Source of the DNA: Chrysophaeum taylorii
Taxonomy: Eukaryota; Sar; Pelagophyceae; Pelagomonadales; Pelagomonadaceae
Assembly: GCA_029834535.1 (NCBI GenBank)
Contig: JAQMWT010000047.1
Coordinates: 124,001 to 188,000, forward strand
Direction: 5' to 3'
Length of the DNA: 64,000 nucleotides
In this document: piece by piece, positions 1 to 64,000 of the stretch
How the letters are laid out: every line of letters begins with the position of its first letter
Position numbering within the stretch: the first letter of the stretch is position 1
Notes under the pieces: model-generated
The model's database searches: none
What the model was told of the DNA's origin: nothing
Seen by the model: only the letters and a program-made list of their open reading frames with translations
Program-made: the position numbers and the translations under genes

Positions 1-256
1 CTCGTCGAAACGCCGAGTGAGCTCGACGAGCAAGCTGCGGCGTAAGAGTCGAATTGATTTTGCATCGAGGTTGTTGACGAATGGATTTGCAATAACCTCA
101 GTGAGAGAGCCAGCAGGACGCGCCCATTCGAATGTGCAAAACCCGCGGGTGTCAAAATGTCCCCACCACTCCGTGAAAAGGGCGAACGGCCGACGACACG
201 CTGGGCACTCGAACGGAGGTGGGTTTCGGGCTCGAAATTCGGTCTGCGGTCATGTA

Positions 257-2770
257 TTATGCGTGCGGTTTATACAACGAGATTATTTTGCGCACCAAAA
301 CACGACGGGCATGACCATGAACTTCTCGCGACACGAGTTCGTGCTTGGCCAATCGTCGAAGATATGCTCCGAAGATGTTGAAGTCATTCTCTCGGAGTCT
401 TTGAGGCACGAAGCGACAAGCAATCCGGTGTTTGTTTTCTTCGAGCCATCGCCACAAAGCATCAAATGAAACCCGGCCCGATTTTTTCGGATCAAGTGCG
501 ATGATAGCCGCCTGGCAGGCAAAATGAACGACGAAAGGCGTAGGTGCGGGTTGACGCACCGCGGTGTCTTTCTCTTTGAGCCACACTCCTTTCGACCGGA
601 GTAACGACATCGCTTCGTGATATCCCAAGGTCCCTGTGCCTGCAACATCGGCACGCATGAAAGCGGCGCGCCATTTAACCTTTGTGCTGTTCATAGGGGG
701 GTCGTGCTTCATCGACTTCTTGACAAATTGAAGGGCCCACCGCCCAGTGGACGACTCTAGGCATAACGATGTTCGAAGTGTTGTGATTTGGTTGGCGCTA
801 CGAAGCCAGTACAACTCTGCAGCTGAACGAAGAGCCTCTTGTTCCCGCGCATTCTCACGAAGCGAATCAAGATGTTTTAGAGCTGCCTTGATCCGTATGC
901 GACGCTGAATCAGAGCTGAGGCGTCAAATCTCACCTTAACTTTGCGGGAGCGGTCCTCGGCGTGCTGAATGCGAATTTTGCAACCTCGCCAGACGTGTTG
1001 GAGATAGCGTGCGCTGCGATGTTCACGTTTCTCTCGGTGCCGCTGGAGCCACCCTTTCAGAATCGGGCCCATGGAGACCACGAGCTTTGCCAGCGCCAGT
1101 TCATGGCGTCTCTCGCGCGCGGCTTGGCGCCCGATTCGCGCACGCCAGCGCGCCTGCATCTTGATCGTCGCCGAGACGCGCCGTTGATTCCAGTGGCGTA
1201 TCGGCCGCTGCAGAAATTTCGCTGCCGCTTGATCCCGACGAATAGCTTCTTGATTTATTTCGCGTTGTCGAGCACCGCGAAAATGGGCCTTGAATCGAGT
1301 GATCGCATAGTTCATGCAGCCCAAGTGTCTGCGGAAGTTCCGTTGAAGACGAATTGCTGCAACATGTGCCGCGTTTGTATAGACGAACACGTCTGGACGT
1401 TCCAACGGAGCAGAGTCTTTATTCGACAGCTTTGGCCGAAGCTGGTTCGCCTCGTACAACGATGCAGCAGCTTCGAAGTGTTTGTATGCGGCAGACGTAT
1501 CGCCTCGCTTTTTCGCGTCTTCACCGAGGATTCGTTGCCACTCGGCTTTTTGAGCCTGTGCTTTAGCAACGAGATCTGTTGTAGTGAGTCGCGCACTTCG
1601 TGGATTCGAGCGGTTGTTGTCAGCCACGGGAGCAGCGAGAGCGATTGTTGCGTTCGGATGCGACAAGAGCACGTCTGAATGGCAATATACCATGGTACTG
1701 TCGAGGGGCTCAGCCAAGGTCGATGCGATCTTGTCGATGTGAAGCTCGTCTGCGATCGATGCCTCGTCTATCACTGCCTTGCGTCGCATGACCATTTCCA
1801 TCGATTCCATAATGCTCTCCTGCGTGTCGGTATCGTTGACCTCTTCGGGCGGTTCCTCTCGTGCGATGAACTCAGCCAATCGCAACTGCAAATCTCGTTG
1901 CTTGCTGTTGTGTTTGTTGGGAGGGACGGACGATGATAGCGTATATGTTTCGGCGGCGGATAATTTCTGCTGGCGCACTTTGGGTGACGACGCAAGGCCA
2001 GCGACGACGCTCTTTGAAGGACGAAGATTTGGCACAGTCTTAGTGCTGACTTGGGCGTCGCGCGCTGTTTCGACGATCTGTTCACGGGGCGGGGAGTTTT
2101 TGGTGCAAGGCGACCGCGAACCTAAACTGGTCCGTGCTGTTGATCCACGTTCCTGACGAGAGACTGGGCTCGAGTTGAAAAATTCATTCGTGGTTCGCAA
2201 GAACATAGAAGTCGTGTTTGGCCTGGTGCTCGGCTCTTCGTCGGCCTCCTTCGCCTGTTCGCGCAGCACGTGGGTTCCTACGGGGTCGTCGAAGATCGAG
2301 GGCGAGTAACGCGCGAACTGCCGTCGCAACTCGTCAACTTGCGAAGGGGGCTCCTTGGGAGGGTCTTCGTCCTTCGCCAAAGAGTCGACGATGGCTGGTC
2401 CAATATCTGCCTCCAACTTTGCGAGCTCCTTCGTGACCGCGTATTCTCGCGTCGCCTCGCGTTTCTTAGCGTCGGGACGAGCACGCGGCCACTTCTTCGC
2501 CATGAGTCGCTTCATTCGAGCAACCTTTCTCGCCGCGATTTGCTCCGGCAGCAGCGGCGGGGGCGGCCGCTTGCGACTCAAGACCGGCTGCGCATAAGGC
2601 ATCCGTTGCAATGTCGCTGCGATGATGCGCTCCGTGTCGTCCCGAGGCTTGACGAATGTGTTGAAATTAGTCTTGTCCAGGACACAGACCCGCGGCCATT
2701 CCGGCCACGGAATCTCGGCCATGGCGACGACCGCATCTCCATCGAGGCCTACTGGATTGAGCCAGCTCAT
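257..2770 (-). CDS. IQ-motif and EF-hand protein (calmodulin-binding type)
   Basis: This is a single open frame of 837 residues starting at an ATG (2770-2768) and ending in TAA at 257-259. The N-terminal third is charged and low in complexity. From about residue 460 to 640 there are repeated basic helices of the IQ type (for example AAIRLQRNFRRHLG and ATIKMQARWRARIGRQ), the kind that bind calmodulin or EF-hand light chains. Near the C-terminus are two EF-hand-like loops: DVAGTGTLGYHE at about 707-718 and DPKKSGRVSFDA at about 761-772. The second loop is less canonical. Proteins with this combination are usually cytoskeletal or flagellar calcium-responsive scaffolds in protists, but that role is inferred. 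I recognise the motif classes, not a named family. The next coding region upstream is far away, behind a repeat-rich spacer. Confidence 0.72.
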   Translation of the reverse strand: MSWLNPVGLDGDAVVAMAEIPWPEWPRVCVLDKTNFNTFVKPRDDTERIIAATLQRMPYAQPVLSRKRPPPPLLPEQIAARKVARMKRLMAKKWPRARPDAKKREATREYAVTKELAKLEADIGPAIVDSLAKDEDPPKEPPSQVDELRRQFARYSPSIFDDPVGTHVLREQAKEADEEPSTRPNTTSMFLRTTNEFFNSSPVSRQERGSTARTSLGSRSPCTKNSPPREQIVETARDAQVSTKTVPNLRPSKSVVAGLASSPKVRQQKLSAAETYTLSSSVPPNKHNSKQRDLQLRLAEFIAREEPPEEVNDTDTQESIMESMEMVMRRKAVIDEASIADELHIDKIASTLAEPLDSTMVYCHSDVLLSHPNATIALAAPVADNNRSNPRSARLTTTDLVAKAQAQKAEWQRILGEDAKKRGDTSAAYKHFEAAASLYEANQLRPKLSNKDSAPLERPDVFVYTNAAHVAAIRLQRNFRRHLGCMNYAITRFKAHFRGARQREINQEAIRRDQAAAKFLQRPIRHWNQRRVSATIKMQARWRARIGRQAARERRHELALAKLVVSMGPILKGWLQRHREKREHRSARYLQHVWRGCKIRIQHAEDRSRKVKVRFDASALIQRRIRIKAALKHLDSLRENAREQEALRSAAELYWLRSANQITTLRTSLCLESSTGRWALQFVKKSMKHDPPMNSTKVKWRAAFMRADVAGTGTLGYHEAMSLLRSKGVWLKEKDTAVRQPAPTPFVVHFACQAAIIALDPKKSGRVSFDALWRWLEENKHRIACRFVPQRLRENDFNIFGAYLRRLAKHELVSREVHGHARRVLVRKIISLYKPHA

Positions 2771-2860
2771 CTGCTCTCACGCACGGTCGCACGCTCAGAC
2801 ATAGGAGGGTTTTGATGACGAAAGCGCAACATATCTTGGTCAACAACCCTCATACCCCCT

Positions 2861-3070
2861 CTTTGACCAGTCGACTTCTTTCTCAAAAAAAACCCTCAGA
2901 GTGCCAGTGCCCCCCTCTATAATGTCGACCTTTAAAAAAAAAACCCTTATACCTTTCAGGCGCTCCTCACGTCTTTACCCCTAACCCCTCAGCGGGATAC
3001 AAACCCCCGCCCGCTCGCACACCCCCCTCTTTACGGTCGACCTTCAAAAACCCTCATGCTTGCGAACCGT
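2861..3070. repeat. Degenerate repeat, three copies of about 50-60 bp
   Basis: Three imperfect copies follow one another, each beginning with a run of C, then TCT, a GTCGACyTT core, an A-run and CCCT (cores near 2872, 2925 and 3035). The A-run varies from 5 to 10. Nothing coding was seen. The rest of the 2771-4262 spacer is described in separate entries. Confidence 0.5.
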
Positions 3071-3289
3071 AGGCTACATACCGCCCCCCCCCCCCGCGCC
3101 TCCCCACTATTAGCTTTCGCCCTTAACTCTCATTTTCATCATGAGTTGGTGGTCTGGGAGATTCCGAAAAAGCGCAATATGGACAATGACATCGACGTGT
3201 CGTCGTCTCCGAAAATCCCGCATTACAGTTAGTTGGTTCTTTTTGGTTTGATGGCCTTACCCTAACCCTGCGATCGCGAACCGTTGGTT

Positions 3290-3680
3290 GCGATGGAGGA
3301 CGGCGCCTAACACGCTTGCTCCCTGCGGCGGCCCCGGCCGTCCCGGAGTGAGACGGTGCCTGCTCGCCTCCCGGGCTGGCCGGTTAGCACCCGGAAAGGA
3401 AAGTCCGCGCTGGGATGGGGTTCGCTCGGTTGGGCAGAACGCGACGGACAGGTCGATTGTTCGTGAACCAACAACACGTCTGCGGCCTGCGACGCTTTTG
3501 CACGACCTCGCACAAGACCGCGCGCAGTGGCGGTCCACCATCAACAAGCCCGTCCTCGTCCGTCGCCCAGCCCCAACTGCGTGATTTTCCTCTGTGATTC
3601 CGTACCGGCTCCTGCCGGTCCGGCCTGGCTCCCATGCTCGGGAGAGGTCTGAAGTTAGTTAGTTAGTTAGTTAGTTAGGC
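3290..3680 (+). other. Non-coding segment with hairpins ending in a (GTTA)n tail
   Basis: No convincing protein was seen, because both strands give only short arginine-rich frames. Two strong hairpins lie near the end: ACCGG-CTCCTG-CCGGT (about 3604-3619) and CTCCC-ATGCTC-GGGAG (about 3630-3645). A (GTTA) microsatellite follows at about 3655-3680. A structured body ending in a short tandem tail could be a SINE or a non-coding RNA gene. I cannot name the RNA. One stretch (GGAAAGGAAAGTCCGCGCT at 3393) resembles the first conserved region of RNase P RNA, but no matching partner region was found. Confidence 0.2.
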
Positions 3681-3904
3681 CTTAGCGCGATTACTCGCAA
3701 CAGACCTCGCGATCCTTTCCAAATAGAGTGCGTCGCCAATAGCGCGCGTCCCCGCGGGTCCTCACAGTTCACACAAGGCCGTGGTCTCAACACGGCACTC
3801 CGCAAGTTCCATATACCCGCAGCGATCTCGCACTCCCTCGCTCAAAACCGTGAGTCCCTGCGCCGCCGTGGGGCCTGCTGTGAGTCTTTGCGCTATGGGC
3901 CAAA

Positions 3905-3975
3905 TAACTAACTAGAGGCCAGCCCAATGCACGGGGCGTGCAGGCTAATCCCAGCGCCTTGGCGCGTGGGAATAG
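3905..3975 (-). repeat. Short interspersed repeat, copy A
   Basis: It shares AGGCTAATCCCAGCGCC exactly with 48547-48563, and TAGAGGCCAGCCCA with 14699-14712. Read on the minus strand, the body ends in TAGTTAGTTA, like a SINE tail. Confidence 0.45.
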
Positions 3976-4262
3976 GGTCACGTCTCTGGGCGATGGGGAG
4001 TGTAGAAAGGGGGATTGAGGACGAGTTGATTTGTTGTCGCCAGTTGTCACAGCAGCCCCCAGAGTTACTCCTTCCTCCGTGCCCAGGATGCTGGCGGCCT
4101 AGCGGAAAAACAGCTCGATTGCGAAAAAGGCACAAAAAGCCTGCGCGCGAACCACGAGGGAAAAGCCGCGCAGGCAAGACGGTTAGGTAGAGATATAGTT
4201 AGAGTGCCGTGTTTGACTGTCGTCGCTCTCGGCGCAAGGACTCTTAGCGGGCAAAAAGTAAG

Positions 4263-6033
4263 CTAACGGCGGCGGCGGCGCGAGTTCGTAGGATAGTGTG
4301 CGGCGAAGCGGGCTTCGTTCGAGCCTTTTGCGATGTCGTCGTGTTTCCGTTGTTCGATGTCTTGGTCCGAGTAAAGGGGCGTCGCTGTATCGAGAAAGCC
4401 GCGCTGGGGAACGAGGGTAGTGGCCCACTTGTCGAGCTTCGATTGGTCGTCGGTCCGGGTAGACATACCCTTGAGCGCGGCGGTGGTGCGCCAGTGCTTG
4501 TAGTCCTTTTTGTTTGCCCAGTAGTCTTGGATTTCCTGCGAGGTCATCGGTTCTTCGCTTGCACCCTTGGCGACGTGTGCTTTGATAACGTCGGTCTGCG
4601 ACGACCATTCGGTAATCGTTGGTCCTCTGGCGTCCTCGCGTCGCGCGAGCTCAAGCGCGCGGGCAAAGACAACAGGCTTGGAGCCGTCAGCGCCTAGCTT
4701 GCGTCTGACGATCAGGTCGGCGGCGATCTCCGCATCCCAGTCTCGGACGAGCTCGGCGAGTCTCGTGTCGGGGTCGACGTGGTCCTTCGCGCTCTCGTCC
4801 TCGTGGAGTCTGAGGTCGTTTTGGTTCCACGAGGTACCGTGCTTGGCGGCGTGCTGTTTCGCGAAGATTTGGAGGAGTTTGTGCGCGGACCACATCGTCA
4901 GCTGTGTTTTCTTGAGCGTCGCCTTGAACGCGAGCGGCGTCTCTCGCTCGTCCGGGCCAGCCAGCGTTACCACCAAAGTCCACGGCCCGTTCCCTTTCGC
5001 GACGGGCACGAGGTCGTCGCCGCGCAGTGTGATGTCGCCGTGCGTCCCGTGGACGACGACCGTCTCCGCGACATTTTCTACGACAGCAAGGTCGGTGGTC
5101 ATCCCATTATTTATCATTTCGAGAGTCTTCATCGAGACCCAGCCGCGGGCGGGCTCGACGAGCTTCGCGCGCGAAGTCTGGTTCTTCGCGGTGGCCTCCT
5201 CGACCACGAGCACCGCCGTCCCGGTCGCGAGCTCGCACACCTCCGGGCTGTCGAGCTCGACGCCACGTCGTACAATCGCCCCTTTCTTCGCAGCGACGCG
5301 CGCAACTACGGGCGTCGGGTACTGGCGGCCCGCGGGCAAGTCGCTCCCGACCCGCGCGAGCCGGTCGCTTAGCACCTCGAGCTTCTCTCGCAGCAGTTCG
5401 TTGCAGCCGACATATAATTCGCGACCCCCGACGTCAGCGTTCTTCTCGAAGCGCTCGACGGGCGGCCGCGCGCCGCAAAGCCACGGCGGCGCGACCAGCT
5501 TGTAGCGGTGCGGCGGCTTGCCGTGGGCCGGTCCGAGCGCGTCGAGCAAAGCCGGGGAAAACAGGAGCCCCTGCTTTCCTTCGGCGTCGCGCTTGCGCAT
5601 CGCGCGCGCGATCGCCACCGCTGGTGCTGTACGCACCAGGACGTAGCCCTCGTTGTCAGGGTCGTTGTAGTTGCACCACTTTGGGTCCAAATAGTATCCG
5701 AGTCCACGAAAACCCGTCGTGAAGTAGTAGCCCTCGCGCGCGCCCCCGAAAGCGCTCGCTGGCCTGTGCGATTGTCAACATCCATGGAAAGCGTCACGAC
5801 GCACACAAACTCATCCTTGAAGGATCGCTGCCGGGCGCGCCGCATGTGCGCCTCCAACTCGGTCAGCTTCCGGCCCTCCTCCGACAACAGCTTGCGCTTG
5901 TGAACGAGATGCAGGCCAGGCCTGCGACGGCGTGCGCATTTGAGACTACGCTCACGCACATTGCTTTCGTGATCTCGCGCTTCGGATCCATGTATGGGTG
6001 CAACGCGCGCTCTGTCGACGACGGCTCCGCCAT
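4263..6033 (-). CDS. Unknown protein, three exons
   Basis: The frame changes upstream of 5690 are explained by two very short GT-AG introns. The exons are 6033-5960, 5921-5811 and 5763-4263, with introns of 38 bp (GTGCGT...CGTCGCAG) and 47 bp (GTTTGT...CGCACAG), both in phase 2. The joined protein is 561 residues and starts at ATG 6033-6031. The N-terminal part is a charged amphipathic helix (about residues 25-60). A small SH3-like beta segment follows around the motif RRGVELDSPEV. The C-terminal third is rich in charged residues and ends in an arginine run. I do not recognise the family. The splice model is inferred from reading frame and splice dinucleotides alone. The alternative is a pair of sequencing indels, which is less economical because both joins fall at good splice sites. 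Confidence 0.55.
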
Positions 6034-6394
6034 CGTGATTCAGGTCTGGGAGAGTTGTAACAATTACCCTATTTACCTGCCCCTTAGTTAGTTATACCCC
6101 CCCAGGTGCACTTTTCGTTCGTGTGTTCTCGTGTCGTTTTCGGATCGCCCGCGTCCCTCTCGGGACCCAACTCGCCTCACCACCAGGCTAGAACTGACCG
6201 GTGGAGGAGGAGGAGGAGAAAACATGTTGCGTTCACACGGAGGGGTGCAAAAGAGCGACATGGCAAGAAGAGAAGAAGGCAAGAAGAATTGCGCAAGCAT
6301 GGAAAAAACCCACCGTATTACTTCACTCCGCGGAATGAAGGGCGCAGCGCGTTATATTGACTAAAAACGTCGCCGCTCATACAGCAGCGCGGAG

Positions 6395-7171
6395 CTACGC
6401 GTCGACCGCGTCCGATGGGTCGCTCGCCAGGAGGGCGGCGAGACTGGCGGCGAAAATACCGAGGGAGGCGCCGGCGAGGGTGTCCGAGACGAAGTGGGCG
6501 TCCGTAAGTACGCGGCCGACTGCGACCGCAGACGTGCAAAGAGCGCAGAGAAAGAGAGGTGTGATGGGCGGAGTGTTGCGGTTTGCGAGGGATGGCAAGA
6601 GTATGGCGAAGAGGCTCGCGGAAAAAAAAGCTGCGTTGGTCGTGTGACCCGAGGGAAAAGAGAATTTATCGCGGTGATGCAACGGGTCCGGCCGCTCTCG
6701 GTGGAAAGCGCTCTTGAAAGCGAGGACGACCGGGTTCAGCGCGAGCCAGGAGCCGGCGACGGCGAGGGCGCGTCGTCGATCGTTTTTTCGCGTCTCGGCG
6801 CACGCCGTAGCCGTCGCTGCCGCGAGGCACGGAGCGACGTTGCTGAGCGCGTTGCCGGCGAGGCTGTCGTAGCGCGCGTCCGCGGCCGCGGCAGCCGCGC
6901 GGCCTGCCTGGTCGATCCCGGGCATCACGCGCTTGGTCACGAAGACGTCGGCGGCAATTGCGGCGAAGCCGGCGGCCGTCGTCAGTGCCACGGCGCGTGT
7001 TACCGCCGGAGCTGCGTTCTGCTGCTGCTGCTCCAAGGGTGTCGCCGTCGCAACTTGGGCCCGAAGAGACGTCTTCTTATTCGGCGGCTCCGACAACGCA
7101 GCGACGCCGGCCACGACAAGAAAGAGCATGATTGAATCTCTTTTGGTGTCGTCGTCGTCATCAAGGGTCAT
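6395..7171 (-). CDS. PAP2-type membrane-associated phosphatase
   Basis: A 258-residue member of the type 2 phosphatidic acid phosphatase superfamily, which dephosphorylates lipid phosphates or pyrophosphates at a membrane. All three signature motifs are visible in order: K-x6-RP (KSAFHRERP), PSGH (FPSGHTTNAA) and R-x5-H-x3-D (RVLTDAHFVSD). These supply the catalytic histidines and the phosphate-binding Arg and Lys. Several hydrophobic, alanine-rich segments around the motifs fit the usual membrane core. I chose ATG 7171-7169. A second ATG at 7129 would give a cleaner hydrophobic signal-like N-terminus (MLFLVVAGVAALSE). The same frame stays open far upstream, but that part lies antisense to the torsin-like gene and is a shadow. 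It is divergent from the neighbouring ATPase and shares a very short upstream region. Confidence 0.8.
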   Translation of the reverse strand: MTLDDDDDTKRDSIMLFLVVAGVAALSEPPNKKTSLRAQVATATPLEQQQQNAAPAVTRAVALTTAAGFAAIAADVFVTKRVMPGIDQAGRAAAAAADARYDSLAGNALSNVAPCLAAATATACAETRKNDRRRALAVAGSWLALNPVVLAFKSAFHRERPDPLHHRDKFSFPSGHTTNAAFFSASLFAILLPSLANRNTPPITPLFLCALCTSAVAVGRVLTDAHFVSDTLAGASLGIFAASLAALLASDPSDAVDA

Positions 7172-7247
7172 GATTAGTTCGGGGCAGGGGGAGATAGAGA
7201 TGAAAAGGTTTGCCCCCCCACCGCGTAAGAATGAGAGAGATGATGCG
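7172..7247. promoter_or_regulatory. Shared upstream region of a divergent gene pair
   Basis: Only 76 bp separate the PAP2 start codon from the chosen start of the torsin-like gene on the other strand. If both starts are right, a bidirectional promoter must lie here or overlap the 5' coding ends. No TATA-like element was seen. Confidence 0.35.
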
Positions 7248-8651
7248 ATGTGGTGGTTAAGTGGTTTGGTGTTAGTAGGGGTCCTCGCAGGCGTGTGTTC
7301 CGGTTCGCGATGTTCGTGCGAGAACGGCGTCCCGCTGGAGCAGGTGGTGGAGACGCTGTCGCGGTCTCTGGCGGGACAGGTCGCGGGGCACCACCGCGTG
7401 CGGCAGCAGCTCGTGGCCCTGATCCAGCGGCAGGTGTGGGCCCGGAGCTCGGGTCGCGAGGGGAGCGTGCGCGTGCACCTGACGGGACCGAGCGGCGTGG
7501 GGAAGAGCTTTTTGACCAAGCTGGTCGCGACTAGCCAGTTCGAGGAGAGCGCGGCGTACACGGGGTACCGCGCGGCGGGTCTCGCGGCGACGACGGCGGC
7601 GACGACGGTCGCGCTGGCCACCAAGGCCGCCAGCACGAGCGCGGCCCTGAGTGCGACGGGGGCGTTGACGACGGCGCTCGCCGCGGCGCCGCTCGCCGCG
7701 TCAGGGGCGGCCCTCGCGGCGGCGGCGGGGTGGCGATTGGTCGAGTTTGGCGACGCGTTCTGGAGCGTCGAGCCGCGACCGTTTCCGACGCAGTGTGGGG
7801 TCGCGTGGTGGAAGTTTACGACTGGGGACGGCGCCGAGGTCGTCGACCGCGCCCTCGCCCACGCCGTCCGCGCGCTCCGGACGTGTGCGTCTGCCGTCCT
7901 CGTCTTCGAGGACGTCAATCGGCTGCCTCCCGAGGCGCTCGCGCGCCTCGAGAAGCTCGCGCAGCCCGTGCTCAGGCACAAGCGAACGACGGTGTCGCTC
8001 GGGGATGCGACCGTCTTGCTGACCTCGGACTTGTACTTGGAGGACGACGACGCCCCGCCCTTGGAGGAGGGGGCCTCGTACGACGACGCCTCGGCCGTGG
8101 TCGAGGCGCAGTCGAGGCGGATGTGGCGCGCCGACCCCCCGAGTTGGTGGACCCTCGGCGTGGTGACGTTGCCGCTCCCCCCCCTCGACGACGCCGACCT
8201 CGACCTCGCCATTTCCCTCTATCTCACTAGCGAGGTCTCGCGCTCCGTGCGCGACGCCCTCAGGTTCCGGTTTGCGACCGAGAGCTCTTATTTTTATTTC
8301 TGGTCCTCCTCTCGGCACGACCGGTGGACCGGTTCGATCGCCTTCGACGACCAAGTCGTCGATCACGTCAGGGATTTCGTGCGTCGCGGCCCCGACAACT
8401 GGCGCTGCCACGCTATCACGCACTTCCACGCTACCGTCGTCGAACCCGCCGTCGACGACGCCGTCGCGCTCCTCCTCGCCAACTCGCAAACTGAAGGACC
8501 TTACTCCGCGGTCGTCTACACCTCCAGTCTTCTCCTCCGCATCACGCCCAGACCCGTCAGCCCCGGCACGCCCCTCGAGCGCCTTGTCTATGACGCCTCC
8601 TGGGACCTCCTCCACCTCGCGCCCCGGGCCGATACTCGGCCTTCTTCTTGA
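7248..8651 (+). CDS. Torsin-like AAA+ ATPase
   Basis: The protein is 467 residues when started at ATG 7248, which is followed at once by a hydrophobic signal sequence (MWWLSGLVLVGVLAGV) and a cysteine-rich spacer. The helix before the ATP site (GQVAGHHRVRQQLVALI) matches the torsin/Clp arrangement. Walker A is GPSGVGKS at residues 80-87. Walker B is VLVFEDV, with E221 and D222. A sensor-like VLLTSDL follows. Torsins are ER or nuclear-envelope luminal AAA+ proteins, and the signal peptide fits that location. The odd feature is an alanine-, threonine- and glycine-rich insertion of about 55 residues between Walker A and Walker B that looks membrane-embedded or amyloid-like. Walker A is GPSGVGKS, not the GxTGxGKN of animal torsins, so a more distant Clp/torsin relative remains possible. 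An upstream ATG at 7200 in frame is an alternative start. Confidence 0.6.
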   Translation: MWWLSGLVLVGVLAGVCSGSRCSCENGVPLEQVVETLSRSLAGQVAGHHRVRQQLVALIQRQVWARSSGREGSVRVHLTGPSGVGKSFLTKLVATSQFEESAAYTGYRAAGLAATTAATTVALATKAASTSAALSATGALTTALAAAPLAASGAALAAAAGWRLVEFGDAFWSVEPRPFPTQCGVAWWKFTTGDGAEVVDRALAHAVRALRTCASAVLVFEDVNRLPPEALARLEKLAQPVLRHKRTTVSLGDATVLLTSDLYLEDDDAPPLEEGASYDDASAVVEAQSRRMWRADPPSWWTLGVVTLPLPPLDDADLDLAISLYLTSEVSRSVRDALRFRFATESSYFYFWSSSRHDRWTGSIAFDDQVVDHVRDFVRRGPDNWRCHAITHFHATVVEPAVDDAVALLLANSQTEGPYSAVVYTSSLLLRITPRPVSPGTPLERLVYDASWDLLHLAPRADTRPSS

Positions 8652-10291
8652 CCTCGAAAAGACCGGGCGATGTCCGCGCAAAAATTATGAACGATCGTCG
8701 TCGTCTCGTCGCTAGGAGAGAGAGAGAGAGAGAGAGAGAGACTTCCTCCTCGCCAATTTTTCTCTAACGGCATGCCTGCCGCTGCGAGAAAGACAACCTG
8801 TTTCAGTGTCGTCGTCGACCACCGAGCTTCTCCTTGCGAACCGATTTTGCTTCCCCACCCGCATGGCATGCTCGGACGACGGTCTATTCGTCGCGTCTCC
8901 GACCTTCGAGCGGCTCGCGCGTACCACGCGTCGTTGAAAGGCGCGCGTGCCTTTCAAACAAACGCAGCAGAGGAGGCGTCGTCCTTCCGACGAGGTCGTA
9001 CGGGTCGTCGTCATCGTCGTCGAGATCCTCAGTGGTTGGCTAGTGAACGGCGACGTACCAGCCACCCCGGCGTCCCACTCTTCTATCGGTTCGGCAGCAC
9101 CCGTTTCCGTTTCGTTTCGTCGTCGTCGGATACTGCGGAAGCTTCAGGGCAAGCGTCGAAGTCAGCCCATTGTCCCCTCGTCGACGGTTTCGCCGACGGT
9201 TTCGCCCTCGACCGCAAAGCGCGCGTGATGTAAGTCACCATTTCTGTACAGCAAGCACCCCCGCCGCGGGCGTTTCTTTGGGACTGTAACTTGAAAAGAA
9301 AACACCAGTTCATCGCCAGTTTGAACGTGCTTACGATCTTTTCTCCCTCTTTTTACGCACACCGCAACGTTGTGGCGCGCGTAAAATCGATACACAGTCG
9401 GCAACCGTAGAGTGTTCCTGGAGCGCCCAGAATCCTGCCGTCGTCGCTAAGCTTGCTGCAGCGCCCCTTTGAATTTCGCCACCCAGTGTCTGGTTGTGAG
9501 TTGACCCGAATTGGTCTCGTCTTCGCTCGCAAGAAAGCTGGGCATGAGCGGTATCGCACAAGATCATTGGAGCTATGGCGGGCAGGCACAAATGATGACC
9601 AAATGGCGCTGCGTTGTCTGTCGGGCAAATTCACCTGAAACTAGAGCGTTGGATAGCTGTTTGTTATCCCGGCGGCAATCGTTGTTCTAATAAGTCCCAA
9701 CTGTTGCATTCCTGAAGAGCCACACCATCTTCGATTCAAGACTATTGCTGGCTCGCCCGCCCCCAAGTTCATGTAAATGCTCAGAAATCCCGCCGCGCGA
9801 ATAAGCCATCGACTTCTCTATCCGTGAACGCGAGATAGGCCGCCGAAAAGATCCACGGATAAGTCCACGATCTACTACTTGATCCCTTTCGATGCACGCT
9901 CGCCGTGCCGGTGCGCAGAGCAATTCGCGCGCAAACCTGTGCTGCACACGATGTAGGCCTTAAAGACGGCGACATCTAAGCCGAAAAAATCATACTTAAA
10001 TCCTCACCCTCAGCGATGTCGACGGCGGTGCAGCCACCGCCCACCTCCACCGTAGGCTCCAGCAACGGCATAATGTGCAGGCGCAGTTCCGTGATCGCCA
10101 AGATGCTTACAGAAACGCCAAGTTTCCCGGCCGTCGGGTCCCTGGCGGCGCCCGGACAGCAAGGCTTGCGCTCTGCCGTCTCCCTTACCTTCGAATTTAC
10201 TCGCTAGCCCCCAGAAAAAAACGAATTGACCGTTAGGTTCACTTTTTAGAGGGTTCGTTCGTTCGCCTTTGTCAACGACGACGCACCCATC
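8652..10291. other. Spacer without a supported gene
   Basis: A (GA)n microsatellite lies at 8715-8742, just after the torsin-like gene. An open plus-strand frame of 153 codons (8772-9233) and overlapping minus-strand frames exist, but none shows a recognisable domain and the two strands are about equally open. 9330-10290 holds nothing I can support. Confidence 0.4.
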
Positions 10292-10918
10292 ATGGCGCCG
10301 CTTTGGAATTTGATGGACGAAGCGAACAACGACTATCGGCTGTTCGATGACCATTTCACCGCTCTCGAGCGGCCGTCACTTTTGAGCGCATCGATTCTCA
10401 ATGCTCTGTGCGGCGAGTACAGAGAGCTCTTCGCGGCGAGCTTGGAGAGCTGCAAGGTGTGGATGATCAGCAGGATGCATATCAGGCTGGAACGCGCGCT
10501 CGATGGTATCGAATACAAGATAGGCCCAACGCAGCCGTATTTGTACACCGAAATTGCGTTGCGACCGCGCGAATTCCTACAGAAACGCGTGGCTCATCGG
10601 GTCGAGTGGGCGTCGTGGAGTAGGGCGCCGGACGACTGGGTCCCTCGGACGCTCTTGGCGACCTCTGATCGCCGCTACTCAGATCCCACGCTCATCATCG
10701 GCTTCTCCAACTGTCACCTCACCGATGAAGCCAGGACCATACTCGCGCGACACGTGCTTCGCCGGCTCGTGGCCGAGTGCTGCTGGGCGTGGCGAAACGG
10801 CAAAATCGTCTTTTCGCGCTCGCTTCGCTCCAACTCCCAGAACTTCCCGGGTGCCCTGCGGCGGTTGTCTGAATTCCGCAGCGATGAGCTCCGCAAGGCG
10901 ATCATCACTTTCCTCTGA
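10292..10918 (+). CDS. Hypothetical protein, 208 residues
   Basis: An intron-free frame starts at ATG 10292 and ends in TGA at 10918. The composition is that of a real soluble globular protein: tryptophans and hydrophobics are spread along the whole length, with no low-complexity stretches. The opposite strand is broken up. A central part alternates short beta-like and helical stretches (YLYTEIALRPREFL, DPTLIIGFSNCHL), and the C-terminal third is basic and helical. No catalytic motif or known domain was recognised and no function is proposed. It stands alone between two gene-poor spacers. Confidence 0.5.
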   Translation: MAPLWNLMDEANNDYRLFDDHFTALERPSLLSASILNALCGEYRELFAASLESCKVWMISRMHIRLERALDGIEYKIGPTQPYLYTEIALRPREFLQKRVAHRVEWASWSRAPDDWVPRTLLATSDRRYSDPTLIIGFSNCHLTDEARTILARHVLRRLVAECCWAWRNGKIVFSRSLRSNSQNFPGALRRLSEFRSDELRKAIITFL

Positions 10919-12082
10919 TGAGGTGTCCAGATACCCCCTTACTACTGCGAGGTTGGCACCTCAACCCAAATCTCTCGCACCCCCCCCCCCCACTCATATA
11001 GCTAGAACGGCGCTTCGCTTTCGTCAAAAAATTCGCGATCGGATCCCGTTGGAAACGTGGTTCTCTGGGGCTTCGCGTGATGTGACTGGAACATAAGCCA
11101 CCACGTGCGTGATGCCGCGCGAAAGCGTGCACTCAACGTCCCCCCCGAAATCCCTTGTGCCCCTTATTCTTCGCCTACAATATCGAGATGAGACCGGGTG
11201 ACTACTCGTTTGCGCATCGTAAATTATCTCGCGTGATTCGAACAGCTGCGTCGATCGTTCTCCAGGGTCACACGCGTTTTCGCGCACCCTGTGAAGCCAC
11301 CTCGAGATGGCCACCATAAACTGTTGCCCCCTGGGCTTCCGTCCGTGGATACCACTATCATCCTTCTTCGTGGATCACGCGGCTGCCTTCTTCGACTGCT
11401 GCCGTAGGGGCCGTTGCGGTGCCTCGTCCCATGAGCCCCCATTTTCGCTCGCCCAGGATTTCAAACTGGGCACTTCGAGCTGCTACGCGGAGCAAGCCAT
11501 CTCACAGAAACTCGGTCGCACGCGCCAACTCGAAGACCTCGGGATTAGTCGGCCGCCGTTGGCGACGCGCAGGGCCAATCCCGCGGTGACGAAGGAGCTC
11601 TTCGATCCAGTAGATGGCGCCGAGCTCGACACAGTGCTCTTCCACGCTTGCCAACAACCGGGGGACTCGGGCACCACGTGGTAGCTGGACAGTTTCGCTC
11701 GTTTGGAGGTCTGAGGACCATCATCGCTCTCGCTCGTGCAGAATGAGAGAAATTTTGACGCGATCTCCGAGACACGAGAAGGCTGAAATTGACTGTCTGG
11801 CGAAGCAAGGTGCGATTCGTGACCAGGCGACCTCATCATAATCCACGGCGTTGAGCGTCGACGTTCACGTCGTCGATATGAGTCGTCACCTTGGCCAGTC
11901 CGCCGAGGGCGCAGCGGCCAGCCATCCGTCGTGAGCACTCGTCTCTATAGGACACTCACATTTCATCAAAGCAAAAGCCCTGTGGAGGGCGTCGAGGCGA
12001 GTGAAAGGCGGTGGCACGGCAGACCGCGACACGAGCTCGTATTTGGTTCCGTTAAAAAAAAGGATATTCGCGAGAGTTGAAG
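10919..12082. other. Spacer, overlapping uncertain frames
   Basis: Around 11307-11684 (plus) and 11483-11938 (minus) two frames of 125 and 151 codons overlap. Neither has a recognisable domain, and I found no splice model that extends either one. A poly-C run lies at about 10980-10990. Confidence 0.35.
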
Positions 12083-12865
12083 ATGTTGGCCTTGGTTGCG
12101 TCGGCAGCTCTCCTAAGTCTCGAGGAGATCGGCGCGAAATGGATCACGACGTGTCGCAACGGCGTCGCGTTGAAGAACATCAACGCGTCCTACGTTGACC
12201 GTACGTTGGAGACCACCATCGACAGATCGAACGGGTATGGAGTAACGCTCGAAGAACTGTGGGCGGGCCCAAACGGACGCGGCCTCGTGTTGGTGTCGGG
12301 CGTCGACGGCGCCGCCCTCGGTAAACTCGAGGTCGGCGACACCATAAAGGCCGTCGACGACGTTGATGTGGAGGGTTCGGATTTCGACGCGACTATCGCG
12401 GCGCTCCGAGGCGCCGGCAACCCGGCTAGGGTCACCGTGCAACGCCTCGAACCTCGTCGCGCTGTGGACGTCACCGTCCTGGACCCCGGGGGCGATGTCC
12501 GGGCCTCCTTCCCGCTCCCGGCGGGCGGCAATTTGCGGTTGGGTCTCCTGTTCAACGGACTTCGCGACTCAGAAATCTACGATTCTGAGACGATGCGCTT
12601 CGACGCGATCGCCAACAGCGGCACCAACTGCGGGGGCGAGGGGACCTGCGGGACCTGTCTTGTCGCGGTCGTCGAGGGCGCTGATCGCCTCATCCCGCCC
12701 GCGAGGGTCGAGAAAGCCGCGCTCCTCAAGCAGCGACGACCCCCGCGCTGGCGCTGGAGCTGCCGCTGCAACGTCGGCTTGGACAACCGGGGGGGGGGGC
12801 TCACGGTCATGCTCCGCCCCCAAGCCAACTTCAAAGACGAACAAACCAAAATTACCGGCACCTAG
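12083..12865 (+). CDS. PDZ domain plus [2Fe-2S] ferredoxin fusion
   Basis: The 260-residue protein starts at ATG 12083 with a hydrophobic signal-like N-terminus (MLALVASAALLS). A PDZ-like domain follows at about residues 50-125, containing GRGLVLVSGVDGAA and LEVGDTIKAVDDVDV, the usual carboxylate-loop and second-strand pattern. The C-terminal domain, about 140-250, is a ferredoxin fold. Its cluster ligands are C183-x5-C189-x2-C192 in NCGGEGTCGTCLV, with a fourth cysteine at C227 or C229 (WSCRCNVG). The C-x5-C-x2-C spacing is that of adrenodoxin-type clusters rather than plant-type C-x4-C. The protein presumably carries one electron and docks a partner C-terminus through the PDZ domain. A plastid or secretory location is inferred from the N-terminus only. 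A TTG two codons upstream is in frame but is an unlikely start. Confidence 0.7.
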   Translation: MLALVASAALLSLEEIGAKWITTCRNGVALKNINASYVDRTLETTIDRSNGYGVTLEELWAGPNGRGLVLVSGVDGAALGKLEVGDTIKAVDDVDVEGSDFDATIAALRGAGNPARVTVQRLEPRRAVDVTVLDPGGDVRASFPLPAGGNLRLGLLFNGLRDSEIYDSETMRFDAIANSGTNCGGEGTCGTCLVAVVEGADRLIPPARVEKAALLKQRRPPRWRWSCRCNVGLDNRGGGLTVMLRPQANFKDEQTKITGT

Positions 12866-13808
12866 ACGGACGATAGCAGTATTCCGCAGTATAGTACTAA
12901 CTAACATTCTCCGGACGGGCCTGCGCGAAGAGAAGAGGCCGCCTCCCTCAACCAGCGGCACGAACCACCATTCCGGCTCCGAACTCTAGGGGTGGTAACA
13001 ACAACAACAACAACAACAAGTTGCGGGAAGGAAGCTGTTAACAACACGTGGTCCGACATCGATCAATCAACTCGGGCCTTTTCTGGCGCCAATACTGCTT
13101 GCGGGTGGGCAATGTCCTCCGGCTCTCGACGACCGCAGTGCCGTTCCCGGGTGGCCTCGCACCTAAAATCGTAGTAACCCTGGTGGCCGTGGTCGATGAC
13201 GAAAGTCCGATGGCTTTTCATTCGATATGGGGTATAAGCGCAAGCTGCGGCTTAGAAACGTGGTCCCGCGGCGGCTGTTGGGAGCACACCCAAATTCCGG
13301 AGCCAACGAGTCAGAAATTGCGGCGTTGATGGGTTCTGGGGACCATGGCAAGCCAGTCGTCGTCGTCGCGATGGTCGTCGTCGATGTTGGCGACAATCTT
13401 ATCTCCGTTGTCTTTTTTCCTCCTCTGGTGTGCTGCCGTTCTTCAAATCGCCGCGTTAGGGGCGGATCTTGAGTTCTTTGGCCGTACAATCCTCAACGCC
13501 GGGCTCGAGGTCTTCGCACACCGAGCAGTGCCCATCGGTGATGCGGACGCGCGACATCTAGTTCTCGAAACAAACAAAGCGCAGCAAAAGAACTGTTCCA
13601 GTAGGGAACTTTCCTATTGTTTGAGCAAGGGGTTTTCTTCTTTTTACTCTGGAAAAAAGGTTGCGACGTCGGGATATCCCCTTGGTTTGAGCAACACAGC
13701 GAGCCCGAGGTCGCGGAGCGGCGCGAGGTTGCGCCGAGGTGTAACAGGATTCCTTCCTTCCTTCCTTCCTTCCTTCCTTCCTTCCTTCAAAAGGCCGCAC
13801 GTAGATAG
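12866..13808. other. Spacer with microsatellites and weak frames
   Basis: An (AAC)n run lies at 12997-13019 and a (TTCC)n run at 13750-13788, directly in front of the glutathione S-transferase gene. Frames of 80-160 codons exist on both strands between 13050 and 13840, but none has a recognisable domain. Confidence 0.4.
13750..13788. repeat. (TTCC)n microsatellite
   Basis: A nearly perfect tetranucleotide run of about 39 bp ends 20 bp before the start codon of the downstream transferase, so it lies in its promoter or 5' leader. Confidence 0.9.
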
Positions 13809-14561
13809 ATGTACGTTCTATATGGTGGCGGCGTGAGCCGGTCTCTCATCACCGAGATGGTGCTGGTCGAGGGCTCGCTGCCGTACAAGCTCGTCGACGT
13901 CGACATCACCTCCGGCGAGCACTTAAAGCCCGAGTTCAGGAAGATAAATCCCGCCGGTTTCGTCCCTGCGCTCGTCACACCAAGCGGCGAGGTGCTCCAC
14001 GAGGCGGCGGCGACAGCCCTCTTCCTGTGCGAGGCGCACGACCTCGATCTCGTTCCGGTAGTCGGGGATGCCGCTCGCGGGCGCTTCTTGTCGCGGTATT
14101 TTTTCCAGACCAACGACCTCCAGCCGCCTACCAAGCAGTGCTTCTATCCCCACCGATTCGCGTGCCGCGACGAGGACGTCGACGCCGTGCGGGAGGCCGC
14201 TCGAAGTCGTGCGCTCGAACGCTGGCGGGTCGTCGATAGCTGGCTCGGTGTGGACGGACCGTATATTCTGGGTGATCGCTTCTCTCTCGCCGACCTCCAC
14301 CTCGCGATGTGGGCTGCCTTTGGTCTCGGGGAATGCGACCGTCGCGCAATCCTTGAAGCGTGTCCGAACGTCGCGCGACTCGTCGACCGCTGCGCAGCGA
14401 GACCCAAGAGCGGTCCGTTGCTCAAAAAATTGCTTGACCGCCAGATTCCCCCCCTTGGCCGATTCGCGACGCCTCACGATGCCACCCCGGGTTACGCTAC
14501 GTCGCAAAACGCGCGAGGTGCGAGGACAACCCCTCAAGGGGGGTCTGTCTCTATGCGCTGA
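13809..14561 (+). CDS. Glutathione S-transferase family protein
   Basis: The 250-residue protein has a thioredoxin-fold N-terminal domain (residues 1-75: MYVLYGGGVSRSLITEM, then the conserved INPAGFVPALV with the cis-proline and an E-AAA SNAIL-like motif at LHEAAATALFL). A helical C-terminal domain contains GPYILGDRFSLADLHLAM, the N-capping box of GST C-domains. It is expected to conjugate glutathione to electrophiles, or to act as an isomerase like zeta-class enzymes. The serine in GGVSRS is the likely thiol-activating residue. The last 35 residues are extra and disordered (rich in Ala, Thr and Gly), so the natural stop may differ or a tail may be real. The start at ATG 13809 leaves a full first beta strand and is well supported. 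Confidence 0.78.
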   Translation: MYVLYGGGVSRSLITEMVLVEGSLPYKLVDVDITSGEHLKPEFRKINPAGFVPALVTPSGEVLHEAAATALFLCEAHDLDLVPVVGDAARGRFLSRYFFQTNDLQPPTKQCFYPHRFACRDEDVDAVREAARSRALERWRVVDSWLGVDGPYILGDRFSLADLHLAMWAAFGLGECDRRAILEACPNVARLVDRCAARPKSGPLLKKLLDRQIPPLGRFATPHDATPGYATSQNARGARTTPQGGSVSMR

Positions 14562-15409
14562 TGATGCGCAGAAAGAAAGGGTTGCAATGCAAAGTTATTA
14601 GAGGGGCCGTATTTAACTTGGCACCGTCAAAAATCCCGCGGGCAGGCGGGCGGCTTGAAGTAACGCGCGAACTGACGACGACGACGACGACGACGAAGTA
14701 GAGGCCAGCCCATTAAGTATTGCGTAGGGCCTAGGCAAATAATCCTAGTGCCGTGGTGTGATCTGATTAAGATAACAGCGCATTCAGACGACGACGGGCG
14801 CGGAATTTTTAGGTAGTAGCCGACCGACCTATATATTCGCCTTCCAGTCAGCATCACTCAGTCACGTATCCACCCATTCTTCACACCCTCCACTCAACGC
14901 CCTGCGTGCACACACACGCCTCTTCAGGCACGCACCAAGGCACGCTGGTCAAAGGAGGACCACGCCGTGGTTGTCTGTCTGTGGAAACGTTGAGTGCGCC
15001 GCGGGCTCGTGCCCCGGGTCCTCCTCCGCATCCCGATCTCTCAAAAAACCTTCGAGTTCCGTGGTTCAAAGCGGCGCGAGAAAGCGTTCAGAGAGGCGCA
15101 CATATTCCGTGTTGGCCGAGATGAGCGCCCCCCGCTTTCGCATCATATCTCGTCTGGGAGACACCGTCGCGTCCGAAAAAAATGTTCACCGAGAGATAGA
15201 TGACCCCCCCCAAGTTGTACAGCACCACCCGTCGTTTGATGGCTCGGAAGGCTCTTAGAAGAAGAAGAAGAAGAAGAAGAAGGGTAGTGCGAAGGGAGGG
15301 AAGAGTCACCTGCCGTAGCGGCGGCGGCGGCGGCGATAACGATAAAACGAGCCAAGCGACGAGGCGGCGTAAACGAGGCGCGACGATCACGGGGGCCGTG
15401 CCCTCGCGG
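14562..15409. other. Spacer with an interspersed repeat and (GAA)n
   Basis: It contains a (GAC)n run at about 14676-14696, a repeat copy at 14698-14765 and a (GAA)n run at about 15257-15284. There are no convincing coding frames and no tRNA-like T-loop. Confidence 0.45.
14698..14765 (-). repeat. Short interspersed repeat, copy B
   Basis: The segment begins TAGAGGCCAGCCCA, shared with 3913-3926. It continues with a diverged AATCCTAGTGCCGTGG that lines up with AATCCCAGCGCC in the other copies. On the minus strand the body ends in a (CGT)n tail instead of (TTAG)n. Confidence 0.4.
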
Positions 15410-15562
15410 CTAATATATGGAGATGTCTCGTATGGTGTCGACGTCGTCGTCATCGAGGAGAAAGTCGACATCGGAGGAGTCCGCGGTAGGCGAGCGCGAC
15501 TTGCACGACACGGGTGGCTCTGGCGCGGCGTCGCCTAGAGGCGAGGGAGGGCCGGGCGTGGT

Positions 15563-15594
<32 letters not shown>

Positions 15595-18196
15595 CGGGTT
15601 GTCGAAGACGATCGTCGGGGGGAGAGTCGACCACTCGAGCGCGAAGCATGGCCTCGAGGGTAGCTTTGCGCGCGTTCGGGGGTGCGGACGGCCGTCGCCC
15701 GCGTCCTCGGTCGTCGTCGGAACATCGTCGTCGCGTTTGTTGTCGCGGCGGGCTATCTTCCACCGGCAGAATACGCTCCATACGCTCGATGCGCTCCATA
15801 CCGAGGCGCTGCTGGAGCATCGCCTCGACGGCCGAGGCGGAGGGCGAGCGGACGATCCGATCGGGTGGGGAGTCCTCTTTTTTTTTTCGAGGGGTGGTCT
15901 CGGCGGCGGCGTCGCCGAGGCGGCGTTGGACCTTGGCGTCGATGCTCGCGACTCGCGATTTCGCGCGCGCCTCTTCTTTTTTTGTTCTGGGGGGCTGGTT
16001 CTTGCTCTCGCGCGTGCTTCTCGCCTCCCGGAACATCGTCGAGAAGACGACGAGGGTGGTGAAGAAGTCGTGGGGGGGCATGTTCGCATCCTCGCCAAAG
16101 TAGTCGAGCATCGACGCGTAGGACTCCGAGGCGGAAGCGAGGTTCTCGCGCGCCGACGCGACGCGCGCCGAGGCCGCCGCGTGGAAGGCCTCGGCCGCGA
16201 GCTCGGAGTCGTCGGCGGCGGCGTTGTTGGAAGAATTGAGGACGTCGTCGTCCGAAAGGGGCGGCGGGTCGTCGTCCTCGGCGCGGGGGGGGAGCGACCT
16301 CGAGGCCGCGCTGCCCTCGGCGTCGTCGCGCTTGCGCGTCTGCTTGGTGACGAGATCCCCAAAGCGGTCGACGCCCGCGACTAATGATGATATCTCGTCC
16401 TCGCACGCGGGTATGGACACCCTCAGCGCGCGGCCGGCGTCGGGTATGTCGCGATGGAAGTCGAGCGCAAACGCGTCGTCGTTCTTGACCATGAGGTCGA
16501 CGACAAACTCGAGGGCCGACGTCTGGCGGTCGAAGGCCTTGATGTCGCGGAGCCGGAGCAGGGACTCGAGGCGAAATCCCGCAATCTGGTCCTCCTCCTC
16601 GCGCGCGGGGGGGTGGTCATTTTCCGCCGCGCGAGGGGACTGGAACTCTCGACTCTTGGCGTCGCGGAGCTCGCGGGACAATTTGAGGACGTAGGTCAGG
16701 AGCTTCTTGAGGCGGTGCGAGGTCTGGACCTGTTCGCACGCGGCGCGGAGGTGCCGCGCGGCAGCCTCGAGGCCCGAGATGCGCTCGTCGAAGCCCGCGC
16801 AGAAGCCGAGGGCCGAGACGCGACGCGAATACGCGTCGACGCGAAGCGCGACCCGCAGCATGAACCTTTCGGCCTCGGCGACGACCGCGTCGGGGTTCTT
16901 CCGCTGGTGTTTCCGCAGGAGATCCGCTTCCTCGGTGGCGGGAGTCGCGGCCGCGAGGGCCTCGAGCTGCGTCGCGTCGAAGAAGGACACGTCGAGCCGA
17001 CGGAGCGCGGCGCGAGCGGCGCGAGGCGCGACCGCGTTGAGCTTGGCGCCCGCGAGGGCGATAGCGACGTTCGTCGCGCGCTTCCGCGACAGCGCCACCG
17101 GCTCGATTTTTTGGCTTCGCGGCGGCTGCGAGGACGAGGCGTGCTTCGAGCCGCCGAATTTTTTGTTGCCATTATTCGAGGTCGTCGTCGACCGCACGAA
17201 CAAGGCCTCGAGCTCGTGTCGGTGCAGCTCGATGCCGTTGAGCGACCGCACGTCCGCCCAGATCGAGTTCCGACCAACCGAATCGTGAAACTCGAGGGGC
17301 AGCTGCTTCACCGTCGCCCGTCGTCTTGCCGGCGGCTTCTTGGCGTGACTACTCTTCGCGGGCGCGGAGAACGCCGCCGTCGCCTCGATGCGCGACGGAT
17401 CTCGCCCGTCTTTCAGCATCTTGTGCGCGACCGCCGCCGCCGGTGTCCCGAACTTGAGCATCTTGTAGTACTGCTGGTAATCGGGGTCCTCGGCCAACTC
17501 TCCCGATGACGGTGCCGCCTTCTCCACGATCTCTTCCTTGGTCTCGGGAGCACCGCCCGTCTCTTTTAACTTATCGTCCGACTCCGAGTCCGAGTCTGCC
17601 GATAGCAGCCCGCGTCGCCCGCACGTCCCCGCGAAGATCCCAAACGACGGCGGCGAGAGCACCTCGACCACCGTCAGCTGCGCGGCGTGCACGAGCCGGC
17701 ACGCTCGCGCTTCGCCACCGGCGTAGCCGGCCTCGACCCGCACCACGCACCGCCCGTCGTCGTTCGGTCGCGTCACCACCGCGCACGCTTGCCGCCGCTC
17801 GTTCGCGTCCATCACCTCCAGCACGCACCGCGCGCCGGGCACAATCTCGGGATAATAGTCACCCAGCGCCGCGCTGCGGGGGAGCCCGGGCGCGGGCCTC
17901 TCGAACTCGTCCGCCGTCGCGAACGCGTCCGCCGCCACCAGCTGCGATCGGTGGGCTTGCACGCACTCCCCGTTGATCAGCCGGACCACACACCGCCCCG
18001 TCGATGGTTGCGGGGCCGACAGGACAGTGGCGCTCACCAGCCCGCCCTCGTTACTCCGGAGCCAGCACAGACTTCCAGCGCTAAACTCTTCGAAGATGGC
18101 ATTGATCAAAGGGGCCAAACTTCGTGACCGCTGCCGCTTCTCGCGAAACCCTTCGCTTCCCATGCAAGAAGATGTCACACCACTCCTTAAACGCAT
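15410..18196 (-). CDS. Formin (FH2-domain actin nucleator)
   Basis: The 928-residue protein begins with two similar SH3/Tudor-like beta modules, each ending in GRCVVR (about residues 40-180). The motif YKMLKFGTPAAAVAHKML at about 240 is a short conserved helix-proline segment found in many protist formins. The FH2 domain (about 310-650) shows NSIWADVRSLNG, SRKRATNVAIALAGAKL, AEADLLRKHQ-like helices and the hallmark GFRLESLLRLRDIKAFD, where animal formins read GFKLxSLxKLxDxKs. FH2 dimers nucleate and processively elongate unbranched actin filaments. There is no proline-rich FH1 segment before FH2, which is unusual. The C-terminal tail has three similar short helices (SIDAKVQRRLG, AVEAMLQQRLG, TLEAMLRARV) and a run of ten glutamines encoded by a (GTT/CAA)n repeat. 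The start is ATG 18196 or, 11 codons in, the second ATG. Confidence 0.75.
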
Positions 18197-18443
18197 TCAA
18201 CCTCCTCCTCGCGGTCTTCGTCCTCGTCGTCGTGGTAATGCTTCTGCTGCTGCTGCTGCTTCTTCTTCTTCTTTTTCTTCAAGCCCACGCAGACGATGCC
18301 ACCGCGACCCAAGACACCCATAACATCTATCTGTATCGTGGCCCTTTAACGGACGTCTGGAACGGACACAACGGAAGGAAAAGTCGGTTACCTTCTCAAA
18401 ACGAAGAGGGATATTACTTACCACTGTCGACAGTTTATTTTTT
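18197..18443. other. Short spacer upstream of the formin gene
   Basis: Contains a (CTG/CTT) rich stretch at 18240-18275. No gene was seen. Confidence 0.4.
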
Positions 18444-18506
18444 TTAGGGAGGGGGTCCTGGCGGTGCTGCTGACGAGGACGACGACGACGGCGACGACGA
18501 CGACGG

Positions 18507-18552
<46 letters not shown>

Positions 18553-21500
18553 TCCGCAGTGGGGAAATGGGAGTGCACCAAGGTTGCGAAGCGGCCGATT
18601 TCCTCCGTTAGCCTCCTCGCTCCCGTGATGAGGGCCTCGGTCTGGATGTCGTCGGCGAGTTCGCACGCCACCATCACGGCATCCTCCTCCTCCTCATCCT
18701 CCAGGGTGAAGAAGTCGGCATCCGCGACCTCCTCCTTCTTTACGACGACCTTTTCGTCGTCGTCGTCGTCGTTTGACATCATCAAAATCTGCCTCGCGCC
18801 GGCGGCAGCTTGCCGGAGGCGCGGAGCAATGATGCACTCCGTTAGCGTCAACACGAGCAACGACGTCTCGCACATGATTTTCACCAGGCTCTGCTGATTC
18901 AACGGCTCCTCCATGGCTCGTGCAATTTTCGGCAGTATTGTTTCTCGCAAGAGCGTTGCCGTCGATAGACTCATGGTGCGCAAGAGTTTCGGGTTTTCCT
19001 GAAAGCAGACGATTGAATCCTCCAACGAAAACACTGGCAGCTCGTCGACGATCTCGGGAGTGCTCTCGTCGTTGGACGGCGGTCGGGTGCCTCCTTTCAA
19101 CGCCTCATCGACGTCAACGTCGCAGCGCGAGGACGACGCCGCAGTCGTTTCTGCGAATGCATCGTCGCGAGCATCGGGCACCTTGAGGTCGAGCATTGAA
19201 AACATGGCCTTGAATTTATCCCTTCGCTTGACATAGTGGATGTTCTGCGCCGCAGCGAGATTTTTTTTTTTTCGAAACCCATCATATTTGCACAGCATAC
19301 CTTGATAAGAAACTCGTCAGCTTCTTGGAGACGCCGCAGGATTAGGTTCTCCGAACCGGCGGTAGCGAGCCGACGAGTCCATCGCTCGTACCAAACGTTA
19401 ATCGACTTTGTCGTCGCAACGCTGTAGTCCTCGTCTTCGTCCTCCTCTTCCTGCACAAATCGAATATCATTGGAGTGTCGCGGTGTCTACGACGACGCAC
19501 CTTCAGCGTGTCGGCGGGCTTTGCGCAAGGCGCGGCGTTGCCCGACGGAGACGCGCGCGACCCCTCGAACGTTAGCGCAGACAGTATCGACATGTCAGCA
19601 GTGGGCGACTCCTCAGGCAGAACGACGCAGTCTTGGGTGGGCGAAGTCGCATTGGGACTTCGTATCGACGCTTCTCCCCCGCAGTTTGTTGTTGTGCCTT
19701 GGACGTCGCTCGCGCTGCTCCCATCGGAGGATGAAGCCCGATGACCGTTAATGTTGTTGGGTTTCTTTTGTACGCCCGACCGCCACCCCCCGTTCTCCAC
19801 ATTTGCCATCGCCATGGCGGTGACAATCTCGTCCTCTTTGCAAAGTGCGTACCTGCGACGAGAGAGAAAAAATGTTGTGTCGCGTTTGGTGACTACGCTA
19901 CGAGGACTCACGGCCACGAGATCGCGTTGCAAAGGAGCCTGCTCTTCCTCTCCTGCTCCGGTGTGACAGTCGCGAGGCTCACGCGCATCGTGGCGTCGCA
20001 GTCAAGCGAAGGTACGATGTCGCTGTCTGCCTTGTCGACTGTCGTCGACTTGGGGAGTCTGTTGAGCTTCCATTGCTTGGACGGCGGCGGGAATCGGACG
20101 CGCGGCGCCCTCGACTGCCTGTTGATCACGAGCTCGGATTTCGGCAGGCGACGCGTCCCGTAAGAGCAGACGGACTGTCGCGTCTTCAAGGTGGAGTCAG
20201 TGGACAGACCATCTCCCCCAGTTGGAGACATCTGCGATTGAGGGCCCTCATCATCGTCGCACAACAATTGCGTCGCGTAAACGGTCGGCCCGACGCGCGA
20301 AAAGCGTTCGGCGAAAAAAGCATGTGGCGCAATCTCCTTTGCTGCGTGGATGCGAAGTGCCGACACCTCGCGTGCCCTGTGTTGGGCCTTTGTGTGCTCG
20401 CGGATACCGATCGTGAAGGCCGCTCCGCCGGAAATATGGCTCCGAACTTGGTGTTCCTCGCCGTCGTCTCCCGGCAGCGCGCGCTGGCGATACTTGCGCT
20501 TACCGTGGCGATAGGCGTCCGACTGCTGGAGATTTTTCCGTGCGCGATCCATCAACAATTCGGTTCGCTGCTCACCCTTGGACATTTCACGTAAGTTAGT
20601 CGAGGCTTCGGCAATACGGACGAGCCAGACGCCGCGGCGCTCGACGCGATAACCCGCCCTGGCCGCGCTGTTGTCTGGCTTGGGGATCCTGTGAAAGGAG
20701 AGCGGTTGTTCGCTTTGTTCATGACAGATATAGAAAAAGTCCTGCTCGAGGTAGATCTGGTCGTAGTTGCAAACATAACCGCCTCTTTGCGCCGCCGCGG
20801 TCGCCAGCTCCTCTGTCGCGGGCATGATTCGCCATCGGCCGAGCGCGAGCGCACTGACGTTCCGCAGCCGCATCTCGTGGAAGGTCCACGCCGCGTCCTC
20901 CTTGCCTTTTGGTAGCGTCGCTCGGATCGGCGTCGGCATGCCGAGCTTCTTCGTGTTGATCGCCGCTTCCGGCGGCTCGTGATACTCGGAACTTTGGAAG
21001 GAGACGGTCGGCAGCGACGTCGCTTCGTAAACTTTGGCGCCGATGACCGAGCCGTTGCGCCACGAAGGTTCGCCGTTACCGCCAAAAACCTGCAGCCAGA
21101 CGTGATCGCCGAAGTGGACCGCCTTGTAGGAACGAGGGTCTTCCATTTCGATCATCTTGAACAGCATGATGTCGGGCTGCGCGTAGCCGTCGACGGGACA
21201 CGAAATCACTTTGGCATCGATTCTCGGGTCCGAGCTATTCTTGACGACGACGATCTCGTTTGTCGATAGCGCCTGAAGCGCAATCGTCGCGCCGAAATGG
21301 AGCCGTGTGTTCGGCAACTTGCTGAACTGCTCCTCGAAGCTTGGTTTGTTGCCCGCCGCGGTTACCTAGCGACCACCACCAACGAGCGGGTAGGGGTACT
21401 GTCACACCAGTAAGAGCACACACCTGTGAAGAGGAAACCGGCAAGTTTCCGAACACCGCCGTGTTGCTCTTCTTGGGTCGATCATTCAAGGATGATATTT

Positions 21501-21843
21501 TCTGGAGAAATAGGATTCGTCATTCGTCGGTCGTGTCGCACCTTTGTTCGTTGCTTCCTGTGAAACAGGTCGTCGTCGGCCGACTTGAGATGGCCGATGG
21601 AGGTCTCCAACAGCGTTCCTGTCGAGGCGCTCTCGCGCATCGCCTACCATGGTCTCAGGCCGCCGCCGCAATCAAGGCTGCGCGTACCCTCTGCAGTCCC
21701 TTTTCGTTGACATCGTAGAGGCTTTGGCCAAAGGAGACGCGTTTCTTTCGTTCTTCGCACAGCTGCAAGTAGGTCCACAACTTGCCGCTCAAAGGAAACG
21801 ACCGAGGATGGCGAATTAACGTTGCTTCGCAGGACGGATCCAT
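18444..21843 (-). CDS. Seven-exon gene, beta-trefoil-like repeats, 1030 residues
   Basis: Separate open frames join into one protein when six short GT-AG introns are removed. The exons are 21843-21688, 21643-21542, 21501-21424, 21365-19912, 19852-19501, 19450-19301 and 19244-18444. The introns measure 44, 40, 58, 59, 50 and 56 bp, with donors GTACGC, GTGCGA, GTGTGT, GTGAGT, GTGCGT and GTATGC. Every join keeps frame. Exon 4 carries repeats such as LHFGATIALQA, VHFGDHVWLQV and VCNYDQIYLEQ, resembling the strands of MIR/beta-trefoil domains. Exon 7 holds a helical region followed by acidic runs and a Ser-Pro tail made by a (GAC)n repeat. The family is not recognised. The last three joins are the most secure. 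The first two introns are very short and less certain. Confidence 0.6.
18475..18552. repeat. (GAC)n microsatellite within coding sequence
   Basis: Trinucleotide run coding for the Ser/Pro tail of the seven-exon gene on the minus strand. Confidence 0.8.
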
Positions 21844-22371
21844 CGCGCTAAGTCTGATACATTTTTTTTAATTACAGGTAGGGTTTTATTATTATTATTA
21901 ATTGAGGAAGAAGCCCCCTGGCGAAAAATATGGACTGGCAAGCGCGGTGGTGGTGGTGTAATAAGGTTGAGACCAAAAAGTAGGCAAGCCCAGAGCCAAC
22001 CATAACCGGCCGCGACGACGACGGTTGCCGCGCCCACAGCGCGCGCTGGCCCGGGCAGCGGCAGGCGTGGAGGGTGGCGAGGGGGGGGAGGCGCGATGGA
22101 GAGTTCGTTAGTTCCCTTGACATCAAGAATAGCTGAGGGCTTAGGAGGAGTAAACTCGAAGGTTGGAGGGCGGAGCGCGCGCTGATCAAAGCAATTTAGA
22201 ATGGCGGGGGTGCGAGCGTCGAGCTGAAAGGAGAGTGAGGTGAGTGGGAGGAAGGACGTTGACGCAAGCCGATTGATTATACGACGGCCATAACCACCGT
22301 TTGGGCACCGAGGGTAAGAGATGCTAGTTGTTTGCCTTGAGTTGAGTTGAAACTTCGTAGTAGTGATCATC
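21844..22371. other. Spacer upstream of the seven-exon gene
   Basis: (ATT)n at about 21886-21901 and scattered low-complexity sequence. A minus frame of 248 codons crosses the next gene and is not supported. This region may hold a shared upstream control region, since the genes on either side point away from each other. Confidence 0.4.
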
Positions 22372-22695
22372 ATGGTTCGCAACGCGATGCTCAAAAACAA
22401 GTTCTCGCGACCCAAGGCTGCGAGGCTCAAGCCGTTGTGCTCAAAGCCGCATCTCGAGAAGGCGATCAAACTAAAGGCAAAGTCGCTCAAGGCCAACACG
22501 CAGATCACGACAGCCAATCGCGCAAGAAGCGCGAGTCCGTCCACGGCGAGAAGTCGACTCAAGCGTCAGCTGAAGCGCACGGGGCAGAGCCTCCCAACGC
22601 TCTCTCAGTTCGCCCGAACGAGCGCGATTGCCAACGCCGCTGCCAACGCCGCCATGCTTCGAAAGGCCAAGGCCAACAGAATGGATCTCGATTAA
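22372..22695 (+). CDS. Small, highly basic protein
   Basis: A frame of 107 residues from ATG 22372 to TAA 22693-22695. It is rich in lysine, arginine and alanine (KNKFSRPKAARLKPL, KAIKLKAKSLKA) and ends in an alanine-rich helix. A composition like this is typical of nucleic-acid-binding or nucleolar proteins, but no family motif was identified. It is divergent from the seven-exon gene. It could be one exon of a longer gene, although the ATG context (ATCATCATGG) and the clean stop favour a complete small gene. Confidence 0.4.
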   Translation: MVRNAMLKNKFSRPKAARLKPLCSKPHLEKAIKLKAKSLKANTQITTANRARSASPSTARSRLKRQLKRTGQSLPTLSQFARTSAIANAAANAAMLRKAKANRMDLD

Positions 22696-23254
22696 CTCCT
22701 TTTCTCTCATCGCCAGCTGGACCCACGCCTTCGTTCGTTCGTTCGTTCGCTTTGTGGTGATCGAATCTCGAGTCGGATGCAGGGCGCCAGATTCGTGGCT
22801 GCACCTCTCAGCCCCCGCGGAGGACCCCCACGCCGACGTCCAGCTGATACATACATAGAACCGCCCCCTCTTGATGCAGCTACTTACTTGGACTATATCT
22901 CCCTCACCCTGTCCAAGAAAGTCGCGAACCGTCGCCCACAACAGAACAGCCTCCTTCCTGTGTGCTTCGTTCGGCGCCCGGTTGCCGATCGATGCACGGC
23001 TGCTCATACCTGCTCAGGTAGGTTCTTGTTTGTCTGTCACAATATATACTTGCTTTTTTTGTCTGCCGCGCGCGCGCTGTCCCGTCTCGTCCCGTCCGGT
23101 CCCGCGAAGATACTAGAACTATGTCAACTTGAAGAAAACCTTGCGAAGCGAACAGCAGTAACTGAACTGTCTGAAACTGTTTGTAGTTTTCTGGCGAAAT
23201 ACTGACAACGTCACCACCTCGCCTCGACTCTACTCAACTCGACTCGACCCAAAC
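22696..23254. other. Spacer with (GTTC)n
   Basis: A (GTTC) tetranucleotide run lies at about 22730-22749. Frames on both strands (22777-23205 plus, 22471-23007 minus) show no recognisable domain. This is the probable promoter and leader region of the downstream transporter. Confidence 0.4.
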
Positions 23255-24646
23255 ATGCGAGACGACGAGGACGACGACGATGAGGGGCGTGCGCTGGAAG
23301 TGCCTCTGATCCCGGAAAGCACGACGACGACGAAGGACTCCGCGGGGAAGATTCGGCTTCGGTGGTACCATTGGGCCGTCGTCGCGGCCGTGGACGTGAT
23401 TGGTCCGTTTTCGACGGACTCGTACCTGCCCAACTTGCCGCGCGTGAAGAAAGACCTTTCCGCGACGAGCATCGAGGCTGGGCTGGGGCTGCAGGCGAAT
23501 TGGGTGGCCAAGGGGCTCGCGACGGTGGTGGTGGGGGCGATGGCGGATTCGGCCAAGTTTGGTCGCCGAGGCGCGATCCTGTGGTCGCTCGCGTTGTTCG
23601 TCGTGGGCACGGCCGCGTGTTCGACGGTGCCCGCGTCGCCGGTAGGAGCCAAGTTGTTCGTGGTGGCGCGCGTCGTCCAGGGGATGGGGGAGTCGGGGAC
23701 GGTCGTATGCTCGGCGATCGCCAGAGACGTTTTAACGGACGTGAGCGAGCGAGTTCGCGTGCTCGCGATTCTCGGGACGCTCCGGCCCCTCGCTATGGTC
23801 GTGTCGCCGACGATCGGGGGTCTGCTGGGGGCATCCTTTGGGTGGCGGACCTTGTTCGTCGCGCTCGGGGTCTGGGGCGGTCTGCTGTTGGTTGTCGTCG
23901 CCGCGTCGATTCCGGAAACGCGGCCGCGAGAGACGATCTCTGCTCATTTCGATGGATTTTCGGTAGTGGTGCGGCGCTTGAAGGGAGGGGTGCGCGGATA
24001 TTTTACGGAGGACGAGGGCTCGGCGACCCCCGACGAAGCGTCCGTCGCGGTCGCCGCGCTATTCGTCATCGCGTTCGGTTTCGCAGGCATCCTCGCCTAC
24101 TTGTCGGTGTTTTCGGTGTTGAGCGAGGGCCGCTTCGGCCTCTCGGTCGTCGCGACCGCCCTGTTGCTGGGAACCGTGCCCGCCGTGATCGTGATCTCGA
24201 ACGGTCTCGTCGCGCGCCGGTTTAGCGACGACCGCGAGAGAACGTCGGACGCGACCGCGAAGGCCGTCGGCGTCGTCGCCTTTGGGCTCCGGGGCCTCGT
24301 CCTCTCGGCCGGGCTCTCGCTCTTTTTCGCGCTCGGGCCCCACCTCCTCCGCACATCGATCCTCCCCGTCATGGCGGCGGTCTACGTCTACGCCGTTTTC
24401 TTCGCCGGAGCGGCCCTCGGGCCCACGAACGCCCTCGTCGTCCAGCCCTTCCCCGACTGCGCGGGAGCCGCCTCGGCTTTCCAGCTCGTCGCGCGCACCC
24501 TAGTCTCCACGGCCGCCGCCCAGGCGGCGACCGACCTCGTCGATCTCCTCAGCGTCCGCGGTTTCTACTTTGTCCTCGCCTTCACCGCGCTCGCGTGCCA
24601 GCTCGCGTGGCCCTTTCTCCTTGGTCGTTGTCGTCTCTTTTCTTGA
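23255..24646 (+). CDS. MFS transporter, Bcr/CflA drug-resistance type
   Basis: The 463-residue membrane protein has about twelve hydrophobic segments. After a 35-residue acidic cytosolic N-terminus, the first membrane helix leads into TDSYLPNLP (54-62). This is the D-x-YLP-x-LP signature of the Bcr/CflA family, which exports drugs and other small molecules using the proton gradient. The loop between helices 2 and 3 has the MFS motif A in the form GAMADSAKFGRRGA (about 94-107). Helix 5 carries a GG-rich antiporter-type motif (SPTIGGLLGASFGW). The start at ATG 23255 is in good context and no signal peptide is expected. It is tail-to-tail with the COQ2 gene, with only 8 bp between the two stop codons. 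The family is common in bacteria and less so in eukaryotes, so an old horizontal transfer is possible but is not shown here. Confidence 0.8.
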   Translation: MRDDEDDDDEGRALEVPLIPESTTTTKDSAGKIRLRWYHWAVVAAVDVIGPFSTDSYLPNLPRVKKDLSATSIEAGLGLQANWVAKGLATVVVGAMADSAKFGRRGAILWSLALFVVGTAACSTVPASPVGAKLFVVARVVQGMGESGTVVCSAIARDVLTDVSERVRVLAILGTLRPLAMVVSPTIGGLLGASFGWRTLFVALGVWGGLLLVVVAASIPETRPRETISAHFDGFSVVVRRLKGGVRGYFTEDEGSATPDEASVAVAALFVIAFGFAGILAYLSVFSVLSEGRFGLSVVATALLLGTVPAVIVISNGLVARRFSDDRERTSDATAKAVGVVAFGLRGLVLSAGLSLFFALGPHLLRTSILPVMAAVYVYAVFFAGAALGPTNALVVQPFPDCAGAASAFQLVARTLVSTAAAQAATDLVDLLSVRGFYFVLAFTALACQLAWPFLLGRCRLFS

Positions 24647-24654
24647 AGATAAAG

Positions 24655-25552
24655 TCACAAACAACAAGCAAAAACCCCCTGTGGTGGTGGTGGCACGGTG
24701 AGGTTAGCAGCGGCGATGCCGGCGAGGACGACGGGCGCGACGTAGGCGTTGGATTTGAATCTCGCGGCGAGGTTCGACGGGTCGTCGAGATCCGCCGTCT
24801 TGACCTGCCACGCGAGGTGGGCGCCAAAGGCGGCGAGGCCGGCGTGGAAGGGCCACGCGTGGGGGAGATCGGCGTTGTGGCCGGCGAGGCCGACGCCGGC
24901 GAGCGCGAGGACGGACCAAACGGCGCACGCGGGCTTTGTGAGCGCGTCGCCGAGCGCGAGGGCCGAGGACCGGAGCCCGAGCTTCTCGTCGTCCCGTTTG
25001 TCCTGATGCGCGTACAAGGTGTCGTAGACGAGGGTCCAGGAAATGCAGCCCGCGTAGAGCGGGAGCGCGACGGCGGGCTCGAGGGTACCCGCGGCCGCGT
25101 AGTACCCGAGCAACGCGCCCCAGTTGAACGCGAGGCCGAGGTGGAGCTGGGGGATGGGGTTGTAGCGCTTCGCGAGGGGGTAGGTCGCCACGAGGGGCAG
25201 GGAGAGGGCCCCGAAGAAAATCGCGTCGACGTTGAGGTTCAAGAGGACGGCCAGCCCGACCGAGAGCTGCGCTCCGAGGAAAATCGTCGCGTCGGGCCAA
25301 ACCTCGAGGTCGCCCGCCGCGAGCGGCCGCGCGCGGGTGCGCGCGACGCGCGCGTCGACGTCGCGGTCGAGCATGTCGTTGATCGTGCACCCGGCGCCGC
25401 GCATGGCGACGGCGCCGACCCCGAATAGGGCGAGGAGCTTCACGTCGGGCAGGGTGCCCGCGGGCGCGGCGAGCGCGATCGACCACGCCCCCGGCCAGTA
25501 CAGCAGGAGCGTTTCCACTTGGAGCTAGCCGCGCCACCAGCAGCCGCGACAT
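24655..25552 (-). CDS. COQ2: 4-hydroxybenzoate polyprenyltransferase (COQ2/UbiA)
   Basis: This mitochondrial inner-membrane enzyme attaches the polyprenyl tail to 4-hydroxybenzoate in ubiquinone synthesis. The main frame begins LLLYWPGAWSIALA, which is standard for COQ2. It has both Mg-diphosphate aspartate motifs: NDMLDRDVD (47-55 of the open frame) and YDTLYAHQDKRDD (165-177), the latter almost diagnostic of COQ2. Nine or so hydrophobic segments fit the UbiA fold. The open frame starts at a GTG (25518), which cannot be the true start. An ATG at 25552 gives MSRLLVARLAPSG in another frame, and this lines up with the family's usual RLxKPxG that precedes the LLLYWP. One extra base in the AAA run at 25512-25514 would account for the break. 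No long mitochondrial presequence is visible. The upstream side is a minisatellite. Confidence 0.82.
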
Positions 25553-25569
25553 CTGATAATGCTAAGGTT

Positions 25570-25775
25570 AGGGTTAGGCCACGTTGAACTCACTGACCAG
25601 GTGAACTTATATGAAACTTACTGGGACCACAAGGTGAACTTACTGGGGTTAGAGATTTGGACTAGGTGAACTTACTGACCAGGTGAACTTATACGAAACT
25701 TACTGGGACCAGGTGAGCTTACTGGGGTTAGAGATTGGGACTAGGTGAACTTACTGGCCTGCACTTGTATCTAAT
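25570..25775 (+). repeat. GGTGAACTTACTGG minisatellite, copy 1
   Basis: Degenerate tandem copies of a unit of about 19 bp (core GGTGAACTTACTGGGACCA), interleaved with GGGGTTAGAGATTGGGACTA. It ends GGTGAACTTACTGGCCTGCA followed by CTTGT, exactly as at 43990. The left end abuts a telomere-like GGTTAGGGTTAGG at 25565. Confidence 0.8.
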
Positions 25776-25842
25776 AATAAGATCTCTATACCTAGTCTCC
25801 TCGTGACTGGGTGGATATATATCGTCGTCGCAACGACGAAGG

Positions 25843-27237
25843 ATGACGGTGATCAGCTCGAGGGAGCTCGAGCGGATGCGCGCGAGCGTGCGGCCCGAGG
25901 CGGCGACGGCGACCGATTCGCGGCGGCTCTTGCTCAAGGGCCTGTCTGACGAAAAGGTGAAGACGTGGCCGAATACGCTCGAGGCGATGAGAAAAAAGAA
26001 GGAGAATTGGAAGAAGGAAAAGATCGAGGAGGAGGAGAAGGCGCGCGTGGAGATGGACAAAGAGGAGGCCGCATTCCAGATGAAACAGCGACTCGGGGCG
26101 ATCGAGCGCGCGAACTTGCTCCTCTACGAGCAAACCGACAGGATGAAGGGGTTGCGGAGCAAGCAGACGTACAGCGAGGTGGTCCGCGAGCGCAAGGAGC
26201 AGGCGAAGGAGAAGCAGTTGCGCAAGCGGTGGGAGAGCGAGAAGGAGCGCGAGTACCACGAGGCGCTCCTGAAGCAGATCGACCAGGCCGAGCGGCGCGA
26301 CGCGGGGGCCGAGGCCGCTCGTCGCGCCAAGGCGGAGGCGATCGCCGACGCGCAGCGCGCGCAGCTCGGCGAGTTCCGCGCGAAGCACATCGAGCGCCTC
26401 GAGGCTGCAAAAAAAGACGGGGAGTTGATACTGAAGCGCGCGATCGCCGACCACGAAGAGGACGAGCGCCTCCTCGAGGAGCGACGCGTCGCGTCGAAAA
26501 TCCAGCAGAGGATGACGTTGTTGGCGAACGAGGCGTTGGAAGAACGAAAGCGCGAGCAGAGGAAAGAGGAGGAGCGCGCCGAAAAGGCGCGGCACGCGGA
26601 TGTCGCGAAGAAAGAGTACGTCGCGTCGGAGCGCGAGCGCTTGGAGAAGGCCCGATTCGACGCGCGCCAAGCGACGAAACAAAGACTCATCGACAAGGCG
26701 TCCAACGAGCTGGCGACGCGCATCAATCGAGACGCGGAACGTCTCGAGCGTCAGGTCGAGGAATTGCGTCAAAAGGAAGAGAATCTCGCCGCGTTGAAGG
26801 TGGAGATGATCCGGAAGCAAAAGGCCGCGATCGACGCGTCGCGGCGCGAGCAACTCGAGGCCAAGCAGCGGCGCTCGGAGGAGGATAAACGCAGCGTCGA
26901 GGTTATGGTCGCGCAGTGGAAAGTGAAGAATCAGGAGATCGAAGAGGAGCAAGCGGCCGAGGCCCTCGCCAAGCATCGCGAGAACAAGCTCATCAGGGAG
27001 GCTCAGGAGGAACAAATAAAAGCGACGCGCCTCGCCAAGACCCGAGCCCGTGCCGAACGACTCGCCTTTGACCGCGACGCGCAGAGCGCCATGCGCGAAG
27101 AGGACGAGCGTTTCCGGGCCACCGCTCGTTTGGAGATCGAAAGGGCCGAGGCCGCCGGCAAGCCCACCTACATGCTCTACAAAGCCGTTACCGCCAAAGA
27201 GCGCGACCTCGTCCCGGCGACCGGCCTCCGACTATGA
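25843..27237 (+). CDS. CFAP210-like (CCDC173) ciliary coiled-coil protein
   Basis: The 464-residue protein is almost entirely charged coiled coil (long runs of Glu, Arg, Lys and Ala), with a trichohyalin-plectin-homology character. The stretch ANLLLYEQTDRMKGLRSKQ followed by EVVRERKEQ at about residues 88-125 closely follows the conserved N-terminal segment of CFAP210. That protein is a microtubule inner protein inside the doublet microtubules of motile cilia. Its length is slightly shorter than the animal protein, and it ends in a conserved-looking PTYMLYKAVTAKERDLVP tail. It implies that the organism can build a flagellum. CFAP45 and CFAP53 are related coiled-coil alternatives. A long open frame antisense to it (25792-27015) is a codon-bias shadow. 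It is tail-to-tail with the SUV3 gene. Confidence 0.65.
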   Translation: MTVISSRELERMRASVRPEAATATDSRRLLLKGLSDEKVKTWPNTLEAMRKKKENWKKEKIEEEEKARVEMDKEEAAFQMKQRLGAIERANLLLYEQTDRMKGLRSKQTYSEVVRERKEQAKEKQLRKRWESEKEREYHEALLKQIDQAERRDAGAEAARRAKAEAIADAQRAQLGEFRAKHIERLEAAKKDGELILKRAIADHEEDERLLEERRVASKIQQRMTLLANEALEERKREQRKEEERAEKARHADVAKKEYVASERERLEKARFDARQATKQRLIDKASNELATRINRDAERLERQVEELRQKEENLAALKVEMIRKQKAAIDASRREQLEAKQRRSEEDKRSVEVMVAQWKVKNQEIEEEQAAEALAKHRENKLIREAQEEQIKATRLAKTRARAERLAFDRDAQSAMREEDERFRATARLEIERAEAAGKPTYMLYKAVTAKERDLVPATGLRL

Positions 27238-27308
27238 GAAGGAAAATGGAGGGAGGCCTCCTTCTTCTTCTTCCTCCTCCTCCTCCTATAGCACAAACGC
27301 AGTACGAG

Positions 27309-29411
27309 CTAGCCTCCACCACCACCACCACGTTTTTCTTTTTGGCGGCGGCGGCGGCGGTGGTGGTGGCTTCTCGCACTGGGGGGGGGCATTCGTCTGC
27401 GCGCGAAGCAGGCGTCGCAGACCGTGTAATGGAGGCGGGTTCGTCGGTTGGTGCAGCCCTTGTTGGCACACGCGTCGCCGGCGTCGATAGCTTGGTGGAG
27501 TTCGTCGGCGAGGCGCTTCGCGCCGTAGTCGTAGAGGATAACGAGGTCCTCGATCGCGTCGCCCGAGGACGCGGGGGCTCGTCTTTCCCCCCCCCCCTCC
27601 AGGAAAAGACGATTTTTTTTTTTTTCGAGCAGCGGCGGGGGGTGTCTCGAGAAGATATCCGGAAATGCCCGAGCGGCGACAATAATATCGCCGAGGTCGA
27701 GAAGGGCGTTTTCGAGAATCTGGGGGTCGTCGGCGCCGAGGATCTTGTCAACGGGAAGGTAGATCGAGTAGCCGTCGAGGACGGCTCTCGCGATTTGACG
27801 GACGTCGTCGACGGGGAGACAAGCGATTTTCCACGCCGTCTCGAGCTGGTCGGGCTCGCGGCAGAACCCGATGTCCTCGATGCGCTCCCGGAACACCGCG
27901 ACGTCGATCGGGACGATCCACGCGGTCGCGTCGTCTCGTCGCGGGCGGCGACGTAGAAGCGATTCGGCGATTTGGCGACGACCGTTACAGTCGTCGGGCG
28001 TCGCGAGAACGCTCTCGAGAAAGGGCTTTGCCGAGTCCCGAAAGGCCGCGATCGAAGCCTCCGACTTGACGCAATGGTCCGCGGCCACGAGAAGCGCCGC
28101 TTCCACGTTGGGGTCCTCGAAGGGATGCGTCGCTTTCGAGAAGCACGTCGTCAAAAGTTCGACCGCCAAAGGGTCGTCGACGGTCGAGAACGACGCGACG
28201 ATCGCCTTGCACGCGACGGCGAGGCGGTAGATGTCCCCCCCGCCCGCGTGGGCCGCGTCCCCGACCTCCTCCAACACCTGGAACTTGCGCGCGTCGTAGT
28301 CGGCGCACGTGGGTTTTTCCGCGACGCCCCGCAGACCCTCGGGCGTCGTCGTCCTCGTCTCGAAAAGAGTCGCGTGCCACCGGTCGAGAGCGTCGGCGAG
28401 GCCGTTCAAGGTGTCGGCGTGCTTGAGGTCGCGGAAGGTGGGTCGCGCGAAGCCCACCCTGACCCGAAGGTCGTCGGCTCTGGCGTCGCCGTTGGCCACG
28501 TCGACGGCCGACCGCAAGAGCTTTTCGTCCGAGGGTCCGAGGCCGCGGACGTCGAGGGCGTAGACTTCGCCCCCTTTTTCGCCACGCCCGGCGCGGCCCG
28601 CGATCTGCGCGCACTCCCAGACCGTCAGGGGCCTTCGGCGGTCGCCGTCGAACTTGTCGGTCTGCGCGAAGAGGACGACGTCCAGCGGAAGATTCAAGCC
28701 GTGACCGATAACGTCCGTGCAAGAGACGACGTCCACCTCGCCGCGTCGAACGCGCGATATTTCGTTCAGCCTCGTGCGCGGGGGGAGTGACCCGTACAGG
28801 CACGCGACGCGCAGGCCCTCGCGGCGGCACGCGGCCGCGACGGCGAGCGCCGAGGCGCGAGAGAACGACGCTATCGCCGACACTCTGTCGTCGTCGTCGT
28901 CGCGTTTTAGTTCGGCGAGGGGCCGCGACCAGCGACCGCCGAACGAGAGCCGCGAGAACCGCGTCTTCTCCACAACACAGATCCCGGGCACTGCCACTTC
29001 GAGAAGCTCGCGGCACTCTCCGGCGCCGCAGAAGCGCGCGTAATGCCAGTCGCCGCGACCGACCGCGACTACGAGCCGCGTCCACGCGAACCCCCGCTTC
29101 GAATCTTGGAGCCAGTGGCACTCGTCGACCACCAGCGTGTCCCCGGAGGCGGGGGCGCACTCGGGCGTACAGCACACGATGGCGGCGCTCGGGTCTACCG
29201 ACTCCTCCCCCGTCACGAGACCCACATCCAGGCCCTGCGCCTTGAGCTTCTCGTACACCTCGAGGGCGAGGAGCCGGAGGGGCCCGGCGTAGCATCCGCG
29301 TCCGCGCTTCGCGAGGAGACCCAAAGCCTCGTGCGTCTTCCCGCTGTTCGTCGGGCCCAGCAACGCGACGAACCGCTCCGGCTCGGGCGTCCGGTCGATA
29401 ACGAAGCTCAT
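27309..29411 (-). CDS. SUV3: SUV3-like mitochondrial RNA helicase
   Basis: The ORF gives 700 residues from ATG 29411. Motifs of the Suv3 (SUPV3L1) branch of DExH helicases are all present: Walker A GPTNSGKT (19-26), DECH (96-99) with VVDECHWLQD, a motif IV/V region (GSLPPRTRLNEI, TDVIGHGLNLPLD) and motif VI QIAGRAGRG (about 268-276). The C-terminal half is the helical domain of SUV3. A short zinc-knuckle-like stretch follows near the end (CANKGCTNRR...YTVCDACF). In mitochondria or plastids SUV3 unwinds RNA for degradation by PNPase or an exoribonuclease. There is no obvious presequence with this start, and the frame continues open upstream without a clear ATG alternative. The extreme C-terminus is poly-Gly encoded by a simple repeat, so the exact stop may be imprecise. 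Confidence 0.85.
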   Translation of the reverse strand: MSFVIDRTPEPERFVALLGPTNSGKTHEALGLLAKRGRGCYAGPLRLLALEVYEKLKAQGLDVGLVTGEESVDPSAAIVCCTPECAPASGDTLVVDECHWLQDSKRGFAWTRLVVAVGRGDWHYARFCGAGECRELLEVAVPGICVVEKTRFSRLSFGGRWSRPLAELKRDDDDDRVSAIASFSRASALAVAAACRREGLRVACLYGSLPPRTRLNEISRVRRGEVDVVSCTDVIGHGLNLPLDVVLFAQTDKFDGDRRRPLTVWECAQIAGRAGRGEKGGEVYALDVRGLGPSDEKLLRSAVDVANGDARADDLRVRVGFARPTFRDLKHADTLNGLADALDRWHATLFETRTTTPEGLRGVAEKPTCADYDARKFQVLEEVGDAAHAGGGDIYRLAVACKAIVASFSTVDDPLAVELLTTCFSKATHPFEDPNVEAALLVAADHCVKSEASIAAFRDSAKPFLESVLATPDDCNGRRQIAESLLRRRPRRDDATAWIVPIDVAVFRERIEDIGFCREPDQLETAWKIACLPVDDVRQIARAVLDGYSIYLPVDKILGADDPQILENALLDLGDIIVAARAFPDIFSRHPPPLLEKKKNRLFLEGGGERRAPASSGDAIEDLVILYDYGAKRLADELHQAIDAGDACANKGCTNRRTRLHYTVCDACFARRRMPPPSARSHHHRRRRRQKEKRGGGGGG

Positions 29412-29425
29412 ATTATTACTTAATA

Positions 29426-30388
29426 TTACCCACCACCACACCGTGCCGTGCCTTGTTCGAAAAACGCAAGGATCGAGGCGGCGAGCTGAGTGCTGACCCT
29501 GGCCTGGGCCTCGACGGTGGCCGCCCCGATGTGGGGGGAGAGGAGGACGTCGTCGCGGTGGAGGAGGGGGTGGTCTGGGGGTGGAGGCTCGACCTCGAAA
29601 ACATCTGTCGCATAAGTCGCGAGCCACCCCTGCTCCAGGGCCTCCACTACGTCGTCCTCCCGGACGACGCCGCCGCGCGCGGTGTTGACGAGGTGGCCCC
29701 CTTTCATCTTCCTCAGAAGGTCGCGGTCGATGAGGTTTCGAGTCCTATCGGAAAGCGCGCAGTGGACGCTCACGAAGTCGCACGTCTCGAAGATGTCCGC
29801 CAGAGGCGCACCGCTCTTCTTCACGCGCATGCCGAGGGCCAGAGCGACGCGCTCGACGGCGCGACCGATTCTTCCGTAGCCAACGATACCCAGCGTCGAG
29901 CCACGGACCTCGGTTCCCCGCGCCTCGCGCTTAAACCTCGCGAAATCTCCCGCCCGCACAGCGCGGTCGGCGGAAACCGTGTGTCGCGCCGAGGCCAAAA
30001 CGTGCGAGATCGCGAGCTCGGCCACCGCGTTCGACGACGCGCCGGGAGTGTTCAGGACAACGATCCCGAAATCGCGACACGCGTCGATGTCGATGTTGTC
30101 GACCCCAACGCCCGCCCGCCCAACGCACACGAGCCGCCCCCGCGCGCCGGTCGCGAGGGCTTCGCGCGTCAGCCGCGTCCGCGACCGCACGACAACGGCG
30201 TCGAAGTCGCCCAACGCGCCCTCGCGCGCCACTTCAACCCCGCGCGCCTCGAGGACGTGCTCGGCGTTCGCCAGCCCGCCGTCGAGGTCGAGCACGCGCC
30301 GACTCGGACCGACGACGACACCCTCGACGACGACTCCAATAAGCGCCAACAACAACAACAACAACAACAACAACGGACTCTTCTTCAT
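29426..30388 (-). CDS. D-2-hydroxyacid dehydrogenase (phosphoglycerate dehydrogenase type)
   Basis: The 320-residue NAD-dependent dehydrogenase is related to 3-phosphoglycerate dehydrogenase (SerA), the first step of serine synthesis. The Rossmann motif is GIVGYGRIGRAV (167-178). The catalytic triad is visible as Arg237 (NTARGGVV), Glu266 (DVFEVEP) and His285 (SPHIGAAT). The substrate-binding GRAGVGVDNID and NTPGASSNAVAE segments are those of PGDH. The N-terminus is a leucine run encoded by a (GTT/CAA)n repeat followed by a hydrophobic stretch, which looks like a signal or organelle-targeting sequence. There is no C-terminal ACT regulatory domain, so this is the short type. Other substrates (glyoxylate, hydroxypyruvate) cannot be excluded. 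Its stop lies 15 bp upstream of the SUV3 start on the same strand. Confidence 0.8.
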   Translation of the reverse strand: MKKSPLLLLLLLLLALIGVVVEGVVVGPSRRVLDLDGGLANAEHVLEARGVEVAREGALGDFDAVVVRSRTRLTREALATGARGRLVCVGRAGVGVDNIDIDACRDFGIVVLNTPGASSNAVAELAISHVLASARHTVSADRAVRAGDFARFKREARGTEVRGSTLGIVGYGRIGRAVERVALALGMRVKKSGAPLADIFETCDFVSVHCALSDRTRNLIDRDLLRKMKGGHLVNTARGGVVREDDVVEALEQGWLATYATDVFEVEPPPPDHPLLHRDDVLLSPHIGAATVEAQARVSTQLAASILAFFEQGTARCGGG

Positions 30389-30440
30389 TCAGCTCTCTCT
30401 CCTTACCACCACGATTCATTCACGACGTGGCTACTTTTCT

Positions 30441-31122
30441 CTAGGCGGCCTGGAAGGCGGCGGCCATTTGCTTTCGTTGCTGCGCGTTGTGCGCCTTGTA
30501 CTTTTCCTGGAGCTGCCTGTAGGTGGTCCTCGCGAGGCCGCACTTGGCGTCGAGGTCGAGCGCCTTGAGGACCCAGTCCTTGCCTGCGTTGTGACGCCCG
30601 GCCGGTCATACCACGAAATAAGGAAGACCCACGCACTCGCGTCGAGGTCGTTGGCCTGGAGGGCCGCCTGGCCGGCGCGCGCGAGGGCCTTGACGAGGAG
30701 GTCGGGATTCGGATGAGATTTGTAGTCGGTCTTCCCGATGACCTTGACGCAGTACTCCCGACACTTGCGGTGATCGCCCAGCGACAAGTAGCACTGAGCT
30801 ATGTTGCCGTTGGCCGTCTGGTCGAGCCGCACAAGAGACGCCTTCTCCTCGTCGGTAAACTGCGCCGACTGCGACCGGTTCCCCGCATACTGCGCGGCCT
30901 CGCCGTCGGGTTGCCACGTGTATCTGGGTTCAATTGTCGGCCGACTAGGACGAAAACGACTCACGCTCGGATTTTCGAGTACCGTGTGATCGCCTTTTTG
31001 TACTCTTTAGCACGAAACAACGCGTTCCCTTTTTCCTTCAGTTCCTCGGCCTTCTTCAGCAAACTCGCGTGCGTTGATAACTCAGAGGAGCCCGCACCAC
31101 TCGGGTGGCTCTCGTCGGACAT
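30441..31122 (-). CDS. TPR protein, three exons, FKBP/AIP-type
   Basis: A 195-residue protein is made by joining exons 31122-30965, 30923-30637 and 30583-30441 across introns of 41 bp (GTGAGT...AACCCAG) and 53 bp (GTGCGT...ACGCAG). Both joins keep frame, and the final exon ends in TAG at 30443-30441. The helices KAEELKEKGNALFRAKEY, NGNIAQCYLSLGDHRKCREY and VKALARAGQAALQANDLDAS follow the tetratricopeptide pattern and order seen in the C-terminal TPR domain of immunophilins and AIP, which binds the C-terminal peptide of Hsp90. No FKBP domain is present, so it is a stand-alone TPR unit. The start is ATG 31122. An upstream GTG frame extension is not needed. Confidence 0.72.
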
Positions 31123-31782
31123 CTCGCTTTTGTTCGTGAAAATCAGTCCGTTAAGAACACGCTTGCCTTTATTAAAAACCTTTCTGTGCACTGAAACTAG
31201 GCCCTAATTCACAGATTTCTCCAGAGGGAGGGCACCTCGTGTGTGAGAGGAGGCTCTACCTAGGTTCGCTGTTGAAAGGAGGAATTTCATATCAAACTTT
31301 TGCGACGACTACTGTAGTAAAGGCGAGTTCAAAATTTACCCCCGAAAATTAAAATCATCAATAAAAACGCGCTACTGTGTACTGGTGGACTTTCACAAGC
31401 CAGAAGCTGAGGGCAGCGCCAATCTCAAGCAAGTGGGGCCTGTAACAGAATTCCCTTGTTCCTTAAAAAGCTACGAGGATCGTATGAGACTAATGGTTGA
31501 TCTAGAGAGGCATTGTTGCCGCTATACCAGCCTACCTTCGAGCTGGTGCTCCGTGACACATGCGCGGGGGGGGAAGAGAGCCGATTCCTTATGTCATCTG
31601 CTGTGTGGTCAGCGCGCTGGTAATGGGCACCGGGACATAGGCGCCCTCAACCCCCCAACCCTTCCTTTTTCGTCCAGCCCTTCCTTTTTCGTCCTACTTC
31701 TTTCCCTCCTCCGCTTACTCCTCCTCCCTCGCTTTAAGGCATCAAGCTGCGACCGTCGTAAGCTGCGACCGTCGTTTAGCGT
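31123..31782. other. Spacer, no supported gene
   Basis: AT-richer than the genes to its left. A plus frame of 133 codons (31385-31786) has no recognisable domain and runs into pyrimidine-rich sequence (31660-31740). It ends where the inverted-repeat element begins. Confidence 0.4.
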
Positions 31783-32300
31783 CTAGAGATAGAAAATCTA
31801 AATTAGGGTTTGTACCCCCTATTCTAGGGTTAGTTCTCTTAACTTTGCCACCCTTGCCACCCTTTGATTTAAGAAAACGCTGTGTTATTCACACCGACTG
31901 TCCTCGTTTAGGAGACAGACTCATTCGAGGACAGACTACCACTTTTCCCACGCTCTGCTGAAGGGTAACACAGTGTTTTCTTAAATCAAAGGGTGGCAAA
32001 GTTAAGAGAACTAACCCTAGAATAGGGGGTACTAGAGAACAGTAATCACAACTGTGTTACCCTTCAGCGGAGCGTGAGAACAGTGGTAGTCTGTCCTCGA
32101 ATCTGTCTCCTGAACGAGGACTGCCGGTGTGAATAACACAGCGTTTTCTTAAATCAAAGGGTGGCAAAGTTAAAAGAACTAACCCTAGAATAGGGGGTAC
32201 TAGAGAACAGTAATCACAACTGTGTTACCCTTCAGCAGAGCGTGAGAACAGTGGTAGTCTGTCCTCGAATCTGTCTCCTAAACGATGCGAATGACACAGC

Positions 32301-32305
32301 GTTTT
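32301..32305. repeat. Target site duplication GTTTT, left copy
   Basis: GTTTT directly before the 5' LTR, matched by GTTTT at 42784-42788. Neighbouring copies of the host repeat read CAGCGTTTTCTTAAATC without interruption, which confirms the insertion point. Confidence 0.85.
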
Positions 32306-32641
32306 TGTGGCCGCAACTCCCGCCTCCTAAGGCTTACCCCTCTTCTAGGGCCCCCCCTTATCAGGGGCACCCTACTCCGTTCTGATGATGTCAGTTTTTT
32401 TTATGACATCATCTTCCTTTTCCGTGACATGTGTCACCCTGATTTCTGTGTTTCGATAATATCTTAATCATAAAGCAACAGCCGATCCTCAAGTTGTGAG
32501 GACCAGGCACGGAAGTTGTTTGTGGTTGTGTGGCGGGAGAACGGCCATCCTCGTCCAGTGACTCCACCAAGGGCACGGACGCGAGCGGCGAGCCAGGATT
32601 CGAAGGCACGCCAGGTAGGCCTAAATTCTCCTTACGCTACA
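32306..32641 (+). repeat. 5' LTR
   Basis: 336 bp, begins TGTGGCCGCAACTCCC and ends TTACGCTACA. It matches 42445-42783 throughout except about a dozen substitutions and a length change in a C-run. Confidence 0.9.
32384..32413. promoter_or_regulatory. Palindrome with CRE/bZIP-like half sites in the LTR
   Basis: GATGATGTCA and its reverse complement TGACATCATC are separated by a 10-bp T-rich spacer. The same palindrome is conserved in the 3' LTR at 42526-42555. TGATGTCA and TGACATCA are bZIP (CREB/ATF-type) sites, so it may be the LTR enhancer. An RNA hairpin is the alternative. Confidence 0.45.
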
Positions 32642-32643
32642 GG

Positions 32644-32664
32644 TGGTGGAGGAATACGAGATTC
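32644..32664 (+). other. Possible primer-binding site
   Basis: TGGTGGAGGAATACGAGATT begins two bases after the 5' LTR. It starts with TGG, as the complement of a tRNA 3' CCA end must, and GATTCGAG further on resembles a T-loop complement. The tRNA is not identified and the spacing is one base off canonical. Confidence 0.3.
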
Positions 32665-33104
32665 GAGCGACCATATCGGTCGCAGCGAACGAGTGCACCT
32701 TGCATTCTCTACACGGTCCGGACAAGCCGTGCGCGCGCCCTGATCAAGCGCGCCGACGAAGATTTCCAGGAGGACCACTGCCGTGGGAAAGTTCGCCGGC
32801 CGGATACGTTAGTCGTCGGAGGTGACGACGCGCGATTCGGTTCTAGCCGAGCGCAACCCGGGTACCGCTGCCGCAGGCGAGCGGAGTGAGATCGCAACTC
32901 ACAGAGGCATTGATTGCCGGGCAGAAACGAATTCTGCCGCCCACCGGACTGATAGATCTGTCGGTGGAAGACGCACGTGACGACGATATTACGCGTGTCG
33001 TGGACGAGTAGAAGTCCCAGAGTCGAAGGAGCACGAGAACGACGACGACTCAACCATTTTGGACCCGCTCTGATCTCGGCCGATTAGAACGAGCCAGAGC
33101 CGAT

Positions 33105-33767
33105 ATGGAAGACGATGATGCTGCCGACGAGCAGATGCGATATGAAGAACCGCCAAGCCGTCAGGATGAGACGAGCGAGCGGAATGACGATGATGATGAT
33201 GATGATGATGAAGAAGAGCACGACACTGAAGTTGACAACGAGGAAGAAGAGCTAGACTACAACACCGGCGAACCGACGGAGAGACCGTCGGGAGGACGAC
33301 CGACAGCCCCGTCGACGCGTGCACGACCCCCGGACGCAACGAGAATGAGCGAGTTCTACGAGGCTCATTTGCGGGCGTTATGTGGAGAAAACGAACGTTC
33401 GCAGGAAAGACTTTTGCAACAGATAACGGAAGAAAACGATCGAAAGGAGCGGCTACAACGGAAGGAGGCAGAAGAATTACGAGAGCAAGTGCGGAGAGCC
33501 AACGCTCGAGCAGACGACCTCCAAGATCAAGAAAATTCGTTGACACGTGAAAGAGACGAATTGCGTACGCCGAGTCGATCAAGGCGAGCGAGTAGCCCGG
33601 GGTCCCGAGCTGAGGAAGAGCCGCCAACTACACGATCACGCGCGAAAGCTAGGAAGCCGCGCTATGAAGACGACGATGACGAAGAAAAGGAGGAGACGCG
33701 TGGCGACGGAAGGATCGACACCCAAGAGTTCTTGATGAGCTTCACGGATCGGTTCGCCGGCGCGTAG
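33105..33767 (+). CDS. Retrotransposon N-terminal acidic/coiled-coil Gag region
   Basis: 220 residues start at ATG 33105, with long Asp/Glu runs (about 25-55) and then a charged coiled coil (about 90-150). The frame ends at TAG 33765. The next frame, shifted by -1, is open through this point (it reads VAKHDRNKERR from 33764) and continues directly into the main Gag frame. The two are therefore probably one protein broken by a base change, or joined by -1 ribosomal frameshifting. No slippery heptamer was recognised. No known domain was identified. Confidence 0.55.
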   Translation: MEDDDAADEQMRYEEPPSRQDETSERNDDDDDDDDEEEHDTEVDNEEEELDYNTGEPTERPSGGRPTAPSTRARPPDATRMSEFYEAHLRALCGENERSQERLLQQITEENDRKERLQRKEAEELREQVRRANARADDLQDQENSLTRERDELRTPSRSRRASSPGSRAEEEPPTTRSRAKARKPRYEDDDDEEKEETRGDGRIDTQEFLMSFTDRFAGA

Positions 33768-33883
33768 CCAAACACGATCGCAACAAGGAGCGGCGATCAA
33801 CCTCCGGACTAAAGACCGAAACTTTTAAACTGGTTCTTGATGGACGCGATCAGGACCAGTTCGATTTAGATGCGGGCGCGGTG

Positions 33884-35047
33884 ATGAGTACGTTAGCCGA
33901 AGACAATTTTAGCTTGGAGAAACTACGGTACCTGCTGCCCGCGACCCTGCGCGACGCAGTCGCACCGATTTTTCGAGAACACTTAAAGAAGTACGAAGAC
34001 CTGTGTAAAGATCTCGATCAACCAGCGTCTTTTTATTTACGTCGGGATACCGACGATGAGGAGTACGGTTCAGTGGTACGACGATTACGACGATTGAACG
34101 AGAAGTATTGCCTCAAGATTTTGAAATATTTCCGAGAGAGTTGCCCACTGCCGGTGACGGCAGAGGAATCGCTACGAAAGTTGCAATGCACGACCCAAGC
34201 GACCGTTCCGAAACGCTCTGGGGAACGCCACGTGCATACGTATTGCATTAAATTTCAGCAAGAGGCCATGGCGTACTGTTCTGTGGCCAATCGGGATCTC
34301 AACGATGTGGAGATCATCTCTTACTTGATACGTGGACTGGAGTCCAGCGAATTGAAATCCCGCGTGCGAACCATGCGCAGCGGGCACCCGACGACGTATA
34401 AGACGTTTACGTCTACGTTGTCATTGATTACACGGCTCGAGAACGATTTCGCGACAGCCATGGCGGAGAAGAACAGCCGAAATTCAACGAACCCATCGGG
34501 CGGGAAGCCGCAGAAGCCACCGTCTGGACGCGGAGGACGGGCGCTCGCCTCGGGAACGAAAGATAAAACGACGAAATATGAAGCATTACGCCTCGAAGAG
34601 AATCCGAAAAAGTGGTTCGAGAGGACATGCAAGGATTGTGGGTTTTTCTTAACGACCCACGACAAGGATGAACACGGGAACCGGGTCATTTGCAACCGCG
34701 AGCCTGATGACTATTATGTGGCGATGTGTAAATACATCGAAGACGGCAAAAAGCCCATCTCGCTAGGACGATGGGAGAGCCGACAAAAGAGACATAATCA
34801 TTCGCGTGACGACGGCAGTTCTAATGCCACCCTCGGTTCGAGCGCTGTTCACGATATTCAGAGCAGGCTCAATGATATGGGCACGCAGCTGACCACGGTT
34901 GTGGATTCCGTGAAGCACTTGAAAGATGGACACGGCCGATCGTCTTCGACACGACCGGGCCGTCGAGATAGCCGGAGCCCCAGACGCCGCGACAAGAGCC
35001 GTAGGCAGCTCGCGCCAGCGCCGACGGAAAGACAGCCGGAGCTCTAG
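33884..35047 (+). CDS. Retrotransposon Gag-like protein
   Basis: The ATG is at 33884, and the same frame is open back to about 33764. The sequence after the start (SLEKLRYLLPATLRDAVAPI) and the helical middle (about residues 100-200, with YCIKFQQEAMAY and IISYLIRGLESSELKSRVR) has the pattern of Ty3/gypsy Gag capsid regions. A Cys/His cluster (CKDCGFFLTTHDKDEHGNR, then a later Cys pair) near residue 250 could be a divergent zinc-binding nucleocapsid. It is not a standard CCHC knuckle. The C-terminus is Arg/Ser-rich. It ends at an in-frame TAG (35045-35047) followed by CAG, after which the same frame stays open. Confidence 0.6.
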   Translation: MSTLAEDNFSLEKLRYLLPATLRDAVAPIFREHLKKYEDLCKDLDQPASFYLRRDTDDEEYGSVVRRLRRLNEKYCLKILKYFRESCPLPVTAEESLRKLQCTTQATVPKRSGERHVHTYCIKFQQEAMAYCSVANRDLNDVEIISYLIRGLESSELKSRVRTMRSGHPTTYKTFTSTLSLITRLENDFATAMAEKNSRNSTNPSGGKPQKPPSGRGGRALASGTKDKTTKYEALRLEENPKKWFERTCKDCGFFLTTHDKDEHGNRVICNREPDDYYVAMCKYIEDGKKPISLGRWESRQKRHNHSRDDGSSNATLGSSAVHDIQSRLNDMGTQLTTVVDSVKHLKDGHGRSSSTRPGRRDSRSPRRRDKSRRQLAPAPTERQPEL

Positions 35048-35071
35048 CAGACATTCACGCCGCCGCCGGCG

Positions 35072-36232
35072 ATGAAGATCTCGCGATCGAAATTCGGACA
35101 ATGGTCGTTACGGGAAGACTCGGGACATTCGTCTGCAACGTTCGCGTTTACGACCCCTTGCCGTCAACAGTTACCATTGGGAGTGATGTACTCGAACACG
35201 GACACCCGCCCCGACGACGCAGCCGACGCCCTCGCCGCGGCCGCATTCGAAGATCGTGCTCGCCCGCCGCCGGACGAGCCACCCAACGAAGTGCTGTCCG
35301 ATCGTCGGTCTTTGGCACAGATTTATGAGGAGATGTCGAGCGATGAACTCGAAGATTCGAGCGATGACCTCGAAACTCCACGATACTGGGAAGGCGATTC
35401 AGATTCGGAAGATGAAGAAGCTACACCTTGTGAACCAGTGTCCGCGATAAGGTTACTTGGCGAGTCGTCCACGGACGACGCAAAGTTTGTTTTTGACGAG
35501 GAAGCCCTCGACGCTATCGGCTTATCTTTGGACCCTCCAGGGACGACCTTTAGCGACCGAACTGTCTGTGAGCCAGACATGGATTTCTGCAGTGATAGCT
35601 CGGATGATCATTCGACGGACGAGACGATGACCATCGCGAGTGAAGCAGACGACGATCTTACGATAGAGTTGACGTCGGGGACGACGCCATCTTTTCCTGC
35701 GGACCCCCCCGAAACGGTTTCGGCCACGACGGATCGAGCCACGGACACGCCGCCGGAAGAAAAGGATAGATTTAAGAAGAAGATTAGCAGCGTTCTGGAT
35801 TGGGACGAAGACGAGTCGACGTGGAACCTGCGGGATTGGTGGGCAAGAACTCGGAACTTCTTGCTAAAGAAGCCACCAGAACAACCGCTCAGCTACGGAC
35901 TCGAAGCCGCAGCCGACACGGAGCCGATCGCCGATGATGGTGATGATCAACCAACGACGAATGAATCTACGGATGCATTCTGGAAAGACGAAATGAATGA
36001 GTTATGGGAGAGGTCCTTTGCTTCCAGGAAAATATAAGATCGGGATCCCCTACCAGCACTGATTCCCGCCGAGATTGTCCTGGAGGAAGAGCGGAAGCCG
36101 CCTGATAAAGAGGCTGCCACGAGCGTTACGTCTATGACGCCAACAACAGATGATACGAGAGCTCAAGCCGCGGTATCGATGCCCAACCCGGAGATGGGCG
36201 AGTCAGAGCCCGATGTGCTCACACTTCGTTGA
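35072..36232 (+). CDS. Acidic linker region between Gag and Pol
   Basis: This is the same frame as the Gag region after the TAG at 35045. It runs 321 codons to TAA 36035, and the same frame is open again after it to TGA 36230. It is very rich in Asp, Glu, Ser and Thr with a few tryptophans near the end (DWDEDESTWNLRDWWA). No enzymatic motif was seen. Two isolated stops in an otherwise open, compositionally uniform frame suggest point mutations in one long ancestral Gag-Pol frame rather than separate genes. Confidence 0.4.
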
Positions 36233-39200
36233 CGCCGCGAGATGGCAGGACGATCGAAGATGATTTGGTCACCCTCAGTTGCTTAGATACGGGTACTCTT
36301 ACGTTTATGGCCTGTCACATCTACAGGAATCGTGACGGACCGAAATTCTCGACGACCATCGGCGTCGATGGATTGGCGGATGTTTCTTATATTTGCCGAG
36401 AAATGGTCAGAAAGTTGGCCAGAGATCAGTTGATTTTCGATGAAGGCGAACTTCCGATTAAGCGCAAGCTGTACGGATCAGGGTTGAATACGACAACGAT
36501 CTTTCGTTGGATCGCGATTCGGGTCGCCCTCGCCGACTATATCGCCGCCCCCATTGTCGCTATTGTGGCCGATACGAACTATCTGTTCCTGTTTGGAGGG
36601 CGCGATATACGAGTTTTAGGAGCCGTCGTGGACTACCCCCACGATCGAATATGTTTTTATCGAACCCAAGTTGTCTACGGGCGCAAGAAGATTAAATTCA
36701 AGGATGAACGAATTGATGCACCCATCGTGGCCTTTCGATCTACTTACGATCGAGATCCGATAACCGTGCCGATTTACAATCATCAACACGATGCCTTTCG
36801 GAAGAGTCTCGACCTGGTCAAGACTCGAATTTACGCTCGTTTGAGCACGATTAAAGATCTCCGAAGCCCGCCGCCGGAACGAACGGTAGCCTTGGCTACT
36901 CGGGGACATGCTACGACCAAATTCTCCCCAGCTCCGGGAGAAGACGCGCGAGAAGTAGTGGCTTACGCTGCGCGCACGCTTCAAATCGAGCCCGGTCGAA
37001 CTTACAATCTACCGGTTATTTTGTCGAAACCTATGGAAATGGGACAGGTTTTCGTCGCCACGTTTTCTGAGAACGAGCAGTTGGGAGTCGTCGAAGGAAT
37101 GTGTTCTTCTTGCGAAGAGCACGACCGGTCCGCTGCTCGGGTTGCGGTTACTGCCGCGGAAGAAGTGCCGACGGTCTTCACTCAAGGCGAAGTCCTCGCG
37201 ATTGGCGATATCGTTCGGTACGAAGATGAGTTGAACGTCTCTACGATCAACGAACTTACGAAAGAATGTGAAGAAGGATACGACAAGGGGAGCCTTTCTT
37301 TCACCGTTTCCGTCGCTTGTCATTTGACGCATTGCGACGCGTCTCCCCCGCCGATGTTGCTGAGCACGGCGCAGAAGGACGCTACGACCGCTATGGCGGA
37401 CAAGTCCTCCCTCAAACGACCCGAAGGCGACGACGATTTTGCTCGAAGGTCGGAAGAAGATGAAAAGAAGTGCCGCGAGATCACCGAAGCGGAGATCCGC
37501 CGCCGATACGAAAAGGTTCAATGGCTTCCAATCACTTATCGCAAGGTGGTGATGCTGTTCAGTGGAGCCGGGGGCAGTACTTTAGGCCTCCAACGAGCCA
37601 ACGAAATGTGTGGGACGTCGTTTCGGGTCGTGCTAGCACTCGATGCGTCGGACACCGCAAACCAGATCCACCATAAGAATTTTCCGAACATTCCTGTGGT
37701 GCAGCACACACTGTGTGGTCGCTATGTTACAACCTTACGGTTGATTGAATCTTATTTACCTTACGCGGAATGGTCGTCGTCGATGTGTGTCGCATCGCCA
37801 CCCTGCGTACACTCCGCTCTGTGCAACTTGACTTCCAGAGATGTCGGGAAGGGAGTCACCGCTACCCACTGGACGATGAAATTATGCAAGATGGCTGGTT
37901 TCTTCATGTGGTTAATAGAGCAGGAGGCCTCGATTATTTCTTACGTTGCACGTTTGCACCCTTACGTGTACGTCGTCAATTTTTATGACATAACGCCCAG
38001 TTTGATGAGCTGTCGCGTGCGATTGTTGGTTTCCAGCCACCCGCTCCATTCGCGCGCAGTTCCGAAGACTTGCAAGAATATGCAGCATGAGTTCGCCGCA
38101 GCGCTTGGCTACGCCGACGAACGACATTTACTTCAGATGAACAATATAGGATCATCGCGAGCCGCGACAGACGCAGCTTACACCGCTACGCGTGTCCCGC
38201 TTCGCGTAGGACCGCACCGTTCCGATTACAGATCTCTGAATCTGAAAATGACTTCGGAGTTGCTGACAATGCCCCTTGATTTTGATTGGGCCGGCTTCTC
38301 CAGGACGACCTCGATGAAACACTTGGCGTCCGTCGTGCCACCAGACACGATGACCTTATCAGTACTCGATCTGCACAACTCTATGACCAAGGATTTTCAC
38401 CTGAGCGGCGAAGCTTTACCGTCAGCGTTGAGTCCTGCAGACCGACCGTTTGATTATTATTTGCAAATTGATGAAACCACCCTTCGTCACGTACAAGTTC
38501 CGCTGTTAAACACGCGCACACGTGTCGTAAGATGGATGTCGACTGATGATCTTCAAGATCGCACCAAATGGAAACCTCCAGAGGTACCGTTGATTCCGCC
38601 TGCAACAGATGAGCCGGGGACGTCTCATGCTTCTTCTGCTGCCCTCCCCCGACAACCAAATTTGGACGTTCCGCCAGATCCTGAGCGAGATTGGGAACCG
38701 AAGATTAAGAGCGAGCAGAGTGTCAAAGGCGAGAGGATCAACAAAAGCCACCCGGAAGTGAGACTAAAATATGAGAAGAAGTTCGATGTGCCATGGAAAG
38801 ATGCGCCGCGCGATGCTGAGGGTGCACCGCTGCCGCAAACTCCTGAGCATGTCAAGGACAACGAAGCAATGGAAGTTCAAGTTCCTACGAAGGAAAAAGT
38901 TGATAAGGTTGTTCAGGAGTTAGGAATTCCTGACAATCCGCACTTAGAGGATGAGGCGAATCTGATGCTCCGTCACTGTGTGCAATATTCATGGGCCTTT
39001 TTCGACCCGATTATGAGACCTGTGGACTCACCTCCTGTGTCTCTACGATTCAAAGACGCGAATCCGCGACCGATTAAGATGGCGCCCTACCGATTGACGC
39101 CTGCGAAGCTCGATTGTCTCCGCAAGCAGATCAGCGAGTGGTGCCGGGATGGAGTCATTCGTCCGGCCAACTCACCTTGGGGCTTTCCTGTGTTGATGCT

Positions 39201-41022
39201 TCCGAAGAAAGGAGCTGAGATTGGAACGTCAAACGCGTTCCGTGCTGCAGTTGACTTACGTCAGCTCAACGATCAATTGGTCAATGACAGTTGGCCGAAC
39301 ATTCGACAAGATGATGCTTTAGCTTTTCTCGCTATGCGACGATGGCGGACATGCATTGATATTAGATGGGGATACCACAACCTTCGTCTGGATCCGGCAG
39401 CGCAAGACGCTGTCACGATGGTTAGCCCACTTGGCGCTCATAGTTTCTTGCGATTACCTCTAGGTGTGGAGACGGCCGGAGCTCTTTTCTGCAAGCAAAT
39501 GGCGAGCGACCTTTCGAAATGGATGTATCGAGACTTGGTTGCGTTTGTTGACGATATTATGATGGGATCTGACGATCTTCATCGACATTTACAAGTTTTG
39601 ATCGAAGTGATGTGTCATTTGGCACAGAGAGGGTACAGCGGTCGAACCGCGAAGTTCCACCTTCTCAAGGATGATATAGAATTTCTGGGACACATCTCGA
39701 CCCCAGAAGGCTTGAAGCCGAATCCGAAGACGCTGGAAGCACTGCAGAAGATGCCGATTCCAGGTACTTTACCGCACACTTCCCCGAAGACCCAGATACG
39801 CTCTTTCATCGGCATGAGTAATTACTGCCGGCGATATGTGAAGGGCTACTCGCAGATCGTGGAACCGCTAAGACGATTATGCCTCGAAGGGGTAAAGTTC
39901 GAATGGACGCCCGAGTGTCAGAAAGCTTGGGATACGATTATTGAGGCTTTGGTTGATTCCAGAGGAGTCTACCACCCCGATTATGATCTGCCTTTTCAGA
40001 TTCGATCCGATGCTCCCAAGGATGGAGTTGGAGCGTATCTCTTCCAGATTGTCGAAGTCAAGGACGATGCCGGAAGAGTGACTCGAGAAGAACGAGTGAC
40101 TGAATACTGGAGCCGAGCTGTGCCGAAGGAGATGCGCAATTACGAGCCCCGTCGGCTAGAGCTGCTGGCAGTTATACTTTCTCTAGAGCACTTTCGAGCC
40201 CACATCGAAGGACACCGGACTGTTTTGGAGGCCGATCGCCGAAATTTGACGTTTTTACGTAAGGCGACGCACTCGTCTGGGCAGCTTGCTCGTTGGGCGA
40301 TGCGCCTCGCCAATTTTGACCCTGAACTTGGTTACAAGCCGGGAAAGTCACCGGGAATGAGTATCCCTGACTGTCTCTCCCGCAATCCGATAGATCATGT
40401 CATCGAGACTGACGAGTTTGGAGAGCCTTTGAACCACGCTTATCTGGTGTTCCAAGAGCTTCCCCGACCTGTTGATGACCGAGGAATTCCCGCTTCCGGT
40501 TGCCACTTCATAATGTCGTTTGTTACGACCGAACTGCCGGAAGACGAAGACGAAGACCCTGAAAAGGACCCGATGAAATTGGCTACGTCTCACGCTACGA
40601 GACAACGTCGGAAGAACCGTACGCGCGATGAGCCGCAGATCATCAAGGACGCGGCCGCTTACAAAGATTATATCGTTATGATACCCGATAATATGACGCT
40701 CGCTGAGATCGCACGCGAGCAAGAATCTGATGCTACTTGCGAGGATATTCGCTACCGAATGGCCCAAGGTCAGACGCCGCGACGTTCCCGAGCGAACGAA
40801 CGATTCGAAGTCGTTATAGACGTTCTTTACAGCATTTTTGCTAATTTGCACCCGATGATTGTGCATCTGCTACGTTGCGTAAGCGCATTATTCGACTCTA
40901 CCATGACCCTCCGGTTAACGGTGGTCATATGGGACGTCACAGTACCGTCAAGGCTATCCAAGAACGATTTTGGTGGCCCCACATGTCGAACGAAGTTGGA
41001 GTCTTCATTGCTGAATGTTTAG
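36229..41022 (+). CDS. Pol: protease-like, C5 DNA methyltransferase, reverse transcriptase, RNase H
   Basis: A frame of 1597 codons that begins at a TTG, so the real start lies upstream through a frame change. Residues 14-150 resemble a retropepsin, but the active-site segment reads VDGLADVSYI (46-55) instead of DTGAS. Residues about 436-715 are a cytosine-5 methyltransferase. Motif I is MLFSGAGGSTLGL (442-454), which binds S-adenosylmethionine. Motif IV is SPPC with the catalytic Cys526. A motif VI glutamate candidate is E564, motif VIII is R596-V-R598, and a motif X-like SVVPP lies near 701. RT covers about 900-1160, with the catalytic FVDD at 1106-1109. RNase H starts near 1261 (SDAPKDGVGA). 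The last 50 or so codons (from about 40865) are out of frame with the integrase that follows. Confidence 0.85.
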   Translation: MTPRDGRTIEDDLVTLSCLDTGTLTFMACHIYRNRDGPKFSTTIGVDGLADVSYICREMVRKLARDQLIFDEGELPIKRKLYGSGLNTTTIFRWIAIRVALADYIAAPIVAIVADTNYLFLFGGRDIRVLGAVVDYPHDRICFYRTQVVYGRKKIKFKDERIDAPIVAFRSTYDRDPITVPIYNHQHDAFRKSLDLVKTRIYARLSTIKDLRSPPPERTVALATRGHATTKFSPAPGEDAREVVAYAARTLQIEPGRTYNLPVILSKPMEMGQVFVATFSENEQLGVVEGMCSSCEEHDRSAARVAVTAAEEVPTVFTQGEVLAIGDIVRYEDELNVSTINELTKECEEGYDKGSLSFTVSVACHLTHCDASPPPMLLSTAQKDATTAMADKSSLKRPEGDDDFARRSEEDEKKCREITEAEIRRRYEKVQWLPITYRKVVMLFSGAGGSTLGLQRANEMCGTSFRVVLALDASDTANQIHHKNFPNIPVVQHTLCGRYVTTLRLIESYLPYAEWSSSMCVASPPCVHSALCNLTSRDVGKGVTATHWTMKLCKMAGFFMWLIEQEASIISYVARLHPYVYVVNFYDITPSLMSCRVRLLVSSHPLHSRAVPKTCKNMQHEFAAALGYADERHLLQMNNIGSSRAATDAAYTATRVPLRVGPHRSDYRSLNLKMTSELLTMPLDFDWAGFSRTTSMKHLASVVPPDTMTLSVLDLHNSMTKDFHLSGEALPSALSPADRPFDYYLQIDETTLRHVQVPLLNTRTRVVRWMSTDDLQDRTKWKPPEVPLIPPATDEPGTSHASSAALPRQPNLDVPPDPERDWEPKIKSEQSVKGERINKSHPEVRLKYEKKFDVPWKDAPRDAEGAPLPQTPEHVKDNEAMEVQVPTKEKVDKVVQELGIPDNPHLEDEANLMLRHCVQYSWAFFDPIMRPVDSPPVSLRFKDANPRPIKMAPYRLTPAKLDCLRKQISEWCRDGVIRPANSPWGFPVLMLPKKGAEIGTSNAFRAAVDLRQLNDQLVNDSWPNIRQDDALAFLAMRRWRTCIDIRWGYHNLRLDPAAQDAVTMVSPLGAHSFLRLPLGVETAGALFCKQMASDLSKWMYRDLVAFVDDIMMGSDDLHRHLQVLIEVMCHLAQRGYSGRTAKFHLLKDDIEFLGHISTPEGLKPNPKTLEALQKMPIPGTLPHTSPKTQIRSFIGMSNYCRRYVKGYSQIVEPLRRLCLEGVKFEWTPECQKAWDTIIEALVDSRGVYHPDYDLPFQIRSDAPKDGVGAYLFQIVEVKDDAGRVTREERVTEYWSRAVPKEMRNYEPRRLELLAVILSLEHFRAHIEGHRTVLEADRRNLTFLRKATHSSGQLARWAMRLANFDPELGYKPGKSPGMSIPDCLSRNPIDHVIETDEFGEPLNHAYLVFQELPRPVDDRGIPASGCHFIMSFVTTELPEDEDEDPEKDPMKLATSHATRQRRKNRTRDEPQIIKDAAAYKDYIVMIPDNMTLAEIAREQESDATCEDIRYRMAQGQTPRRSRANERFEVVIDVLYSIFANLHPMIVHLLRCVSALFDSTMTLRLTVVIWDVTVPSRLSKNDFGGPTCRTKLESSLLNV
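37530..38385 (+). other. DNA (cytosine-5) methyltransferase domain inside Pol
   Basis: This is the coding extent of the methyltransferase domain. The ordered motifs are I (FSGAGGSTLGLQRA), II-like acidic turn (ALDASDTANQIHHKNFP), IV (VASPPCVHSA), VI-like (FFMWLIEQEASII), VIII (SCRVRLLVSS), IX-like (LTMPLDFDWAGFS) and X-like (HLASVVPPDTM). Both flanking regions are unrelated to known methyltransferase accessory domains. The target recognition region between VIII and IX is short (about 70 residues), as in small Dcm- or DNMT2-like enzymes. No stop or frame break interrupts it. Confidence 0.85.
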
Positions 41023-42527
41023 TTTGCCAGAAAGCTCGTACTCCGGAGCCGAAACGAGCTGGACTCTTGCAGCAGCCCGTCTACGATGGTGATGGTGCTG
41101 TTCTTTGCATGGATTTATTTGGACCCTTGCCCAGCGCTGGTCCCGAGACGTATCTTCTAGTATTTTTTGATCCGTTCTCGCATTTCTTGATTAAGGATGT
41201 TTTGAACGATAAGACTGCTGAGTCTGTCCTCGAGTCTTTTGTCCTTAACATTCTCCTCAAGGGCTACTTGCCCCAGATGATTCGTACCGACAACGGTAAA
41301 GAGTTCGTGAACAAGTTGATGCGCGAGTTTTGCCATCTCTTCAACACACGATACCAAACTACGATTCCTTATCATGCCCAGTCGAACCCGGCTGAGCGTG
41401 TAAACCGATTTATCAAGGCCTTCCTCCGTGCTTGCCTTCAGGGCCGGAACATCACGGATTGGCCCGACTTTGCCCATTATATTGCGTTTTGTTACAACCG
41501 CAAGTTTATTCCAGGCACGCAGATTTCTCCCTTTATGCTGGGCCTGAACCGTCAGCCGATGTTACCTACTGATTACACGCTCATGGACTTTGATACGCGA
41601 CTATTGCCGAAGACTCGCTCTGATGCAGTTGCCGAAGCTCGTGAACGATTGAAGTATTATACGAAGATCGTCCGCGAGGCTCGTGATAAAGCTTTGAAGA
41701 AACAACGATTAGCCTACAATGCCGATCATGTTGACGTTGAATACAAGGAAGGGTCGCACGTTTTGCTCTACATTCCTTTCCTTCAGAACAAACTTCGACC
41801 GGAATGGCGAGGTCCGTTTATTATCAAGGAACGCCTTTCCCCGGTCACCTATAGGACTGAGTCTCTCGACTCTCCGCCCGAAGAACGACGTGTTCATGTT
41901 AGTCAGATCACGCCTGTGATGGTACCTCCGATCGTTGATCAAACCATCCGCAAACCCGAAGAAACCTTCCGTGATGATTATCAGCACGGTAGGTTTGTTG
42001 TTTTCCGGATTCCTGACCGGAAGCGCTCTGATTGGCGCAAGAAGATTTATGTTGCTGAAGTTCACGAGCCTCACGATTACCAAAATGATCGTGTTGCTCT
42101 ACATTTCTACTCCGATTTGGGTCCGAACGATGATGTCGCTTATTTCAAGCCGACCTCTCACCTTTCGCACCGCAAACTCAAGCCCAAGTTCAAGGACGTT
42201 GACGGTCGAAGTTTCACCGACAAGTCCAGAATTTCCTCCAACACAACTCCTTGTGTCACGGATTTCGCTCCGCACGATATTGAAGTGTTGATCCCCAAGT
42301 TTACTTTACGTAGTGGCCGAGTTCCTGAACCGGTCATCACCCGCGTTTACCAGAAGATTCGTTCACGAGATGCTCGTAAGGTGAAGCCGCGCTCCTCGCG
42401 CCAGCACCTCGCTGGGGCAGCTCGAATTCTTACCAGGGGAGTCCTGTGGCGGCAACTGCCGCCTCCTAAGGCTTACCTCTCTTCTAGCCCCCCCCCCCCT
42501 TATCAGGGGCACCCTACTCCGTCATGA
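40845..42527 (+). CDS. Retrotransposon integrase with extra C-terminal domain
   Basis: The frame is open from 40845. The zinc-binding HHCC module is at the start (YHDPPVNGGHMGRHST, then AECLVCQKA). The D,D-35-E catalytic core follows: MDLFGPLP, RTDNGKEF and NPAERVNRF. After the core comes the GPY/F-like module (RPEWRGPFIIKERLSPVTYR), typical of gypsy integrases. A further region of about 60 residues (GRFVVFRIPDRKRSDWRKKI to SDLGPNDDVAYFKP) has a beta-rich, SH3/Tudor-like look and may target chromatin in place of a chromodomain. The frame is shifted relative to the RT frame near 40865, consistent with loss of one base just before the HHCC module. The core residues themselves are intact. Confidence 0.82.
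   Translation, partial: FAPDDCASATLRKRIIRLYHDPPVNGGHMGRHSTVKAIQERFWWPHMSNEVGVFIAECLVCQKARTPEPKRAGLLQQPVYDGDGAVLCMDLFGPLPSAGPETYLLVFFDPFSHFLIKDVLNDKTAESVLESFVLNILLKGYLPQMIRTDNGKEFVNKLMREFCHLFNTRYQTTIPYHAQSNPAERVNRFIKAFLRACLQGRNITDWPDFAHYIAFCYNRKFIPGTQISPFMLGLNRQPMLPTDYTLMDFDTRLLPKTRSDAVAEARERLKYYTKIVREARDKALKKQRLAYNADHVDVEYKEGSHVLLYIPFLQNKLRPEWRGPFIIKERLSPVTYRTESLDSPPEERRVHVSQITPVMVPPIVDQTIRKPEETFRDDYQHGRFVVFRIPDRKRSDWRKKIYVAEVHEPHDYQNDRVALHFYSDLGPNDDVAYFKPTSHLSHRKLKPKFKDVDGRSFTDKSRISSNTTPCVTDFAPHDIEVLIPKFTLRSGRVPEPVITRVYQKIRSRDARKVKPRSSRQHLAGAARILTRGVLWRQLPPPKAYLSSSPPPPYQGHPTPS
42434..42444 (+). other. Possible polypurine tract
   Basis: AGGGGAG lies just before the 3' LTR, followed by TCC. 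It is short for a polypurine tract, so the call is weak. Confidence 0.25.
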
Positions 42528-42783
42528 TGATGTCAGTTTTTTTTATGACATCATCTTCCTTTTCCGTGACATGTGTCACCCTGATTTCTGTGTTTCGATG
42601 ATATCTTAATCATAAAGCAACAGCCGATCCTCAAGTTGTGAGGACCAGGCACGGAAGTTGTTTGTGGTTGTGTGGCGGGAGAACGGCCATCCTCGTCCAG
42701 TGACTCCATCAAGGGCAAGGACGCGAGCGGCGAGCCAGGATTCGAAGGCACGCCAGGTAGGCCTAAATCCCCCTTACGCCACA
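42445..42783 (+). repeat. 3' LTR
   Basis: 339 bp from TGTGGCGGCAACTGCC to TTACGCCACA. The right-hand GTTTT target duplication follows at 42784-42788. Confidence 0.9.
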
Positions 42784-42967
42784 GTTTTCTTAAATCAAAG
42801 GGTGGCAAAGTTAAGAGAACTAGCCCTAGAATAGGGGGTACTAACCCTAATTTAGATTTTCTATCTCTAGCGTCGTCTTCTCGGGTCTTTCTTCATGACC
42901 ACGCCTGCCGCTACTCTCGTTTCTTCATTTCTTTTCCTTCCCCTTGTCCTAACTACTAATCGACAGA

Positions 42968-42979
42968 TGTTTGTCTGTT

Positions 42980-43014
<35 letters not shown>
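42968..43014. repeat. (GTCT)n microsatellite
   Basis: A mixed GTTT/GTCT tetranucleotide run just outside the foldback element. Confidence 0.85.
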
Positions 43015-43015
<1 letters not shown>

Positions 43016-43084
43016 CCTCGATTTAGGGTAAGGATCAGGTAGGCACGAGAGTAAGGATCAGGTAGACCCGAGAGCCAGGCAGTG

Positions 43085-43660
43085 ATCCTCCAAGCCGTCT
43101 ACGGCGACCTCGCAGACTATTTCCACGACCCGCGGCGGCTCTTTCAGCGCGCCATTCTCACGCCCCGTCGAAACGATGTTGTCGATGCTGACAACGCGCG
43201 CATGACCGCGGCCTTTTTTTCCCGGAGACGAGGCGTCGGAGTTCTTTTCGGCTGACTAGGCTGGGTCGGAAGACGACGCCTCGCTCTTTACAGTAGAGTT
43301 TTCAACTCCCTGAGAACCAACGGCATGCTGACTTTGAGCGCGAGCTTAAGGTCTTCGCAATCTCGACCCGTCGCACGGCCACTGCAACGGTACCAGATAC
43401 ATGATCGATCGTGTCGTTGTCACCGAGGCTCCTCCAACCTGTATCCCTTAAGGCCCGCCTACGCCAAACGATCAACAAGAGCCAGGGCCAGACGCCCCGC
43501 GAGGTCGGCGTCCTCTTTCCCAAGCCCGGCTTCTGCCACGTCGTGGCTCTCTGTCGATCGGCATCCCCGAGGAGATATACTCTTCCGAGTCGACGACTCC
43601 ACCCTACCCCAAACGTGCTGCGCAATACCGATAAGCCCCCTCCCGGCGTCTACGCGCGCA
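43085..43660 (+). pseudogene. Helitron-type PIF1 helicase relic (C-terminal part)
   Basis: Conserved helicase segments appear in shifting frames. From 43085, ILQAVYGDLADYF leads to RAILTPRRNDVVDADNARM, the Helitron motif around the re-entry of the helicase core. Near 43460, LRQTINKSQGQTPREVGVLF is the hallmark motif V (TINKSQGQT) of PIF1-like helicases encoded by Helitrons. HVVALCRSASP then replaces the usual YVALSR. At least three frame changes and a stop after the first segment show that it is dead. The Rep/HUH nuclease portion was not found upstream, where the LTR nest begins. It is followed directly by the GGTGAACTTACTGG minisatellite. Confidence 0.7.
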
Positions 43661-43664
43661 CTGT

Positions 43665-43990
43665 AGGTGAACTTACTGGGACCAGGTGAACTTACTGGGG
43701 TTTGAGATTGGGACTAGGTGAGCTGAGTGACCAGGTGAAACTGGGACCAGGTGAACATACTGGGGCTTTTAGAGTAAAGGGTTTTTAGAGTAAACTTAAA
43801 GGTTGGCGGCGCGTGCGGATCAAAGCAGCTTAGATTGGCGGGGGCGAGAGCGACGAGCTCAAAGGAGTTGGTGTGAGCTAGGTGAACTTACTGACCAGGT
43901 GAACTTATATGAAACTTACTGGGACCAGACTTGAACTTACTGGGGTTAGAGATTGGGAGTAGGTGAACTTACTGGCCTGCACTTGTCCTC
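43665..43990 (+). repeat. GGTGAACTTACTGG minisatellite, copy 2
   Basis: Same unit and same spacer (GGGGTTWGAGATTGGGA) as at 25570. It is interrupted at 43760-43870 by a short unrelated stretch, and ends GGTGAACTTACTGGCCTGCA plus CTTGTCC. Confidence 0.8.
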
Positions 43991-45294
43991 TTTAAAGGGC
44001 ACCTTGCGTCACTCCTTCTTGCCTTCTACTACCACTCTTTGCGTTCTTGCTCCGTCCTTGTTTTCCTCTGCGCTCATCCATACTGGCATACTGTCATATT
44101 ACTGTTTCTGGGAGTTGCAAACCACAGTTACCTAACACCTAATTTTACTTGACTTGACTTTACCCCCCTCGCTCGCTGTGCCTAGAGTCAAGGGATTACT
44201 TACCCTTGTATTGAGCTGGCGAAGTGGGCAAGCTCTTCAAGAAGATCGAGAGAGAGTGCCATAGATTCGGTGGATAGGAAAAAGACTGCATGCCTATTTT
44301 ACTTTTCTTCGCTTTTCCCTCGACTCGATAACATAGTGGCCACTTGATTTTACTTTTAATGTTGTTGTCTCTTGCGACCTCAGAGCAAAGGCTTTTGACT
44401 TTACCCTAAATTTAGAGTAAAAAGTGCAACGCTGAAAATAATTCAATCTGTGTTCACTTTTGCACCCTCCTCGTTATTCTGCTTCTGTAACCTCGCCGTC
44501 ATTGACTTTCCTGCCGGCTATTTAGCTTCGTATTGTATTGTAGGTCCTTTTATTTTCTCATGCTTGCTTCGTCACATTATTACACCCACTACGTAGCAAT
44601 TTTCTTCGAAAGACTAGGTTAGGGGGCTGCAGAGGAACCTGAAGAGCGTAATTGGTGGGCACTCCAGGAGGGTTTATTCGTAATTTACCACCGAGCCGAG
44701 GGGGCAGGCGAGGCGGTGAGAAAAAACCGGTACGTAGGGTGGCGTCCTGATAAGCGCGAACGGCCTGGGTTGGGGTGCTCGATGCGGCGGCGTGGCTGAG
44801 GGCGCAGCGAGCCCGGCCCAAGGCAGCTAGCTCCGAGCCCCCACTCGCGGTAGATGTTGCAGAGGTGGGCCATCGCTGACGCGTCGGCGGAGCCGCAGCC
44901 AACTCACGTCGGCACGGCGATCCGCTTCGTTAAGACGTGCCCTAGAAGCGACCAGCCCCATTCAGACAGACAGACAGACAGACAGGGCGCGTTGTGAGGC
45001 GAGGCGCGTCGTCGATCACCAACAAGCGGCTCGCGCGACAGGCAGACACGAAGACATGGCAGATCGAGATTCGGAAAGTGCGCCTCGGTGTCATCGGACG
45101 TTGAAGTCCTTCTTGGAGTGATATGAAGTTATCCGCGTTATTGGTGACAGGTTGAAAATCTTCTCGGCGCACCAGCTCTCACAAATTCATCCAACTTCAA
45201 CTCTGAAAACGTGTTGTCCGCTGCAAGTTACAGTCGTAGAGACATAAAATAGTTCAATAGGAAAGGTCAATCCCCCTCAACATGATGAGTCTCC
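43991..45294. other. Spacer without a supported gene
   Basis: Relatively AT-rich, with pyrimidine runs and a (CAGA)n run at about 44966-44988. Two minus frames (44558-44902 and 44942-45172) have no recognisable domain. Confidence 0.4.
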
Positions 45295-45745
45295 CTTGAA
45301 GTCGCCTCATGTCGCCCTCAATTCCCCGTGCGTCGCTGGAGTCCACCTCAACTCTTCTGCGCCCTCCGCCACGACATCGTCTCGTTCGGGATTTCGTTTT
45401 CAGGAGACGTCCTCGGACCCCTCCCTACCCTGACTCCCTCAAGTCTCCCTCAAGTCTCCGCGGGGCTCGCGTCTTCAGGAAGTCTCCTTGGCGAGCCCTC
45501 TCTCTCCTTCAAGTCTGGCTTAAACTCTTCCTCGAGTCTTCCCTCGCGGAGTCCCCAGGACCTCAAGTCTCCCTCAAGTCCCCTTGACGCCAGGCCGGAG
45601 TCGGGCACCCCAGCGCCTGGGCCCAAGCGCCCTCATTTAAGTCTGACCTCTCGAGTCTTCCTCAAGCCCCCCTCAAGTCCCCCGCAAGACGGTAGTTCTC
45701 TCTCTTCTACTTGGAGTCTGCCGCGAGTCTCCTCGAAGTTTGCCG
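45295..45745 (+). repeat. Degenerate CTCAAGTC minisatellite
   Basis: Many spaced copies of CTCAAGTC followed by TCCC, CCCC or TTCC. The open frames over it (Ser/Pro-rich) are most likely a by-product of the repeat rather than a gene. A poly-C run lies at about 45758-45770. Confidence 0.6.
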
Positions 45746-46048
45746 CGACTCTTACCGCCCCCCCCCCCCCAGGGGGTCTTCCTGACCATTTGTATATAGA
45801 GCGAGCTTCAAGAAAAGGCAGGCAGACAGGCCCTCGAGGTTCTTTCTTCCAGGGCCGCGTCCCACATTGTAACCAGAGCCGTCTGCAGGCTCTATAATTA
45901 TAATGATAAGCTAGGGTGCCCCTCCCCCTCAACATCCCATTAGCGCGCCTGTTTTGTGTCCACCACCGGCCAACGCGCGGTTCCAAAAATAGATAGGCTG
46001 ACGGATTGTCACAATGGGCCTTCTCTCTCTCTTGAGCCACGATCATCA

Positions 46049-47380
46049 TCATCTCGCGGTCGCCACTTGCCGATGGTGGTGGTGTGAATGTTTTTTTTTT
46101 GTCGTCTTGGTCGTCGGTCGACGCGGCCTCATCAAATGGTCTTCCTCCTCCTCCTCCTGGACAAGGATATCCTCCTCAATCGAGGGCCGCGCATTGGTCG
46201 AAGGTAGAGCGCCCACCAATTCTTCCCCCGCCGAAGAATAGAGCAGCAAGCTGTCGTCCTCGGGGGGCTGTCGTCGTCGTCGCGTTGGATGGTGGCGGCG
46301 GGCAGCGAGGCGTCGTCTCTCGGAGGACGCCGCGCGGCGGCGGCGGCGGACCTCGGGTATCGCGTCTTCGGTGAGAAGGTGGTGGCCGCGACTGCACATG
46401 TGCTCGAAGACATTACGGACCGTCGGCGCGTACCAGACGAGCGGACGGCGCGCGCAAGTCCGGAGCACATCAATCACCGGGGAGCCAGCGTCGAGAAGCG
46501 GTCGCGGCGTCGCGACGCGGGTCGTCGCCGCGGAAACGACGAGCGCGCCGGCACGCAAACGCTCTGTCGCGGCGCGGTCCTCGACCCGGATTTCCCAGGC
46601 CCGCGTCTCGCGGATCCGTTCGGCTCGGCCGACGCGCAGCACAAAGCGCCACCACCGTTGCACCAAAGAAGCGGCGGCGACGGCCTTCCTCGCCGAGGTC
46701 GCGCGCGAGCGCGCGGCGCGCTGGACGGCGCGGCGACGCACCCGGTCCCACAACGCTCTCGCGAGGCGCCGCGCGGCGCGGCGCGTCGTCGACCGGCAAA
46801 AGCGCTGGACGACGGTCGCGGCGGCCTCGCGGGCGTTCTGCGGCGGCGGCGGCGGCGGCGGCGGCGGGAGCTCTCGACGATGTCTCGCCAACCGTCGCGT
46901 CGAACGGAGGTAAGCGTCGACGCCCGCCGAGATTCGTCCCGCGGGGCTGGCGGCGAAGCGCGCGCGGTCGGACCAGATCTTGAGGTAGCACGCCGAGCGA
47001 AAGAGACCCCGCAACAGGATCATGTTGCCGCGCGACGAGCGCCGGAAGACGAGCGGCTTCCCCCGCGTCGGCGCCACCTCGATGGCGCCCTCCCACACCT
47101 CGGCCTTGAGGCGCTGTATGCTCGCGCGGACCTTTGCGGCTTCGGGTGTCTCGGTCGCCGGCCGCACGCCCGCGAGCGGCGAGCGGCAGTCGAGGGCTCG
47201 GGCGTCGAGGGCTTCGTCTTCGGGTGAAGCGGAGACGCCGTCGCCGCCGCCGCCGCGCGAGTCCGAGTCTTGTTCCGAGTCTTCGGCGGCGGCGCGCGCC
47301 GCCTCTTCGATCTCCCGACTCGTCAAGATCTTGAATGCCGGTATCTCCACGAGCTCGTTGAGCGCGCACAGGGCGTCCAT
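46049..47380 (-). CDS. Arg/Ala-rich IQ-type protein
   Basis: The 443-residue protein starts at ATG 47380. The N-terminus is helical and acidic. The middle (about 180-260) has repeated basic helices with the IQ flavour (AATVVQRFCRSTTRRAARRL, AASLVQRWWRFVLRVGRAER), preceded by a run of nine prolines. The C-terminal part is a basic, then acidic, low-complexity tail ending in a histidine run. Calmodulin or light-chain binding is the likely activity of the IQ helices. Any wider role is unknown. Its start codon lies 6 bp from the first in-frame ATG of the divergent AlkB-like gene, which is an argument for the later ATG of that gene. The far C-terminus is repeat-encoded and less certain. Confidence 0.55.
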   Translation of the reverse strand: MDALCALNELVEIPAFKILTSREIEEAARAAAEDSEQDSDSRGGGGDGVSASPEDEALDARALDCRSPLAGVRPATETPEAAKVRASIQRLKAEVWEGAIEVAPTRGKPLVFRRSSRGNMILLRGLFRSACYLKIWSDRARFAASPAGRISAGVDAYLRSTRRLARHRRELPPPPPPPPPQNAREAAATVVQRFCRSTTRRAARRLARALWDRVRRRAVQRAARSRATSARKAVAAASLVQRWWRFVLRVGRAERIRETRAWEIRVEDRAATERLRAGALVVSAATTRVATPRPLLDAGSPVIDVLRTCARRPLVWYAPTVRNVFEHMCSRGHHLLTEDAIPEVRRRRRAASSERRRLAARRHHPTRRRRQPPEDDSLLLYSSAGEELVGALPSTNARPSIEEDILVQEEEEEDHLMRPRRPTTKTTKKKHSHHHHRQVATAR

Positions 47381-47484
47381 GCGGAATGATGTATCCGTGT
47401 GACGTCAAGGGGTATGTGGTGGTGGGGCGGGAAGCCCTAGTTGTTGTTGTTGTTGTTGTCGTCGGAGTAGTCGGTTTGGTCACG

Positions 47485-48453
47485 ATGGTGGCAAGACGCA
47501 AGACGAGGCGGCGCGTGCACGCGTCGCGGGTGGTCGCGACGAAAAAAACGAACGGCGCGGCGGTGATCGACGCGCGGCAGCTCGGCACGAAGGGCGTCGT
47601 CGTGTACGGCCTCGGTGCCGGCGACAGCGAGCTTCATCTCGACGTGCTCGATGAACCGGCGGCGGCGGTCACGACGCTCCAGCGCGAGGTCGAGTGGGCG
47701 ACGATGGCCCACCGCGGCGGCGTCGTCCCGCGGCTGATTAGCGTGCAGGCCGACGACGCGACGTATCGCGTTCCGGTTTATAGGCATCCCGCCGACGCGC
47801 AGCCAGAAACGCGACCTTTCCACCCCATCGTGCGCGCGGCGGCGGCCGCGGCGCGCGACGCATTGGGCGTCACCTTCAACCACTGCCTCGCGCAGTGGTA
47901 CCGGGGCGGCGCCGACTACATCTCTGAACACGCCGACAAGACGCTCGACGTGCGACGCGGCTCGCCGGTCGCCAACCTCTCGCTCGGGGCGACCCGAGTC
48001 ATGACGCTCCGCGCCAAGCGGTCCGACGGCCCGCGCGGCGAGGCCCGCGTCGCGCAGAAAATCGTGTTACCCCACAACTCGCTCTTCGTTCTCGGCTCGC
48101 GGACAAACCGCGAATTTACGCATGCCGTCGCGCGGGACGGCAGGCGCGACCAAGAAAAGCGACCAGACGAACGCCGCGACGGTGGCCACCGTATCTCGCT
48201 CACCTTCAGAGACGTCGCAACCTTCCACCGCGACGGCCACCTCGAGGGCCAGGGTGCGCCCGATGCGCGGTGCCCTTCGACCACCTCCTCCCGCGCGACC
48301 GACCTCGACGCCATGCTCAAGGCCTTTTCGGCCGAGAACAGACAGAGCGACTTTGATTGGGACGCCCACTACGGTAGAGGCTTCGCCACGCTCGGCTTCG
48401 ACGTCCTTCCCCCGGCCGCGCTCGCTCCAAGCCACGCCCCCTCTCTTCACTAA
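47485..48453 (+). CDS. AlkB-like 2-oxoglutarate/Fe(II) dioxygenase
   Basis: The 322-residue protein starts at ATG 47485. The frame is open back to ATG 47386, but that part is a valine run coded by a (GTT)n repeat. The double-stranded beta-helix fold of AlkB enzymes shows NHCLAQWYRGGADYISEHAD with the iron ligands H149 and D151, then FVLGSRTNREFTHAV with the third ligand H213, and RISLTFRD supplying the Arg pair (R236 and R242) that binds 2-oxoglutarate. AlkB-family enzymes oxidatively demethylate DNA, RNA or protein. The loop VANLSLGATRVMTLR is typical of the DNA/RNA repair members. The last 70 residues are extra and disordered. It is divergent from the IQ-type gene. Confidence 0.78.
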   Translation: MVARRKTRRRVHASRVVATKKTNGAAVIDARQLGTKGVVVYGLGAGDSELHLDVLDEPAAAVTTLQREVEWATMAHRGGVVPRLISVQADDATYRVPVYRHPADAQPETRPFHPIVRAAAAAARDALGVTFNHCLAQWYRGGADYISEHADKTLDVRRGSPVANLSLGATRVMTLRAKRSDGPRGEARVAQKIVLPHNSLFVLGSRTNREFTHAVARDGRRDQEKRPDERRDGGHRISLTFRDVATFHRDGHLEGQGAPDARCPSTTSSRATDLDAMLKAFSAENRQSDFDWDAHYGRGFATLGFDVLPPAALAPSHAPSLH

Positions 48454-49332
48454 GATTAATACGGTGCAAAGCGTTCCACGCCAGGCTACCGGAGCCTGCC
48501 TACCTGACTAACTAACTAACTAACTAAAGCCCGGCGCATGAGGCTTAGGCTAATCCCAGCGCCGTCGCGCGTGGAACCTGCTTGTGAGCTTGTTTAAAGC
48601 TTAATACCATTTTCGTTTTCGCGTCGACTAGGGGTGCAGGAGATCGAGATCCTGTCAGCCTTATTACAAAGACGGGAACTTCCTAACTTTATCCTCCCCT
48701 CTCCTCAAAACAATAAATTTTCTAGAGCTCTACTTGCATTTTATTTGAACTGAATTAATTAATTACACATTATATTTTAATTGAACTAATCCTGTTGATG
48801 GAATCAACAGCTACAAATCGTCGTCCGTCCGTCCGTCCATCCGTCCGTCCGCCCGTCTAGTTACTAATAAAGAAAAAAAAAAAAAATGAGCCCCCATCAA
48901 CATTCCCAGCGTTAGCCCTTGTTATCAATACAAAAATCAGAGCCAGCATTCCCACAGTGGTGGTTTGTGGTGGGCTTGATGGTGGTGGTACGTAGGCGCC
49001 GCCGAGTGTTTGTGTTGGGGGTGCTTCGACAATTTTTTTGAGACAAGAAGTTTTTCTCATTCGTGTTCCCTTCATGATTCAATATTAATGTTGTCTTCGT
49101 GATGCCAAATTATGGATGCAGCGAGTGGACAGGAGCACCATACATCTTTTTGTTCGAGAGCGAGAAGGTTTTAACGACGGTGAATATCCAAGAAGGGTGG
49201 TGGTTGATGGTGTTGACGTCGAGGCTCTCGCGTCCTCTCAACCCAAAATGCATGCGCTCAGTTTGTATTGGCTCGTCGAGAAGAAAGTAAGATTATTTGT
49301 TCAAACGCGAATCATTATGCAGTGATCAAAAC
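48454..49332. other. Spacer with repeats, no supported gene
   Basis: Contains the interspersed repeat copy C, AT-rich sequence near 48720-48780 with ATTAATTAATTA, a (GTCC)n run at 48820-48858 and a poly-A run at 48873-48886. A short plus frame (49099-49290) has no recognisable domain. Confidence 0.45.
48505..48575 (-). repeat. Short interspersed repeat, copy C
   Basis: AGGCTAATCCCAGCGCC at 48547-48563 is identical to copy A, followed by GCGCGTGG in both. On the minus strand the body is followed by (TTAG)n (48508-48527), a SINE-like 3' tail. Confidence 0.5.
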
Positions 49333-51106
49333 TCATCGGCATCCGACGGAAGCTTTTTTGCTTGCCGATTTCGGCAGGGTATGCTTTCGCTTGAGCGAGT
49401 TGGTGATATCGTAGTTGAAAGGTAGCATGCACAGGCTGTACGCGGCGAAGTCGCCGCACGAGCTCAGTCTGAATTGTATTCTAACCTGCGACACGACGAC
49501 ACGCTGCTCAAGCGAGGAGAAGGGATACCACGATCCGACCTGCGTAGTCGCCGGCTTGAGCTTGCCGCACATCCAGCCAGCGTTGTGCACAACCTTCTTG
49601 TGGAAATGCATAGCGACCCACACCTCTGGCTCTCGGTGCGCGTAGGCGCGAAGGAGGGCGTCGCAGAGAATGGGGAAGTCGGCCTCATCGAAAACGTAAG
49701 CCATGAGTTCGAACAGGTTGTCTTCGTCTCCGACACTCTCGACGATGTTGGCCTTGAAGACGTCGTTCGCGTCGCATTCGACGAGCTCCCCGCGGCACAC
49801 CGTCATATAGAGGACCGGGCACACGTGGGTGTCGAGTCCGTTCTGCCACGCCGGGAAAGGACACACCACGCCCGCCGAGTTGCGTCGTAATTCTTCGACA
49901 TCGACGTCGTCCGCGTTGTCGAGGCTTATCGCGAGCGCGTCGGCAAACTCGGAGAGGCTCCCGAGGTAGTCGATGATTCGAAGCGCGTTTTTGAGTAGGC
50001 GCGGGTGTCCCGCGATAATCGATACTTGAGAAAGATGAATGAGGATTTTGAGCACACGCGGATGGTTGATCTCGCCTTCGTACGGCAAAACTCTCAACCA
50101 TCCACTCAAGATGAGTTGTGGGCCGAGCTCCGAATCGTCGTCGGTACACAACTGGCTCTCCTCGAAGGCTGCTCGGACGCGCGAGAGGCTCGACGGGTGC
50201 GGGGGGTGGGGAGTCGTGCCGTTGCCATCACTTTCGATTGCATTGGCGTCGAGCGAGGGCACGCCGCCCGGTTCGGCCTTTACTGGCTCGTCGAAAGTTG
50301 CGTTCGGGAGCTCCTCCCGATTCGCCGCCATGTTGTTGATGTTATTCGGCTGTCCTACGGTCTTCGAGCGTGCCTCGTCCGGCTGCTCGGCCGACGACTC
50401 GAGACCCCCGCTTGCACTAATCGCCGTCTGTTCGTGGCACCTAGGGCGCTTCGAGATCTCATCATCTCCCACATCTGCGCGCGCAACAAGGGGAGGAGTG
50501 AGAAAGATCGGGCGGCGTGGACTCGCACTCTACAATACCTGGAGTGGTTGGTCGATCGTTTGAGGATGAAAAATTCGGCGACCCGATTTTCTCCATTGCG
50601 CTTCTCGCCGCCGGCCTGCGAAGACCCGTTGCCAGTACCTGCTGCTGGTCGGGAGACGTCCCATCCTCGGGAGTCTTGCTTCGCGCGGTGCGCGGCGAGC
50701 GGTACCCGAGAAACACGGGCTGCTGTGATCCGCGTTCGTACGCGGCATTGGCATTCGCGTAGTAGGGAAGCGAACTGTGAGGCCCCAATTGCTGGGGGAA
50801 GTTAGGCCCCGAGGAATCCAAAAACGCGCCTCCAGCGCCCCGTCCAAACGGCTGCGCTTGGGGGCCCTGCAGGTCGGACGGCGTCGCTCCGAGGTTCGAG
50901 GACGGGGCCGTCGTCGGAATGCTCGTCGGCCAGTACTCGCCGTATCTTCCCGCGGGTTGTCGAAGAAATGGACCCCCGCGCGCGCTCTCTCCCGATCGAA
51001 TCGGAGGATGGCCCGACCATTCGCTTTGCATCGGAGGTTGCCACAGCGGTTTGTTGGCTGGGCGACCGAAAATCGCAGATGCTCCCGTCGATTGCCGATG
51101 CGTCTG

Positions 51107-51137
<31 letters not shown>

Positions 51138-51702
51138 GCGAGTTGTTGCTGCTGCTGCTGTTGCCAGACGACATCATTCGGGACGCGAAACGCTTGCGGG
51201 TGAAACTCGGGAAGCGAGAGCTGTTGGTAGGGCAAGTGCGCCGAGTTCATCCTGTCCAACATAGCGCGGGCAGGCACGCCGGCATCGTATTCGCGAAGAC
51301 CCCGGAGGCCGCCGAACGCACTTTGGTCGTCGGGGTGTCCCTGCGGTGCGCGCACGTCGCCGAGGGGCCAAAGTTGAAACAAGAGGAGACCAACCTCAGT
51401 ATGGAGACCAGTTGCGTACTCATTACCCACCGGTTGAATGAAGTGCCGTCGGCGATGGCGTCGTTTGCCCTTCTGCGAGGCGACTAAGTGCTTTCTCCAC
51501 TATCTCGTGGGGACCAACCGTTTGGGCAATGCAAGTCATCTTCCGTCGTCGACAGCGACTGCATGGCAGAACCTTGTCGCACCGCACCTGAGCGGAGTCG
51601 TCGCCGCGATGCGGCCAAAGCAAAGACGACGCGCACCTTAGAGATTCGGCACGGCAGGCATGTTTCATTGGTGCCAACTTCGACTTGCGACCGATCCATC
51701 AT
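49333..51702 (-). CDS. Zn2Cys6 zinc-cluster transcription factor, four exons
   Basis: Joining exons 51702-51637, 51587-51519, 51472-50539 and 50474-49333 gives 736 residues. The introns are 49 bp (GTGCGC...CGCTCAG), 46 bp (GTTGGT...CTCGCAG) and 64 bp (GTATTG...CGCGCAG), and all keep frame. Across the first junction the N-terminus becomes a perfect fungal-type binuclear cluster, C-x2-C-x6-C-x5-C-x2-C-x6-C. It consists of CLPCRISK on exon 1 and VRCDKVLPCSRCRRRKMTC on exon 2. The join supports both the splice model and the family. A basic linker (KGKRRHRRRHF) follows, as in Gal4-type factors. Then come a long Gln-rich region with runs of 7 and 11 Gln, and a C-terminal hydrophobic domain (about 460-700) of unknown type. 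It probably acts as a DNA-binding regulator. Such clusters are overwhelmingly fungal and rare elsewhere. Confidence 0.78.
51111..51165. repeat. (CTG)n run encoding polyglutamine
   Basis: Trinucleotide run within exon 3 of the zinc-cluster gene, coding Gln on the minus strand. Confidence 0.85.
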
Positions 51703-52551
51703 CTGCTAATAGCCACCAAGTCGGTTCGGGCTACCGACACGCTTACCGTATCCATCGAGGCAGCAGACGCGCTTGGCGAGTCGATGGGCATCAGTCGTGC
51801 AAGCGGTTGAACTTAGCGAATAGCTGGCTCCCCAAAATCTCTGCTGGGAGTAACACCCGAAATGATGGCCCTGTTTGGTCACAGCGATTATCCCTCACAA
51901 GGTCGAGTTCCCTCACGCGGCCAAAGTTGTTAGCACCGCTCTCTCGGCCAAAAGCATGTGCCAGAAGGCGCCCTTCACAGCTTATTTTTGTAGATGGCGT
52001 CAGCGAGGAACTGGGTTCGATTAGAGCTCGGATACATTGTAATGGTTGAAGCATCAATACTCAACTCATTCTGTTTGCTATCTATACAGGGTTTCAATCA
52101 TTCAATGTCTATTAAAGTCGGACGCGTACGTATGTGACCGACCAATGTCAGTTCAGGTCCCACCGCCAATCTTATTATTCGTACAAGCGCGTTTGACCCT
52201 GAACCCGTCATATTATTACCTGCAACTGCATTTAGATCGCCCCACCAACGCCTCTCGGCCACTTTCGAGTACGCTTCAAAAGGCGTCGATCGGCACTTGG
52301 TCACCCAGCAAATGTCCTGGTTGGCGAGTTTTAGGCAGCGGAGACGTCTTGGGTCACTGGGGCGTCTTGGGTCACTGGGGTTCGAGGCAAGACCATCGAG
52401 TGTTTCGCGAGTCTCCAAGTGCCGATCGATAACCCTTAGTCCACTTTGGTGGGGCTTGCTTCGTCAGAACACGTGGGCTGACGATCCTGAGTTGCTGGAA
52501 GCTTTTTTACGTATTTTTCTTCCATTTTGGACGCATTGTTACAATTGTACA
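51703..52551. other. Spacer upstream of the zinc-cluster gene
   Basis: No supported coding frame. A 17-bp direct repeat (CTTGGGTCACTGGGGYG) occurs twice at about 52348-52382. Confidence 0.4.
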
Positions 52552-52735
52552 CTTGCACTTAAAAGGATGACAAGTGCAAGGCAGTAAGTTCACCTGGTCC
52601 CAGTTAAGTTCACCTGGTGCTAGTGAGTTCACCTGGTCCCAGTAAGTTCACCTAGTCCCAGTAAGTTCACCTGGTTCCAATCTCTAACCCCAAATTCACT
52701 TGGTCCCAAATCTCAAACCCCAAAAAGTTTCGTGC
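52552..52735 (-). repeat. GGTGAACTTACTGG minisatellite, copy 3, with terminal hairpin
   Basis: Reverse orientation to copies 1 and 2. The shared end (CTTGCACTTGT on the minus strand) is followed by a perfect 9-bp hairpin: CTTGCACTT at 52552-52560 pairs with AAGTGCAAG at 52572-52580, with an 11-base loop. Confidence 0.75.
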
Positions 52736-53119
52736 TGTTCTGACTTCGACGGTCCTTTCAAACACTCGCCTTCAAGGCACGAGCAAGTGCAGCCCAGTAG
52801 TAAGTCCACTTGGAACCAAAGTTAAGCTAACCCCTTTAGTTCAGCGCCTGGTCCCTCGCAAACGGGAGGTGTCATAACGGGAATAAACTTGCATGTTAAA
52901 ATACTGCATGATGAATCCATAATAAGGATTGTTCTCGCTTAATCGTGCTTGAACTTCACTTAGCTCACCAAACGGACCGATACTGACGTGGGACACAACA
53001 TGCAGTAAACTTGATTGTTTACGTCACTTTATTGAAGACGTGTTGTCTTTTCGATGACGTCTTTGATGACGCGTCGTCCGCGTCATAAACTTTGATGACG
53101 TAAGGAGGGGTTTACGCTT
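52736..53119. other. Spacer without a supported gene
   Basis: Several GATGACG/GTTTACGTCA-type repeats lie between 53017 and 53100 (for example GATGACGTCTTTGATGACG). No coding frame was seen. Confidence 0.4.
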
Positions 53120-53766
53120 CGCCACAGCCGCAGCCGGTGCCGACGCAGCTTCCGAGGCCTGCGACCATGGCCCCGGCGTCGCACCAGCCGCCGCAGCCGG
53201 TGTCGATGCAGTCGCTGCTGTCGCAGCTGCCAGGGCCTGCGGCCATGGCCCCGGCGTCGCAGCAGCCGGTCCGCAGCCGCAGCAGCCTCAGACGGTGGTG
53301 ATGTACCAGGCGTACCTGTGGCAGCCGACGCCTACACCGGGGCAGTGGCCGCAGGTCCCGGCGTCGCAGCACCAGCCGCAGCCGCTGCTGCACCTGGCGT
53401 CGATGCAGTCCGCGTGGCCGTCGCAGCCGCCGCCGCTTGGGCCATGGCCGCAGACACACCTGCACACGTCGACGCCTTCGCCTACAACGTGATCGACTGC
53501 TACCTGCTCGACGTCGACTGCGTACCCCTGGGGGCCAACGTATCCAGGCGTTCACCCGGCGTGGACGCGAGGTGAGACCTCGCAAGGGTCCGTCGTGCAT
53601 CCCATCTTCCAGCCGTTTTGGTTGCCGCCGGGATGGGTGGCGCACCCAGCGCAAAATCTGCATCCTCAACATCCGCAGATGCAGCATGCCACTCCCGCCG
53701 GACTGGGCGGTACGGCCAACGCACCTTTGCGGCGCGAGGCTGGTCTAGCCGCTGGCCCGCATGGCG
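53120..53766 (+). pseudogene. Pro/Gln-rich protein remnant, copy 1
   Basis: In one plus frame, then another, the sequence reads as a Pro/Gln/Ala-rich protein: PQPQPVPTQLPRPATMAPAS, later VVMYQAYLWQPTPTPGQWPQ and YPWGPTYPGVHPAW. Frame changes near 53270 and stops near 53490 break it, so it is either a spliced gene I could not resolve or a decayed one. The minus strand is also open over part of it because of the CAG/GCN repeats. The family is not recognised. Confidence 0.35.
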
Positions 53767-53884
53767 AAGTGTGACGCAGTGTCGCCTATTGCTTTTATTG
53801 TACTATGTGTCGTGTCGTTGTGTCCTGCTCGTTGCTCCCTGGTGTCTTGTGATGATGCTCTGGAGAGCAAGAGTGCACAACATC

Positions 53885-54310
53885 ATGCGCCACCAACATT
53901 CGGAGGAGACCGCGGGCGAAGGACCTGATCTCGAACAGCACGACGCGGAGCCGCCGCCATCGCAGCCGCCATCGCACCCGCCATCGCACCCACCTTCGCA
54001 GCCATGGGCGCAGCCGCACCCATGGCCAGTACCGTCGCAGTACCGGCCGCAGCCGCTGCCACGGCGGGTGCCGATGCAGTACGCACAGCCGCCGGCGTCG
54101 CAGCAGCTGCAGCTGGCTACGCAGTTACAGACTTTGACGTCTGCGGCTGCATCGACACCGGTTGCTGCATCGAAGTCGATGCAGTACCCCTGGAAGCCCG
54201 TTTACCCAGGGGAATTTAAAAGTCGACTGCCAAGAGGGGTGGTGCGACGGGGACGCGGTGGGTTGCGTGGGGACGTGAGGGATGCGGGAAAGGCGATGAT
54301 ATCCCGCTGA
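53885..54310 (+). pseudogene. Pro/Gln-rich protein remnant, copy 2
   Basis: A plus frame reads MRHQHSEETAGEGPD, then PSQPPSHPPSHPPSQPWAQP, and closes with YPWKPVYPGEF. It resembles the upstream copy in composition and in the shared YPWxPxYPG ending, which suggests a tandem duplication. It may be an exon of the same gene. Confidence 0.35.
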
Positions 54311-56835
54311 GGTGTGTGGGGTATATTTGTACGGAGGGTACACCCGGCGTGGATGCAAGAGGGGATGCATCCTTCCTTGATGTAACTGATGATGCACCCC
54401 GATCAGATCGCGTTCTCAACGGACGGAATAAGGGTAGGAGTTAGCAGATTTCTATGCAGCCAGAAGACGAGTCACCAAGTCTTGGTGCTGACATGATCAT
54501 GACGGACGCGCGCTCTCTGTGCTCGCTGGAATCCCCGCCAAGAGGAGATTTTGACGCGCGCTCTCTGTTCTCGCTGGAATCCTCGCCGAGACCAACATGT
54601 CCTATTTGGGGCCTCATGGATCGCCCCGCCGAACTCGGACGCGCGCCACTATTCACCCCCCATGTAGTCCGACCTCCCCCCTTATGAGCACTGACGGAAG
54701 AAGGGATAGCGAGTCGTCGTTGGGAGAGGGTGCGGAGTTCGAACTTCGGACTAAAACCGGCCGACAGGCGCAAAACACACATAAATGCGACCGGATAGCC
54801 AAAGGATAGGGGCGGAAAGCGAAAGTCGGGGATATTCCGACACGGATGACATCTCCCTCTAGAGGATCCCGTGACGGGGCCGGTGACACTTTTGACAAAC
54901 AAAGTCGCTTCGTCGCAGACGAGTGTGGAACATTTCTTGGTGACCCTTCATAACTAGGAGTCTTGTCCGACCGTGAGTTCGAGTCGAATTGTGTTGGGTC
55001 TTGCTGCGGTGTCGTCTTCGTCGAAGACATATCGCGGGTGAACGTGTCGCCAATCTGCCACGACGATCCGCGTCGCGTGCGTTTCGTGGCAAAAAAAGGG
55101 GCCCAGCACGGCGACCACCTCCCGCCAAGGGTCTTTCCTCACAACGACAACTCCACCTCCCGCACAAGGCGCTGGAAACAGCGTGTCAACGGCCAATGAT
55201 ACGATGATAGTTCGACTCGTCGACGCCTGCGGGCAAGAGGCAACCAACATCTGCGACCAGAGCGTCGCGGTCCTCACGCGCGCGTCGAGTCGACGGCGCT
55301 CGTCTTCGGCGGCCATGCTTTGAGGTCGGCAATGCGGCGTTGTGCAAGAAGACTCTAGTGGCGCGGCCAGGATCGACTTGGACTGTCGTCGAGATGACGA
55401 CAGTTACTTGCCACGCCTCGGCAACGACGCAAAATTGTTATCACCAACAAATGTCCAGCGTGATGCCCACGAAAATCATCCATGCGTGGTTTGCGCACCG
55501 TGCCGCTTCTTTACGGACAGGGCGCCCTTGCGAGCTGTCCAACCATGTGTGAGCGAGGTGCTTGTGTTGTGGTCGTTCGCGAACGCTACCGGCGGCCCGC
55601 GCACGATTCGAGCCATCGTCAGCCATTATGTATGCTTGTCGCGTTGTGTAGAAACATCCACCTTTGGGCACTCGCTCGCTTGCACCTCTGGGCACTTGCC
55701 TGCTTGACACGTAGTTACGCTTCAAACACCATGGGCTTAGGGACGCCCAGCTCGCTTTACGACGCGTCCACTCGATTGTTCGTGCTCGACCTTACCGACG
55801 GCGAGTGCAGCGTGTATGGTCGCCGAGGCGTTGAGCGGTCTGGCGCGGAGGATATCCTGGCGCTCGGGACGATCCTCCGCGCCGTGCTGATCGCCTTTCT
55901 CAACGTAAACGTCCGGCCGCGTGAGCCTTGAGAAACCTCGGGTTGAGTTGCGGAGGCCGAGTTTAACCTCGGCGCTGCCGTCGCCGCCCGCCATCAATCT
56001 CCGCGCGCCATCTTATCTCTCATATATTTTACCTGCCAGTTGCCCTAAGTTTCAGCCGATCCTATTTCGACTGCCTGTGAACATCATTGTCAGCTCGTTT
56101 GTCGTCCTCTGAGGTGCCCGCCTTAAAAGTTGCCTCGTTTTTGTTCGTCATCGCAGTTTCATTCGCGCAAGCTTTGCGACACGAAGTGGTAACAACCGAG
56201 GAGGACAAGCGCCAAAGCCATCTACTATTCGGATAAGGCGCAGTAGATCACTGTGAGCTATCTGTTGTTTTATCGACACAGCCGTTTGTTGTGCGTCGTC
56301 GTCGTTCGGTCGCATCATTGGGATATTCTTCGGATTTCGAGCACCGTCACTTCCTTCCGAGAAAGCGCATTCGCACGTCTTTATCGTCGACGATTTCGTT
56401 TTCAGTTAGTAGAAAAACACCAAAGACCACCGAGAAAAAAACGCTCACGATGATCACCCGGTATGACACGCCTTTCGCTGAGCTCAGCGTCAAGCCAATC
56501 ATCCCTTCTAGGTCGGAGAGATTGATCATAACTACGTCGCGATTGATGGCGCTTGTCTCGAGGTCGCACAAGAGAAGAGGGCACAAAATTACTCGACGTG
56601 TCGCGATCGAGACGACCCGTCGACGTCGTTTCCTTCACTTATTCACGGTACTCGCAGGGCTCAATCAACGACATCGATCACAATCGTCTGACGCGGTCGG
56701 GAAATGTTTTTGTCTCCGCCGTACAGTGCGAGCGGCAACGCTCGTCCTCCGGAACTTTCGGTCGATCTCACTGTACCGACATGTGGACGACGGCGGACGA
56801 CGGAGTGCGTGCGAGGTTGAGGCGAGACGATTCTT

Positions 56836-56902
<67 letters not shown>

Positions 56903-57082
56903 AGTTTGTGTGATTGCCTGGACTTTTCTTCTTCAAGCAAGGAGTCGTCAGAAAAGTCCACGACCCTAGTGGCAGGTATTTTGTGTGGCCTATCTAGTAG
57001 TAGTTATCCTCTGCTCTAATCGAAGTCTTCTGAGGGAGGTGAGGTGAGGTGAGGTGAGGAGCAACGGCGGGGGTCGAAAAGG
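54311..57082. other. Gene-poor region with uncertain frames
   Basis: The most protein-like frame is on the minus strand at 54954-55316 (120 residues from an ATG, beta-rich, for example GGGVVVVRKDPWREVVAVLG, ending in HPRYVFDEDD). It has no recognisable domain and may be one exon. A plus frame at 55731-55931 (ATG in good context) and a minus frame at 55737-55997 overlap each other. A direct repeat at 54505-54590 carries GCGCGCTCTCTGTKCTCGCTGGAATCC twice. 55932-56837 shows nothing convincing. Confidence 0.3.
56838..56898. repeat. (CT)n microsatellite
   Basis: About 60 bp of nearly perfect CT dinucleotide, 185 bp upstream of the coiled-coil protein gene. A (GAGGT)n run follows at 57038-57060, ending about 20 bp before its start codon. 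Confidence 0.9.
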
Positions 57083-58930
57083 ATGGCGACGCTGAGCCCG
57101 CTCGGCGCCTCGTCGTCGTCGTCGCCGTGGTCGCTGTCGAAACGGAGCGCGGCGACGCCGACGCAGTCGCCGATGCGCAGGAGGAGCGTCGAAAAGGACG
57201 AGGAAAACGACGAAAAGGACGAGAACGTGGGCGACTTGTCGGAGATGATCTCGCGGTTCCGGCGGGGGGCTCGGAACGTTGAGACGCTGCGGCAGAGGCT
57301 CGGGCGCGTCGCGCGGGCGAGCGACGGGCTCCGCGACGGTCTGTTGAGTTTTTCTTGCGGAGCTCTCGAGGACGCGGGCGGACGTCCGAAGAAGCCGTCG
57401 GAGATGGAAATCTCGCTGGTGGCAGCCGACGAGCACTCGATACTGGCGCGCGTCGCCCGCGCCTCGGACGCGCCGTACCGCGAGCTGAGCCGGCAGGCCG
57501 CGGCGATAGAGGCGGCGATCGTCGATCGCGGTCGGCTCGTTCGCGACTACGGGGCGCGTCGCCGCGAAATGGACGAGGTGAACGCGAAGCTTACCAAGGC
57601 CCGCGACCCGCACTCGCTCGATTTCGAGGTAGCAGTGCGAGGGACCGAGTACATGCGCGCGGCCGACCGGTCGTTCAACGCCGCGCGACGCCTCGAGGTC
57701 GCGTTCGACGCCTTCGAGAAGGCGCTCGCCGCCGAGGAACGCGCGACGACCGTCGCGGTGGCGGCGGCGCGCATCGCCCACGCCGAAAGAGCGAGCGCCT
57801 GCCTGCGGCCCGTCGTCGAACACCGACTCCGCGACTACCAGGGCGGCGACGACGACGCCGCGGCCCTCGCCCAATTATTGGAACGCTGCCGTAGGCCGCC
57901 GAACGCGCCCTCGAGGTCGCTCTACGAAGACTTTCTGGAGGACCCTCCCGACGATACCGAGGAGATGAAGGAACGCGACGACATATTCGCGGGCGCAGTC
58001 TTGCCGGAGACCCTCGCCTTGCGGGCCCGCGTCTTGGATCTCGGGAGGCCGGGTCCGCCGACGGACCTCCCCGGGATATTCCGACAACAACAACCCGGCG
58101 ACGACAACGATCCGCTGGATGCCTACCTCGAGGACGAGGAGCCGACCGACGGTCGCCGCGACGCGCAAACACAGACCGAGGAGAGGTTGCCCGACGAAAC
58201 GCGACGACGGGTGGTCGAGTCGCTCGCGCTGCCCCCCCAGCGAGTGGCGGAGTCGGCGCCGGACGACGACCCGCTCGAGCAAGTGCGTAGCGCCGTCGAA
58301 TCTCTCTCGCCGGCCACCGCTGCGGCGCTTCAAGAAAAGCTAGAAAAGCTCGTCGATGAGCGCGGGTCGCCGCCGAAAAACGAATCGCGCCAGGAGGACG
58401 AAGAAGACAGCGAAGACGGCCGGAGCGCGTCGTCGCGCGACGAGACCGTCATTCACTGCGCGGAGCGCTTTTTGCCAGGCTACTCACCCTCTCTCGAGGC
58501 GAGCCTCCCCGTGCTCCACGAGGCCGACGACGAAGACGACGACCAGGAACGCCCAGCACCAGAAGAAGAAGAAGAAGAAGAAGAAAAAGAAGATAAAAAG
58601 AAGGACGTCGACGACTTCGGGGACCTCGACGAGGACAGCGCCGACGAGGCGCAGACGTTGAAGAGCGTCGACGACGACAGCACCGTGGACGAAGACAGCC
58701 CCCAAGATGACGACGACGACGAAGTACCGAGAGAACGCCAGATCAGCTGGGGTGGGGCCGAAGCTCCCGACGACGACGACGACGAGAATCCGCCGTATTC
58801 GTGGAGGGAAGCCGTCGTTCAAGCTCCTCCGGGCGAACACGGGCCCGTCGAGACAGACGACGAAGACGAGGACGAAATCTGGAGTACCGACGATTCGGCG
58901 GCATACACGACCGAGGAGGACGCCCCGTAG
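57083..58930 (+). CDS. Coiled-coil protein with a very acidic tail (possible BAR-type)
   Basis: The 615-residue protein starts at ATG 57083, preceded by a purine-rich leader. After a Ser-rich N-terminus (1-40), residues about 50-260 form long alpha helices of even charge (ISRFRRGARNVETLRQRLG, RELSRQAAAIEAAIVDRG, RRLEVAFDAFEKALAAEE). Their length and spacing resemble BAR-domain proteins that bind curved membranes, but there is no diagnostic motif and this is only a suggestion. From about 300 on, the chain is disordered and strongly acidic, with Glu/Asp runs coded by GAA/GAC repeats. The C-terminus contains short Trp-centred motifs (ISWGGAE, YSWREAVV, IWSTDDS). It is tail-to-tail with the MFS gene at 58987. 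Confidence 0.55.
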   Translation: MATLSPLGASSSSSPWSLSKRSAATPTQSPMRRRSVEKDEENDEKDENVGDLSEMISRFRRGARNVETLRQRLGRVARASDGLRDGLLSFSCGALEDAGGRPKKPSEMEISLVAADEHSILARVARASDAPYRELSRQAAAIEAAIVDRGRLVRDYGARRREMDEVNAKLTKARDPHSLDFEVAVRGTEYMRAADRSFNAARRLEVAFDAFEKALAAEERATTVAVAAARIAHAERASACLRPVVEHRLRDYQGGDDDAAALAQLLERCRRPPNAPSRSLYEDFLEDPPDDTEEMKERDDIFAGAVLPETLALRARVLDLGRPGPPTDLPGIFRQQQPGDDNDPLDAYLEDEEPTDGRRDAQTQTEERLPDETRRRVVESLALPPQRVAESAPDDDPLEQVRSAVESLSPATAAALQEKLEKLVDERGSPPKNESRQEDEEDSEDGRSASSRDETVIHCAERFLPGYSPSLEASLPVLHEADDEDDDQERPAPEEEEEEEEKEDKKKDVDDFGDLDEDSADEAQTLKSVDDDSTVDEDSPQDDDDDEVPRERQISWGGAEAPDDDDDENPPYSWREAVVQAPPGEHGPVETDDEDEDEIWSTDDSAAYTTEEDAP

Positions 58931-58986
58931 TATACCTATATACCTCGAGACGACGCGTCCAGCAGCGACTGGCAAAATAGAAGAAG

Positions 58987-60453
58987 CTAGACGAAGGCGG
59001 TTCCTGATTGGGAGGAGCGGAGAGTCGCGACCAAGTTCTGGTTGTTACGATGATGATGAACAGGGTTGTTGACGTCGTCTTGGTCGTCCTCGTCGTCGTC
59101 GCGACGGTAGGCCTGGAGCTCGAGGCCCCGCGCGGCAGCAAAGGGTGTGGTGGGCCCTAGGAGATGCTTTGCACCGGTATATCTTCTAAATGCGTCCTCA
59201 TTTTTGTCGTCGTTATCGTCCGCGACATTGAAGAGAAAAAGAGCGAGAACGCCGAGTAGGGCGGCGACGTAAAAGGGGAGCGCCGCCCCGCCCGGGCCAA
59301 ACGTTTTTTTTCCGGCCGCGAAGAGCCAGGCGAAGGGGTAGGAGGCCATCTGGGCGGCGGAGCGGACCGCGAAGGTGGCGCCGTTGAGGCTACCCTGGAC
59401 GGGATCGTCCGCGTCGTCGTCGTCGTCGAGGCAGTTCGCGAGGACGGCTCGCACGCAGGGGTCGAGGAGGCCGTGGGCGGGGATCGTCAAGATCGAGAGG
59501 TAGAGCATGGGCGCCGACGGCACGAGGGCGGTGGTAAGGAAGAAAAAAGCGAGGCCGACGCACCCCAGCGTGACGCCACGGCGCTGCGAGACAACGCGCG
59601 GGACGAGGCGCCTGACGCCGAGGCCCTGCCACCCGGCGATCGAGAGACCGACGACGCTGAGGTACGCGCCGATAAAAACCTCCGAGACCTCGAACCGGTA
59701 CATGATATAGAGGAGAAAGATCGACTGGACGGAAATCGCGACCTGGATAAGCACGTAGGGCACGAGGTACCACGCGAGCTTTTTTGATTTCCGCGTCACG
59801 ACGACCAAGGATCGCAGCGGCGACGCCTCGCTTTCGAGACAACAATGCAGCGAGTCCGGAAGAACCGACTCTTTCTGCGGGACGCGAGAGAGGGTCTCCG
59901 GCATCATCACCGCGAGCACGAGCGCGACCGTCGAACAGCCGGCGCTCGCGAGAAGCGGGACTCGTCGGTTGATCGAGAACAGAAATCCACCGAGCCCCGG
60001 CCCGACTACGAACGCGATGCCAATCGCGACCCCAAACAATCCAAAGTTGTGCGCCAGCCTCTCGCGGTCCTCGCACACGTCGGTGGCCGCCGCGTGGAGC
60101 GCCGCGAGCACGGCGTTGAACGCCCCCGCGAACGCCGACACGAAGAGAAACGCGGCCGGCGACGGCAACGCCGCTAAAACGCACCGCGCCACTATGTCAG
60201 AGCAAAACGAGACGAGCAGAACCACCTTGCGACCCCGCCGATCCGACAGCTTGCCCCAGAACCCCGTGCACAGGAACTGGAGCCCAAAGTACAGGCAATG
60301 CCCGAGAGCTGTTATCCGTGCTGCCCCCGACGTCCTGCCGCCAGTCATGCTGATCACCAACGCGGGCTCGGCGACAATCTGGATGCAGAAACCGATGTTG
60401 AACACGGTCGAGATCACGAACAGCACCCGCATCCCACCAACCTCCTCCGACAT
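58987..60453 (-). CDS. MFS transporter, TetA/HIAT1-like
   Basis: The 488-residue protein starts at ATG 60453. Twelve hydrophobic segments are visible. MFS motif A between helices 2 and 3 is GFWGKLSDRRGRKVVL (about 65-80), and helix 5 carries GIAFVVGPGLGGFLF, the antiporter-type motif C. The pattern and the length fit the TetA/HIAT1 group of proton-coupled drug or solute transporters. After the last membrane helix there is a cytosolic tail of about 80 residues, rich in Asp and Asn. Substrate unknown. It is less like the transporter at 23255, which is of the Bcr/CflA type, so they are not recent duplicates. Confidence 0.75.
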   Translation of the reverse strand: MSEEVGGMRVLFVISTVFNIGFCIQIVAEPALVISMTGGRTSGAARITALGHCLYFGLQFLCTGFWGKLSDRRGRKVVLLVSFCSDIVARCVLAALPSPAAFLFVSAFAGAFNAVLAALHAAATDVCEDRERLAHNFGLFGVAIGIAFVVGPGLGGFLFSINRRVPLLASAGCSTVALVLAVMMPETLSRVPQKESVLPDSLHCCLESEASPLRSLVVVTRKSKKLAWYLVPYVLIQVAISVQSIFLLYIMYRFEVSEVFIGAYLSVVGLSIAGWQGLGVRRLVPRVVSQRRGVTLGCVGLAFFFLTTALVPSAPMLYLSILTIPAHGLLDPCVRAVLANCLDDDDDADDPVQGSLNGATFAVRSAAQMASYPFAWLFAAGKKTFGPGGAALPFYVAALLGVLALFLFNVADDNDDKNEDAFRRYTGAKHLLGPTTPFAAARGLELQAYRRDDDEDDQDDVNNPVHHHRNNQNLVATLRSSQSGTAFV

Positions 60454-61349
60454 CTCCAAGTTTCGTCCTTCACGTCACCCACCACGTGGCGACGACTGTT
60501 GTGAGGAAGCTATAACACTTACCCCTGCACCACGTCCCCATTATAGTTCTCTCATCCCCATTTCAGTTCTCACATGGTACCAGGTGTTCGGCGAGTGGGT
60601 CCTCGCATTTGACTACGTGCATCGTGCTTCAAGCCTTACTGGCTTTGTTTTATCGTCTCGCGTTTCGTACCGATGAATGTGGTCGTACCCTTGAGAAGTT
60701 CACCAACAATCAATTTCGATGGCATGCACAACCACTTCCGCCGCGCTATCCGCCGCGTCGTCAGCCACGACTTCAGACTCTTCCAACTGACCTACCCTAG
60801 ACGCTCCCCTTTCCCAACAACCTGGCTCTACTCGATTCCGATGCACTACCCACTGTCATTTTGGCGGCTGCAAGAATCACTTTAAGAGGGACTGCCGCAA
60901 GTTTCAAAGTTCCTAGCTATTCCACGACAACGCCCTACCCACCATCGCCGTTCTTCTCAACAGCGCAATACTTCCAATGACTCCAACAACACCCAACAAC
61001 TGTTACAACACCAACCCACCAAAACCACCAGTAACACTACCTTTTCTGCTCCTACGCCTACTCCAACCTTGACTGATTCTAGTTCCACTCCGCCGCTTTT
61101 CTTAATACCACCACCTATTACGCCCCCTTCACCGCCTTAAACGGCCGCACCCAACGTCTCACATCCACCTACCGATACTCTATCTTATCATCTTCGCACC
61201 TTTCTGCCAATCAAGATAATTCCAAGATAGCGTGTGTACCGCCGATTTTCTGCCGCAAGCACATCAACAACCCCATCCCATGGAAGCCCCTCGTTTTTGT
61301 GAAGGAAAAGTGTTTTTGTGGAAGCCCCTCGTTTTTGTTTTTAGCTCCC

Positions 61350-61560
61350 ATTGCACAGGCGCCCTTCGTTCTGTACTTTCCGCTATTCGTTGCTCCCCTC
61401 CTCGTTCTGTATTTTCACCTCGTCGTTGCTCCTCTCCTCGTTCTGTATTTCCCCCTTGTCGTTGCTTCACTCCCCGTTCTGCATTTTCAGCTATTCGTTG
61501 ATCCACTCTCCGTTGTGCATTTTCACCTATTCGTTGATCCACTCCTCGTTGTGCCTGTCG
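61350..61560 (+). repeat. CGTTCTGTATTTTCACCT minisatellite
   Basis: About six degenerate copies of a unit of roughly 36 bp built on CTCCTCGTTCTGYATTTYC and CGTTGCTCC. Confidence 0.7.
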
Positions 61561-61802
61561 GTTTTGGTAAAACCAGCGCATCACGTTCCATCGCGCATTT
61601 CACCTGCCACAACTAAGCTGTGCCTGTCAATTTTTCGCGTGCGCAGTTTTCGTGCTTCCTATGTGGTTGGATCGCTCATCTTCGGGATCCTGGACAGACG
61701 CTTCTTTGCTGTGTGATTTGTGGTTCTCCTTTGCGCACTCTCGCCTTTTCGCCGTTTTTCTGACCTCTAAAATCCGTTTTTGCTCTCGCAGTGAGTTCCG
61801 TG

Positions 61803-61880
61803 CTCAGCACCCGCGACGCTATCTGCAATGTTCTTACGTGCCACTGCGACGCTATCTGCAACGTTCTTACGTGCCACAAC
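61803..61880 (+). repeat. Direct repeat, 32 bp, two copies
   Basis: GCGACGCTATCTGCAAYGTT followed by CTTACGTGCCAC occurs twice back to back, with one difference. Confidence 0.75.
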
Positions 61881-62689
61881 TGTTTTGCCACTGTCGTCAA
61901 CTTCTACCGCAGTCCATTCGAGTACGACGAGCGAAGCTCGCCGCTTGCTCCTCCAACGTTGGCCCATATGGCAACTTCGTTCTTGCGAATGCGAAAACGG
62001 GCCACTTTCTTATCTGCCACAGCAGGCTGGCATACAGCAGCCTGGTCTACCCGTGTTCGTTCCTTACACGGCTGGCGCGTCCGAAGTCTTCCATTTTCGC
62101 GTACAGGACGCGGTCGTGCCCATGGCAACTTGCTCGCACCACAACAACCAAACACCCACGTTCGCATCAAACCTGTTTACGCCTGTTTTTGCTTCTGTCG
62201 ACTCCGACCATCGTCATAACCTGGTCACCATGCACCATGCAACATACCTGCCCAACGGCCACGTTCTCATCAGACGTCTGATACACCGCCATCATATATA
62301 CCAGCCTGTGTTCCCGCTTTCTTTACCCCGCTGCGATTCTCAGTGGCACCAATCGTCTAACGCACGTCATCCCAGGCACTTTTGTCGCTATTGTTCTTCA
62401 GACCTCGATTTTGCTGACAGTTTCACTTACCCGATTTCCTGCAATGTTAACCACCGAAGGCACTTCAACGTTGTTCTGACTTTCTCGAATCACGCTTCCA
62501 AGCTCTCGTCTATTGTTGCCCCATTGTCACCTGTTCTTGCTGTTGCCCGATTGTCACCTGTTCTTCCGCTGTTGCCCCCTTGTTTGCTGTTGCCCCCTTG
62601 CCCCCTGTGTTTGATGAGAATGCGCCGGTTTCACTGGGACTGATCACCCCATCACGTGAACCGACCATTCTACGAGCTCATGAACTCCG

Positions 62690-62775
62690 ACGCACCAAAG
62701 AGAGAAAACAACAGAAATTGCAAAAGAGAGAAAACAACAGAAAGTGCAAAAGAGAGAAAACAACAGAAAGTGCAA
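62690..62775 (+). repeat. 26-bp tandem repeat, three copies
   Basis: AAAAGAGAGAAAACAACAGA plus AAKTGC is repeated three times with one variable base. Confidence 0.8.
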
Positions 62776-62990
62776 AACAAAGTCGAGCCAAACGGAGCCG
62801 ACCGCGCAAAGTCGACCAAAGCGCATTACAACAACCAACAAACTTTCATACTGGCGTTTGTCAACAACGCAATGTCGATTCTGTTTCATCCTGTCACAAT
62901 GTCGATTCTGTTTCCTCTGTCGCTTCTGTTTCCTTCTGTAACTCTTTGTATGTCTCTTATGTTAGCTTTCGTTTGTTAGTTCATTATGTC

Positions 62991-64000
62991 TTCCTTCCCC
63001 TTTGTTTAGCTAACACCCTTGTTGATCCCCATGCACATGTTTATTACTCTGCTTCCGAAGAAACCTCTCAGTATTCATACATTGACGAAACTACCGTTAC
63101 TTCCACCCATTTACGTGAAGATTTAGCTCAGACCAATCCTGAGCGTCCTGGCTGGTTGCAAGCCATCGCCAAAGAGTATCGCTCCCTTGGTCAGCTTGGT
63201 TGCTGGGATGTTGTTCGCCTTCCTTCGATGATGATGATGTTTCTGGCAACATTTGTACTCTCAAGTGGATCCTCCGCAAGAAGTATGACTCTGGCCGCTT
63301 CAAATCGTACAAGGCTCGCCTCGTTGTCCGCGGTTACACGCAGGTTCACGGCATTGCTTACCACGACACGTGCCGTCCTGTAGATGTCATCTCTGCTTTC
63401 ATACAAGCCCCTGTCTGGCGTTGCTGTTCACGACTGGGATTTGCATAAGGTGGATGTCAACTCCGCTTTTATCCGAGCTCTCATTGACGAAGACATCTAT
63501 GTCTGGCCACACGAAGGTTATGCTCCTCGCCAACCCACCGATGGTTTCAAAATCATTTACACGCTCCGTCGCTCTTGGTATGGTTGCAAACAAGCTTGTC
63601 GTAATTGGTGGCTTTATTTGGCACGCTTTCTCGTCAATGACTGTGGCTTCGTCCGCGGATCTGGTGACACGTGCAGCTACACACTCATGCTTAAGTCTAC
63701 TGTCGTTCCGCGCCTTGTTCTCGTCGTTGATGATCTTCTTGTGGCGCACCCCCGTTCTTGCATTGGCCATTACCAAGCTCCCTTTTTTGCGTTTTTCAAA
63801 GCCTTCCCACTTCCGTTGGTCTCCGCCTTCCGCGTGCTCGCGCACGTCGCAAGCTCGCTATCTACCAATCCCATGCTATCCGTGAAATCCTCACCGAACA
63901 TCGCTTCATCAACAGGAAACCAGAATTTACTCCCGCTCCCAATGGTTCTTCCTCTTTCTGCGGCTGCTTCTCCTGCACCTGGCTCCCCTGCTCACGTCTT
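62991..64000 (+). pseudogene. Ty1/copia reverse transcriptase, frame-broken and cut by window end
   Basis: Copia Pol segments run in order but in three frames. PGWLQAIAKEYRSLGQLGCW (63140) is the start of the RT domain. TLKWILRKKYDSGRFKSYKA and RLVVRGYTQVHGIAYHDT (63250-63370) follow after a frame change within an ATG repeat at about 63225. After another change near 63400 comes DLHKVDVNSAFIRALIDEDI, then WYGCKQACRNWW and VLVVDDLLVA, with the catalytic VDD (near 63735). The open frame continues to the window edge. The frame breaks mean that this copy cannot make RT as it stands. Confidence 0.8.

Follow-up and report, generated by a model that had tools for sequence, protein, structure and literature searches.

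The window, the whole stretch of 64,000 nucleotides analysed here, harbors at positions 32306-42783 a Ty3/gypsy LTR retrotransposon of Chrysophaeum taylorii, a pelagophyte (marine golden-brown alga). Its Pol frame contains a cytosine-5 (C5) methyltransferase-like domain, which raises the question of where this domain comes from, whether it is maintained by selection and what it might do for the element. Retrotransposon-borne cytosine methyltransferases are already known from dinoflagellates and the charophyte alga Klebsormidium (PMC5890265), as the sequence-only reading of this DNA had noted.

Architecture of the gypsy element

The features of the element are listed in Table 1. The two LTRs are 95.3% identical (13 mismatches and a single gap opening in 340 aligned columns) and are bordered by GTTTT on both sides, which bears out the earlier claim of two LTRs and a target duplication; the uninterrupted insertion site was seen by eye in adjacent repeat units. 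TG...CA ends of the LTRs and a short target duplication (ends and duplication read by eye) are as expected for a Ty3/gypsy LTR element, and so is the Pol order RT, RNase H, integrase with an RVT_1-type reverse transcriptase (RT), the integrase being encoded in another frame here. In the window copy, a stop separates the gag-like from the acidic ORF, and both are out of frame with pol. The methyltransferase domain shares one uninterrupted frame with RT and RNase H, as had been stated. Its reported site between protease and RT was corroborated with respect to the position upstream of RT in Pol, but the protease is a degenerate motif read by eye, and a Pfam search for an aspartic protease in 36229-37488 gave no match. 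When an 843-aa stretch was searched in the genome, 46 of the 54 best matches (of 1929) were found to stop at aa 792, while the window copy and four others reach its end.

Table 1. Features of the gypsy element and its methyltransferase-like domain (positions in the window)
Feature	Position	Strand	Basis or remark
Target-site duplication GTTTT, left	32301..32305	+	by eye
5' LTR (TGTGG...CTACA)	32306..32641	+	exact ends by eye
gag-like ORF, 388 aa	33881..35047	+	by position only; no Pfam family above cut-off
Acidic ORF	35072..36037	+	same frame as gag-like ORF; ORF list, Pfam search
pol open frame (protease-like, methyltransferase, RT, RNase H)	36229..41022	+	ORF list, Pfam search
Degenerate retropepsin-like stretch (VDGLADVSYI ... 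GGRDIRVLGAVVDY)	36364..36780	+	by eye only
C5-methyltransferase-like domain as analysed, 337 aa	37480..38490	+	PF00145 match; dN/dS between subfamilies
Supported part, motif I (FSGAGGS) to motif IV (SPPC, Cys 37804-37806)	37543..37806	+	profile matches, shuffles, AlphaFold block
Motif VI position, VVN for ENV, without Glu	37972..37980	+	43/43 copies; position by eye
RVR, motif VIII-like	38014..38022	+	assigned by eye; without profile support
Motif IX-like (KMTSELLTMP) and X-like (SVVPPDTM)	38245..38376	+	by eye
Reverse transcriptase RVT_1	39202..39696	+	Pfam, E 6.1e-12
RNase H (RT_RNaseH)	39979..40317	+	Pfam, E 1e-19
Integrase ORF (H2C2 zinc-binding, rve core)	40875..42527	+	E 7.6e-17 and 1.1e-11; third frame in window copy
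3' LTR (TGTGG...CCACA)	42445..42783	+	exact ends by eye
Target-site duplication GTTTT, right	42784..42788	+	by eye

A domain derived from a C5-methyltransferase

The Pol domain of the gypsy element derives from a cytosine-5 methyltransferase. The HMM search proposed in the sequence-only reading gave a significant match of the window copy to PF00145 (26.7 bits against a curated cut-off of 22, E 4.6e-6), and PF00145 was found at E <= 1 in all 18 copies of an alignment; these 18, picked by hand from 43, are free of stops (one copy, L047, was taken out for a stop). Matches from Pfam, NCBIfam and PHROGs are confined to aa 21-78 of the domain. A DNMT2-type profile aligns aa 22-109, including the SPPC cysteine (E 1.6e-12 for a five-sequence set), and the motif I-III score of the domain was reached by none of 1000 shuffled sequences. 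In a profile search against the PDB, the best match was DNMT2 (E 0.055).

The residues named in the sequence-only reading (GxGG of motif I, SPPC with its cysteine, and RVR) are present where it had placed them and are each the same in 42 or 43 of 43 copies, the window copy included. G29, G31 and G32, which form the motif I AdoMet-binding loop, are constant in all 43, as are S106, P107, C109, R179 and R181; P108 and V180 are kept in 42. C109 is the nucleophile of the motif IV PC dipeptide, aligned as such by the DNMT2-type profile. The glutamate of the motif VI ENV, in contrast, which is characteristic of C5-methyltransferases, is replaced by valine in every one of the 43 copies (VVN; position by eye). 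The DNMT2 profiles for motifs VI-VIII and IX-X did not score the domain above shuffled sequences; this result is weak, since the same profiles also miss a methyltransferase domain of copia elements (see below) that Pfam recognises. The copia domain was missed by the DNMT2 motif I-III profile as well (209 and 427 of 1000 shuffles reached the scores of two copies), so these motif profiles are ill suited to judging enzymes that have diverged. As profile support ends at aa 109, motifs VIII (family pattern QxRxR), IX and X are by-eye readings. Of the "full" methyltransferase described earlier, the family membership and motifs I-IV are thus upheld, while its completeness is not, as the motif VI glutamate is gone and the region from motif VI to X lacks profile support. 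Nor was similarity to DNMT2 found over the full length: the profile alignment ends at aa 109 and ENV is absent.

With the element copies alone as input, AlphaFold reached a mean pLDDT of 33; with DNMT2-type rows in the input, the mean was 46, with residues 21-110 at 65-86 and the rest mostly below 50. Foldseek matched this model to DNMT2 and, nearly as high, to DNMT1 at TM-scores of about 0.2-0.3, matches that are partly imposed by the DNMT2-type rows in the input.

Copy number, selection and a second capture

The domain was scored at no less than 119 places in the genome (the best 119 of 1051 candidates), 92 of them without a stop in the domain, and it is present in both of two old subfamilies; the single-copy outcome envisaged in the sequence-only reading did not occur. 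All copy numbers given here are lower bounds, because the genome searches score the best candidates only (119/1051, 107/675, 54/1929, 150/879 and 123/474). At 75 of the 119 methyltransferase places, an RT match from among the best 150 (of 879) lies downstream on the same strand (median distance 718 b), and 69 of these 75 pairs are spaced at 700-725 b. Between the subfamilies, pS is 0.665-0.687 for RT and 0.681-0.690 for the methyltransferase (four diverged copies); as the values are equal, the two domains diverged together. The number of places, the matching synonymous divergence and the constant spacing to RT rule out a chance chimera or an assembly artefact, the probability of which is negligible. 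A swap of modules between the subfamilies had been considered because RT is 93-95% but the methyltransferase only 77-80% identical at the amino acid level in the same copies; it was rejected on the equal pS in the four diverged copies.

The domain is older than both subfamilies and has since been held by purifying selection. Its dN/dS between subfamilies is 0.067, with 0.026 for aa 98-190 (motifs IV-VIII as read), calculated from 29 near copies (window copy included) and 11 diverged ones; 41 of 43 copies were kept (two were dropped for length), one (L050) was left out of the near group, and copies with a stop were retained with the stop codon skipped. It is less conserved than RT, with a pN between subfamilies of 0.107-0.121 compared to 0.031-0.034. 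Within one subfamily the constraint on the methyltransferase is about that on RT (dN/dS 0.161 and 0.146), and the domain is flanked by two weakly constrained spacers (0.470 and 0.408); the protease-like part (36229-36780, 29 copies) reached 0.418. The within-subfamily values stem from 30 copies, the best 30 of 119 scored by methyltransferase similarity, a choice that lowers the pN of this domain but has less effect when the subfamilies are compared with each other. With the PF00145 match, the many copies and the selection on them, the earlier claim that a Ty3/gypsy element of a stramenopile captured a C5-methyltransferase-derived domain is substantiated.

A C5-methyltransferase is also carried by a high-copy Ty1/copia family of the same genome (L052, L065, L066), where it follows the protease motif and precedes the Pol domain that comes next, at no fewer than 114 places (107 of 675 candidates scored). 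A copy on C96 contains a Ty1/copia-type RT (RVT_2, E 3.6e-39) and, upstream, an integrase core at E 0.003, below cut-off. The copia-borne domain scores above the PF00145 cut-off (35.6 bits, E 9.2e-9), and the PC cysteine as well as E and N of ENV are present in L052 and 14 other picked copies. In a 15-row copia alignment, ENV is missing from L068 and L070 and the PC motif from L068 and L069, apparently through frame damage. The mean dN/dS is 0.20 (15 hand-picked copies, the majority showing no evident damage to the frame). The copia family thus shares with the gypsy element the site after the protease, the high copy number and purifying selection. It differs in having ENV and in its resemblance to phage and archaeal-virus enzymes (E 1e-6 to an archaeal-virus DNA methyltransferase in the phage search; one virus, two records). 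A common origin of both domains was rejected, as no sequence similarity was detectable (hhalign probability 1.3%). Judged from the sequences, two C5-methyltransferases were apparently captured in one genome from different sources.

For the gypsy domain, no relative was found in IMG/VR, phages, plasmids or GTDB contigs by searches that reach fairly close relatives only, and known viruses, plasmids and prokaryotes were set aside as its source within that reach. Neither the gypsy polyprotein region nor the domain had a match at E <= 0.001 in a protein database of 5.8 billion. For the copia domain, no relative was found in IMG/VR or plasmids.

Possible roles of the domain

As to function, we give roughly even odds to the gypsy domain being an AdoMet-binding cytosine methyltransferase that works without the ENV glutamate, probably on the RNA or cDNA of the element. 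AdoMet would be bound through motif I and cytosine methylated by the conserved SPPC cysteine, with a presumably altered catalysis owing to the loss of the ENV glutamate. The Pol proteins of LTR elements are packaged together with the element RNA, from which cDNA is made in the particle; the likely substrate would therefore be the element's own RNA or fresh cDNA. The element might thereby gain stability, evade a sensor by which the host recognises unmethylated nucleic acid, or find acceptance where it integrates. The second, unrelated capture after the protease of the copia elements suggests that LTR elements of C. taylorii gain from such an activity.

Two other readings are each about half as probable. 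The domain may no longer methylate and may instead bind AdoMet, AdoHcy or nucleic acid in the service of assembly, reverse transcription or integration. This would suit the change of the motif VI glutamate to valine in all copies and the C-terminal motifs unrecognised by DNMT2 profiles, and strong selection fits a structural role as well; however, the nucleophile is retained within its SPPC motif (C109 in 43, P108 in 42 of 43 copies), and the strongest constraint falls on aa 98-190, a pattern not called for by a purely structural role. Equally, a DNMT2-like modification of RNA (element RNA or the tRNA primer) is conceivable given that DNMT2 provides the best matches in the PDB and profile searches. 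DNMT2 itself keeps ENV, though (six reference rows), Foldseek ranks DNMT1 almost as high, and the reference set consisted of DNMT2-type sequences only, so that closeness to DNMT2 over DNMT1, 3 or 5 is not implied. Compared to DNMT2, the tRNA(Asp) C38 methyltransferase, with which motifs I to IV align, the gypsy domain lacks ENV, has a C-terminal part that is not alignable above chance and sits inside a polyprotein.

Rather improbable is the version of the sequence-only reading, in which host chromatin or integrated element copies are methylated and silencing is thereby tuned. It has a precedent in the SymbioDIRS DNMTs of Symbiodinium, which act as de novo CG methyltransferases in yeast (PMC5890265), and a DNMT5-like gene of the host (L002) could maintain CG methylation. 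The LTRs are CpG-poor (observed/expected 0.76 and 0.70), and their TpG/CpA values are 1.07 and 1.15, as expected from methylation-driven decay, in only about 340 bases each. Against this, C/T differences among 30 copies are hardly raised at CpG (0.0497 compared to 0.0454 elsewhere; the four CpG contexts rank 4th, 5th, 8th and 10th of 16), and the CpG observed/expected ratio of the element (1.31) lies between those of its flanks (1.35 and 1.26), so no clear trace of lasting CpG methylation is seen. The absence of CpG decay is weak evidence, as it could be masked by coding constraint, repair or recent insertion.

Among the nearest known counterparts is KnitGypsy-Dnmt3, described from Klebsormidium nitens by de Mendoza et al. 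(2018, PMC5890265). It is likewise multi-copy, and its methyltransferase lies within the Pol ORF of a Gypsy-type LTR element and is reported to be under purifying selection (Ka/Ks <0.2). The placement that the sequence-only reading called unusual thus has a partial precedent. In C. taylorii, a post-protease site was used twice if the copia family is counted. According to the same paper, KnitGypsy-Dnmt3 belongs to DNMT3 with key residues conserved, unlike the C. taylorii gypsy domain without the motif VI glutamate; its host is a charophyte rather than a pelagophyte, and its repeats are DIRS-like per figure legend rather than plain LTRs. SymbioDIRS-Dnmt3 and SymbioLINE-Dnmt (Symbiodinium, PMC5890265) are C5-methyltransferases of high copy number as well, but are borne by other retrotransposon classes, and the SymbioLINE domains form an orphan lineage. 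Orchid Ty3/gypsy elements with an AlkB m6A demethylase (PMC9289625) also gained a nucleic-acid-modifying enzyme, of opposite chemistry and in an additional ORF.

In this alga, each of the two main superfamilies of LTR retrotransposons would have taken in a methyltransferase of apparently separate origin, at the same place in the polyprotein, and kept it under selection. We consider it possible, if somewhat doubtful, that this reflects a common requirement for methylation of element RNA or cDNA in the particle, with the gypsy version working without the ENV glutamate; if true, the latter would represent a novel variant of the catalysis or act on a novel substrate, and a conserved C5-methyltransferase-like domain without this residue is of interest to enzymologists. 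For C. taylorii, Oxford Nanopore and PacBio data have been generated (PMC10366177); provided that their raw signal was deposited, methylation might be examined with no further sequencing. With this element, a stramenopile joins the lineages whose retrotransposons carry cytosine methyltransferases, and the unrelated post-protease captures in two element superfamilies provide a replicate within one genome. The question why a transposon carries an enzyme of the type used in host silencing becomes more testable, since what the two captures have in common (their position, being packaged with RT, and selection) can be separated from accidents.

Gypsy element and its methyltransferase domain

The methyltransferase-like domain (337 aa) lies in the pol frame of an element which is assigned to Ty3/gypsy, since RVT_1, RNase H, H2C2 and rve were recognised by Pfam. 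GTTTT was found by eye on both flanks, and the element is inserted within a repeat of 168-base spacing, adjacent units of which carry the same site uninterrupted. The protease upstream of the methyltransferase was recognised by eye only. The gag-like, pol and integrase ORFs of the window copy are not joined in one frame. Of the 54 copies listed, 46 lose the match beyond aa 792 of the query, while it continues to the end of the query in the window copy and four others, so the frame pattern is not unique to the window copy. Two of the best 119 methyltransferase places are located in open frames of >3000 aa; hence, the coding region is nearly all one frame in some copies.

Features of the gypsy element, its surroundings and the second element family (window positions unless a contig is named)
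Feature	Position	Strand	Description
5' LTR	32306-32641	+	starts TGTGG, ends CA; 95.3% alignment with 3' LTR
3' LTR	42445-42783	+	starts TGTGG, ends CA; 95.3% alignment with 5' LTR
Gypsy element ORFs, window copy			gag-like; acidic; pol frame (1597 aa); integrase ORF in a different frame
Pol open frame	36229-41022
Methyltransferase-like domain	37480-38490
Acidic ORF	35072-36037		strongly acidic; between gag-like ORF and pol, in the frame of the former; no family found
168-base-spaced repeat	31783-32285		long inverted arms; pieces recur right of the element (42784-42870)
Minisatellite-like unit (TGAACTTACTGGGGTT...)	25585-25768; 43670-43986		18 kb apart, 89-96% identity
Possible PDZ and 2Fe-2S ferredoxin fusion	12077-12865		Fer2 21.4 bits (cut-off 21), PDZ under its cut-off
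ORF	62580-63383		stretch resembling the start of copia RT by eye (WLQAIAKEYRSLGQLGCWDVV); without a Pfam hit at E <= 0.01
Copia copy (L052, L065, L066)	G000:C96:60900-69800		gag-like ORF, LIDGGAS protease motif, methyltransferase, integrase-like region, RVT_2, RNase H

The PF00145 search proposed in the sequence-only reading gave a match at aa 22-78 of the domain (26.7 bits). The same region was matched by PHROGs 116 and 363 (E about 1e-6) and by TIGR00675 (E 0.0012, 18.5 bits, far under the cut-off of 100.65). With a DNMT2-type profile, made of the 120 best proteins retrieved with the host gene L001 as query, the match extended to aa 109 and included SPPC (E 1.6e-12, five-sequence set). The score of motifs I-III was reached by none of 1000 shuffles, and no signal was obtained for motifs VI-VIII and IX-X. 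The latter result carries little weight, since the test also gave no signal for the Pfam-recognised copia domain. The N-terminal third is statistically supported as a C5-methyltransferase at the sequence level, the remainder by motif reading (VVN, RVR, KMTSELLTMP, SVVPPDTM). 

AlphaFold yielded no usable model from gypsy copies alone. With DNMT2-type rows added, a block at residues 21-110 reached a pLDDT of 65 to 86, with values mostly <50 elsewhere (mean 46). With this model as query, Foldseek ranked DNMT2, DNMT1 and a C5-methyltransferase of a prophage highest (TM-scores about 0.2-0.3, E 6e-6 to 9e-6); given the DNMT2 rows in the input, this support is weak.

The glutamate of the ENV motif participates in catalysis. 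At the motif VI position, read by eye, VVN is found instead of ENV in 43 of 43 copies of both subfamilies, including the window copy, a true departure masked by the earlier label "VI-like". All of these 43 copies share G29, G31, G32, S106, P107, C109, R179 and R181; P108 and V180 deviate in one copy each.

Copy number and selection

A search for further copies, suggested earlier as a check, revealed at least 119 gypsy methyltransferase places in the genome searched (70.8 Mb, 697 contigs; window at G000:C47:124001-188000). Among these, the best 119 of 1051 first-look candidates scored, 100 showed 85-100% and 19 showed 77-80% identity, and the domain was stop-free in 92. A downstream RT on the same strand, taken from the 150 best RT matches, was present at 75 of the 119 places, at a distance of 700-725 bases in 69 of the 75 pairs; seen from the RT side, 75 of the 150 places lie downstream of one of the 119. 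Both lists are restricted to their best matches. Contigs G000:C10 and G000:C297 carry matching copies at almost identical coordinates, perhaps as haplotypes or an assembly duplicate.

Between near (n = 29) and diverged (n = 11) copies, pN was 0.114 and pS 0.683, the latter near saturation, with a dN/dS of 0.067 (0.026 for aa 98-190). For four diverged copies retrieved together with their RT, pS was similar for RT (0.665-0.687) and methyltransferase (0.681-0.690); both thus diverged together, and the capture is older than the subfamily split. Protein conservation is higher for RT (pN 0.031-0.034) than for the methyltransferase (pN 0.107-0.121). Within the group of 30 copies closest to the window copy (27 to 30 per segment), dN/dS was 0.161 (methyltransferase), 0.146 (RT), 0.418 (protease-like segment) and 0.470 and 0.408 (the two spacers); these copies were picked by similarity of the methyltransferase domain, which biases its value downwards, and the subfamily comparison is less dependent on this choice.

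A second methyltransferase in a copia family

At least 57 PF00145 matches were found in the genome (best 123 of 474 candidates scored), 47 of which were assigned: two host genes, 43 overlapping copia places, and two further loci (L003, L005) read as copia. The host gene L001 (DNMT2-type, on a contig other than that of the window) matches CTAYLR_008533 of Chrysophaeum taylorii with 100% identity over its length. The second, L002 (65.4 bits, within a 2086-aa open frame), appears DNMT5-like from a below-cut-off RING match and its general look.

The copia copy on contig C96 is classified as Ty1/copia from its domain order and RVT_2 (E 3.6e-39); rve was under its cut-off (E 0.003), and the copia-like RNase H was recognised by eye. 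Its methyltransferase (35.6 bits with PF00145) lies between protease motif and integrase-like region and is classed as phage-type. It matches an archaeal-virus DNA methyltransferase (E 1e-6); BLASTP aligns the two across the regions of PC, ENV and motif VIII. All 15 picked copies retain the cysteine as well as E and N of ENV (mean dN/dS 0.20). In another 15-row alignment, ENV and the PC motif are absent in two rows each, apparently due to frame damage. At least 114 copia methyltransferase places exist in the genome. No relation to the gypsy domain was detectable (hhalign probability 1.3%). Elements of two superfamilies thus bear unrelated C5-methyltransferases after the protease, the gypsy protease being recognised by eye.

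Possible methylation footprint and comparison with known elements

C/T differences per site in 30 gypsy copies were barely raised at CpG (0.0497 versus 0.0454 for other C). Among 16 three-base contexts, ACT and CCT ranked highest and the CpG contexts 4th, 5th, 8th and 10th. CpG o/e of the element (1.31) also resembles that of the flanks (1.35 and 1.26), so neither measure clearly points to persistent CpG methylation over the element body. In the two LTRs, CpG o/e is 0.76 and 0.70 and TpG/CpA 1.07 and 1.15, compared to a CpG o/e of 1.26-1.35 in the rest of the element and flanks, a possible sign of CpG methylation. Methylation of RNA or of in-particle cDNA may be compatible with these data, as may methylation outside CpG or followed by efficient repair; the gypsy enzyme would have RNA or cDNA of its own element as substrate inside the particle.

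C. taylorii is a pelagophyte and, as rightly guessed from the sequence, a stramenopile. The available main text of its genome paper (71 Mbp, 702 contigs; PMC10366177) does not mention transposons, repeats or LTR. Methylase-encoding retrotransposons in stramenopiles are mentioned in general terms in a 2019 paper (PMC6338049). Among the top-ranked literature matches, mainly non-subscription papers, none described elements of this kind for Chrysophaeum or other pelagophytes. De Mendoza et al. (2018; PMC5890265) describe DNMTs in LINE and DIRS elements of Symbiodinium and a Gypsy element of Klebsormidium, purifying selection on them, and CG methylation by the DIRS enzymes in yeast. The Copia elements of Symbiodinium carry no DNMT according to that paper.

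The gypsy methyltransferase is a real, ancient capture under selection. Retrotransposon-borne C5-methyltransferases are already known; distinctive here are the lineage of the host, a motif VI glutamate lost under selection and the parallel capture by a copia family.
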